A stretch of 56,324 nucleotides of DNA, from assembly GCF_001897685.1 (NCBI RefSeq), contig NZ_MKUG01000171.1, positions 1-56,324 on the forward strand, written 5' to 3'. The position numbers and the translations under genes are program-made. This DNA comes from Thiobacillus sp. 65-1402 (GTDB lineage Bacteria; Pseudomonadota; Gammaproteobacteria; Burkholderiales; Thiobacillaceae). A model generated the notes under the pieces. It had not been told where the DNA came from, did not search any database, and saw only the letters and a list, made by a program, of their open reading frames with translations. Shown here in pieces: positions 1-56,324 of the stretch; position 1 is the first letter of the stretch, and every line of letters begins with the position of its first letter.

Positions 1-714
1 TCCCGTGGCCACGCCGACGAACACGAACACGGCAATGAACAGCAGCACCGGGGTCAGGCCCAGCAGCAGCACCCCCACCACTCCGCTGCCGAGCGCGGCG
101 ATGCCGCCCGCAGCCGGACGGCTCATCAGCATGGAAAGCAGCCAGCCGGTGACGATACCGCCGACAATGAGGATGACGAAGAGGCCATCGCCCCCGCCGC
201 CGGCTGATGCGCTGGGCGCCGGCAACGGCTCGCCCTCGATCAGCCGCATCAGCTGCTGCACACCCGCGTCGATTCCGCCGTAATAGTCGTCCACCTTGAA
301 ATATGGCGTGATGGTTTCGGCAATCACCCGCTTGGCGATGGCGTCAGGAATCGCGCCCTCCAGCCCGTAACCGACTTCAAGCCGCAGCTTGCGGTCGTCC
401 TTGGCGACGATCAGGATCACCCCGTCGTCGATTTTCTTGCGCCCGATTTTCCATTGCTCGGCCACGCGGATGCCGAACTGTGCAATGTCTTCGGGCTGGG
501 TGGTGGGGACGATGAGAACGGCAATTTGGCTGCCCTTTTGCGCTTCGAACGCAGCCAGCTTGCCTTCAAGCGCGGCCACCTGCCCGGCGTCGAGGGTGCC
601 GGTCAGGTCGGTGACGCGGCGCGACAGCTCGGGCACCGCCACCTGGGCCCAGGCCGACAGCGCACACAGCAGCAGAAAGAAGCCGGACGCGAACGTCCGG
701 GCCAACCGGCTCAT
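1..714 (-). CDS. TPM domain (YgcG-like) membrane/secreted protein, partial at window edge
   Basis: Reverse-strand reading gives MSRLARTFASGFFLLLCALSAWAQVAVPELSRRVTDLTGTL...IGRKKIDDGVILIVAKDDRKLRLEVGYGLEG, typical TPM domain; adjacent to LemA. Confidence 0.8.
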   Translation of the reverse strand, partial: MSRLARTFASGFFLLLCALSAWAQVAVPELSRRVTDLTGTLDAGQVAALEGKLAAFEAQKGSQIAVLIVPTTQPEDIAQFGIRVAEQWKIGRKKIDDGVILIVAKDDRKLRLEVGYGLEGAIPDAIAKRVIAETITPYFKVDDYYGGIDAGVQQLMRLIEGEPLPAPSASAGGGGDGLFVILIVGGIVTGWLLSMLMSRPAAGGIAALGSGVVGVLLLGLTPVLLFIAVFVFVGVATG

Positions 715-721
715 CCGGGGA

Positions 722-1360
722 TCAAGAGCCGCCTGCAGGCGCGGCCGGTGCCGGGGCGGGCGCACCGAAATCGACCTTGGGCGGCACGGCGATGGCCTTT
801 TCGTTTTCCACCGTGAAAGTCGGCTTGGTTTTGTAGCCGAACAGCATCGCGGTGAGATTGGACGGGAAGGAGCGCACCGTGACGTTGTAGAGTTTCACCG
901 CGGCGATGTAGCGGTTGCGCGCGACGGTGATGCGGTTCTCGGTGCCTTCGAGTTGCGCCTGCAAATCGCGGAACAAGCCATCGGCCTTGAGTTGCGGATA
1001 GTTTTCCGCGACCAGCAGCAAGCGCGAAATCGCGCCAGTGAGTTCGCCCTGCGCCGCGATGAATTTCTGGAATGCCGCTTCGTCGTTGATCAGTTCCGGC
1101 GTCGCCTGAATCGCGCCGACGCGGGCGCGCGCTTGCGTGACGCTGATGAACACGTCCTTCTCGTGCGCTGCATATCCCTTCACCACGTTGACCAGGTTCG
1201 GCACCAGGTCGGCGCGGCGCTGGTACTGGTTCAGCACCTCGGCCCAGGTCGCCTTGATGTCCTCGTCCGTCGTCTGCAAGGTGTTGTAGCCGCAGCCGGA
1301 AAGTGCCAACGCGATGAAAGTCACGCTTAGCCATTGGAATATGTTGCGCCATTTGAACAT
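722..1360 (-). CDS. lemA: LemA family lipoprotein
   Basis: ORF 212 aa: LSGCGYNTLQTTDEDIKATWAEVLNQYQRRADLVPNLVNVVKGYA. Confidence 0.9.
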   Translation of the reverse strand: MFKWRNIFQWLSVTFIALALSGCGYNTLQTTDEDIKATWAEVLNQYQRRADLVPNLVNVVKGYAAHEKDVFISVTQARARVGAIQATPELINDEAAFQKFIAAQGELTGAISRLLLVAENYPQLKADGLFRDLQAQLEGTENRITVARNRYIAAVKLYNVTVRSFPSNLTAMLFGYKTKPTFTVENEKAIAVPPKVDFGAPAPAPAAPAGGS

Positions 1361-1393
1361 GTCGGTCTCCCGGGATGGTTGAGTGATGTAAGT

Positions 1394-2446
1394 CTAGGCC
1401 ACGCCCCAGGTGGCGAACAGCGGGTCGGATTCGGCGAGCGCGTCGGCATAGCGGTCGTCCTTCGGCCGCTTGAGGCCGCGCTCGACGTAGGTCTCCACCT
1501 TCTTGAAGCCGGCCCGCTTGATCAGCATGCCGACCCAGGCCATGCGCTCCATCGGGTGCAGCTGGGTCCACAGCTTGATCGCCTTGGGCGGGAAATAGCG
1601 GTGCGACAGCGTCACCGCGAACATGCCGCCCGGCTTCAGCACCCGCTTGACTTCTGCCACGATCCGGTGCGGCTGCGTCAGGTATTCGAACGACACCGTG
1701 CACACCACCGCGTCGAAGCTGGCGTCGGCAAACGGCAGCGTGGGGTCGGCGTTGATGTCCTTCACGATGCGCTCGGCGAGCTGCGGGTTGTCGGCGAGCT
1801 CCTCGGCGTTCAGACCCAGCCCCACCGCCGACTGCACGGTGTCCGGCAGGTGCGAGCGCCAGCCCGCCATCAGGTCGAGCACCCGCGCGTTCTCCGGCAG
1901 CACGGTGCGGTACAGCGCCTGGATGCGGCGCGCGCACACCGCATCGACGTGGGCGACCTTGCGGGCGAGCGCGTAGAACTCGGGGTCGGGGGATTCGTCT
2001 TCGCGGCTGAACGCATCCGCCCCCTCGAAGTCGGTCGGCGTCGGCATCTGCGTTTCCATCCCGCTCCATTCGAGCAGTTGCGTGACCTGGCCGACCGGCT
2101 CGGTCGAGACATCGCTCTTGCCGCTGTCGATGCTGAAAATACGGCCCTGCAGCGGATGGCTGAAATTGGCGACGAAGCTGGTTTCGTTCAGCTTCGTCAC
2201 GCGGAACATCGGCGCCGGGGCGTCGTCGGCGTGCAAGAGCTGCGACGGGTAGAAGCGCCCCGTCTTGAGCGGCGCGATGTCGCTGCGGAACACCTCGTTG
2301 GGCACCTCGTGTTCGATCTTCGGCCCGACATCGACCTGCGCGTCGACCGGCGGCGTGTCGCCCGGCATCCACACCACCACCTGGTGGCGGCCTAGATCGG
2401 AAAAATAATTGACGCGAAAGCGCAGCGCGGAATGCAGGAGTTTCAT
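1394..2446 (-). CDS. class I SAM-dependent methyltransferase with N-terminal FKBP-like segment
   Basis: ORF 350 aa; VLDLMAGWRSHLP and FDAVVCTVSFEYLTQP (Methyltransf_11-like); N-terminal FVANFSHPLQGR resembles FKBP/SlyD NHPLAG motif. Confidence 0.75.
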   Translation of the reverse strand: MKLLHSALRFRVNYFSDLGRHQVVVWMPGDTPPVDAQVDVGPKIEHEVPNEVFRSDIAPLKTGRFYPSQLLHADDAPAPMFRVTKLNETSFVANFSHPLQGRIFSIDSGKSDVSTEPVGQVTQLLEWSGMETQMPTPTDFEGADAFSREDESPDPEFYALARKVAHVDAVCARRIQALYRTVLPENARVLDLMAGWRSHLPDTVQSAVGLGLNAEELADNPQLAERIVKDINADPTLPFADASFDAVVCTVSFEYLTQPHRIVAEVKRVLKPGGMFAVTLSHRYFPPKAIKLWTQLHPMERMAWVGMLIKRAGFKKVETYVERGLKRPKDDRYADALAESDPLFATWGVA

Positions 2447-2457
2447 GGGTACAGGGG

Positions 2458-3126
2458 TCAGGAGTCAGGGGTCAGGGTGGCATAAGTCCGCCGCGCCAGG
2501 CACAGGTCTTCCCACGCGCGCGCCTTGTCGGCCAGGTTGCGCAGCAGGTAGGCCGGGTGGTAGGTCACCACCAGCGGCACGCCCTGGAACCGGTGCACGC
2601 GGCCGCGCAGGCGGCCGATCGCCTCGTCGGTATCGAGCAGATTTTGCGCGGCAAAGCGTCCCAGGGCGAGGATGAGTTTCGGCTGGATGAGTTCGATTTG
2701 CGCCAGCAGATAGGGCCGGCACGCCGCCACCTCGTCCGGCTCCGGATTGCGGTTGCCGGGCGGGCGCGATTTCAGCAGGTTGGCGATGTAGACATTGTCG
2801 CCGCGTTGCAGGGAGATGGCTGCCAGCATGGCGTCGAGCAGCTTGCCCGCCTGGCCGACGAACGGCTCGCCCAGCCGATCTTCGTCCGCCCCCGGCGCTT
2901 CGCCGATGATCAGCCAGTCGGCGTTGCGGTCGCCCACGCCGAGCACGCCCTGGGTGCGGGTGAGGTGCAGCTTGCAGGCGGTGCAGTGGGCGACGGCATC
3001 GGCAAGCTCCTCCCAGTTCAGGCGCGGCCGAACCGGCGCGGCAGCCGCTTGTGCGACAGGGGCTTCGCGCAGACGCCACACCGGGCCGATGCCCAGTTCG
3101 TCGAACACGTCGGCCCGGCTCAGCAC
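2458..3126 (-). CDS. uracil-DNA glycosylase, family 4/5 type
   Basis: [57 protein letters not shown]; start estimated (GTG at 3126). Confidence 0.9.
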
Positions 3127-3588
3127 GACAAGTCCTTTTTCATGATAAGCGCATCCTCGCGGCCGTCGCGCGCCGGGTAGTAGCCGCGCCGCACCGCCAG
3201 ATCGACGAAGCCGCTGCCGCGATACAGCCCGATCGCGGCGCTGTTGGAAGTGCGCACCTCCAGGAAGACGCTGTCGGCATGATGATCGCAGGCACGCGCC
3301 AGACAGTGGTCGAGCAGGTCGCGCCCGAGGCCGTGCCGCCGCCACATCGGCGCGATGGTGAGGTTGAGCAGATGCGCCTCGCCGGCTGCCGCCAGCATCG
3401 CGTAGTACCCGATCACCTCGCCCTCGGCTTCGCGCACCCACATGCTGTAGCCGGCATGAAGCGAGTCGGCAAAGTTGCCCGGACTCCACGGGTATTCGTA
3501 GCTCGCCAGCTCGATCCGGTGAATGCGCGGCAGGTCGGCCTCGGTCATCGGCCGCAAGCGATGCGCGATTTCGAATACGGCGCTCATG
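3120..3588 (-). CDS. rimI: ribosomal protein S18-alanine N-acetyltransferase
   Basis: GNAT motifs [46 protein letters not shown]; adjacent to tsaB. Confidence 0.9.
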
Positions 3589-4270
3589 CGGTTTTTTTCC
3601 GGCGGCGCTCGTCCACCGTCAGCGCCACCTTGTCGCGCAGGTAAATCGGGGCGGCCAGCGCTGCGTCCATGCCTTCGCCGCGCCCGAATGCCCGGGCAGC
3701 AAGCGGCGCCATCGCCGCGGCATCGGGCATCAGGGTGCCGTCGATGCGCGCCAGCGCCGCCAGGCGCGGGCGCAACGCCTCGCCCAGCGCGACGAAACCG
3801 TTGCCGGCGCCGACCCAGCCGCCGCCCGCCGGCACGCTCACCGATTCGGGTAGCGCCAGGGCGGGTTCGCTGACGGCACGCCAGCCTGCACCATCGCGCT
3901 GATACGCCGCCCAGTAGACCTCGGCCATGCGCGCGTCGAGCACGGTCAGCACCCGCTCCGCGCCAGCCTGTTCGGCGATCGATTGCAGCGTCGAGACGCC
4001 GGCCACCGGCAGGCCGGCGCCCAACGCCAGGCCTTGCGTCACGGCGCAGGCAATGCGCAGGCCGGTAAACGAACCGGGGCCTGCGCCGTAGCCGATGCCG
4101 TCGAGCTGGCGCAAGCTCATGGCCGATTCGCGCAGCAGCTCGTCCACCATCGGCAGCAACAGGCTGCTGTGCCGCTGTTCGGCCAGCACCCGGCGCGCCT
4201 GGACGCGGCCATCCAGCCACAGCGCAGCCGAGCACCATTCGGTCGAGGTATCGAGAACGAGCAGTTTCAT
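3584..4270 (-). CDS. tsaB: tRNA threonylcarbamoyladenosine biosynthesis protein TsaB
   Basis: MKLLVLDTSTEWCSAALW...GPGSFTGLRIACAVTQGLAL. Confidence 0.93.
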   Translation of the reverse strand: MKLLVLDTSTEWCSAALWLDGRVQARRVLAEQRHSSLLLPMVDELLRESAMSLRQLDGIGYGAGPGSFTGLRIACAVTQGLALGAGLPVAGVSTLQSIAEQAGAERVLTVLDARMAEVYWAAYQRDGAGWRAVSEPALALPESVSVPAGGGWVGAGNGFVALGEALRPRLAALARIDGTLMPDAAAMAPLAARAFGRGEGMDAALAAPIYLRDKVALTVDERRRKKTA

Positions 4271-4271
4271 G

Positions 4272-4457
4272 AGTGCTCCGAACTGGACATTCGCGACTGG
4301 AACTTTGCCCCAAAAAGACCTTCGCAGAATAAAAATGCCGAAACCGTTTCCAGCCGCGACGGCACGCGCAGCCGGGTCGGATACCCGACGAGCGCGGCAA
4401 CAAAGGATGGGGACGGTTTCGGCATTTTTATGTCGCTAATTTCCAATTCGGAGCACT
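4272..4457. repeat. MITE-like nested inverted-repeat element
   Basis: Terminal inverted repeat agtgctccgaa (4272-4282)/ttcggagcact (4447-4457), inner perfect 17-bp inverted repeat aaaaatgccgaaaccgt (4331-4347)/acggtttcggcattttt (4413-4429). Confidence 0.6.
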
Positions 4458-4463
4458 GATATT

Positions 4464-5567
4464 TTACCGGTTGCCGCGATAGCTGACCCGGTAAATCGCT
4501 CCAGCCTGGTCGTCCGACACCAGCAGGCTGCCGTCGGGCATCACCAGCACGTCGGCGGGACGCCCCCAGGCCGACTCGCCTTGCTGCCAGCCGCTGACGA
4601 AGGGCTCGTAGCTCACCGCGCGGCTGCCCTGCAAGCGCACCACGCTGACGCGATAGCCGTTTTTGCGGCTGCGGTTCCACGAGCCGTGCTCGGCGATGAA
4701 GACGGCGTCCCGGTACCGTTCGGGGAACTGCTTGCCACGGTAAAAGCGCATTCCCAGGCCCGCCACGTGCGCGCCCAGATTCTGCACCGGCGGCTCGAAT
4801 TCGTCGCAGCGGCGGGACTGGCCGAATTCGGGATCGGCGAAGCTCCCGCCGTGGCAATACGGGTAGCCGAAATGCTGGCCCGGCCGGCTCAGGCGATTGA
4901 GCTCGTCGGGCGGCGCGTCGTCGCCCAGCCAGTCGCGGCCGTTGTCGGTGAACCACAGCTCGCCGCTTTGCGGCTGCCAGTCGAAGCCCACGCTGTTGCG
5001 CACGCCGCGCGCGACCACCTCGACCGTGCCGCTGGCCACATCGAGCCGGGTAATGATGGCGTACTTGTCCGGATCGGGCGCGCAAATATTGCATGGCGCG
5101 CCGACCGGCACATAGAGCTTGCCGTCCGGTCCGAAGGCGATGAATTTCCAGCCGTGGTGGGTGTCGGCCGGATAGGCGCTGCTGACGATTTCCGGGCGCG
5201 GCGGGTTTTTCAGGCGCGCTTCGATATTGCGCAGCCGCAGGATGCGGTTGACCGCCGACACGTACAGATCGCCATCGCGGAATGCCACCCCCACCGGCAT
5301 CTCGAGACCGGCGGCAATCACCACCGGCGTGTGCGGCGCCTGCAATGGAATTGCGTAGACCTTGCCCGCGCGCATGCTGCCGGCAAACAGCGTATTTTTT
5401 CCGAGCGCCATCTGCCGCGCGTTGGGTACGCTGGCAAACAATTCGATCTGGAATCCCGGCGGCAGCCTGAGGCTGGACAGCGGCAAAGCCGGCACCGACA
5501 ACGCAGCCGCCGAGGCTTGCGCCAGCCAGGCCAGCGCCATGGCTATGAAGACGATCAGTTGCTTCAT
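4464..5567 (-). CDS. PQQ-dependent sugar (glucose/sorbosone) dehydrogenase family protein
   Basis: LRLPPGFQIELFASVPNARQMALGKN...VPVGAPCNIC...GVRNSVGFDWQP...ELWFTDNGRDWLGDDAPPDELN. Confidence 0.88.
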   Translation of the reverse strand: MKQLIVFIAMALAWLAQASAAALSVPALPLSSLRLPPGFQIELFASVPNARQMALGKNTLFAGSMRAGKVYAIPLQAPHTPVVIAAGLEMPVGVAFRDGDLYVSAVNRILRLRNIEARLKNPPRPEIVSSAYPADTHHGWKFIAFGPDGKLYVPVGAPCNICAPDPDKYAIITRLDVASGTVEVVARGVRNSVGFDWQPQSGELWFTDNGRDWLGDDAPPDELNRLSRPGQHFGYPYCHGGSFADPEFGQSRRCDEFEPPVQNLGAHVAGLGMRFYRGKQFPERYRDAVFIAEHGSWNRSRKNGYRVSVVRLQGSRAVSYEPFVSGWQQGESAWGRPADVLVMPDGSLLVSDDQAGAIYRVSYRGNR

Positions 5568-5986
5568 GGTGTTCGGTCCGCCTGCAGCGGAATCAGGATT
5601 TCGAAGCGCACCCGCGACCATGGATCGCGCACCTCGGCCAGCCGCACGATGCGTGCGCTCAAGGTCTGCCCCCGATCGAGCAGGCGCGCCACGTCGGCAT
5701 TCTCGCGGCGCGGCACGTAGCCGATCTTGTGGCCCCGCCATTCCACCCGCACCGCCCGGGCATCGTGCGGATTGTCCGGCTCGCGAACCAGGGCAAGCGC
5801 ATCGCCGGCCCGCATCTGCGGCCACAGCGCCTTGCCCGCGTGGTACTGAAACCCCGCCAGCGGCGAATCCTGCAGCAGGATGTGCGCGGCAACTTGTGCG
5901 TGGAGCGGTTGCATCCACAGCCCGATCAGACACAGCAACGCCAGCCGACGACGCATGGGGAATCCGAATCTCTGGTTCCAAACCAA
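5564..5986 (-). CDS. HIRAN domain-containing exported protein (start may be 5956)
   Basis: SPLAGFQYHAGKALWPQMRAGDALALVREPDNPHDARAVRVEWRGHKIGYVPRREN. Confidence 0.8.
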   Translation of the reverse strand: MVWNQRFGFPMRRRLALLCLIGLWMQPLHAQVAAHILLQDSPLAGFQYHAGKALWPQMRAGDALALVREPDNPHDARAVRVEWRGHKIGYVPRRENADVARLLDRGQTLSARIVRLAEVRDPWSRVRFEILIPLQADRTP

Positions 5987-6123
5987 GCATTTTAGTGGGA
6001 AATCCGTCTCCCGATTCGCACCGGCCCGAAGCTTTCGGCTTTACTTTTTTCACTCGACAAGCGGCCAGCCGCTTGAGGTAGGATGAATGCATTCTCAACT
6101 TCCCCACGCCTGCCAAGCCCACC

Positions 6124-7521
6124 ATGCCGAGAAAAGCCGTCGCCAAAACCAAGCTGTTCGTGTTGGACACCAACGTGCTGATGCACGACCCAACCAGCCT
6201 GTTCCGCTTCGAAGAACACGATATCTATGTGCCGATCGCCACCCTGGAAGAACTCGATCAGCACAAAAAGGGCATGAACGAGGTTTCGCGCAACGCCCGC
6301 CAGGCCAGCCGCTTCCTCGACGAGATCGTCAGCAAGCTCGACAACATCGAGGAAGGCGTGCCGCTCGCGCCACACAGCCACAGCGCCGCCACCGGCCGCC
6401 TGTTCCTGCAGACCCAGGCGATCAGCGGCGACATTCCGCTGAGCCTGCCGACCAGCAAAGTCGACAACCAGATTCTCGGCGTGGTGCTGTTCCTGTCGCG
6501 CCACTATCCCAAGCGTCAGGTCATCCTGGTGTCGAAAGACATCAACATGCGCATCAAGGCCCGCGCGCTGGGGCTGCCCGCCGAGGACTACTTCAACGAC
6601 AAGGTGCTGGAAGACACCGATCTGCTGTACGCCGGGCTGCGCGAACTGCCGGCCGATTTCTGGGACAGCCACGGCAAGGGCATGGAGTCGTGGCAGGCCA
6701 ACGGCAACACCTATTACCGCATCAAGGGACCGCTGGTTGCGAGCTTGCTGCCCAACGAATTCGTCTTCCAGGAAGGCCCCAACCCGCTCTACGCGAAAGT
6801 GCTGAAGGTCGAGGGCAAGCAGGCGGAGATGGTCACGGTGCGCGATTTCAGCCACCACAAGAACAATGTGTGGGGCATCACCGCGCGCAACCGCGAACAG
6901 AATTTCGCGCTCAACGTGCTGATGGACCCCGAGATCGATTTCGTCACCCTGCTCGGCCAGGCCGGTACCGGCAAGACCCTGCTCACCCTGGCGGCGGGCC
7001 TGGCGCAAGTGCTGGATAAAAAGATCTACAGTGAAATCATCATGACCCGCGTAACCGTTCCGGTAGGCGAGGACATCGGCTTCCTGCCCGGAACCGAGGA
7101 GGAAAAAATGACGCCATGGATGGGCGCGCTGGAAGACAACCTCGAGGTGCTGAACAAGAGCGACGACGAGGCTGGCGACTGGGGACGCGCGGCGACGCAG
7201 GATCTGATCCGCTCCCGCATCAAGGTCAAATCGTTGAACTTCATGCGCGGGCGCACCTTCCTCAACAAATTCCTGATCATCGACGAGGCGCAGAACCTCA
7301 CGCCCAAGCAGATGAAGACGCTGATCACGCGCGCGGGGCCCGGCACCAAGGTGATCTGCCTGGGCAACATCGCGCAGATCGACACGCCCTATCTCACCGA
7401 AGGCAGTTCCGGCCTCACCTACGTGGTCGACCACTTCAAGGGCTGGCCGCACAACGGCCACGTCACGCTGCAGCGGGGCGAACGTTCGCGCTTGGCCGAC
7501 TATGCTGCAGAAGTGCTTTGA
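6124..7521 (+). CDS. PhoH family protein with N-terminal PIN domain
   Basis: KLFVLDTNVLMHDP (PIN), LLGQAGTGKTLLTLAAGLAQ and FLIIDEAQNLTPKQMKTLITRAGPGTK (PhoH). Confidence 0.93.
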   Translation: MPRKAVAKTKLFVLDTNVLMHDPTSLFRFEEHDIYVPIATLEELDQHKKGMNEVSRNARQASRFLDEIVSKLDNIEEGVPLAPHSHSAATGRLFLQTQAISGDIPLSLPTSKVDNQILGVVLFLSRHYPKRQVILVSKDINMRIKARALGLPAEDYFNDKVLEDTDLLYAGLRELPADFWDSHGKGMESWQANGNTYYRIKGPLVASLLPNEFVFQEGPNPLYAKVLKVEGKQAEMVTVRDFSHHKNNVWGITARNREQNFALNVLMDPEIDFVTLLGQAGTGKTLLTLAAGLAQVLDKKIYSEIIMTRVTVPVGEDIGFLPGTEEEKMTPWMGALEDNLEVLNKSDDEAGDWGRAATQDLIRSRIKVKSLNFMRGRTFLNKFLIIDEAQNLTPKQMKTLITRAGPGTKVICLGNIAQIDTPYLTEGSSGLTYVVDHFKGWPHNGHVTLQRGERSRLADYAAEVL

Positions 7522-7546
7522 CCCCAATCACGCAAGGAGACGCACC

Positions 7547-8299
7547 ATGCAGAAACACTGGATGATTCTGGCCGCCGGCCTCGCCCTGGCGCTGCCCGCT
7601 CACGCGATCGACTGGAAGGAGATGCTGAAGGGCGTGATCACCAAGCCGGCCGGCGAGACCGCCACGCGCAGCGGGGTCGACGCCCTGTCGACGACCGAGA
7701 TCAATGCCGGCCTGAAGGAGGCCCTGACCCGCGGCGCCGACGCCGCCGTCGCCCAGCTTGGGCAGAAGGACGGCTTCTTCGGCAACGCCGCGCTGAAAAT
7801 CCCGCTGCCGCCCAGCCTGCAAAAAGCCGAAAAAGCCATGCGCATGGTCGGCATGGGCAAGCAGGCCGACGAACTGGTGCTGTCGATGAACCGCGCCGCC
7901 GAGGCCGCCGTGCCCGAAGCCAAAATCCTGCTGGTGGACGCGGTGAAGGAAATGACGCTGGAAGATGCCCGCGGCATCCTGACCGGCGGCCAGACTTCGG
8001 CCACCGACTTCTTCCGCAGGAAAACCGAGGCCAGGCTGACCGAACGCTTCATGCCCACCGTCAAGGCGACCACCGACAAGGCCGGCCTCGCGCAGCAATA
8101 CAACCGCTATGCCGGCATGGCCGCGCAGTTCAACCTGGTCGACGAAAGCCAGGCCAACGTCGAGCAGTACGTCACCCAGCAATCGCTCGACCGCCTGTAT
8201 CGGCTCATCGGCGAAAAGGAGCAGGCCATTCGCGCCAACCCCTTGCAGGCCGGCAGCGACTTGCTGAAAAAGGTCTTCGGCGCGGTCAGCGGCAAGTGA
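7547..8299 (+). CDS. DUF4197 domain-containing protein
   Basis: Signal peptide; LKEALTRGADAAVAQLGQKDGFFGNAALKIPLPPSLQKAEKAMRMVGMGKQADELVLSMNRAAEAA. Confidence 0.88.
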   Translation: MQKHWMILAAGLALALPAHAIDWKEMLKGVITKPAGETATRSGVDALSTTEINAGLKEALTRGADAAVAQLGQKDGFFGNAALKIPLPPSLQKAEKAMRMVGMGKQADELVLSMNRAAEAAVPEAKILLVDAVKEMTLEDARGILTGGQTSATDFFRRKTEARLTERFMPTVKATTDKAGLAQQYNRYAGMAAQFNLVDESQANVEQYVTQQSLDRLYRLIGEKEQAIRANPLQAGSDLLKKVFGAVSGK

Positions 8300-8862
8300 T
8301 GCCCCGGGCAGAGCGGCACGGCCAGGCTACGTTATGCTGCGGCTGGCTGGCAGCCGCGATCGGGATCGCCATGAGCATGACAACGCTCGGCCTGCTTGCC
8401 GGGCTGCTGCTCGCCCTGCCCGCCCACGCGTGGGAAGTCGGCGAATTCAAAAACGGCATGAGCCGCGCCGAGGTCGAACAGGCGCTCAAAACCTGGAACT
8501 TCGACAAGACCCTGCCGGCCGGCAGCGACGGTCTGTTTGCCTACGATCTGCCCAGCAACCCCGCCGGCCGCCGTTTCCTGTTCACCTTCTGCAACGACAA
8601 GCTGGTGGCGTTCGATCAGGAAATCGAACCGGCCTTCCGCCATTTCGTCGTCATCGCCTCGAACTACGCCAACCTCTACGGCAACCCGCTCAAGGTCATT
8701 CCCTACACCAGCGTCATCGCCAGCGGCGAAAAAAGCCTGCTGGCGATGTTCTGGCGCAAGGGCGCCGACTACATTGGCCTGAAATACGCGCTGTACCCGA
8801 GCAGCGAGCAGCTGTCGATGACCTGGCAGATCAACAACAACTGCTGGCAGGCGCCGCGTTAG
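8296..8862 (+). CDS. conserved exported protein of unknown function
   Basis: 188-aa ORF with signal-like N-terminus, same strand as and overlapping upstream gene by 4 nt. Confidence 0.65.
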   Translation: MMPRAERHGQATLCCGWLAAAIGIAMSMTTLGLLAGLLLALPAHAWEVGEFKNGMSRAEVEQALKTWNFDKTLPAGSDGLFAYDLPSNPAGRRFLFTFCNDKLVAFDQEIEPAFRHFVVIASNYANLYGNPLKVIPYTSVIASGEKSLLAMFWRKGADYIGLKYALYPSSEQLSMTWQINNNCWQAPR

Positions 8863-8929
8863 CCCCACCCGCCACGGCGGCAGGCCGCGACACCGCCGTA
8901 AACATGCGTCCTGCTTCTCGGCGCGGCAT

Positions 8930-9517
8930 TCAGTCCGCAGGCTTGCGCATCCGTTGCGGCGCCGCATGCGCGCAGCGCCCCAAGGCAATGACCAGGGCGG
9001 GCGTTTCACCCGGCGGGACCCGCAAGGCAGCGGCCAGCGCCGCTGTGTCGAACCCGCCGATCGGACAGCTGCCGAGGCCCAGGTGCGAGGCCTGCAACAG
9101 CAGCTGTGCTGCGGCAAAGTTGCACTGGCCTTGCGCCCAGACCGCGATGGATTCCGCGCGATAGAAGGCACGGTAAGCCGCGTCGGTCGGCGCAATGTCC
9201 TGGCCGCGCGCCTCGGCCTCAAAACGTGCCCGCACGTAATCCGAATCCGGATCGAGCGCCGCCACCAGCGCCACGATCACGATGAATGCCGCAGCGCTGG
9301 CAGCAGCAGGCTGGTCGTAACAGGCTCGCGCAACGGCTGCCCGTCCCGCCCCGTCTTCCACCGTGATGAAACGCCATGGCTCCAGGCCAAAGGCCGACGG
9401 CGCCAGGCGGCCCGCCTCCCTCAGCACAGCCAGCTCGCCCGCAGCGACGGGCCGGCCCGCGACAAACCGGCGGCAAGCGTAGCGTCGTTGAATTGCTTCG
9501 AGCAGTATGGCGGACAT
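8930..9517 (-). CDS. nitroreductase family protein
   Basis: MSAILLEAIQRRYACRRFVAGRPVAAGELAVLREAGRLAPSAFGLEPWRFITVED. Confidence 0.88.
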   Translation of the reverse strand: MSAILLEAIQRRYACRRFVAGRPVAAGELAVLREAGRLAPSAFGLEPWRFITVEDGAGRAAVARACYDQPAAASAAAFIVIVALVAALDPDSDYVRARFEAEARGQDIAPTDAAYRAFYRAESIAVWAQGQCNFAAAQLLLQASHLGLGSCPIGGFDTAALAAALRVPPGETPALVIALGRCAHAAPQRMRKPAD

Positions 9518-9618
9518 CGGGGCGGCTCCTTGGATCGGCGGCACTTCAACCATAGCGCATCGCCGCTGACCGGGCAGGCGCTGCGGATTTTCAGCCCGAA
9601 CGCAGGGCGGGAATCCCC

Positions 9619-11115
9619 TTACACGAGCAGGCCCTGACGGGCAAACAGCCACAATTGCTGGTGGGTCAGTTCGCCGACGGTTTCCGGCGCCAGCCCTGTC
9701 TCGGCCAGCGTGGTCTGCATGATGGCCACCAGTTCCTCGATCGTGTGGCTGCCATCCAGCAGGCCGAGCAATACCCGCCCCGACGGGTCCAGGTCCATCG
9801 CCACATGGCGCGCGCCGCTTACGATCCAGCCCGGCGACTTTGCCTGCCAGCGGGCCAGTGCATGCGCACAAGGGCGCCCCTCCAGCTCGGCGTCGACCGT
9901 CCCGGCCGACACCGTGGACATGACGCCATGCGTGATCACCAGCCGGAACAGCGCCTCGCGGAATCCGGCCTCGTCCACCTCCCCGCTGACGTCGAATTCG
10001 GCCAACACCTGCCTGGCGGCAGACAACAAGGCCGCGTAATCCAGCGCGCCGGGATAGGCGGCCGCCAGGGCCATGGCGGCCGCTTTCATCGCAGGCAGCG
10101 ACACCGGGAAAGTGTTGCCGGCCGGATTGACGAAGCGCTGCTCGGTGGCGGCGCCCAGATCGATTTCCTCGTCGCTCCGCACATCGGCATAAAACGCCAG
10201 CCGGCTCAGCGCCTCGGCCTGCGGTGGCTGCGCACAGGGGGCGTCGGCGCGCGCGATCACTGCGCGGCGAAAGCGGGTTGCCAGCGCCTCGTCGAGCGCC
10301 GCCTCGGCGTCGAGCCAGCGCCCGGCCATGCTTTCGGGAATCAGCCCCCAGCCATCTTCAAGCTCGACCACGGCACGACGCGGACCGGCTTCGCCGACAT
10401 AGCGCAGCCCGTGCGTATCGAGCTGCGCAGCGAATTCGGCAAACCGCATCGGCGCATTGAATTCGGCAAGGTACTCATGGAACAGGTAGGACGGCGCAGC
10501 CGACTTGAGATAGGCGATTTCCTTCAGCAACACCGGATCGCTCCACTCGGCTTCCAGTGCGTCCAGCACGCGCAGCGCCTGTTCGAATCGGGCAGGCGCG
10601 GGCAGGTCGGCCGCAGTGCGTTCGGTCAGCGCAGTGCGCAGGGGCTGCAGGGGATTCCAGCCGGCCTCGACATTGAAGCTGAGATAAGCGATGCCGTGCG
10701 GCGACAGATGGCGCCGGCACACCTCAAGCAGTGCCTGCTGCACCGCAGGCGGCACCCAGGAAAACACGCCGTGCGCGATGATGTAATCGAATTCGCCGAG
10801 ATCGTCCGGCAACGCGGCCAGATCGCCATGGATGATGCGGACGTTGGACAAACCGAGATGGCGGATGAAAGCCGCGCCCGCCTCTGCCTGCACGCGCGAC
10901 AGCTCCACCCCCACGCAGCGCGATTCGGGCCAGCGCCATGCCAGCGGAATCAGGTTGCCGCCGGAAGCGCAGCCGAGTTCGAGGATGCGCGCACGGCCAG
11001 GATCGGGCGCATCGAAACCGTGCAGCCGCGCCACCGCTGCCAGGAAATCCGGCTGGGTTTCCGGCAGCGGCAGGCTGTCGTAGGGGAGTTCGTCGTAGCT
11101 GGCGAGGGTATCCAT
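9619..11115 (-). CDS. class I SAM methyltransferase with C-terminal regulatory domain
   Basis: ARILELGCASGGNLIPLAWRWPES...HGVFSWVPPAVQQALL. Confidence 0.85.
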   Translation of the reverse strand: MDTLASYDELPYDSLPLPETQPDFLAAVARLHGFDAPDPGRARILELGCASGGNLIPLAWRWPESRCVGVELSRVQAEAGAAFIRHLGLSNVRIIHGDLAALPDDLGEFDYIIAHGVFSWVPPAVQQALLEVCRRHLSPHGIAYLSFNVEAGWNPLQPLRTALTERTAADLPAPARFEQALRVLDALEAEWSDPVLLKEIAYLKSAAPSYLFHEYLAEFNAPMRFAEFAAQLDTHGLRYVGEAGPRRAVVELEDGWGLIPESMAGRWLDAEAALDEALATRFRRAVIARADAPCAQPPQAEALSRLAFYADVRSDEEIDLGAATEQRFVNPAGNTFPVSLPAMKAAAMALAAAYPGALDYAALLSAARQVLAEFDVSGEVDEAGFREALFRLVITHGVMSTVSAGTVDAELEGRPCAHALARWQAKSPGWIVSGARHVAMDLDPSGRVLLGLLDGSHTIEELVAIMQTTLAETGLAPETVGELTHQQLWLFARQGLLV

Positions 11116-11143
11116 GGCGCGTGATCAGTATTCAGGGGCTAGG

Positions 11144-12141
11144 TGTGATGTTTCAATAGGTTGTTCACCCGGAAGGATCTGGGAAACTGGAGTTCTCGAA
11201 GCTTCAGTACTCTCAGAGGGCCAACCGGATGAACAGCCATAAGAATGCCAGAACCACTTATGAAGGGCGCAAATTGCTGATCGAGCGCATTGCTGCGATG
11301 GGATTGAAACCAGCCGCGTCGGCCGCCGGCATCAGCATGCGCACTGCTCGCAAGTGGTACGGTAGGTTCAAGCAATTCGGGCCGACCGGCCTGCTCGACC
11401 GCAGTTCCAGGCCTCACAAGACGCGCAGCACCGTCGATGCGGCGCTTTGCCGACGAATCGAACAGTTGCGTCGTGCGCGCATGCCGATGCGGACTATCGC
11501 CGCCATCGTGGGGCGCAGCGTGGCAACGATCAGCCGGGTACTGGCGCGGCAGGGGCTTTCCAGCCTCAAGGCGCTCGACCCTGCCTCGCCGGTGCTGCGC
11601 TATGAGCGCGACGCGCCCGGCGAACTTCTGCACATTGACACCAAGAAACTCGGCAGGATCGTGCGCCCCAGCCATCGCGTGACCGGCAACCGGCGCGACA
11701 GCGTCGATGGCGCGGGGTGGGAGTTCGCCCATGTAGCCATCGACGACCATTCCAGAGCAAGCTTTGTGCAGATGTACGCAGACGAGCGCAAGGATTCGGC
11801 GGTGGCGCATTACGCTGCCCTTGGCGTGAAGATCAAGCGCCTGCTGACCGACAACGGCAGCGCCTACCGCTCCCACCTGTTTGCCAGGACGTGCCAGGCC
11901 TTGGGGATCAAGCATACCTTCACGCGGCCCTATCGGCCGCAAACCAACGGCAAGGCCGAGCGTTTCATTCAAACCTGCCTGCGCGAATGGGCCTACGGTC
12001 GGGTCTGGAACAACAGTGCGGAACGCACTGCCTGGCTACCGGCATTCCTGGCTTACTACAACGCCAGAAGGCCTCACTCGGCTCTCGGCTACAAGCCTCC
12101 AGCTTCACGGCTCGCCGGGAACAACCTATTGCAACTCAACA
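11144..12141 (+). mobile_element. IS481-family insertion sequence
   Basis: Imperfect terminal inverted repeats TGTgatGTTtCAATAGGTTGTTC / rc TGTtgaGTTgCAATAGGTTGTTC; flanking GCTAGG on both sides (11138-11143 and 12142-12147) as probable 6-bp target duplication. Confidence 0.85.
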
Positions 12142-12146
12142 GCTAG
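11229..12146 (+). CDS. IS481 family transposase
   Basis: DDE catalytic core: GELLHIDTKKLGRI, VKIKRLLTDNGSAYRS, GIKHTFTRPYRPQTNGKAERFIQT. Confidence 0.93.
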   Translation: MNSHKNARTTYEGRKLLIERIAAMGLKPAASAAGISMRTARKWYGRFKQFGPTGLLDRSSRPHKTRSTVDAALCRRIEQLRRARMPMRTIAAIVGRSVATISRVLARQGLSSLKALDPASPVLRYERDAPGELLHIDTKKLGRIVRPSHRVTGNRRDSVDGAGWEFAHVAIDDHSRASFVQMYADERKDSAVAHYAALGVKIKRLLTDNGSAYRSHLFARTCQALGIKHTFTRPYRPQTNGKAERFIQTCLREWAYGRVWNNSAERTAWLPAFLAYYNARRPHSALGYKPPASRLAGNNLLQLNS

Positions 12147-12185
12147 GGCCCCGGAATCCTAGCCCCTGAATCCTGCCCCCTGCAA

Positions 12186-13613
<1,428 letters not shown>

Positions 13614-13688
13614 GGTGGTTTCCTGCGACGGCCTGTTGCGCTTGTGGCAACACCAATCGAGGCAGACGGACAGTGATCGCGAGATCAA

Positions 13689-13719
13689 TAAAAAACCCGC
13701 ATCGATTGGTGGAAGCGGG
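13689..13719 (-). terminator. intrinsic terminator downstream of host tRNA-Val unit
   Basis: Reverse strand: CCCGC...GCGGG followed by TTTTTT. Confidence 0.55.
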
Positions 13720-13755
13720 CGGCCTGGCTTGACAGCCAGACGGGAAATGTTCGGG

Positions 13756-13804
13756 TGGTGGGCAGTACAGGGTTTGAACCTGTGACCCCCGCCGTGTGAA
13801 GGCG
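13756..13804 (-). pseudogene. 3' half of host tRNA-Val(CAC), separated from its 5' half by the prophage (attL)
   Basis: rc CGCCTTCACACGGCGGGGGTCACAGGTTCAAACCCTGTACTGCCCACCA; joins with 51576-51615 to make a canonical 75-nt tRNA. Confidence 0.9.
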
Positions 13805-14005
13805 TGTGAACGGTCTGGAACGCCCGGAAACCAGCGCCGCTTCGTGTCCTGATGGGCTGGAAAGGGTGCCGCTGGTGTAGAAATTACACCGGGATTACAC
13901 AGGCGGGCCAGATCGCGCCGTGTTGCGTTGAAGGCTCACGGATGGGCCAAGGTATAGCCCGAAACGAAATAACGCAACAGCGGCAATCCTCGCGGCCCAG
14001 TTTCC

Positions 14006-14584
14006 CTAGAACGCGAACCCCACCCGCACCCGGGTCTCGATCCCGCCCGCATCGATCCCGACGCGCGCCTGGTTGACCTCCGCCCCCACCCGCACGACCC
14101 GGCTGAACACCGGCACGTCGCGCTCGATCCACACGCCCGCAGTCGAATCCGCCGGCGACCATGAAATGCCCGCGCCCCAGCGCTTGGGCGGCTCTGGCGG
14201 TGCTGCGGTGTCGACAGGGACATCGATGCCGCCGACGATCTGGCCGTCGGGGCTGCTGGCCAGGACGCGGCGCATGCCGTCGGGCTCGCGGATCAGGGTC
14301 ATGTCGACGGTGACCGGCGGGCAGGGCTTGCCGGCCTCGGCGATCGCATCGGGCTGCACGACGACCTGTGCGACGCGTTCGACCTTGGCCTTGCGCGGGA
14401 TCTGCTGCTTGGGCTTGGCCTTCGGATCCGGCCGGCGCTCGAGGATCACCGAGCCGTCGGCCTGGTGCTGCTCCGGCGCGGCGGTTTCCTGCACGGGCTT
14501 GGGCTGGCCAAACCACCAGCCCGCCGCGGCGGCGGCGAAGATGGCGATAGCGATCGCGGCGAGGGGCAATCTGCGCGGCATCAT
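14006..14584 (-). CDS. phage lysis-module membrane-anchored protein (spanin-like position; function unproven)
   Basis: N-terminal TM MMPRRLPLAAIAIAIFAAAAAGWWFG; adjacent to endolysin, 4-nt overlap. Confidence 0.6.
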   Translation of the reverse strand: MMPRRLPLAAIAIAIFAAAAAGWWFGQPKPVQETAAPEQHQADGSVILERRPDPKAKPKQQIPRKAKVERVAQVVVQPDAIAEAGKPCPPVTVDMTLIREPDGMRRVLASSPDGQIVGGIDVPVDTAAPPEPPKRWGAGISWSPADSTAGVWIERDVPVFSRVVRVGAEVNQARVGIDAGGIETRVRVGFAF

Positions 14585-15114
14585 GCCAGCGCCTCCATTG
14601 CGCGCTGGTAGTACGCCCGCCGGTCGGCCAGGCCGTTGTATCCGCCATTCACCCGCCGGGTGATCCTGCGGAACGCGTCGTCGTCCGCCGCGTCGGCGAG
14701 ATCGTTGAGATGGCGGCTGTGCCAGAACCATGCCGCCGAGCGGCATGCATCGACCACGCCCGCCAGCATCTCGGGGTGATCGAGCAGGCGTTCGTCGCCG
14801 TGCAGCGCGAGCGAGCAGGCGCGGTAATTGGCGCGCCCGGTGATCTGGATCAGGCCGCGGCCCTTGAATCGCACGCCGTCGCCGGGATGCACGTTGCCGA
14901 GGTCGGCCCGGCCCTCGTAGGCGCGGCCGGATGCGATCTCCTCGACGTAGCGCAGGCTGCCTGACTCGTGCGCGACTTGTGCCAGAAACGCCGCCTGGCG
15001 CGCGGGCGAGGTGATGGCGAACTCCGTCATGGCGTCATTGATCTGATCGATTAGCCGCTCTGGCCTGAATGCCCTGGGCATCACCGCCCTGATCTGATCG
15101 AGCGTGATGCGCAT
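14581..15114 (-). CDS. GH19-type endolysin
   Basis: AFLAQVAHESGSLRYVEEIASGRAYEGRADLGNVHPGDGVRFKGRGLIQITGRANY. Confidence 0.92.
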   Translation of the reverse strand: MRITLDQIRAVMPRAFRPERLIDQINDAMTEFAITSPARQAAFLAQVAHESGSLRYVEEIASGRAYEGRADLGNVHPGDGVRFKGRGLIQITGRANYRACSLALHGDERLLDHPEMLAGVVDACRSAAWFWHSRHLNDLADAADDDAFRRITRRVNGGYNGLADRRAYYQRAMEALA

Positions 15115-15115
15115 A

Positions 15116-15415
15116 TCAGCGCCCGAACATCCGCTGGATCAGCAGCTCCAGCCCGGAGTTGCCCAGGCTGGCCAGCATCGCAGCGATGCCGATCTGCGCA
15201 ATGAACGGCAGGCCCGGGAACAGCGCCAGCACCGACCCCGCCACCAGCGCGAGGCCTCCGGTGGTGATGCACCGCCCCAGCGCCTGCTTGAGCGTGATCG
15301 GCTCCTTGGTCTGCAGGATCTGCCCAATGGCGATCAGCATGCCGATGCCGGTGAAGACCAGCGCCTGGAAAATGTTGTCCCACCAGGTTGCTGCTGCTGC
15401 GATTTTTTCCTGCAT
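15116..15415 (-). CDS. phage holin (LydA/holin 3 family-like)
   Basis: 99 aa with hydrophobic segments, next to endolysin. Confidence 0.8.
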   Translation of the reverse strand: MQEKIAAAATWWDNIFQALVFTGIGMLIAIGQILQTKEPITLKQALGRCITTGGLALVAGSVLALFPGLPFIAQIGIAAMLASLGNSGLELLIQRMFGR

Positions 15416-15427
15416 GGTTTCCTCCGA

Positions 15428-16072
15428 TCAGGTGTAGTAGCTGTCTGTTTTCACGGCGTAGTAGGTGGTCGTCCCCCACGCCGCCAGCGTGTGCGCGACA
15501 TCGGCTCCGCCATAATTGATCTGCTGGCCGGATGGCGGATACACCTTGAGTGCGTTGGCCGTCTTGTTGAACACCGTGCAGCGTTCGCCCTGGGCGATGG
15601 CGGGCAACTTGACGCCGTCCGCCGTGCCCGCCGTGCTGCTTGTGACCTCGCACAGGCGCGCGGTGAGGGCGGTTGCTGTGCCGGCCGTTGAGCCAGCCGC
15701 AGCCACGCTTTCCTGCACGCTGTCAACCTGCGTTGCAACTGCATAAGCCGTCCACGCGGTGCCGTTGTAGAAATACTGCTTGTCCTCGTCGATCACGTGG
15801 ATCTGCCAGCCGTCGGCAGGCGCATAGAACGCCCACGCGCCATTGGTGTAGTGGGCGAGCTGCTTTTCCTTGCCGGCCCATGCGCCGGTCGCGGTCGCCC
15901 CCACCACCCATACGCCGCCCTCGGTCGGCGAGCCCGGCGGTGTGGATAGCGACAGGGTGACGACGCCTCCAACAGTCAGCGCCTCGATCATGCGCAGCGC
16001 TTCATTGTGGACAACCTCTTTTGCCTCCTGGGAGGCGGCCAGTTCGGGCAGGCCCGCACGCGGTGTAGTCAT
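15428..16072 (-). CDS. DUF2793-containing tail fibre/tip-associated protein
   Basis: GSPTEGGVWVVGATATGAWAGKEKQLAHYTNGAWAFYAPADGWQIHVIDEDKQYFYNGTAW. Confidence 0.8.
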   Translation of the reverse strand: MTTPRAGLPELAASQEAKEVVHNEALRMIEALTVGGVVTLSLSTPPGSPTEGGVWVVGATATGAWAGKEKQLAHYTNGAWAFYAPADGWQIHVIDEDKQYFYNGTAWTAYAVATQVDSVQESVAAAGSTAGTATALTARLCEVTSSTAGTADGVKLPAIAQGERCTVFNKTANALKVYPPSGQQINYGGADVAHTLAAWGTTTYYAVKTDSYYT

Positions 16073-16081
16073 TGATGCTCC

Positions 16082-19000
16082 TTAAACAGTGCCGGCCAGC
16101 GGGTAGCCACGTCCAACGCTCGCCGACAATTGATAGATCAACACCTTCATGCCGGGCTTCAGTCCGCCGAATAGCGCAGTCTGCTGGGCGGCGGTGATGG
16201 TGGCCGTGTGTGATGTCGCGGTGTAGGTAGCCAGCACCACGTCGGCGTCCGACAGCACATCGATCTCATACGCTTCAAAGTCCTCGGACAGCATCGCGTC
16301 GACGTTGTCGCGCCACAGCCCACCGATGCGCGTGCGTCGCAACCAGGTCAACGCAATGTCGCCGGAGCCGTTGCGGGTCGCCTTCAGGTGGCACGGCGAA
16401 TAGGGCTTGAGGGCCCGGCCGAGCGCTATGTACAGGCACGCTGTGATGTCTACGGGGTCCTCCCCGACCGACACCACCTTGTAGTCGAACGGCCGGCCGA
16501 TGTTTGCCAGCGGCATCGGCATGCGGTTCACGTTCTCGTCAAGCACGAGGAACCGCTCATTGCCCACATGTCCGTCGATCGCCCATTCGGTACCACGGCA
16601 CCCGCGCAGAAACACGCTCAACAGATACGAGCCGTCGCCCTGGAGCACGGCGTTCTGGTAGTGCACGACCTCGTCGCCGATCATCGCCGGGTTCGCGCCC
16701 GCCAGCATCTGGTCGAGCGTCACGCTCTCGAGCGTGCCTTGCGGCAGGCTCACGGCGATGTAGGTCTTGCGGTCGATGAGCCCACCCGAGACGCCGCCAC
16801 CGAACGGCCCATAGGCCGTGCCGAGGCGCGCGGGCGCGCGGCGTGTGGCCTCGGTTGTCCACGACGCGCCGCTGTCTGGCGAACGCAGAACGTCCGCCCC
16901 GCGCCAGCCGGAGTATCCCGTCAGCGGCGCAAGGAATCCCTCCGGGTTCTCCTCTGCGTCGCGCGCGAGCGGTGCCTCGAAGAACTCGTACACCGTGGCC
17001 ACGGGGCCCGGCATGGAGCGCGCGCCGCTGGCGGTACGCGCCCCGGCGAAGGTCGCGGTGTAGCGAACCACGTCGGGCAGGTGCGGGACTGCCTCGATCT
17101 TGATGAGCCCATTCGCCCCCCGGTCGACGCGCTCGATGCGGAACGGGGTCTCGACGCCGTCGAACGGAATCGGGATGGTGTCACCCGGCTCGTACTCGGC
17201 CAGCGTGCGGGTGACGTTGAAGGTGAATTTGTCGCGCTCCCCCCACATCAGGTATTGATGCCTGAACGCGATGCTGTTCGCTTCCTCGGGCGCCATCGCC
17301 ACAGGCAGGTCGACGTTCGCTTTCTGCGCGCTGCCGGACACGCCAGGCAGGCGGGAATACTGCAGCGCCTTGGCATAGTCCTGCTCGGGCGACGAATAGC
17401 TGACCGACACCTCGTTCGGCAGCTCCTTGTCCTGCGTCGTCTTGATCTCGTACCACGGCCGTGGCTTGCCGTTGGGCAGGCCGGCGCCGAAGTCGCGCCA
17501 ATCGAGCGGAACGAGGGTGCGTGTCTTCGAGGTTGTCCACGCATCCAGGCCGTCGAGCCATGTATCGCAGTCGGACAGCTGGCCGGCGGTGTGCCACGCG
17601 CTGCCGAACTCCTTGACGCAGCACAACGTCTCGACGATCTCGGCGTGCCAGAATCCGTACCAGTCCTGTGTCGCCGGATAGGCGCAGAACGTCCCGGCCA
17701 TCTCGCCGGTGGTGTTGTAGAGGTTCGACAGGTAGGTGTGGCACTTGCCCATCAGCGCCTCGCACGCGCTGTTCACCGGCGCCGAGATATTGCACATGCG
17801 GGTGTAGAGGGCGCCGCGCCAGATCATCGCCGCGAAGTGCGGCTCGTGGTAGTTGCCGAAAGCCGGCGTCGTCACCGAGTAGGCGTAGCCGCAGCACTCC
17901 CACAGCGTCGTGCCGTCCGCGACCTGTCCGCCGAGCGTGGTCGGCCACGTTGCGGGCTCCGTGGCGCCGCTGCTGCCGGTCTGCACGCAGCGGTACAGGT
18001 AGCCGTTCGCCACCGTCGGGCGGATCAGCGACGTGTCGCTGTTGAAGCTGCCGGTGTGATAGTCGGTCGTCGCCTCCCATGGCGCGATGGCCTCCGGGAT
18101 CTCCGTGATGACGTAGTTCGGCCAGCCGGGCCACAGGCCGTTGAGCCACTGGTAGAAGTCGCCCGCGAGCGTCTTGGCCGTTGCATTGCCCGTGCGCCGC
18201 GCCGCGTTGGCGATGGACTGCATCGGCCGGTACTGATAGCCGGCCCACATCGTGTTGGGGTCGGTCCATTGCCAGGTCCACGTATTGACGGCGCCATATT
18301 CTTCATTGTCGGCGCGATACCAGACATAGACCGGCATCATCGGGCCGCGCGCGCCGTAGTTGGTGGCGTACTCGTCGGCTGCGTCCAGCAGGAAATCCAG
18401 CATGCCCTGCATATAGGTGGGCTCGCTCGACCGTGCCCATGCGTCGGGGAACTGGTAGCCGCTCCCAGGCGGGCCGCGCCAGTCCGAAATCTGCCCGCCC
18501 ATCGTGATGACCGTGAAGGCCGTCACATAGGGCGTGTAGGGCATCGGGATCTCTGGGATCGGGCGCACCCGGCGAATCGTGAGCGTGTGTTCGGACGCCT
18601 CCCAATCGGAGATCCCGACGTTGCGAATGGTCTCGTTGACCGGGAATCCGGCATACCCGCTGCACGTCCAGGTGACCGAGCCGTCGGCGACGGTGTTGCC
18701 GATCACCAGCGGCCAGGCGGGCTCGGTCGCGCCCGAGGTTCCGTCGGTCGCCGTGTAGGCATAGCCGTTGTAGGTCGTGCTGGTGCGCCGGTTCCCTGCG
18801 CTGTAGGCGTGGCTGGCCTGCCACACGGCGGACACCAGCCCCTCGCCCGTGCTGATCGCGCCGTTGCTACCCTGTGAGACGTAGCGGCGGAACAGGTTGA
18901 TCGGAATATCGAGCGTCTGGAGTGCGCTGCCGCCCGTCAGGGTCAGCGGTGCATACCAGGTGTCGTCGGCGTCGAAGTTGATCGAGCGGCGCAGGAACAC

Positions 19001-20914
19001 CCAGACGCGGTTGACGGACGGCACCGAGCACCCGATTTCGACGCGGATATGCGTGTCCTGCGCCTTGCGTTCCTCGCCGCTGAGGCCGCGAATGATCTGG
19101 GCCTCGAACTGGCGCGACAGATCGGTGGCAGCCGGAATGAAGCCCGTGACGTTGCCGCTCAGGGGGTCGCGCCGCCAGTTCGCTGCGCTCATTCCCATGC
19201 GCTTCGAATAGGACGCCGTGCCGGTCAGGCTGAATGCGGTGGTGGTCGGCTGCGGACGGAACCAGGAGCGGCCGTCGTCGATGTCGCAAATCTGCTTCAG
19301 CGACTCGACCGCTGCTGCCCTGGCATCCAGCCAGCGCGACTCACCGGTGGCCAGGTACATCTCATCGAACGAAGCCACGGCCCACTCGGCAGCGTCAGGC
19401 GCGCACGAAATCTCGCCGTCGCGCAGCACGCGGCACACCGGGTCGACCTCGAACGGCTCATTGACATCGATCAGCGCGCCCGCGTTGTAGCTGTAGGCCA
19501 CCACGGCGTCCAGCGCCGCCGTTGGCCCCGGCAGGTACACCGTCGACGGCTGAATGCCGTCGGGCGATTTGCGCAGCTCGAACGGGTATTTTGTGACGGC
19601 GACCGCGTCGCCGACGATCTCGGCGTTCGGCAGATCGGAAATCGGGAACGATTCGGGGTTGAAGACCACGAACACCTGGTTCGCCAACTCGCTGTAGTAG
19701 CCCGGGCCGACCGGGATGGTGGCCTCGACGCCCCCCGTGACGGGTTCGAAGCGCAGCAACGTGTGCATCCGGTAGGACTGCGCCTCGATTGGGGCGCGCA
19801 CGTTGACCAGCCAGTGCGGCAGCCACAGCGTGGCGCCGTTCGGGATGGGGGCGCGATAGCAGACCTCCTCCAGGCCCTGCCACACCAGCAGCGCACGGTC
19901 AAGCCACGACTGTTTGCCGGTGATGCGGTAGGCGTGCGCACACGCCTGCAGCAGCAGCGTCATCCCCTCGGACGTTCCCGCCGATCCCGAGAACAGGCCG
20001 GCGCGGCCGAGCTCGCCGTGGTAGGCGTTGATGAGCAGGCCTTTTTCGTTCAGGAACACCCGGTCTTCATACTCCGGGCGGAACGCCGGCTGCGGGCGCT
20101 TCAGAAACTCGATCCTGCCGGCCGACTCGCGGATGTCGAACAGGTACGCGGTCTTGAGCGCGTCCAGAATATTCCGGCCAGCCGAAACGGAGTCGATGAT
20201 GTGCCCAAGCACGTTATCGGACAACTGCGAACAGTCGATGTCGGCGTCATCGAGTCCACACATGCGACAGACCCTGCCGATGATCTGGTGCAGCGGCGCC
20301 GGGCCGTCTGCGGCTTCGGTGATGCCGCCGTGGCCGTCCGCACATGCCTCCACCGTGACATGCGGCACCGTGTTCGAGAACGCCGATATGTCGACTTCGT
20401 TGAACACGATGTAGGCGCGGCCACGGAATGCGGGCGTCGAGGTCGAGCCCATGTATGCCTGCATCGTCGGGTCGGGCATCTGGTCGAAGGTGCCCGGATA
20501 GAACGCGATCTTGTCGGCGAGCTTGGCCGACTCCGCCTTCGTGTCATCGTCGCGCCAGTGCTCGGCGGAATACACCAGCACGGAGTTGAACCAGATGCGC
20601 TTGATCGCGCGGATCGGGCCCTTGCCGATCATCACCGCCCAGGTCTGGTAATGCCGCTCCGAATAGGATGTTTGCGTGATGGTCTCGCCGCCGCCGCCCT
20701 TGCCGACGTTCTGGCTCGTGGTGGTGGCCGTGACGACGATGCGCCGCGGGCCGAGCCACATCAGGATCGGGTTGACGCGCGCGGTGCCGGAAATGACCGG
20801 GATGGCCACACCCTCCTGCGTCTGGGGCAGGCCGTCCTGCCCCATCACCACGCCGCGCCGGTCGGATACGACGCGCTCGGTGGTGACGACCTTGCTGCTG
20901 CCGCCCCCTAACAT
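16082..20914 (-). CDS. tail tip / host-specificity protein (gpJ/GTA-like) with large internal insertion
   Basis: 1610-aa ORF after NlpC/P60 gene; KTTQDKELPNEVSVSYSSPEQDYAKALQYSR matches GTA/TIGR-type phage tail proteins; internal ~850 aa segment atypical. Confidence 0.85.
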   Translation of the reverse strand: MLGGGSSKVVTTERVVSDRRGVVMGQDGLPQTQEGVAIPVISGTARVNPILMWLGPRRIVVTATTTSQNVGKGGGGETITQTSYSERHYQTWAVMIGKGPIRAIKRIWFNSVLVYSAEHWRDDDTKAESAKLADKIAFYPGTFDQMPDPTMQAYMGSTSTPAFRGRAYIVFNEVDISAFSNTVPHVTVEACADGHGGITEAADGPAPLHQIIGRVCRMCGLDDADIDCSQLSDNVLGHIIDSVSAGRNILDALKTAYLFDIRESAGRIEFLKRPQPAFRPEYEDRVFLNEKGLLINAYHGELGRAGLFSGSAGTSEGMTLLLQACAHAYRITGKQSWLDRALLVWQGLEEVCYRAPIPNGATLWLPHWLVNVRAPIEAQSYRMHTLLRFEPVTGGVEATIPVGPGYYSELANQVFVVFNPESFPISDLPNAEIVGDAVAVTKYPFELRKSPDGIQPSTVYLPGPTAALDAVVAYSYNAGALIDVNEPFEVDPVCRVLRDGEISCAPDAAEWAVASFDEMYLATGESRWLDARAAAVESLKQICDIDDGRSWFRPQPTTTAFSLTGTASYSKRMGMSAANWRRDPLSGNVTGFIPAATDLSRQFEAQIIRGLSGEERKAQDTHIRVEIGCSVPSVNRVWVFLRRSINFDADDTWYAPLTLTGGSALQTLDIPINLFRRYVSQGSNGAISTGEGLVSAVWQASHAYSAGNRRTSTTYNGYAYTATDGTSGATEPAWPLVIGNTVADGSVTWTCSGYAGFPVNETIRNVGISDWEASEHTLTIRRVRPIPEIPMPYTPYVTAFTVITMGGQISDWRGPPGSGYQFPDAWARSSEPTYMQGMLDFLLDAADEYATNYGARGPMMPVYVWYRADNEEYGAVNTWTWQWTDPNTMWAGYQYRPMQSIANAARRTGNATAKTLAGDFYQWLNGLWPGWPNYVITEIPEAIAPWEATTDYHTGSFNSDTSLIRPTVANGYLYRCVQTGSSGATEPATWPTTLGGQVADGTTLWECCGYAYSVTTPAFGNYHEPHFAAMIWRGALYTRMCNISAPVNSACEALMGKCHTYLSNLYNTTGEMAGTFCAYPATQDWYGFWHAEIVETLCCVKEFGSAWHTAGQLSDCDTWLDGLDAWTTSKTRTLVPLDWRDFGAGLPNGKPRPWYEIKTTQDKELPNEVSVSYSSPEQDYAKALQYSRLPGVSGSAQKANVDLPVAMAPEEANSIAFRHQYLMWGERDKFTFNVTRTLAEYEPGDTIPIPFDGVETPFRIERVDRGANGLIKIEAVPHLPDVVRYTATFAGARTASGARSMPGPVATVYEFFEAPLARDAEENPEGFLAPLTGYSGWRGADVLRSPDSGASWTTEATRRAPARLGTAYGPFGGGVSGGLIDRKTYIAVSLPQGTLESVTLDQMLAGANPAMIGDEVVHYQNAVLQGDGSYLLSVFLRGCRGTEWAIDGHVGNERFLVLDENVNRMPMPLANIGRPFDYKVVSVGEDPVDITACLYIALGRALKPYSPCHLKATRNGSGDIALTWLRRTRIGGLWRDNVDAMLSEDFEAYEIDVLSDADVVLATYTATSHTATITAAQQTALFGGLKPGMKVLIYQLSASVGRGYPLAGTV

Positions 20915-21340
20915 TTAGCTGCCCTCCGGGATTCGATGGGCCGCGATGATGCGATGCTGCCAGCTGCGGCCGATCTGGGTCTCGACCACGCGCCCGATGC
21001 CGGCATAGGAATGCAGCAAGGTGTCGGGGCCGGTCTTGATCGCGACATGGTGCGGCCACGGGCCGATGCGAAACGTCAGCACGTCGCCCGCCTCTGCCAG
21101 CGCCGGGTCGGGCAGGCGCTCGAGGTGCGCGTCCAGGATGCGCAGCAGCTCGTCGTCCCGGGCGTGGCGGGCGTACGTCACATAATCCGCGTCCTCGGCG
21201 AGGATGCCCAGCTCGCGCGCGACGCACACCAGCACCCCGACGCAGTCGATGCCGACGCCTGGCACGCGCGCCTGGTGGTGATACGGCGTGCCGATGTACT
21301 GCCGCGCAATCGACACAATGCGCTCGCCGTGTTTGCTCAT
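20915..21340 (-). CDS. NlpC/P60 family tail assembly peptidase
   Basis: ARQYIGTPYHHQARVPGVGIDCVGVLVCVARELGI...WPHHVAIKTGPDTLLHSYAG. Confidence 0.9.
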   Translation of the reverse strand: MSKHGERIVSIARQYIGTPYHHQARVPGVGIDCVGVLVCVARELGILAEDADYVTYARHARDDELLRILDAHLERLPDPALAEAGDVLTFRIGPWPHHVAIKTGPDTLLHSYAGIGRVVETQIGRSWQHRIIAAHRIPEGS

Positions 21341-22206
21341 AGCACAGACCTCGCGAATACCGGGTCGAGGCCCGGCAGGAACGGCTCGCCCTGGAAGTTG
21401 ATGGCGTTGTTGAATTTGGCCGCACAGGTGCCCAGAGTGTGATCGCAGCCCGCGACGATGCTGAAGGTGTCGCCGGCCTGGATCGCGGCGACCCCAGGGC
21501 GCAACAGCACCACGAAGCCCGGCGCGTACTGCGCGACATATTCGACGGCGCCGGCGTTTCCTCCAGTAAGCCAGGTCAGGCGCCCGGCACTGAACCAGCT
21601 CACGGCCTGTGTCAGTGCCGGGGTCTTGAGCAGGCGGTTCATGCTTACCGATTCCACCGCGGCCGTGGCCGTGTAGCCTGCCGGATTGACCAGGCACGGC
21701 TCGTCGCCGGTGAGGCTGCCGAACTCGGCGCGGCAGATGCCGGACGTGAGCGTGCCGATGTTCTGCTGCAGCAGCTGGATCAGGCTGCGCGCCTCGATGC
21801 TGTAGCCGTGGCCGTCGGGTTTCACGATGGCCTGGCCGGTATAGCCGGTGAACAGCCACAGCGTGGTTTCGGGCGTGACCGTCGCGGGCAGGTTGGCCCG
21901 GTCGACCTGGAATATCTCGACCCTGGCGTTGTCATACAAGCCGGAGCGGAGGTCCGTCCGGTGCTGCGCCGACTCGAAAAAGCCGTCCATATCGACGTTG
22001 CCGACGCTGTCCCGCAGCGAGTTGGTGATGGCCGTCGTGTCGTCAGCGCCGCGCGCCGACCACGTCTTTCCGGCGAACACCAGGTCCCGGCTGTTGGCGG
22101 CATAGTGGAACTGCTGGGAGTCGCGCCGGGTGATGCGCAGGCAGGTGGTGATCTGCGCCACCTCGGCGGCAAAGGCGGCGCGCAGGGTGGCGATCAGGGT
22201 TTTCAC
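21337..22206 (-). CDS. DUF2163 / phage BR0599-family tail protein (GTG start)
   Basis: LRITRRDSQQFHYAANSRDLVFAGKTW...CDHTLGTCAAKFNNAINFQGEPFLPG. Confidence 0.88.
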   Translation of the reverse strand: MKTLIATLRAAFAAEVAQITTCLRITRRDSQQFHYAANSRDLVFAGKTWSARGADDTTAITNSLRDSVGNVDMDGFFESAQHRTDLRSGLYDNARVEIFQVDRANLPATVTPETTLWLFTGYTGQAIVKPDGHGYSIEARSLIQLLQQNIGTLTSGICRAEFGSLTGDEPCLVNPAGYTATAAVESVSMNRLLKTPALTQAVSWFSAGRLTWLTGGNAGAVEYVAQYAPGFVVLLRPGVAAIQAGDTFSIVAGCDHTLGTCAAKFNNAINFQGEPFLPGLDPVFARSVL

Positions 22207-22832
22207 TGAGGCAGCTCGATCAGGGTGACCGGGCTGACGGAAAACCACTTGCCATCGTTCGTGAACATCTCGAACTTGTGGCGAATACGGTCTTCCTTGA
22301 AGCGCACCGGAACATGGAACTGGAACGTCGCCTTGACGACGGCATCCAGCGCGGGCGCTGCAGCGAAGGTAACGATCCCGGTGGCGGCGTCCAGCGTCCA
22401 GCCGCTGGCCTGCAAAACATCGTCGACATACACCGCGACCGTGCCGGCGATCGGCTTGGTGATCGGGCGCACATACTCGTATGCCGATTCACCGTAGTGC
22501 TTAACCAGCTGGAAGGTCGCGAGCGCACCCGTGCCAAACCCCAACAACTGCTTGGTGCTGGCCTTGTGGTCGGCCTGGTCCAGAAACCGGAACCCAATGG
22601 CCGCGCCGCGCACCATCGTGTGGAACTCGAGCAGCGCGTCCAGGTCGGCCTCGAGCATCCCGCGTTCGCCCATCGACCACTCGCGGCGCGGATCGTCGAG
22701 GTCGATGTTGCGCTGCTCGTGCCCGGTGCGCTTTTCTATGATGCCAGTGCGCCACTGAGGCCCGCCGACGGTGCCGAAATCATTATTCAGCACAGGCAAC
22801 ACGGTTTCGATGAAGGGCGGCAGGGCTGGCAT
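22203..22832 (-). CDS. DUF2460 phage tail protein
   Basis: GGPQWRTGIIEKRTGHEQRNIDLDDPRREWSMGERGMLEADLDALLEFHTMVRGAAIGFRFLDQADHKA. Confidence 0.9.
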   Translation of the reverse strand: MPALPPFIETVLPVLNNDFGTVGGPQWRTGIIEKRTGHEQRNIDLDDPRREWSMGERGMLEADLDALLEFHTMVRGAAIGFRFLDQADHKASTKQLLGFGTGALATFQLVKHYGESAYEYVRPITKPIAGTVAVYVDDVLQASGWTLDAATGIVTFAAAPALDAVVKATFQFHVPVRFKEDRIRHKFEMFTNDGKWFSVSPVTLIELPQ

Positions 22833-24973
22833 CAGGTGTTCCTCTTGACCATGCGCTCATAAGCGAGGCCCATGTCCGCCTGGATTTGCGATTGCGAATA
22901 GCGGAAACTGTCGGCATCCTGCGCATGGACGTCGATGTAGACATTTCCTCCGCCCGGTGCGGCGCCCGAGCCGCCCCGTGTCATGTCGCGGATCGCGTTC
23001 GCGTATTTCTTCGGCAGGATCATTTCCTCTTCGTGCGTCTGTACGACGGGGTTCAGGCCGCGCGGGATGTCGTAGCCGCCGGCGGCGGACTTGCGCTTGC
23101 CAATCGCCATCACGGCGGCAAACACCGCAGCCATTGCCGCCAGGGCGAGGATCGGGCCGACGTAGGGAATCGAGGCTTGCGAGGCTGCAGCGCCGGAGCC
23201 GGCCTGCGCGGCGTTGCCGGCGACCACGGCGGTTGTCTCGGCGGTCTTGGTGGCGACGGTGGCGGCAGCACCCGCAACCTGGACACCCTTTTCGGCGGTG
23301 GTGAACCCCATCAGCGCCGCAAGCCTCTTCGCCAAGCCAAGCGCCCAATCCTTGACCATCCCGTTCACAACCTTGTCGGCGAACCAGCGCACCACCTCCG
23401 CGCCGACGGCCTGCATGGCGTTCTTCCACGTCAGCGTGCCATTCATAAGCGCCTGCACGCCCTTGTCCCACAGCCCGCTAACACGATCGCCTAGATCTCT
23501 CCAGATGCTCGCGGTTTCCTCCGCCTGCTTCAGATCGATTTCTTTTTTCTTCAGGCCGTACTGACGGCGCAGCTCGAGGAGCTGCTGTTCCAAACGCTCG
23601 ATCTCGACGGGGTCTTGCGTCGGGTCCTGTTTTGCAAGCTCGATCTTTTTCTCGATCAGATCAGCCTCTGCTGCCAGGCGTTGCTGGTTGAACTCACTCA
23701 AGCGATCAAGGTATTCGGCCTGGGTGATGCTACCCATCTCGAGTTCATGGGCTGCCATCGCCTCCATCTCATCAATGCGGGCGATCTCGGCGTTCTTCGC
23801 GCCTTCCACACGCAGGAGCTGGATCTGGTCCATCTCCTTGATCAGCTTCTTGTCGGCTTCGAGCACGGCCTGGTTCGCGGCCTCGTGGTACTCGTTGCGC
23901 TGCTGGTCGATTTCGTACAGCGTGCGCTGCAGGTGGGCGGCTTCTTCCATCGCCCATTCGGCATCGCTGACCTGGTCGCCGGTCTTGGCCTTCTTGGCTT
24001 TCTTGCCGCTGTCGAATACCTCGCCGAAGGTGAGCGGGCCGCCGCTGCCGGCAGCGCTGCCGCCTGGTGCGGCGGACTTCTGCGCCTGCAGGGCGGCCAG
24101 TTCGCTGCGCGCTGCGGCGAGCTTGGCGGTGATCTCGTCCTTGGTGCCGTACAGCATCTTGTGCAGCAGGCCGGAGCCGTCGCTGCCCTTGAGCGCGCGC
24201 TCAAGCGTGCCGATGTTGCCCTTGAGTTCGATGATGCGGGCCGAGGCCTTGTCCATCGTCATGCTGTTGGGCAGCAGGTCAAGGAAGGCGCTGCCCATCG
24301 AGACCTTGAGCGCGTCCCACCGTAGACGCATTTCGTCGAGGCGGTCGTTGAACTCGCCCGCACGCGGGGCAAGCTTTTCGAGCTTCGTCGCGTATTCCTC
24401 GCTGGCGGCGGCCGCCTCGCGCAGATCCGCGGCGCCGCGCTGCAGCAGCGGCAGCAGGTCCTGGAAGCTCTTGCCGAGCACGCGGTTGGCAATGGCGGCG
24501 CGATCCTGCGGCGTGGCAGCGCGGCCCAGGGCGTCGGCGAACTGGATGAAGGCCTGCACCGGATCGCGCGCGGTGATGCCGAGCTTCTTCGCCTCGGCGG
24601 CGTTCTCCGCCATGAAGATCGACAGCTTGTTGAGGCCCTTGCCCAGCGCTTCGAGGTTGGTGTCGGACTGCTTGGCGATCAGCTCGAAGCTGGCCAGCGC
24701 CTTGACGCTGGTCTGCGTACGGTCGGCCAGGTCGTTGAGCGAGTCGGCGGCGTCGATCGACTGCCGCGCCATCGAGGCGATACCACCCAGCGACAGCACC
24801 GCACCGAGCGCGGTGAAGCGCGTGGTAAGCTTCATCACCGACGACGCGACGCCGTCGACGGCCGGGCCGCCGCTGGCGCCGAAACGCTTCAGCTCGTCGC
24901 CCGCCTCGCGCAGCTTCTGCTTGAGGGGGGCGATGTTGCCGTCGATTGTGAGTTCGGCTTTATTGTCAGCCAC
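22832..24973 (-). CDS. tail tape measure protein
   Basis: ~715 aa coiled-coil/TM-rich ORF between tail chaperone and DUF2460; GTG start at 24973. Confidence 0.88.
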   Translation of the reverse strand: MADNKAELTIDGNIAPLKQKLREAGDELKRFGASGGPAVDGVASSVMKLTTRFTALGAVLSLGGIASMARQSIDAADSLNDLADRTQTSVKALASFELIAKQSDTNLEALGKGLNKLSIFMAENAAEAKKLGITARDPVQAFIQFADALGRAATPQDRAAIANRVLGKSFQDLLPLLQRGAADLREAAAASEEYATKLEKLAPRAGEFNDRLDEMRLRWDALKVSMGSAFLDLLPNSMTMDKASARIIELKGNIGTLERALKGSDGSGLLHKMLYGTKDEITAKLAAARSELAALQAQKSAAPGGSAAGSGGPLTFGEVFDSGKKAKKAKTGDQVSDAEWAMEEAAHLQRTLYEIDQQRNEYHEAANQAVLEADKKLIKEMDQIQLLRVEGAKNAEIARIDEMEAMAAHELEMGSITQAEYLDRLSEFNQQRLAAEADLIEKKIELAKQDPTQDPVEIERLEQQLLELRRQYGLKKKEIDLKQAEETASIWRDLGDRVSGLWDKGVQALMNGTLTWKNAMQAVGAEVVRWFADKVVNGMVKDWALGLAKRLAALMGFTTAEKGVQVAGAAATVATKTAETTAVVAGNAAQAGSGAAASQASIPYVGPILALAAMAAVFAAVMAIGKRKSAAGGYDIPRGLNPVVQTHEEEMILPKKYANAIRDMTRGGSGAAPGGGNVYIDVHAQDADSFRYSQSQIQADMGLAYERMVKRNT

Positions 24974-25160
24974 CGCGCGCCCCTTGTTTTTCGCGCACGG
25001 CACGGACAGTGACGGCGCGATTCAAGACGCGGTTCAGCTTTTCCTGATTGGGCTCGGCGGCAAACAGGGCGCAGAAGAATGCCAGCGTGTAGACGTAAGG
25101 CATCAGCCACCAGGCATAGCGCACTTCGAGTCGGATCGTGATCTGGGTCGCCATCGTCAC
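24966..25160 (-). CDS. small phage membrane protein
   Basis: 64 aa, YAWWLMPYVYTLAFFCALFA; overlaps neighbours by a few nt. Confidence 0.5.
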   Translation of the reverse strand: MTMATQITIRLEVRYAWWLMPYVYTLAFFCALFAAEPNQEKLNRVLNRAVTVRAVREKQGARGG

Positions 25161-25483
25161 AGTCCGATCAGATCAAGCATGGGATCGTCCGGCCGACCTT
25201 CCATCACCGGCAGGCCGGCAGCCAGCGCGGCGCGCATCGCATCCTCGGCGCTGGTCGGCGTTGCAGACGTATGCAGGGGCTGGGTGTCGGGCAGGCCGAG
25301 CGCGAGCGCGATGCGCTTGAGCTGCACGTTGGGCGGCGGCACGCTGGCCCAGAATGCCGAGAGCGCGTCGACCTGCGGCAGCGTCACGCATTGGTCGACG
25401 TGGTCCCAGGTCCAGCCGGTGGCACTGACGATCCAGGCATAGAGTCCGTCCCAGTCTGTGCCAGCACCTCCAGAATCTTTCCC
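25157..25483 (-). CDS. -1 frameshift extension of tail assembly chaperone (gpT-like part of gpGT)
   Basis: Reading frame KDSGGAGTDWDGLYAWIVSATGWTWDHVDQCVTLPQVDALSAFWASVPPPNVQLKRIALALGL with no good start of its own, joined to 25384-25878 via GGGAAAG. Confidence 0.75.
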   Translation of the reverse strand, partial: GKDSGGAGTDWDGLYAWIVSATGWTWDHVDQCVTLPQVDALSAFWASVPPPNVQLKRIALALGLPDTQPLHTSATPTSAEDAMRAALAAGLPVMEGRPDDPMLDLIGL

Positions 25484-25878
25484 AGGTCGGCCCGGCCAGC
25501 CTCCATGGTCTGCAGGCCGTTGACGCGCGCGATGAGGTCGATGACCGGGGCGAGGTCCCACAGCGAGACGGCATGCGACTCGATCTGGCGCGCGGGCGCG
25601 TTGAGCCCGAGCGACAGCGTCTTGACGATGTCGTCGTACAGCGCGTCGGTGACCTCCATGCGCACGAAGGCCTGGCTGCAGCGGATCAGCGCCGGGACCA
25701 GTTCACGGTCGACGCCGAGCGGACGCGCGCGCACGGCGTACACGTGGCCGGCGAGCACGACGGTATCGACGCCCGCGAGGGCGAGCAGCACGCGGCGCGA
25801 GAAGACGCTGCGCACAAAGGCAACCAGCCGTGGCCACACCCCGGCGCCCGGCAACACGGAAACGACGACGGCACTCAT
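25384..25878 (-). CDS. tail assembly chaperone (gpG-like, 0 frame)
   Basis: Between major tail protein and tape measure; contains G GGA AAG heptamer in correct frame at 25477-25483. Confidence 0.8.
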   Translation of the reverse strand: MSAVVVSVLPGAGVWPRLVAFVRSVFSRRVLLALAGVDTVVLAGHVYAVRARPLGVDRELVPALIRCSQAFVRMEVTDALYDDIVKTLSLGLNAPARQIESHAVSLWDLAPVIDLIARVNGLQTMEAGRADLGKILEVLAQTGTDSMPGSSVPPAGPGTTSTNA

Positions 25879-26471
25879 AACAGGAACCCTCGTGATTGCA
25901 TAAACTCAACCGGGTGCTTTGAGTGTTTTTGGTTATTGCAACGCTGGCGCAGAAGCTGAATGTTGTCGTCGGTATTAGCGCCACCGAGCGAGATCGGCAT
26001 GATGTGGTCGAGATGGTATTTGTCGCCGAGCGGTTGCCCACAGCACGCGCATTTCCCGTGCTGCAACGAAAACAGGCGCGCGGGCAAACTGGAGGACAAC
26101 CTGCCACCCATATCGCGTTTACGTGCGCGGCGATTGTGTTGGATGACGCGGACCTTCTCTGGATTCGCCTTCACCCACGCGGACATGACTGCCTTTTTGC
26201 GCTCGGGATTCGCGGCATACAACGCCGCGTTGGTTGCTCTTTTGCGCGCCGCGTTCGCTTTACTCCAGGCGGCGGCGGTGGCATCTGCCTTCTCTTTATT
26301 TGCCCTGTACCACGCGGCGCTTTTTGCCTTCTTGCGCTCGGGGTCAGCGGCATACGCAGCGTAGGCGTTAGCGCACGCCTTACACCGCGACTGCTTCCCG
26401 TCTCGACTGGACCTATGCATCGAGAACTCGGACAGCGGCTTTTCAACGCCACACTTCGTGCAGTGCTTCAT
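25875..26471 (-). CDS. HNH endonuclease (free-standing homing-type)
   Basis: MKHCTKCGVEKPLSEFSMHRSSRDGKQSRCKACAN...GKCACCGQPLGDKYHLDHIMPISLGGANTDDNIQLLRQRCNNQKHSKHP. Confidence 0.9.
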   Translation of the reverse strand: MKHCTKCGVEKPLSEFSMHRSSRDGKQSRCKACANAYAAYAADPERKKAKSAAWYRANKEKADATAAAWSKANAARKRATNAALYAANPERKKAVMSAWVKANPEKVRVIQHNRRARKRDMGGRLSSSLPARLFSLQHGKCACCGQPLGDKYHLDHIMPISLGGANTDDNIQLLRQRCNNQKHSKHPVEFMQSRGFLL

Positions 26472-26483
26472 TCAGCACCCACT

Positions 26484-27251
26484 CTAAAAAAGACAAATGT
26501 AGCCGAGCTCGTCAGCGGCGTCGGAGAACGCTTCCGCCTCGAAGTCGTAGATCGCGAAATCGTCGGACTTGAGCGGCAGCGCGAACTTGTTGGACACCGC
26601 GCGATTAAGCTTGCAGACGAGGTTCTTGCCGTCGTAACTGTTCTGCAGCATGAGCGTGAAGCTGGGCATGTAGCCCATGGTCTCGTTGGTGAGCGTCAGG
26701 ATCTGGCCGCCGGTCGCCGCGCTGTATTCGTAGCTGACCTTGATGGCCTTGCCCTGGTCTGCGGCGGCGAAGGTGTAGACGCCGGTGGAGGCGTTGAGCG
26801 AGTACTCGCCGGTGGCGGGTGCGCTCGCCACGCGCGTGAGCTGCACGCCGGTGGCGGTGAACACCACGCCCATGTCGGCGACGAAGGTGCCGGAGCTGGG
26901 CGGCACCATGGTGACGGTGTACGGGCCGGGCGTGGCAGGGATGGTGTAGGCGTCGTCGAGCTTGACCGCCTTGATGCCGGTGGTGGCGGCCTTGCCGAGG
27001 AACAGGCTGCCGATGATGGCGGCGTCGAGCTTGGCGTATTTGGCCTTGATCTCGATCTTGCCGCCGGCCTGACCGGCGGCGATGGGGTAGCGCTTGTTGC
27101 CGCGCAGGGTCTTCATCTCGACGGACATGTCGACCGAGACGTCCTGCAGGTCGCCGATGATGACGGGCGTGGGGTTGGCGATGGCCGTGCCGTCCGCCAG
27201 CTTCTGCGGGACCGTGATGATGCGGCCGACTCCGAAATTGATCATTGCCAT
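26484..27251 (-). CDS. major tail tube protein
   Basis: 255 aa; VGRIITVPQKLADGTAIANPTPVIIGDLQDVSVDMSVEMKTLRGNKRYPIAAGQAGGKIEIKAKYAKL. Confidence 0.85.
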   Translation of the reverse strand: MAMINFGVGRIITVPQKLADGTAIANPTPVIIGDLQDVSVDMSVEMKTLRGNKRYPIAAGQAGGKIEIKAKYAKLDAAIIGSLFLGKAATTGIKAVKLDDAYTIPATPGPYTVTMVPPSSGTFVADMGVVFTATGVQLTRVASAPATGEYSLNASTGVYTFAAADQGKAIKVSYEYSAATGGQILTLTNETMGYMPSFTLMLQNSYDGKNLVCKLNRAVSNKFALPLKSDDFAIYDFEAEAFSDAADELGYICLF

Positions 27252-27266
27252 GGTGTGTGCTCCTGG

Positions 27267-27701
27267 TTAAGTGGCGACGGAAAAATCGCCGGGGCGAACG
27301 AGAATCTGGATCTGGTAACGCGCGGTGAGGCGGCCGCGCACGCGGTCGGCCGAGTCGTTTTGCAGATCGGTGGAAAGCAGGCGCAGACCCTTGCCTTTGG
27401 CCGCGATGACGGCGTCGGCCAGCAGCAGCGCGTGGGCTTGCATGTGCAGCGCGTCGACGGCGGTTTCCCAGTCGTCGCCGGCGGCCATGCAGGTGAGGGT
27501 GAAGGCGAGCTGGTGGCGCTCGCCGTTGGAGGTGAGCACGTCGCCGCCGCTGTCGGCGCGGCGCACGTTGATCGCGTCCAGCTCGTCGTCGCCGAACGCG
27601 TCGTCGCGCCCCCGGAAAACGTGCGTGCCCGCGGCCGTGGAGCCGGCCAGCAGCACCGCGTGCACGCGCGCCATGATCAGCTCGAACACGCTCGCCGCCA
27701 T
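27267..27701 (-). CDS. tail terminator/minor tail protein (gpU-like)
   Basis: Position upstream of tail tube gene; 144 aa. Confidence 0.6.
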   Translation of the reverse strand: MAASVFELIMARVHAVLLAGSTAAGTHVFRGRDDAFGDDELDAINVRRADSGGDVLTSNGERHQLAFTLTCMAAGDDWETAVDALHMQAHALLLADAVIAAKGKGLRLLSTDLQNDSADRVRGRLTARYQIQILVRPGDFSVAT

Positions 27702-27997
27702 CAGCTCACCTTCCTCAGCGGCACCACGAGATCGAGGCCGTCGAACGTCGCCGGCTGCGGGTTCTCGCGCGCCTGGTAGGTGCCGCCGTTGATCGTGAAG
27801 CTGTCGCCGCGCACGACGTTGAAGGTGACCGCGGGATAGCGCACGCTGTAGTCGGTGCCGATCATTTCGCCGCCGACCATCGCCATGCCCGGCGCGTCAA
27901 AAATCCCGCGATCGGTGACCGGCGCCCCCGCCTGCGGCGTGTGCGTCACCGCGACGCCGAAGTCGGCATAAAAGGGAGCAAGGTCGGAGAAGTCCAT
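27701..27997 (-). CDS. head-tail joining protein (gpFII-like)
   Basis: 98 aa MDFSDLAPFYADFGVAVTHTPQAGAPVTDRGIFDAPG; synteny. Confidence 0.65.
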   Translation of the reverse strand: MDFSDLAPFYADFGVAVTHTPQAGAPVTDRGIFDAPGMAMVGGEMIGTDYSVRYPAVTFNVVRGDSFTINGGTYQARENPQPATFDGLDLVVPLRKVS

Positions 27998-28051
27998 GCC
28001 TGCCAGCGTGGCAGGAGGGGTGCGACATTTGTAGGCAAGGAATGTCGCGGG
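27994..28051. repeat. 58-bp repeat copy A at start codon of the 27701-27997 gene
   Basis: 56/58 identity to 33963-34020; contains GCGACATT...AATGTCGC and CCTGCCA/TGGCAGG hairpins. Confidence 0.9.
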
Positions 28052-28181
28052 GTGGAAAGAAACAAGCCGCCCGAAGGCGGCGCGAATCTGCTGTGATAAT
28101 TTATCGCTTCTCACCCCGCCCCTCGGCGGCTCGAACTTGATGGGGCGGTCATTTTGATCATCCGAACCTCTGCTGCGGCTT

Positions 28182-29231
28182 TTAATACTTGCCAGTCCGT
28201 AGATCGTCAGGGAACACTCCAGCCGCATCGCTAAACGCGACAGCCAGTTGACGCACAAAATCAAGTCCGGGGTGTGTATCGAATCGAGTAATGAACAAGC
28301 CAGAGCAGCGAGTTCCAAGCGTTGCGGCGCTGCCTCCCATAAACTGCACCGGAGTCGCACCTACTGCGGACTCCGGATTTAGTGCGAGCATACAGAAACC
28401 AAAAGACTGAGCTTCCGCGTCATTCCAGTTTCCGGTCGAGAAATCAATCGCAGCCGTGGTGAACGCGCCGCCATTCAGGGACACGGCGACAGTGTTATTG
28501 AGCGTGTCGATATACCCGCACAGTGCGGACCTCGCGCCGGCTGTGAGTGCCGCTGATTCAGCGACACCAATCACGTTCGGGGTGACTCCGTCGAATTTGT
28601 CGCAAATGCGTACCCGCCCGACGCCCGTTGCTATGTGTTGACTCATGGTGAAAGCCTGAACCGAGTCATTCCCCACCCCGGCGCCCATCATGAAGATGGT
28701 CTGTGTTTTATCCACCGTCGCGCCCGTTGTCGCCGGATAAATATCAGCGGCAAAAAACAGCAGCCCCTGGGAAGCTATAAGCGTTTCGATGGCGCACAGA
28801 TCATTAAGGTATGCGTTCCCGATCACGCGGGCATAGGTCGAAGCCTTGCCAGTCCCATCATTCGGTGGGGTGGCCCACTTGGCATTTGCCCACACATTGG
28901 GGGTACCTGTCGTATCGACGAGCGGAATGTCAGGGCCATTTCCCATCGCGTCAACCAGCGGTCCTCCGGAATATTGGCGCAAACGGTACCAAACGGATTT
29001 GTTGCGCAGACCGACAGAGATGTTCCCCCCCGTCGTCGGATGCACCGCCACATTCCGCTCAACATCGAACAGCAGCGGCGTCAGCCCCCCTCTCGTCGGA
29101 TCATCCCCCACATACACCGCCACCCCACGATTCACCAGCTCGGCCTCGCGATCCGCGCTCAAGGTCAGCTGTGTCCCGGTGGCCTGTTCGACGCCGGCTT
29201 CGAGAATGGGGGCGGTGAGCTGGATGGTCAT
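28182..29231 (-). CDS. phage head-associated protein with lectin/LamG-like C-terminal domain
   Basis: N-term LSADREAELVNRGVAVYVGDDP (head-protein-like), C-term LNNTVAVSLNGGAFTTAAIDFSTGNWNDAEAQSFGFCML. Confidence 0.5.
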   Translation of the reverse strand: MTIQLTAPILEAGVEQATGTQLTLSADREAELVNRGVAVYVGDDPTRGGLTPLLFDVERNVAVHPTTGGNISVGLRNKSVWYRLRQYSGGPLVDAMGNGPDIPLVDTTGTPNVWANAKWATPPNDGTGKASTYARVIGNAYLNDLCAIETLIASQGLLFFAADIYPATTGATVDKTQTIFMMGAGVGNDSVQAFTMSQHIATGVGRVRICDKFDGVTPNVIGVAESAALTAGARSALCGYIDTLNNTVAVSLNGGAFTTAAIDFSTGNWNDAEAQSFGFCMLALNPESAVGATPVQFMGGSAATLGTRCSGLFITRFDTHPGLDFVRQLAVAFSDAAGVFPDDLRTGKY

Positions 29232-29273
29232 GGCGTGTCTCGCAGTGGGTGGGGGTGGGGATCAGCGCGCGGC

Positions 29274-29585
29274 TCAGGCCTGACCGGATTCGCTGTTGCC
29301 GCCCTGGCCTGCATCGGCTGCGGGGGCGCTGGCTTCCTTGGCGGCCTTGGCACGGGCGCGGCGCATGTCGTCGGCGGCCTTGAGCATTTCCTTGCTGGCG
29401 GTGAGCGTGTTGCCCTTGGTGGGGTCGTCGTTGCTGTCGACGAAGAGAGCGCGTCCCATGCGGGCGAGCTCGAAGGCGATGTCCTTGGGGACGCCTTCGA
29501 CGATTTCTCCGACTTCGCAGTGGACGCCGCCGCGGTCGTCGCCGCGGTTGATGAGGCAGGATTCGGTGATGAGTACTTTGGGCAT
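29274..29585 (-). CDS. hypothetical phage head-region protein
   Basis: 103 aa ORF in head operon. Confidence 0.55.
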   Translation of the reverse strand: MPKVLITESCLINRGDDRGGVHCEVGEIVEGVPKDIAFELARMGRALFVDSNDDPTKGNTLTASKEMLKAADDMRRARAKAAKEASAPAADAGQGGNSESGQA

Positions 29586-29645
29586 GGTTTTCTCCAGATG
29601 AACGAGGCAAGGCCTCGCCTTGCGGCAGGGCCCGTGCGGTTTGGG

Positions 29646-38709: not shown

Positions 38710-38975
38710 GAGGTTAGGAAGGTTGGGAGCAGGTTAGGAAGGGTGGAAGCCGCATAAACAGGGCTTGTTCCTAACCTTCCTAACCTTCCTAACCTGAAAC
38801 GAGGTGTTGTGTGTGTAGCGGGTGTTACGCACGCGCGTATACGTGTGCGTGCGTGCCATGCACGCGCTACGTGTAAGGAAAAGCAAAACAGGTTGGGAAG
38901 GTTAGGAAGGTTAGGAACCTCCTTTATCCATGCGGGATTCAGGCTTCCTAACCTGCTCCCAACCTTCCTAACCTC
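38710..38975. repeat. nested inverted-repeat iteron array, candidate phage replication origin
   Basis: Outer 32-bp perfect inverted repeat 38710-38741/38944-38975; inner 30-bp repeat (1 mismatch) 38767-38796/38889-38918; about 12 GGTTRGGAR units; alternating Pu/Py core 38827-38855. Confidence 0.85.
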
Positions 38976-38979
38976 GGGG

Positions 38980-41235
38980 CTAGAATGGCGCGGCATCGAG
39001 CCCTCCTTCCCCGGGTCGCACACCACCTACGCGCGCAGTTTCCATTGCCGGTGGTGCCGTTTCATTTGTCGCTGGATCAGAGTCCCTCTTCGGTGCCGTG
39101 TACCAGTAGCGCACCATGCCGTTGCGCTTTTCCACGCGCCCGCAGCCGAGCTTGCGCAGGGCGATGCCGATGCGCGTCTGCATGTCGCGGGTGAGCTTGC
39201 TGGCATCGATGACCTTCAGCCCCTCGAAGGCCGCCATGGCCACCGAGAACGGCTTGTATTGCTCGTATACCCAGTCGTGCAGCGCGTCGACCAGCGATTC
39301 GCCCTGCTCGCGCTTCAGCTGCTCGGGATCGAAATGAAGGCGCTGCTCTTCGCCCGTTGGGTAGAACCGCTCACCCTGCTGGTAACGCACGAAGGCCTCG
39401 GCGAACAGCTGGTCGCGCACCTTCGCCAAGCCGGAAAGATCGATCTCGCCGACCTCGATCGGCCAGAAGCGACGCCCGCCCGTCGGGTCCTTGTTCCATT
39501 CCCATTCGTTCGTGGAGCCGGAGAACACCGTCTGCCGTGGCACCTTGATCTGGCGCCGGCCATACACCGGCCGATATTCATCGATCTGGCGCGACAGAAA
39601 CGACTTCTGTTTGAGCGACTCGGTGCGGGCCAGCGATCCCAGCTCGGGGAACTCATACAGCCACTTGCCCTGCAGCGCCGCCATCGAATCCTTGTTGTGC
39701 AGATCGATGTCGGTGTCGCCGAACCACTCGCCGCCCAGGATCGACAGCGTGGTCGACTTGCCGCGCCCCTGGATACCCTCGAACACCAGGCAGTAATCGA
39801 ACTTCACCCCCGGCCGCATCACCCGCGCGATCATGCCGAGCAGAAACCACGCCGCCACCCGCTCCGTGTATTCGGTGCGCGCCACGCCGAGGTAATCTTC
39901 CAGCCAGTGATCGATGCGCGCCGTGCCGTCCCACCGCAGCGACTTCAGCCAGTCGCGCACGGGATGGAACGCAAACGCGCGCCCCAGCACCTCCACCGCC
40001 TCCGCCACCATGATCGACGACGGCGTGAAGCGATACGTCCGCGCCAACCACATCGCGGTGCGGCTATCGTCGGTGCCGTCCCACTCGCCGGCCATGCCGC
40101 CCTCAAAAGGCGGCGGCGCACGCTTCACCGTGCGCTGAGCGAATTCGTCGAACGCCAGCACCCCCTGCCACGAAGGATCGTTGAGCAGGATGTCGTACAC
40201 GTTCGCCAGGCAGGCCTTCAGGTCGCCCTTGTCGTACAGCAGTTTCTTGCGCCAGTCCGGCATATCGTCCGGCAGCGAGGAAGCCTTGCCCCCCCCACCG
40301 GGCTGCGCCCGCGCCCGTGATGCTTTCGGCGGCTTGGGCGGAGACCAGCCGGCATCCATCGCCAGCTTGAAAATCGTCGCCCCCGTCACGCCCTTGCCCG
40401 GCTCGAAACTCTTCCAGTGCGTCGCCACCTGGGCGCTGCCGGGATACTTCGCCGACTTCGCCGACCAGGCATCGAACACATCGCCCGCGCCCGTGCCCAG
40501 CTCCGAGCAGATCGCCATCCCGATGTGAATCCAGTCGTCGTAGCCGCACTCCGGCGAAATGAACGCCAGCGCGCTCTCGACCTTGGCGCGGCCCTCCAGG
40601 GCTGGCGCCGGCGCAGTGGATGGCTTGCCGGTGGCCGCGCGCTTCTTGCCGCTCTCAACCGTCGCCTTCAGGCGCTTCAGCACCTTCTCGGGCAGCGGGT
40701 TCACCTCTTCCGGCGTGGCCGGATAGCGCTTGCCAGTAAACGTGAAGAACTGGCGCCCGCAGAACACCTCCACGCCAACCTCGTTCGACTTGAACGTCTC
40801 CGTCTCGCCCGAGCAGATGATGTGCACACCCTTGCCGCTCGGCGAGAACTCCGTGTAGCTGTTGCAGTTAGCGATGATCGCCGCGCCGCGCTCCGTCATC
40901 AGCTCCGTCGCCGGATCGAACATGCCATCGAGGTCCACCCCGATCAGGCCATCCCCCGGCAGAAAGGCGAAGCCCACGCCCGTCCAACGACTGCCAGCCT
41001 TCTCGACCGCCGCCCGCGCCGTGGCCAGATCGACCAGCGCCGCCCGATCCGCGTCCGAACCCTGCTCACCCGTGCGGCGCGCGCCGGAAACGTAATACGG
41101 CACCTTGCGCGGCTTCTTATCCCCCGGCTTCGACTCGAATCGCCACACCAACCACTGCGCGCGCGCAGCCAGCGTGGGGGGGATCGCATCGAACGCCACG
41201 GCGTTCAGACCTGCTGTATCTGTCTTGTCCTGCAC
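38980..41235 (-). CDS. phage replication protein: PrimPol-like N-terminus plus VapE/VirE-type helicase
   Basis: AQWLVWRFESKPGDKKPRKVPYYVSG, GLIGVDLDGMFD, CGYDDWIHIGMAICSE (PriCT-like), CLVFEGIQGRGKSTTLSILGGEWFGDTDID. Confidence 0.88.
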   Translation of the reverse strand: MQDKTDTAGLNAVAFDAIPPTLAARAQWLVWRFESKPGDKKPRKVPYYVSGARRTGEQGSDADRAALVDLATARAAVEKAGSRWTGVGFAFLPGDGLIGVDLDGMFDPATELMTERGAAIIANCNSYTEFSPSGKGVHIICSGETETFKSNEVGVEVFCGRQFFTFTGKRYPATPEEVNPLPEKVLKRLKATVESGKKRAATGKPSTAPAPALEGRAKVESALAFISPECGYDDWIHIGMAICSELGTGAGDVFDAWSAKSAKYPGSAQVATHWKSFEPGKGVTGATIFKLAMDAGWSPPKPPKASRARAQPGGGGKASSLPDDMPDWRKKLLYDKGDLKACLANVYDILLNDPSWQGVLAFDEFAQRTVKRAPPPFEGGMAGEWDGTDDSRTAMWLARTYRFTPSSIMVAEAVEVLGRAFAFHPVRDWLKSLRWDGTARIDHWLEDYLGVARTEYTERVAAWFLLGMIARVMRPGVKFDYCLVFEGIQGRGKSTTLSILGGEWFGDTDIDLHNKDSMAALQGKWLYEFPELGSLARTESLKQKSFLSRQIDEYRPVYGRRQIKVPRQTVFSGSTNEWEWNKDPTGGRRFWPIEVGEIDLSGLAKVRDQLFAEAFVRYQQGERFYPTGEEQRLHFDPEQLKREQGESLVDALHDWVYEQYKPFSVAMAAFEGLKVIDASKLTRDMQTRIGIALRKLGCGRVEKRNGMVRYWYTAPKRDSDPATNETAPPAMETARVGGVRPGEGGLDAAPF

Positions 41236-41393
41236 GCCGTCCCCTCGGCCGTCGCCGGCCCCGTGTTCTGATTGTTTGCCGGGTCATCGCCCAGCATTCG
41301 TTTGAGTGTTTCGAAATAGCGCGACGCCAGCTCCGGCGTAGGCCGCGCACGCATTGCGTACGAAAGCGCCCATGCCTGGCGCTCCGGTTGGCT
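41205..41393 (-). CDS. small hypothetical phage protein
   Basis: MSQPERQAWALSYAMRARPTPELASRYFETLKRMLG. Confidence 0.5.
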   Translation of the reverse strand, partial: SQPERQAWALSYAMRARPTPELASRYFETLKRMLGDDPANNQNTGPATAEGTACRTRQIQQV

Positions 41394-41412
41394 CATCGCG
41401 CGGCCCGCCAAG

Positions 41413-41856
41413 TCAACCCTCCGCAATCTGGCGGGCACGGTTCAACAGCTCCTCGCCCGCCGCGAAAAATTCCAGCATTTCGGACTGCAGCCCATCGATC
41501 TCGCGCGAGGTCAACTTGCCGTCCGCCAGCGCCTGGTGGAACTTGCCGGAAAAGTCGCCCAGCTCGCTCATCAAGCGCGTGTACGTCTCCAGCAGCGCCG
41601 CATCCGACACCGCCACATCGATGCGGGGAATCGGCGGCAGATAGCCCAGCGCCTCATTCATCGCCCGGCACATGCGGTGGTCGCCAGACACCCCCTGAAT
41701 GCGCACCGACTCATCCAGGCGCAGGTGATGCGTCGTGTTCTTGGGATTGACCTTGTTCCGCAGCACCGCCGGATCAAGCCCAACCCGCGGCCCCAGGCTC
41801 TCAGACCCGCCCGGGTAATCGTGCACCGTCGCGAACGCCGCATCGGTGATGTTCAT
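41413..41856 (-). CDS. phage regulatory protein CII family
   Basis: VGLDPAVLRNKVNPKNTTHHLRLDESVRIQGVSGDHRMCRAMNEALGY. Confidence 0.85.
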   Translation of the reverse strand: MNITDAAFATVHDYPGGSESLGPRVGLDPAVLRNKVNPKNTTHHLRLDESVRIQGVSGDHRMCRAMNEALGYLPPIPRIDVAVSDAALLETYTRLMSELGDFSGKFHQALADGKLTSREIDGLQSEMLEFFAAGEELLNRARQIAEG

Positions 41857-41918
41857 TGCCTCTCCCTCGTGAACGCTGACGCCGGCCGGGCCATTGCGTA
41901 GCCTGCATCCATTGATCG

Positions 41919-41950
41919 AAAAAAAGCCCCGGCCAGGACAGCGCCGGGGA
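41919..41950 (-). terminator. intrinsic terminator between cro-like and cII-like genes (tR1-like position)
   Basis: Reverse strand CCCCGGCGC...GGCCGGGGC followed by TTTTTTT. Confidence 0.7.
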
Positions 41951-42078
41951 AGGATTGGAGGAGGACTGCATGCGGCAGATTACGAACAGCACCGCCATCT
42001 GCCAGGGCGGAAAAGGCGCCCGTTCCAGGCTCGGTAGAATGGCAAGTCTCACCAAACCACACACCGAAAGGAACGGAC

Positions 42079-42423
42079 ATGGAAACCGAAGAACGGCTCA
42101 AGCGCCTGGAGAACGCCGTGCGGACACTCTCCTCGGAACTCATCGAGACGCAAAAAACCAGCGACGAGCGCGCGGCCCTGCTCATCGGCATGGAGCAGCT
42201 ATGCCTATCCATGCTGCCGCTCATTTCTGCCCCCGAGCCGATGATCCGCAGCGTACTCGTGATCGCATACGACAGCATCGACAGCAAGCTCGACAAAGCG
42301 GACGACGAGTTTCGGGCCGCAGCGCGTCGAGCACTCGACGTATTCTCTGCTGCGATTCTTCAGTCGAGCGATATACGCGCGAAGCTGGAGCGGCCGGATT
42401 CGGATCGTCCCGCAGCGCCCTGA
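42079..42423 (+). CDS. hypothetical phage protein
   Basis: 114 aa coiled-coil-like METEERLKRLENAVRTLSSELIETQKTSDERAALL; AAGGA upstream of ATG. Confidence 0.55.
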   Translation: METEERLKRLENAVRTLSSELIETQKTSDERAALLIGMEQLCLSMLPLISAPEPMIRSVLVIAYDSIDSKLDKADDEFRAAARRALDVFSAAILQSSDIRAKLERPDSDRPAAP

Positions 42424-42520
42424 GATCATTCGCCTTGCGCGTCGAAATCGACAGCACACGCGACATCTCGGCTTCATCGCCGCGCCCGAACAAGCGTTCC
42501 CACCAGCCGCGCTTGCTCAC
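42221..42520 (-). CDS. hypothetical small protein, coupled to cro-like gene by GTGA overlap
   Basis: VSKRGWWERLFGRGDEAEMSRVLSISTRKANDLRAL; overlaps antisense to 42079-42423. Confidence 0.4.
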   Translation of the reverse strand: MSKRGWWERLFGRGDEAEMSRVLSISTRKANDLRALRDDPNPAAPASRVYRSTEESQQRIRRVLDALRPETRRPLCRACCRCCRMRSRVRCGSSARGQK

Positions 42521-42957
42521 GCGGCGGCCTCATCGCCGTCGCTGCGCCGGCGGTCTTCCTCCCGCCGCTCCCCGTCGCGCGGCTCGCCGAAATCACCAAA
42601 GTCGGGATCGCTCACTTGGCGGCGGTCGCCATCGCGGCGCTCGACACCCGAGCGCGGCTCGCCGAATTCCCCGAAGGTCGAAGCGCACTTGCATACCGGA
42701 GCCATATGGGACGGCAGAGCATCGCCGGGGTTGGGGTACAGGTCGGGCCGCAGATCGTGCGGCGTCATCCGGTACTCAAGAAAGTCCGCGATCGCAAGCA
42801 CCACGTCGGCCGGTGGCATTTGATCGGGGTTGGGGCTGTTAAGCCACTTGTACACATGTGGCTGGCTGATTTTCGACCCGGGGATTCGCTCGCGAATGCC
42901 GCGCGCCAGTTGCGCCTGGCCGTGTGCCAAATCGACTGCCTGTTGGAGAGATTCCAT
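42517..42957 (-). CDS. Cro/YdaS-like regulator
   Basis: LQQAVDLAHGQAQLARGIRERIPGSKISQPHVYKWLNSPNPDQMPPADVVLAIADFL. Confidence 0.8.
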   Translation of the reverse strand: MESLQQAVDLAHGQAQLARGIRERIPGSKISQPHVYKWLNSPNPDQMPPADVVLAIADFLEYRMTPHDLRPDLYPNPGDALPSHMAPVCKCASTFGEFGEPRSGVERRDGDRRQVSDPDFGDFGEPRDGERREEDRRRSDGDEAAA

Positions 42958-42971
42958 GCTCATGCCCTCAG

Positions 42972-42999
42972 AATATAACCAAGGTTCTACTGATGTCAA
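42972..42999 (-). promoter_or_regulatory. leftward early promoter with overlapping operator
   Basis: Reverse strand TTGACA-16 nt-TATATT with AGAACCTTGGTTAT (42975-42988) overlapping the -10. Confidence 0.75.
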
Positions 43000-43022
43000 C
43001 AACTACAGTTCTTTGACTGTTT

Positions 43023-43036
43023 ATGACCGTGGTTAT
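43023..43036. promoter_or_regulatory. second operator (ATGACCGTGGTTAT) in the cI/cro intergenic region
   Basis: 12/14 match to AGAACCNNGGTTAT consensus; near rightward TTGACT...TATAGG for cI. Confidence 0.6.
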
Positions 43037-43048
43037 AGGTTCCAAGCC

Positions 43049-43399
43049 ATGAAATACGGAGAACGCTTACGCACGGCACGCGTCCACGCCAAACTGACCC
43101 AGCAGCAGCTGGCGGATAGGATCAATAACGTGTGCACGCAGGAGAACATCTCCAAGCTGGAAAGAAGCGACGCCACGGGCTCGGAGTTCACAGCGCAGTT
43201 CGCCGAGGCATGCGGCGTCAGGGCAATGTGGCTGGCAGAGGGGCAGGGCGATATGGTTGACGGCCTTTACGTGCACGACGAAAGGATCAAGCACCTGGTG
43301 CAGGTATGCCAGGACCTTGCCGATTACGACGTGCAAAGGCTCGTTCAGGCTGGCGATGCACTTAAGGAACTCAGCACCAAAACCAAGAAACCAGCGTAG
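43049..43399 (+). CDS. CI-like repressor (HTH_3)
   Basis: MKYGERLRTARVHAKLTQQQLADRINNVCTQENISKLERSDATGSEFTAQFAEACGVRAMWLAEGQGDM. Confidence 0.85.
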   Translation: MKYGERLRTARVHAKLTQQQLADRINNVCTQENISKLERSDATGSEFTAQFAEACGVRAMWLAEGQGDMVDGLYVHDERIKHLVQVCQDLADYDVQRLVQAGDALKELSTKTKKPA

Positions 43400-43468
43400 C
43401 GCCAGAGTGTTGATGTTCGCGGTACAGTTGGAGCTTCAATTCGAATAAACAGGGGAGAGGGAAACATC

Positions 43469-43867
43469 ATGAAGAACACACTGACGGCAGTGCTGATCGC
43501 CGCCACATTGAGCGGCTGCGCCACCACAGCCGACCCGCAACGCCAAGCCGTACTCAACGAGATCAACCGGACGATCCCGACCTGCGCCGGCGCCGACGAC
43601 TGCAACGTCAAATGGGAAGCCGCTCAGCTATGGGTGGTTCACAACGCCCGCTACAAAATCCAGACGGCGACGAACGTCCTGATCGAAACCTACAACCCAG
43701 CCGACAGCAGCCCGTATCTTGCAGCCAGGGTAACGAAAGAGCCACTGGGTGGCGGCAAGTACCGGATGCTGGTCACGGTATGGTGTGACAACTGGATTGG
43801 CTGTATCCCCGACCAGTACGAGAAGGCGCTGGACTTCAACCGCACCGTGGCGGCAGCAAAGCCATGA
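43469..43867 (+). CDS. prophage-encoded lipoprotein
   Basis: Lipobox LSGCATT; next to repressor gene. Confidence 0.7.
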   Translation: MKNTLTAVLIAATLSGCATTADPQRQAVLNEINRTIPTCAGADDCNVKWEAAQLWVVHNARYKIQTATNVLIETYNPADSSPYLAARVTKEPLGGGKYRMLVTVWCDNWIGCIPDQYEKALDFNRTVAAAKP

Positions 43868-44259
43868 AAACGACTCTAGCCACTACAATCATCGCGGCCA
43901 CAGTGCTTGCCGGCTGCATGTCCGCCGGCATGGATGTCAAGCCCGACCAGGCCCGCGCCTTCCAGCCCGGCAAGAGCACGCGCGCCGAGATCGAGGCCGC
44001 CCTGGGCCGCCCCAACGTGGTGAGAAACAAGTCGGACGGCACCACCGAAATCGTCTATCAACACGTCGACGTCCGGGTGCGCGGCGAAACCTTCATCCCC
44101 TTCATCGGCGGCCTGGTGGGCGGCAGCGACGTGCGCACCAACGAAGTCACCTTCAGCCTCGACACAAACGGCGTCTTCCAGTCCACATCGAGCGCGACCA
44201 CCGAGCAAGGCGCATCGCTGATCGGCTCAAGCAACTACCGCCCACCGGCGACGCCATGA
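43864..44259 (+). CDS. prophage-encoded SmpA/BamE-like lipoprotein
   Basis: Lipobox LAGCMSA; FQPGKSTRAEIEAALGRPNVVRNKSDGTTEIVYQHVDV. Confidence 0.7.
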   Translation: MKTTLATTIIAATVLAGCMSAGMDVKPDQARAFQPGKSTRAEIEAALGRPNVVRNKSDGTTEIVYQHVDVRVRGETFIPFIGGLVGGSDVRTNEVTFSLDTNGVFQSTSSATTEQGASLIGSSNYRPPATP

Positions 44260-44459
44260 CCAACAAACCCCACCCCACCATCACCGTCGGCGAGCTGCTG
44301 GACGAACTTCGCAACTATCCAGCGCACTACACCGTCGATTTCGGCGGGCTCGTGTTCAGGCGGTTCAAGCCTCGGGCACCGAGCCACCTTCAGGCGGAAT
44401 TCGCCCAGACAGTGTCTCTAGACGATGAAGGGTACGTGGTGGTTGATAACCACGACTGA
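44256..44459 (+). CDS. small hypothetical protein
   Basis: MTNKPHPTITVGELLDELRNYPAHYTVDFGGLVFRRFK, overlaps upstream stop. Confidence 0.55.
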   Translation: MTNKPHPTITVGELLDELRNYPAHYTVDFGGLVFRRFKPRAPSHLQAEFAQTVSLDDEGYVVVDNHD

Positions 44460-44670
44460 TTGCGGCGAGCGCGATCCCAAGCTCAGCGTCTTCCATAGGC
44501 GCATAGCTTTCTTCGATCATGCCATCCATGTATCGCGCCAACATCCAGCGGCCAGACGGGCCCATGCGCCACACCCACACATTACCCTGATCAAGCGGGA
44601 TCTCCACGCCATCCTCGCGCCGGTACAGCAGGCCAGGCGCCCCCGCTTCCGCCAGTTCTTTCTGATCCAT
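44365..44670 (-). CDS. hypothetical protein (convergent with 44256-44459)
   Basis: 101 aa ORF; start near divergent regulatory region. Confidence 0.45.
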   Translation of the reverse strand: MDQKELAEAGAPGLLYRREDGVEIPLDQGNVWVWRMGPSGRWMLARYMDGMIEESYAPMEDAELGIALAAISRGYQPPRTLHRLETLSGRIPPEGGSVPEA

Positions 44671-44726
44671 CCCTGACTCCTTTTCGACTCGCCCACATCG
44701 GGCGCGGCTTCATTGTGCCACAAAAT

Positions 44727-44767
44727 ATAACCTTGGTTCTTGACAGATTGAGAACCATGGTTATAAA
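44727..44767 (+). promoter_or_regulatory. rightward early promoter with two operators
   Basis: ATAACCTTGGTTCT (44727-44740), TTGACA (44740-44745), 16-nt spacer, TATAAA (44762-44767), AGAACCATGGTTAT (44751-44764). Confidence 0.78.
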
Positions 44768-44931
44768 GTAACGACATACCCCGTAGCCGCGCGCCCCGTT
44801 GCGCACCCCAAGCGGCAGACGTGATGGGCCTGGACCCATCCCACGGTCGGGCAACCGGCTAGGAGCCTCACGAAGACGCAGGGTGATGTTGGGGAGCAGT
44901 GAACCGATTAACCACGGGAGAGGGAATCGCA

Positions 44932-45078
44932 ATGAACTTCGGAACCAGAAACGAACTGAGTGCATACAACGCCCAGCGCCGGGCCGAGCAGGCCGAACGC
45001 GCAGACACCATCATCGCTGCGGTGTGCCTGGCCGGAATGGCCGTCATGGTGCTGCTGGCCGCCGCCGGAGTGGTGTGA
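44932..45078 (+). CDS. small membrane protein
   Basis: MNFGTRNELSAYNAQRRAEQAERADTIIAAVCLAGMAVMVLLAAAGVV with RBS gggagaggga. Confidence 0.55.
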   Translation: MNFGTRNELSAYNAQRRAEQAERADTIIAAVCLAGMAVMVLLAAAGVV

Positions 45079-45311
45079 TGCAGCCCATCGTCATCCCCTC
45101 CATCGTCTCGCTGCGCTGGCAGGAGGCGCTGGCCCGGCCCAGCATCGGGCGCTGGCACAGCCTCACGCAGATGCTGTCTTCCATGGTCGTCAACGCCTCG
45201 GTCTACACCCCGGGCTCGCCGATCGTCGACGACCTGCGCACCCTGGCGCATGTGGCGCATGCGCATCAACTTGGCATGCAACCGATGGCGGCCGAGGAAA
45301 TGGCGGCCTGA
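45078..45311 (+). CDS. hypothetical phage protein
   Basis: MQPIVIPSIVSLRWQEALARPSIGRWHSLTQML. Confidence 0.55.
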   Translation: MQPIVIPSIVSLRWQEALARPSIGRWHSLTQMLSSMVVNASVYTPGSPIVDDLRTLAHVAHAHQLGMQPMAAEEMAA

Positions 45312-45313
45312 TC

Positions 45314-45889
45314 ATGCTGAGCGACCTCCAGAAAAGCCAGGCGCTCCACGACGGTGGCGCCGTGATCGCAGCGCGCAAGGCCCACATGGCGCGCACAGCC
45401 ACCGCCCTGCGCAAGATCGACCCGAACGACTACGGCCTCACGGCAGGCGAGTCGACCGCCATCCGCGCCGCACTCACGGCGATGGACAAGGTGATCGCCT
45501 CGCTCGCGAAGGATGCCCGCGAGGCCGACGCGATCAGGAAAGACTACGAGAAGCGCCTCACGGCGGCCAGGAAGGAATTCGCCACGCTGCTGTATGCCGA
45601 CGTGGCGGACTGCATCGCGCTGATTGCAACAGCCGAGCGCGTACCGTTTTACGGATTCGAGCTCCGGTCGTTCCGGGATCGCAGCAGCCCCGTTGGAAAT
45701 AGCTTGCATACCAAGGCTCGCGACGCCATCCACTCAATTGCCCACACCTGCGCCCGCGACAAGCTCGACCCAGCGACCAGGCGCCAGGAAGTCCTGGCTG
45801 GCCTGCCGGCGTTGAAGGAACGACACGCCGACCTCATCCGCGAGCTGACCACGCTCGCCGTCGCCGAACGCCTGGAGCAAACCGCTTGA
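45314..45889 (+). CDS. hypothetical phage early protein
   Basis: 191-aa ORF in the rightward operon. Confidence 0.65.
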   Translation: MLSDLQKSQALHDGGAVIAARKAHMARTATALRKIDPNDYGLTAGESTAIRAALTAMDKVIASLAKDAREADAIRKDYEKRLTAARKEFATLLYADVADCIALIATAERVPFYGFELRSFRDRSSPVGNSLHTKARDAIHSIAHTCARDKLDPATRRQEVLAGLPALKERHADLIRELTTLAVAERLEQTA

Positions 45890-45939
45890 CCACCCGGGAA
45901 GCCTGCCCCATCGAGCCAGGCCGTAAAAGGAGTATCAAA

Positions 45940-46284
45940 ATGTCAGCAAGACCCATCACCGACACCCTCCGCCATATCGGCGGCGGCGTGTTCATCGACA
46001 CCGCCAGCGACAAACTCGCCGAGCTGGTGGCGGCGGTCGATTCGTCCGGCAAGTCCGGGCGCATCGACCTGAGCATCAACGTGAAGAAGGCCACGCGCGG
46101 CGGCGCCATGATCCTAACCGGCAAGGTCAAGGTGACCAAGCCCGCCGACGAGCCGATGGAAGCGATGCTGTTCGCCACCCCCGAGGGCAACCTGGTCGCC
46201 GACGATCCACACCAGCAAAAGCTGGATCTCAAGAGCGTGCCGTCCGCCTCCGAGGCCGCGCCCACACAACTCAAATCCGCATAA
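45940..46284 (+). CDS. hypothetical phage early protein
   Basis: MSARPITDTLRHIGGGVFIDTASDKLAELVAAVDSSGKSGRIDLSINVKKATRGGAMILTGKVK; precedes YfdQ-like gene. Confidence 0.65.
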   Translation: MSARPITDTLRHIGGGVFIDTASDKLAELVAAVDSSGKSGRIDLSINVKKATRGGAMILTGKVKVTKPADEPMEAMLFATPEGNLVADDPHQQKLDLKSVPSASEAAPTQLKSA

Positions 46285-46293
46285 GGAACCACG

Positions 46294-47154
46294 ATGGAAC
46301 TCGCAAGCACCGAAACCGAAAACCTCGCGCAGACCCTGTCCCGCGAGATGAAGGCGCCGACCGAGATCGGCAGCAAACCCGAGTCGCACATCAAGCGCAT
46401 TGCCATGCCCCCGGGCTGGAAGCTGGAAGAGCGCGACGAAGAAAAGCTGCTCGACGCCCCGCGCCGCAAGAAAGCGACCATCGAGCTCAACGATGCCGAC
46501 AGCTTCGTCGACTACATCAAGCGCCACGGATCGCTCAACAGCAGCACGATCTGGTGCATCGCCAATTACAAGGCTGGCGACGTCAAGTTCACCGGCATCC
46601 TCAACGACCACGGCGAGGACAAGGACGCAGCAGCCTGGCGCGACCACAAGGCCAGCTTCTCGCCCGAGTTTTCGGAGGAGTGGAACCGCTGGGTGGGCAA
46701 GAACAAACAGCCATTCAACCAACCCGACTTCGCTTCGTTCATCGAAGAAAACCTCAAGGACATCGCCAGCGTCGACGGCAGCCCCACCGGCGCGCAGATG
46801 CTCGAAATGGCACTCACCTTCGAGGCCAACCAGGACATGCGCTTCAAAAGCGCGATCCGGCTGCAGAGCGGCGGCGTGCAGATGAGTTTCACCCAGGATG
46901 ACGACGCCCAGACCATCCAGAAAATGCAGGTCTTCGACCGCTTCAGCATCGGCCTGCAGGTCTTCTGGAACGGCGACGCCTATCGCATCGACGCCCGGCT
47001 GCGCTACCGCGTACGCGACGGCAAGTTGACCTTCTGGTTTGAACTGATCCGCCAGGACAAGGTGCTCGAAGATGCCACCTCGACCCTGATCGGCCAGATC
47101 AAGGAGAAGACCGGGACCCCGTTCTTCTTCGGCAACCCGTTCGCCAACAGCTGA
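46294..47154 (+). CDS. YfdQ / DUF2303 family phage protein
   Basis: TIELNDADSFVDYIKRHGSLNSSTIWCIANYKAGDVKFTGILNDHGEDKDAAAWRDHKASFSPEFSEEWNRW. Confidence 0.88.
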   Translation: MELASTETENLAQTLSREMKAPTEIGSKPESHIKRIAMPPGWKLEERDEEKLLDAPRRKKATIELNDADSFVDYIKRHGSLNSSTIWCIANYKAGDVKFTGILNDHGEDKDAAAWRDHKASFSPEFSEEWNRWVGKNKQPFNQPDFASFIEENLKDIASVDGSPTGAQMLEMALTFEANQDMRFKSAIRLQSGGVQMSFTQDDDAQTIQKMQVFDRFSIGLQVFWNGDAYRIDARLRYRVRDGKLTFWFELIRQDKVLEDATSTLIGQIKEKTGTPFFFGNPFANS

Positions 47155-47169
47155 CCAAGGGCGGCCGTC

Positions 47170-47427
47170 GTGAACGAACTCCTCCTCTTCGCCAGCTGCT
47201 TCATGAGCGTGTTCGCCCTCGGCTTCCAGAGCCAGAACGTCAACCAGGGGCACTACGTGGCGGCATTCCTCACCAGCTTTCTAATCGGCGCCGGCCACCT
47301 GGCGCTCTACCGGCTGATGCCGGAAGCCGGCTTTAGCGAGGTCGCCGCCTACATGCTCGGCGGCCCGTTTGGAATCACCGCCAGCATGTACGTGCATCGG
47401 CGGTATATGAAGAAGGGTGCGGCGTGA
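47170..47427 (+). CDS. small membrane protein
   Basis: 85 aa with hydrophobic helices. Confidence 0.55.
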   Translation: MNELLLFASCFMSVFALGFQSQNVNQGHYVAAFLTSFLIGAGHLALYRLMPEAGFSEVAAYMLGGPFGITASMYVHRRYMKKGAA

Positions 47428-47447
47428 GCGGGCCACTCAATGACAGA

Positions 47448-47504
47448 GTGGAGGGGCGCGATGCAGCTTCATCGCGGCGCGTCCCTTCGCACGACGGGTT
47501 GTGC
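47448..47504 (+). repeat. attC-like hairpin (weak candidate) upstream of the first cassette-like ORF
   Basis: GTGGAGGGGCGCGATG-CAGCTT-CATCGCGGCGCGTCCCTTCGCAC hairpin followed by GGGTTGTGC. Confidence 0.35.
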
Positions 47505-47524
47505 CCCGACGATTGAGAAACGCG

Positions 47525-48139
47525 ATGACCGTAGCCATCCTCTTCGCACGCGCCGACAGCCACTACAAGGAACTTTCCGACGTGGACGTGTTTGATGCCG
47601 AGCGAGACGCGCGCACCTACGACGGGCCGTGGCCTGTGGTAGCGCACCCTCCTTGCCGAGCCTGGGGCCGGCTACGGGCCTTTGCAAACCCGAGGCCGGA
47701 CGAAAGGAACCTCGGGCGCCTGGCTGTGGCACTGGTGCGGGAATTCGGCGGCGTGCTCGAACACCCGGCCGGCTCGACGCTTTGGGATGCGCAGAAACTA
47801 CCGCGACCTGGCGAACGCGACCAGCTCGGAGGATGGACGCTGGCTGCGCCGCAGAAGTGGTGGGGCCACAAGGCAGAAAAGGCCACATGGTTTTATGTGG
47901 TCGGCTGCGCACCTGGCGAGATACCGGCGCTGCCCTACGTGATGGGCGAGGCGGCCTACGTGGTGCAGAGCCGGAAACGCGAGGACTACCGCCCGCACAT
48001 AACGAAGGCAGAGCGGGAGCACACGCCCCCGGCGCTGGCGGAATGGCTGGTTGAGCTGGCCGCACGGTGCAAGGGGCATAACGCTCAAGTTGTGCGGCGC
48101 GGAGCCGCAGGCGGAGCGTCCGAACGAACGGAGGGTTAG
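47525..48139 (+). CDS. cassette-like ORF, conserved phage-type protein with HPPCRAWG motif
   Basis: MTVAILFARADSHYKELSDVDVFDAERDARTYDGPWPVVAHPPCRAWGRLRAFANP; C-terminus runs through attC-like site. Confidence 0.7.
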   Translation: MTVAILFARADSHYKELSDVDVFDAERDARTYDGPWPVVAHPPCRAWGRLRAFANPRPDERNLGRLAVALVREFGGVLEHPAGSTLWDAQKLPRPGERDQLGGWTLAAPQKWWGHKAEKATWFYVVGCAPGEIPALPYVMGEAAYVVQSRKREDYRPHITKAEREHTPPALAEWLVELAARCKGHNAQVVRRGAAGGASERTEG

Positions 48140-48141
48140 AT
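48076..48141 (+). repeat. attC-like recombination site 1
   Basis: GCATAAC (48076-48082) ... GTTAGAT (48135-48141) with imperfectly complementary arms; next ORF start codon at boundary. Confidence 0.65.
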
Positions 48142-48481
48142 GACGACGTTTGACGAAGCTGAGTGTTTGAAAACGAACCCCTTCGAGGGTGATTTCGGAA
48201 GCCCTGGCGACAAGGTGCTGAAGGACAAGATTGGCACCGCGCGCAAGGGTGGAACCTGCGGCATGTGCCGGCAAGAGATTGTGCCGGGCGAGCGCGTGCG
48301 ACTGCTGGCGGCTGTGTTCGACGGCTCGCTGATGAGCTACCGCTGGTGCTCGGAGTGCTGCGCTGCGATGGCGGCAAGCTGGACTGACGACGGGCGAGCA
48401 TGGGAAGCCCGCGTGAGGCTCGGTGATGAGTCATCTAACGCTTGCGGTGAGCCGGGCCTTACGGAATCAGGCAAGGATTAA
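48140..48481 (+). CDS. cassette-like ORF, zinc-ribbon-like small protein
   Basis: GTCGMCRQEIVPGERVRLLAAVFDGSLMSYRWCSECCAAM; starts at GTTAGATG and stops inside next attC-like site. Confidence 0.65.
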   Translation: MTTFDEAECLKTNPFEGDFGSPGDKVLKDKIGTARKGGTCGMCRQEIVPGERVRLLAAVFDGSLMSYRWCSECCAAMAASWTDDGRAWEARVRLGDESSNACGEPGLTESGKD

Positions 48482-48519
48482 AGACGCTGGCGGGCCTCGG
48501 CTCGACCGGATTGTTGGAC
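48433..48519 (+). repeat. attC-like recombination site 2
   Basis: ATCTAAC (48433-48439, RYYYAAC) ... GTTGGAC (48513-48519, GTTRRRY); arms TCTAACGCTTGCGGTGAGCCGGGCC vs rc TCCAACAATCCGGTCGAGCCGAGGCCC. Confidence 0.75.
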
Positions 48520-48537
48520 ACGGACTGGAGCGAAGAC

Positions 48538-48807
48538 ATGAAACTCTACATGGTTGAAATAACCACCTACGGCGTGGTGATGGCCGAGGATGAATCACAC
48601 GCGCACCAAGTGGCAGATAGCTACAAGCTCGACATCTTCAGCGACGACTGGAACCCGCGCATTGAAGTGGATGGCGCGGTGTTGAAGGTTGACGACCTGC
48701 GCCACGGATGGGACGGCGAGTGCATCCCCTACGGCGGCGACGGCAACACAAAGCTGGCCGAACTGCTGGTGCCCAACTTAAATTCTCCGACACCCCCTGT
48801 CGCATAA
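48538..48807 (+). CDS. cassette-like ORF, hypothetical protein
   Basis: MKLYMVEITTYGVVMAEDESHAHQVADSYKLDIFSDDWNPRIEVDGAVLKVDDLRHGWDGECIPYGGDGN; stop codon lies in GCATAAC at 48802-48808. Confidence 0.65.
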   Translation: MKLYMVEITTYGVVMAEDESHAHQVADSYKLDIFSDDWNPRIEVDGAVLKVDDLRHGWDGECIPYGGDGNTKLAELLVPNLNSPTPPVA

Positions 48808-48837
48808 CTCCACCCCACCCAACGGAGACCCGCGCCA

Positions 48838-49860
48838 ATGCACACACTCGAAAAACCAAACGCGACACCGTCGCAAGTGTTGAACGGCACCCAGCCCAAG
48901 CCCAAGCTGCTGGAGCAGATGCGCGCGGTTATCCGCACCAGGCACTACAGCTACTCCACCGAGAAGACCTACCTGCACTGGGCCAAGCGCTTCATCCTGT
49001 TCCATGGCAAGCGCCACCCGGCCGAGATGGGCGCGCCCGAGGTCGAGGCATTCCTCTCCGCGCTGGCCACCGAGCGCAACGTCTCCGCCAGCACCCAGAA
49101 CCAAGCCATGCACGCCATCCTGTTTCTGTACCGCGACGTGCTCCGCGTGGATCTGCCATGGCTCGACGGCATCACCCGTGCCCGAACGGCCAAGCGCCTG
49201 CCCAGCGTGCTCACCCAGCAGGAGATCGCCGCCCTGCTCGCACACGTCAGCGGCACCAACGGCCTCATCATCAAGCTGCTCTACGGCACCGGCATGCGCA
49301 TCAAGGAGTGCCTGCGGCTGCGCATCAAGGACGTCGACCTCGCGCGCCGCCTCATCACCATTCGAGAAGGCAAGGGCAACAAGGACCGCGTCACCATGCT
49401 GCCGGCCAGCTTGGTTGAAGACCTGATACAGCACATCGACGAGCGGCTCCGCTGGCACAACCTCGACCTATCCACCGGCCACGCCGACGTCGAGCTGCCA
49501 GACGCCATCGCCCGCAAATACCCGCGCGCCGCGTCCGAGTGGGCATGGCAATACGTCTTCGCCGCGCCGAGCTACAGCACCGATCCGCGTAGCGGCAGCG
49601 TGCGCCGCCACCACTGGAACGAGCGCAATATCCAGCGCGCTGTAAAGGCCGCTGCTCAAGCAGCCAGAATCCACAAACTGGTGCATCCGCACACCCTACG
49701 CCACAGCTTTGCCACCCACCTGCTCGAAACCGGATCGGACATCCGCACCGTGCAGGAACTGCTCGGCCACAGCGATGTGAGCACCACCATGATCTATACC
49801 CACGTACTCAACCGGGGCGCGTGCGGCGCCACCAGCCCGCTTGACAGGATCACAGCATGA
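48838..49860 (+). CDS. intI: integron integrase (IntI family tyrosine recombinase)
   Basis: IntI-specific insert [44 protein letters not shown]; catalytic [36 protein letters not shown]. Confidence 0.95.
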
Positions 49861-50321
49861 GAAAACACGGCAAGCGCAGAACCCGCTGGGTAGCCGACCC
49901 CCTCGCCTGGCAGAACACCATCGCCATGCAGCACGGCATGACCCGCGACCAGCTCGACGACCTTGGCAAGGCCATCCACACCGGCATCCTGCGCATGCGC
50001 AACGGACTCGGCATCGAGGATGACTTCTGGACCTTCGCCGCCATGGCCAACGTCAGCCTCATCCTGTGCGAACGCGACGTCGGCCCCGAATACATCGACG
50101 TCGTCTACACCCTGCAGGACGCCCTCATGGAGATCAAGGCCCGCCACGAGCGCACCGGTAAATGGGGATTCTCCGGCAGCGAAATGCAGGCCATCAACCG
50201 CGGCGCCGAACTGCACGAACAGCAGATCGCCAACGTGCCGCGCGCCGAATGCCGCGACGCCCTGTTCGAAGCGCGACGCCGGGCTGCGCAAGGCCACATC
50301 CTGGAGCGCGTGCCGGCATGA
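49857..50321 (+). CDS. hypothetical phage protein
   Basis: 154 aa; ATGA overlap with intI stop. Confidence 0.7.
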
Positions 50322-50599
50322 CCACCCCTGCCCTCACCCGCCAGCAGCTCTGCGCGGCCCTCACCATCAGCGAGTCCACCGTCCGGCGGCTCGAACTGGA
50401 CGGCATGCCCTATACTCCCGTCGGGATCAGGGCCAAGCGCTACGATCTGGAAGAGTGCAAAGCCTGGCTGCGGGAGAATCAACCATGTCAATCTGGACAG
50501 ACAAGAAGGGACGCCGGCACGTCGGCATTATGGTCGACGGGCGCCGAGTTCACCGCATCCTGCCGCAAGACGCAACTGCGGGTGCTGCCAAGCAGCTAG
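50318..50599 (+). CDS. small HTH/excisionase-like DNA-binding protein
   Basis: LTRQQLCAALTISESTVRRLELDGMPYTPVGIRAKRYDLEECKAWLRE; immediately upstream of integrase. Confidence 0.7.
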   Translation: MTTPALTRQQLCAALTISESTVRRLELDGMPYTPVGIRAKRYDLEECKAWLRENQPCQSGQTRRDAGTSALWSTGAEFTASCRKTQLRVLPSS

Positions 50600-51435
50600 A
50601 AGCCGACCTGCGCGCCGCGCTCGCCGTCGCCAAAACGCCGCGTATCCCCAGCGACCCGCGCCTTACCGAAGTCATCAGCCTGTACGTCGCCCACGCCGAA
50701 ACCCTGCGCAGCACCAAGACCGCCCTCGACCACGCCCGCCGCATCGCGCTCTGGCTCGAAAAATACCGCGCCAGTCAGGCCCGCCAGGCTGCCGCCCACA
50801 TCGTCAAGGACATGGCCGGCCACTACGCCGCCGGCACCATCAACCGCAGCCTCGGCACCCTCAAGAAAGCCCTGCGCCTCGCCTGGGAGCGCGGACTCAT
50901 CCCCGTCGATTACAGCGCTCACGTCAAGCGCCTGCCCGAGAACAACGCCCGCAGCACCTACCTCAGCCTCGACCAGGTGCAGTCCATCGCCAGCCATTGC
51001 AGCACGCCGGTGCAGGCCGCCATCTGGACCGCCCTGCTCACCGGCGCTAGGCGCGGCGAAATCGTCAAACTGCGCCGCGAAGACATCGGCCGCGACAGCC
51101 TCATCATCCACGCCGGCAACACCAAGACCCTGCGCACCCGCACCGTGCCCATCGTGCCGGCCCTGCGCCCGTGGCTAAAGCACTTCCCGCTCGAAGTCGG
51201 CATCGAAGGAATCAAAAGCGCCTGGCGCCGCGCGCGCGAAGACGCCGGCATGCCCGACGTCAACTTCCACGACCTCCGCCACAGCTGCGCCAGCATCCTC
51301 ATCGCCACCGGCGCCGACCTCTTCACCGTGTCCAAGATCCTCGGCCACAGCAGCGTGAAAACGACCGAGCGCTACGCGCACATGCAGATCGAACAGCAGC
51401 GCGACGCGATGCTGCGGGCGTTCAAAGCCAAATAG
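50485..51435 (+). CDS. int: phage site-specific integrase (tyrosine recombinase)
   Basis: LLTGARRGEIVKLRRED, HDLRHSCASILI, ILGHSSVKTTERYAHM; adjacent to attR. Confidence 0.93.
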   Translation: MSIWTDKKGRRHVGIMVDGRRVHRILPQDATAGAAKQLEADLRAALAVAKTPRIPSDPRLTEVISLYVAHAETLRSTKTALDHARRIALWLEKYRASQARQAAAHIVKDMAGHYAAGTINRSLGTLKKALRLAWERGLIPVDYSAHVKRLPENNARSTYLSLDQVQSIASHCSTPVQAAIWTALLTGARRGEIVKLRREDIGRDSLIIHAGNTKTLRTRTVPIVPALRPWLKHFPLEVGIEGIKSAWRRAREDAGMPDVNFHDLRHSCASILIATGADLFTVSKILGHSSVKTTERYAHMQIEQQRDAMLRAFKAK

Positions 51436-51440
51436 GGGAA

Positions 51441-51515
51441 TGGTGGGCGGTACTGGGATCGAACCAGTGACTTCCACCGTGTGAAGGTGGCACTCTACCG
51501 CTGAGTTAACCGCCC
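51441..51515 (-). tRNA. tRNA-Val(CAC), phage-carried, intact
   Basis: rc GGGCGGTTAACTCAGCGGTAGAGTGCCACCTTCACACGGTGGAAGTCACTGGTTCGATCCCAGTACCGCCCACCA; all four stems perfectly paired, CCA encoded. Confidence 0.96.
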
Positions 51516-51517
51516 GG

Positions 51518-51538
51518 ATTACACCGGAAATTACACAG
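51518..51538. repeat. att arm-type repeat (right end)
   Basis: ATTACACCGGAAATTACACAG; matching ATTACACCGGGATTACACAG at 13883-13902 near the left end. Confidence 0.65.
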
Positions 51539-51575
51539 ACCGCTCGGGAAGCCACGCCAATCAAGGAAAGCACTT

Positions 51576-51615
51576 GCCGTGTGAAGGCGATGCTCTACCG
51601 CTGAGCTAACTGCCC
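51576..51615 (-). pseudogene. 5' half of host tRNA-Val(CAC) at attR
   Basis: rc GGGCAGTTAGCTCAGCGGTAGAGCATCGCCTTCACACGGC; completes the 3' half at 13756-13804. Confidence 0.92.
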
Positions 51616-51628
51616 CGAAGCGGCGCGA

Positions 51629-51658
51629 ATTAAACCACATCCCGGCGGGGAAGGTCAA
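51629..51658 (-). promoter_or_regulatory. host tRNA-Val promoter
   Basis: Reverse strand TTGACC-18 nt-TTTAAT, 13 nt upstream of the tRNA 5' end. Confidence 0.7.
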
Positions 51659-51710
51659 TTTTGGCAGCGCCTATCCAGTAAAATAGCGCCTTTTTCCATT
51701 CGGTCTTGCC

Positions 51711-53114
51711 ATGATCCGCACCCGTTTCGCCCCCTCGCCCACCGGTTACCTGCATATCGGCGGCGCGCGCACCGCGCTGTTTTCGTGGGCGTTCGCGCGC
51801 CATCACGGCGGCCAGTTCATCCTGCGCATCGAGGACACCGACATCGAGCGCTCCACCCCCGAGGCGGTGCAGGCGATTCTCGACGGCATGGCCTGGCTGG
51901 ATCTTGCGCACGACGAAGGCCCGTTCTACCAACTGGAGCGGATGTACCGCTACAAGGAAGTGATCGCGCAGATGCTGGAAAAAGGCCAGGCCTATCACTG
52001 CTATTGCAGCACCGAGGAACTCGACGCCATGCGCGAGGCGCAGCGCGCGCGCGGCGAAAAACCGCGCTACGACGGGCGCTGGCGCCCCGAGCCCGGCAAG
52101 GCGCTGCCGGTGCCGCCTTCCGGCGTGCAGCCGGTGGTGCGCTTCCGTAACCCCGCCGAGGGCACGGTGGCGTGGAAGGATCTGGTCAAAGGCACCATCG
52201 AGTTTTCCAATGCCGAGCTCGACGACCTCATCATCGCGCGCGGCGACGGCACGCCGACCTACAACTTCTGCGTGGTGGTGGACGACTGGGACATGCGGAT
52301 CAGCCACGTCATCCGCGGCGACGACCACGTCAACAACACCCCGCGCCAGATCAACATCCTCAGGGCGCTCGGCGCGACGGTGCCGCAGTACGCCCACCTG
52401 TCGATGATCCTCGGCGACGACGGCACCAAGCTCTCCAAGCGCCACGGCGCGGTGTCGGTGATGCAGTATTGCGAGGACGGCTACCTGCCGGAAGCCGTGA
52501 TCAACTACCTGGCACGGCTCGGCTGGTCGCACGGCGACGCCGAGATTTTCAGCCGCGAACAGTTCGTGCAGTGGTTCGACCTCGACCGCATCACGCCGTC
52601 GGCCGCGCAGTTCAATACCGAGAAGCTGCGCTGGCTCAACCAGCAGTACATCAAGGCAGCCGACGACGCGCGGCTGGCCGGACTGATGCGCCCTTTCCTG
52701 CTGCGCAACGGCGCCAATCCGGACGACGGCCCCGCCCTTGCCGCGGTGTGCGCGCTGGTCAAGGAGCGCGCAGCGACGATCGTGGAACTGGCCGACGCCG
52801 CCACGCTGTTCTATCGCACCCTGCATCCCACGCCCGAGCTGCTGGCGCAGCACGTCACCCCCGAGGTGCTGCCCGCTTTGAGCGAACTCGCCGCTCGCCT
52901 CGAAGCGCTGAACTGGGAACGCAGCGCGATCAGCGCGGCGTTCAAGGAAACGCTCGCCGCGCACGGCCTCAAGATGCCCAAGCTGGCGATGCCGGTACGC
53001 GTGCTGGTCACCGGCGAACCGCAGACGCCGGCGATCGACGCCACGCTCGAACTGATCGGCCAGGACAAGGTGGTCGCGCGCCTGAAAGCCGGGCTGCAGG
53101 CCGCACAAGCCTGA
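51711..53114 (+). CDS. gltX: glutamyl-tRNA synthetase
   Basis: [48 protein letters not shown]...TKLSKRHGA. Confidence 0.97.
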
Positions 53115-53144
53115 TCGATTCCGCTATAATGCGCGCTGTTTTTC

Positions 53145-53220
53145 GCCGGCGTAGCTCAGTTGGTAGAGCAGCGCATTCGTAATGCGAAGGTCGTCAGTTC
53201 GATTCCGATCGCCGGCACCA
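53145..53220 (+). tRNA. tRNA-Thr(CGT)
   Basis: GCCGGCGTAGCTCAGTTGGTAGAGCAGCGCATTCGTAATGCGAAGGTCGTCAGTTCGATTCCGATCGCCGGCACCA; TATAAT upstream. Confidence 0.97.
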
Positions 53221-53225
53221 GTTGT

Positions 53226-53256
53226 AAAAAACGCCGCTCTCCGAGCGGCGTTTTTG
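53226..53256 (+). terminator. intrinsic terminator
   Basis: AAAAAACGCCGCTCTCCGAGCGGCGTTTTTG. Confidence 0.85.
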
Positions 53257-53375
53257 TTTGTGTCCTGGCCACTGCCTCCTGCCGGCCCGCGTCCCTGAGC
53301 CAGGCAAGGCGAAGGAAGGAAGGCCCCGGCACAGCAGGCTGATAATCCCAAGCCAGCCGGCCATGGCGAGAGCCC

Positions 53376-54272
53376 CTATTGTCCGCCCGGGCTGATGAGC
53401 AGCACGTCGCACGTCGCGGCGAGGGCCACATCCTTGCTCACGCTGCCCAGCAGCCAGTCCTGCAAGCCGCCGCCGTAGCCATGGCGGCCGAGAACGACCA
53501 GGTCGGCATGGTTGTCCTCGATGCACTGGCAGATTGCAGCGGGGGGAAAACCCGACTGGATCAGGCGCACGACAGCCGGGCTGTTGTCGATCGGGGCCAG
53601 CAGGGCATCCAGCTGTTTCTCGGCCTCGCTGCGCAGTTTGGCGAGCCAGCCCGTGATGTCCACCTGGTCCGACTTCGCCCTGCGCAAGCGCTGCTCGACC
53701 TCGCTGCCCAGCACGTGCAGTGTGTGCACCGGCGCGCCGCCGGCAAGCGTCAGCGCATGGGCGACCACTGCCGCCGACACCGGGGAGAAATCGACCGCCG
53801 CCAGCACCTGGCGGTAGGGTCCGTCCGCGGGATTCCTGACGATGAGCACCGGGCAGGTGGCCACCCGCAGCAGACGCGACACGGTCGATCCCAGGAACAG
53901 ATCCATGAGCGTGTTTTCGCCGCGCACTCCGGCAGCCACCAGATCGGCGGACACCTCCTGCGCATAGGCGGCGATTTCGGTATGCGCCCGGCCCAGACGG
54001 GTGGCGGTGCGGACGCGGATCCCCAGCCGGCTGACCAGGCTGGCAGCCATGGCGTCGAGCCGGGTCTGCTCCGCCTGCAACAAATCCTGGTCGGTATGCT
54101 TGAATTCATCCGGGGCCAGCGTCAGGCCGGGATAAAGGTCGAGCGGGCGCACCACGTGCAGCAGATGCAGCTCGGCTTGGTGCTGTTCGGCCAGGTGCGC
54201 GGCGCGCTGCACCACCCGTTCGGAAAAATCTGAAAAATCGGTGGCGGCAACGATGTATCGGAGGCTGGGCAT
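53376..54272 (-). CDS. tandem universal stress protein
   Basis: RYIVAATDFSDFSERVVQRAAHLAEQHQAELHLLHVV; ADLVVLGRHGYGGGLQDWLLGSVSKDVALAATCDVLLI. Confidence 0.92.
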   Translation of the reverse strand: MPSLRYIVAATDFSDFSERVVQRAAHLAEQHQAELHLLHVVRPLDLYPGLTLAPDEFKHTDQDLLQAEQTRLDAMAASLVSRLGIRVRTATRLGRAHTEIAAYAQEVSADLVAAGVRGENTLMDLFLGSTVSRLLRVATCPVLIVRNPADGPYRQVLAAVDFSPVSAAVVAHALTLAGGAPVHTLHVLGSEVEQRLRRAKSDQVDITGWLAKLRSEAEKQLDALLAPIDNSPAVVRLIQSGFPPAAICQCIEDNHADLVVLGRHGYGGGLQDWLLGSVSKDVALAATCDVLLISPGGQ

Positions 54273-54390
54273 GGCGGGTTCCCGGAAGTTTTACGAGCAG
54301 GACCACTCATAATAGACATGCTGCGTGGATCGGGATTTCAGGCATCACGCCCGCCTGCATCCCCGTCCTCTCATTCGAGCGCTTGAGCCC

Positions 54391-54621
54391 TCAGAGCCAG
54401 CTTTCGATCTTCTTGCGGTCCGGCACGCCGCCGGCATGCACCACCTTGCCGTCGATCACCACGCCGGGGGTGGACATGACCCCGTAGCCGAGGATGGCCG
54501 CCATGTCGTCGACCTTTTCCAGATTGACCTGCACGCCGCGCGCCTGCGCGACTTCCTCGATGAGCTTCAGGGTGGTCTTGCAGTTGGCGCAGCCGCTGCC
54601 GAGCACTTTGATGTCTTTCAT
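54391..54621 (-). CDS. thioredoxin/redox-active disulfide protein 2-like
   Basis: MKDIKVLGSGCANCKTTLKLIEEVAQARG...GYGVMSTPGVVIDGKVVHAGGVP. Confidence 0.92.
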   Translation of the reverse strand: MKDIKVLGSGCANCKTTLKLIEEVAQARGVQVNLEKVDDMAAILGYGVMSTPGVVIDGKVVHAGGVPDRKKIESWL

Positions 54622-54633
54622 TTGCGTTCTCCT

Positions 54634-55440
54634 TCAGTTTGCCGGCTTGACCGCCTCGATGCTGGCCGAGGCGATGAAATCCTCGACCCCGCGGCCGGGC
54701 GCCCAGTGGCGAATGAACTCGCGGCTGGCGTCCTGGGGGGCGAGGCGGATGTCGGCGAAGCCCGCCGCCGCGAGCATCGCCGCGAGTTCGTCGACGCTCG
54801 CGGCGCCGGCCACGCAGGCGGTGTAGAGGGCGACTTCCTGCCGCATGGCCGCCGGCAGCGGCGCGGTGGTGACGATGTCGGAAATGGCGAGGCGGCCGCC
54901 GGGCTTCAGCGCCCGCCAGGCCTCGCGAAAGACCTGGGCCTTGTCCGGCGACAGGTTGATGACGCAGTTGGACATGATGGCATCGACGCTGGCGTCGGCG
55001 ACCGGCAGATGCTCGATCTCGCCGAGGCGGAATTCCACGTTGGCGTAGCCGCCCATGACCGCATTGGCGCGCGCCTTGGACACCATGTCGGGGGTCATGT
55101 CGACGCCGATGACGGTGCCGTCCGGGCCGACCTGGCGCGCGGCGAGGAAGGCGTCGAAGCCTGCGCCGCTGCCGAGGTCGAGCACGGTTTCACCCAGCTT
55201 GAGCGCCGCGATGGCCTGCGGGTTGCCGCAGCCGAGCCCGAGGTTGGCGCCTTCCGGCACCGCCGCCGTCTCCTCGGCGCTGTAGCCGATGCCGCGCGAC
55301 AGCAGCTCGGCGACGTCCTGATCCGACGGCGCGCAGCAGCCCGCGCTCGGCGCGCAGCAGCCGCTGGATTCGGTCCGCGCCACGGCGCCGTAGGCGGCGC
55401 GCACCTGCTGGCGGATCTGGTCGTGTTCGTTGATAGTCAT
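54634..55440 (-). CDS. arsM: arsenite S-adenosylmethyltransferase-like protein
   Basis: [61 protein letters not shown]...[35 protein letters not shown]. Confidence 0.93.
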
Positions 55441-55466
55441 GAGGACTCCTTGTTCGCGTCCGCGCC

Positions 55467-55779
55467 TCAGCAGCACGGTTTGCCGGAAGGCGTGGGGGTG
55501 CAGCAGGCACCGCTTTCCGCCGCCGCAATGGCGGCGAGCCGGTCGGCCGCCTGCGGAAAATGGCCAGCGTAGGCCGCATCGAACTTGGCGTCGAGCTTTT
55601 GCGCGGTTTCGTCGCGGATGTGGCGCGCGATCTCGATCACCGTGTCGATCTGCTCGCGCGACACGCCGTAGTCCTTCAGGCGCTCGATCTGGCACAGGCC
55701 CTGGCCGGGATGGTTGGCCGCGACATTGGCCGCCAGCGAAACCAGGGCGACGATGGAGGGATGCAGGTCGGTACTCATA
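55467..55779 (-). CDS. small carboxymuconolactone-decarboxylase-like/helical protein with Cys-rich tail
   Basis: NHPGQGLCQIERLKDYGVSREQIDTVIEIARHIRDETAQKLDAKFDAAYAGHFPQ...ESGACCTPTPSGKPCC. Confidence 0.7.
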
Positions 55780-56324
55780 AAACCCCTTTCAAGGCATTGA
55801 ACAGCAAGCCCACGATGATGAACGCGATGCTGAGGTAGGCCGTGAACAGCGCCAGCAACGGCACCTTCGCGACTTTCTTCAGGATGATCAATTCCGGCAG
55901 CGACAACGCGGTCACCGCCATCATGAACGCCAGCACGGTGCCGATGGGCACCCCTTTTTGCAGCAGAACCTCGGCGATGGGGATGATGCCCACCGCGTCG
56001 GAATACAGAGGCACGCCGACCAGCACCGCGCCGACGACCGACAGCACGCCGCCGTCGCCGGCGATCTTCGCGACGAAATCCGCCGGCACGTAGCCATGGA
56101 TGAAAGCGCCGACCCCCACCCCGATGAGGATGAATTTCCAGATACGGCCGACGATTTCCTTCACCTGGGCGACCGCATAGCCGTGCCGGGCGCGCAGCGA
56201 GGTGTCCTCTTCGATCGCGGCGGTTTCGCCCACGCGGATTTTCCACACGTAGTCCTCGATCCAGCGCTCCGGCTTGAAACGCTCCAGCACGAAGCCGCCG
56301 ATCAAGGCGACGCTGAGCCCGGCG
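55775..56324 (-). CDS. permease (DUF318/ArsP-type), partial at window edge
   Basis: IWKFILIGVGVGAFIHGYVPADFVAKIAGDGGVLSVVGAVLVGVPLYSDAVGIIPIAEVLLQKGVPIGTVLAFMMAVTALSLPELIILKKV. Confidence 0.88.
   Translation of the reverse strand, partial: AGLSVALIGGFVLERFKPERWIEDYVWKIRVGETAAIEEDTSLRARHGYAVAQVKEIVGRIWKFILIGVGVGAFIHGYVPADFVAKIAGDGGVLSVVGAVLVGVPLYSDAVGIIPIAEVLLQKGVPIGTVLAFMMAVTALSLPELIILKKVAKVPLLALFTAYLSIAFIIVGLLFNALKGVL

Follow-up and report, generated by a model that had tools for sequence, protein, structure and literature searches.

A 56,324-nucleotide stretch of DNA from Thiobacillus sp. 65-1402 (hereafter, the window) carries an integron inside a prophage, with an integron integrase gene (intI), an attI site and three attC sites. 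Based on sequence comparisons, this is very likely a complete integron resident in a temperate phage lineage, whose backward cassettes would be exchanged by IntI and whose cargo would be partly counter-defence. With less assurance, we also favor the broader reading that a temperate phage lineage evolved an integron of its own, with a private pool of reversed cassettes that have attC at the gene 5′ end, by which counter-defence genes would be swapped in the phage operon.

The integron lies in a prophage at tRNA-Val

Matches to PHROGs placed a prophage of the siphophage type at positions 13756-51515, with genes for tail, tape measure, major head, portal, the large and small terminase subunits, primase and repressor. 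At its left end (13756-13802) the 3′ part of tRNA-Val is repeated with 83% identity, its right end is tRNA-Val itself (51441-51515), and the prophage at this tRNA (~13.8-51.5 kb) looks intact. Beside tRNA-Val is a phage tyrosine integrase gene (50485-51435, plus strand; phrog_1, E = 6e-49; start codon chosen by eye) that is distinct from intI. The comparison of one viral locus (L009, part of IMG/VR contig 3300024988_000205, 37,430 bp) with the window covered 10,598 bp, ending at 51435, and showed 100% identity.

The intI gene (48838-49860, plus strand) encodes a protein of 340 aa that scored 465.7 bits against TIGR02249 (cut-off 265) and aligned end to end with the solved Vibrio integron integrase (PDB 2a3v). 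It is followed by a small phage gene (49857-50321, plus strand; phrog_20828). The attI site (48771-48802, minus strand) reads CGACA-N5-TGTCG, GAGAATTTAA, with the core GTTGGGC at 48771-48777 and the crossover at 48776/48777. An attI block of this kind upstream of intI on the minus strand, CGACA-N4/5-TGTCG-NN-GAATTTAA-GTT, is conserved in 35 phage loci (27 distinct), and the sequence beyond its core GTT is variable or unrelated among them.

Three attC sites on the minus strand

An initial annotation of this region had reported two attC-like sites, at 48076-48141 (site 1) and 48433-48519 (site 2), delimiting a gene cassette. Both sequences are present there, and their identity as attCs bounding a cassette held up; they are not an isolated pair, as they are part of a complete prophage integron that also has intI, attI and a third attC. 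The two sites are oriented on the minus strand, with R boxes ATCTAAC/GTTATGC at site 1 and GTCCAAC/GTTAGAT at site 2. The attI site and the integron integrase gene, which starts 320 bp to the right of site 2, were absent from that annotation.

Candidate attCs were evaluated with an orientation-specific geometry scorer based on R boxes, 5- and 6-base spacers and an extrahelical base on the R″ side, which as a control placed every class 1 attC of two reference integrons on the strand of the cassette gene. This scorer replaced a symmetric attC scan, which was strand-blind and gave numerous spurious hits in GC-rich sequence. On the minus strand, site 2 scored 40.7, against 31.9 for the best of 10 dinucleotide-shuffled windows, and site 1 scored 28.7, with ~0.3 sites of at least 28 expected per shuffled window; known class 1 attCs scored 33-46.

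A covariance model (R1) was trained on 32 attCs from other phages, excluding all sites of the window. The helices of these training attCs covary (85 cells changed on both sides, compared with a shuffled mean of 36), the covariation score was reached by none of 500 shuffles, and the model recovered class 1 attCs with the correct strand. Both annotated sites obtained significant scores (42.4 bits, E = 7e-9 for site 1; 40.2 bits, E = 3e-8 for site 2), and a third attC was detected at the distal end of the array (47435-47504, minus strand; 36.7 bits, E = 2e-7). Beyond these three, nothing in the whole 56 kb fell below E = 0.5. The fold of site 2, on the plus strand, shows the expected unpaired spacers and both extrahelical bases. 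The single-strand folding z-scores of the window sites were modest (-1.3 to -1.9) and not decisive alone.

In the distal attC the R′ box is degenerate (ATTGAGT instead of GTTRRRY), and this site may anchor the outer end of the array. A version of this attC whose R′ box is intact occurs twice in another phage locus (L040, at 5339-5408 and 7005-7074), and an attC at least 90% alike to site 2 recurs in the arrays of L030 and L034, where its position and its R′ neighbors are different.

Hairpins at gene 5′ ends could also be transcriptional or translational control elements (terminators or leaders) and not recombination sites, and in attC1 the spacer holds the ribosome site of the next gene, the Shine-Dalgarno GGAGG of the open reading frame (ORF) starting at 48140. 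We consider this explanation extremely improbable. The R″ and R′ boxes (RYYYAAC/GTTRRRY), the unequal unpaired spacers, the L boxes with an extrahelical base and the adjoining intI and attI are all specific to attC. Moreover, an Rfam search of the window returned two tRNAs only, with no match at the attC sites, and no terminator-like site was found on the plus strand of the cassette region.

Cassette genes run against their attC sites

Taking the crossovers at attI and at the three R′ boxes as cassette limits gave three cassettes. Cassette 1 (48439-48776) adjoins attI, cassette 2 occupies 48082-48438, and cassette 3 extends from crossover to crossover over 47441-48081. Cassette 2 is the one in the initial annotation, where its length of ~378 bp was overestimated; from crossover to crossover it measures 357 bp. 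All three ORFs are on the plus strand. That of cassette 3 (47525-48139) belongs to phrog_12600 (E = 1.5e-72), and that of cassette 2 (48140-48481) encodes a small CxxC protein (phrog_19515, weak DUF7576) with homologs within the attC arrays of four other loci (L034, L262, L263 and L264). The cassette 1 ORF (48538-48807, 89 aa) reads through attI and stops just past it, so that the C-terminus of its protein is encoded by attI itself. Insertion of a new cassette at attI would alter this C-terminal end.

As originally annotated, the cassette 2 ORF starts at the GTTAG/ATG junction and stops within site 2, and the preceding ORF ends at the TAG of site 1. This had been read as exactly the arrangement of gene cassettes, which has the polarity wrong. 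The relative polarity of attC, attI and intI in the window is canonical, and the three cassette ORFs are antiparallel to attC and directed toward attI and intI; attC therefore lies at the 5′ end of the gene, in contrast to the 3′ end in canonical cassettes. A cassette gene parallel to attC and expressed from Pc is typical of integrons, though not strictly defining. The phage family departs from this usual trait.

We determined the coding strand by codon usage for cassettes bounded by covariance-model sites. Among 125 phage cassettes, 93 were antiparallel to attC, 2 were parallel and 30 were undecided, compared with 23 antiparallel, 65 parallel and 113 undecided among 201 cassettes of related chromosomal integrons (Fisher p = 5e-27 for the antiparallel excess, decided cassettes). 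Without using codon usage, orienting loci by homologs of the three window ORFs placed all 71 of 71 model attCs on the opposite strand. Phage cassette ORFs typically start within one attC or up to ~40 bases past it, and stop in or at the next R′ box. In the chromosomal loci, 219 of 219 attCs were antiparallel to intI. Three of the bacterial arrays (L130, L137 and L139, from Diaphorobacter, Acidovorax and Simplicispira) contain many regularly spaced cassettes of ~260-330 bp with no clear coding strand.

All cassette genes of the window are on the strand of the phage operon. A scan for consensus sigma-70 promoters only found none in 46100-50000.

A second set of viral loci (L048, L052, L054, L059, L064 and L077, the last being Virus Rctr41k) has its attCs downstream of intI and on the intI strand, with methyltransferase genes near the attCs. 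This is apparently a different way of placing all genes on the operon strand.

Cassettes differ between near-identical phages

Different IMG/VR datasets yielded five phage fragments that are nearly identical (L022-L025 and L032); they share an identical intI and carry three different cassette arrays. In L022, L025 and L032 the 84-85 nt from intI to the attI GTT are identical, and the sequences are unrelated thereafter. On the left, L022 and L025 share a 5.2-kb flank of 99.9% identity that reaches as far as the distal attC, at its R′ box (TGCTAAC), and between this box and the attI GTT one of the two phages has 2.7 kb and the other 0.36 kb. The same attI breakpoint was found in the pairs L028/L029 and L039/L040. 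In these sister phages, flanks that are 99.9-100% identical enclose cassettes that alone differ, with breakpoints at the attC R′ box and the attI GTT, which is strong in silico evidence of site-specific cassette exchange. The set of five fragments is well suited as a natural system for studying cassette turnover.

A related case is a prophage in a genome of the same genus (L281), which matches the window from attI (identity begins at 48771) through intI and the phage integrase gene into the host. Nucleotide identity is 84% for intI and 89% for the phage integrase and tRNA, and the L281 array has four other attCs and other cassettes.

Cassette differences of this kind might instead reflect the ordinary mosaicism of phages, by homologous or illegitimate recombination, if the attCs and intI were inherited relics whose recombination has been lost. 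Phage genomes are generally mosaic, the R′ box at the distal end of the window array is degenerate, and the hairpins could act as homology or RNA elements. Yet intI is intact, near-identical phages break at the attC R′ box and the attI GTT several times independently, and the same attC is found with different R′ neighbors in other arrays. We judge a relic to be unlikely, and favor exchange of cassettes by a working IntI.

The phage integrases and the host integron

Relatives of the window IntI are encoded by 64 viral contigs, and more than 30 IMG/VR phage contigs have arrays of this kind. Some of these contigs are fragmentary, and IMG/VR is the basis for calling them phage. At least two attCs were detected with the covariance model in 24 of the examined loci, and in a dozen more reached via cassette genes (by our count). 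The attI-intI-int module recurs across many phages, and the genes flanking the phage arrays include those for terminase, portal, tail, repressor and phage integrase.

When the phage IntIs (50 rows) were kept as one group, the resulting tree was more likely than the free quick tree (p-AU 0.83), which does not establish a single origin. In one IntI tree, IntI1 of class 1 integrons fell within the phage clade on a long branch, and the tree that keeps the phage IntIs together without IntI1 was more likely. Since the better tree excludes IntI1 from the phage IntIs, we make no claim that IntI1 came from phages.

The host assembly (G000), with an estimated contamination of 9%, contains a separate intI on contig C67 (493 bits, at the contig edge) and attC arrays on contigs C29 and C2. 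These are probably parts of a host chromosomal integron split over the three contigs, or else contamination. We searched for the window cassettes elsewhere in the host genome and found none, and the candidate explanation that the array was copied from the host integron was rejected on this ground.

The presence of an intI and attC arrays in the host assembly would fit a piece of the chromosomal integron captured by the prophage by chance, as cargo and not as a phage system. This is how known phage integrons originate according to Qi et al. 2023, as in Vibrio anguillarum and Shewanella prophages. The window array does not fit this type: the prophage intI is only 59% identical to that of the host and groups with the phage IntIs in the better tree, and host copies of the cassettes were not found. 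In addition, the cassette genes are oriented opposite to those of chromosomal integrons, and the attI-intI-int module is shared by many phages. Chance capture appears highly unlikely to us, and the evidence points to an integron that belongs to the phage lineage.

Cassette cargo

A total of 87 cassette ORFs were considered. The assignable ones include Mom-like DNA modification proteins, Dam, N6/N4 methylases and Lar restriction alleviation proteins, as well as SspD or PAPS-reductase-like proteins and exonucleases, and one had a weak match to the Acb2/Tad1 hairpin (E = 5e-4). The cassette 3 ORF of the window likely has a reduced C5-cytosine-methyltransferase-like fold with a conserved HPPC motif. 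This motif is invariant in the alignment of its family (phrog_12600), which occurs in phages both with and without attCs. The AlphaFold model had a pLDDT of 90.7, and its best PDB matches were 5mC methyltransferases, although weak (TM ~0.42). This cargo suggests that the cassettes carry, at least partly, counter-defence and DNA-modification genes; as most cassette genes have no assigned function, the counter-defence role is extrapolated from a minority.

Proposed mechanism and implications

The defining features that we tested (intI, attC and, by sequence comparison, attI and cassette exchange at the R box) were all found, and the locus is thus an integron. IntI would recombine attI, which lies just upstream of intI, with the folded single-stranded attC of a circular cassette, or two attCs with each other, and cassettes would in this way enter, leave and reshuffle between the phage early operon and the intI-int end. 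The single-stranded attC may be supplied by phage replication. Because genes are reversed within the cassettes, a cassette that IntI inserts at attI would be aligned with the phage operon and readable from upstream phage transcription. The newest cassette would be next to intI and farthest from the upstream promoter, the reverse of canonical integrons. We infer IntI activity, expression by readthrough and a benefit of swapping counter-defence genes.

Integrons are regarded as bacterial adaptation devices in which Pc drives gene expression. The integron described here appears to belong to a virus lineage, with the cassette architecture flipped to fit the phage operon. If so, a reversed cassette in a bacterial integron would be antisense to Pc, and a bacterial cassette in one of the phages would likewise lie antisense; given this mutual antisense placement, we expect little overlap between the two cassette pools, and inverted cassettes would need their own route of origin. 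The occurrence of one gene family in phages both with and without attC bears on the unsolved origin of attC cassettes. Integron recombination would also count among the mechanisms of the arms race and of modular evolution in phages, and the opened cassettes would be a natural source of anti-defence genes.

Comparison with known integrons

Our literature search, with preprints and most subscription papers outside its scope, found no phage integrons with counter-defence cargo or reversed cassettes beyond the work of Qi et al., nor any earlier account of a dedicated lineage of phages whose cassettes are inverted. The phage integrons and CALINs of Qi et al. 2023 (PMC9892861) share with the window the presence of integron components inside phage genomes. 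The complete integrons among them were captured from hosts or from class 1 integrons and have host-like integrases, and the phage attCs were recombinogenic with IntI1 in the assay used; a phage-specific integrase clade, systematically reversed cassettes and exchange between sister phages are not described in the accessible parts of that paper.

In the atypical integrons of the Treponema type (PMC3607928), intI is transcribed toward attI, with the cassettes beyond attI. The window resembles them in that intI and the cassette genes are transcribed in the same direction, but its attI is upstream of the intI start, its intI is transcribed away from attI and its cassette genes toward attI. The second viral set (L048, L059, L064 and Virus Rctr41k) resembles the Treponema layout.

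With canonical integrons, both class 1 and the sedentary chromosomal integrons of Betaproteobacteria, the phage locus has in common intI, attI, tandem attCs and the relative polarity of the three. It differs in that the cassette genes are reversed with respect to attC and run toward attI and intI, and in that the locus lies in a phage operon beside the phage integrase gene. In this orientation of its cassettes, the phage integron departs from all the described layouts that we found.
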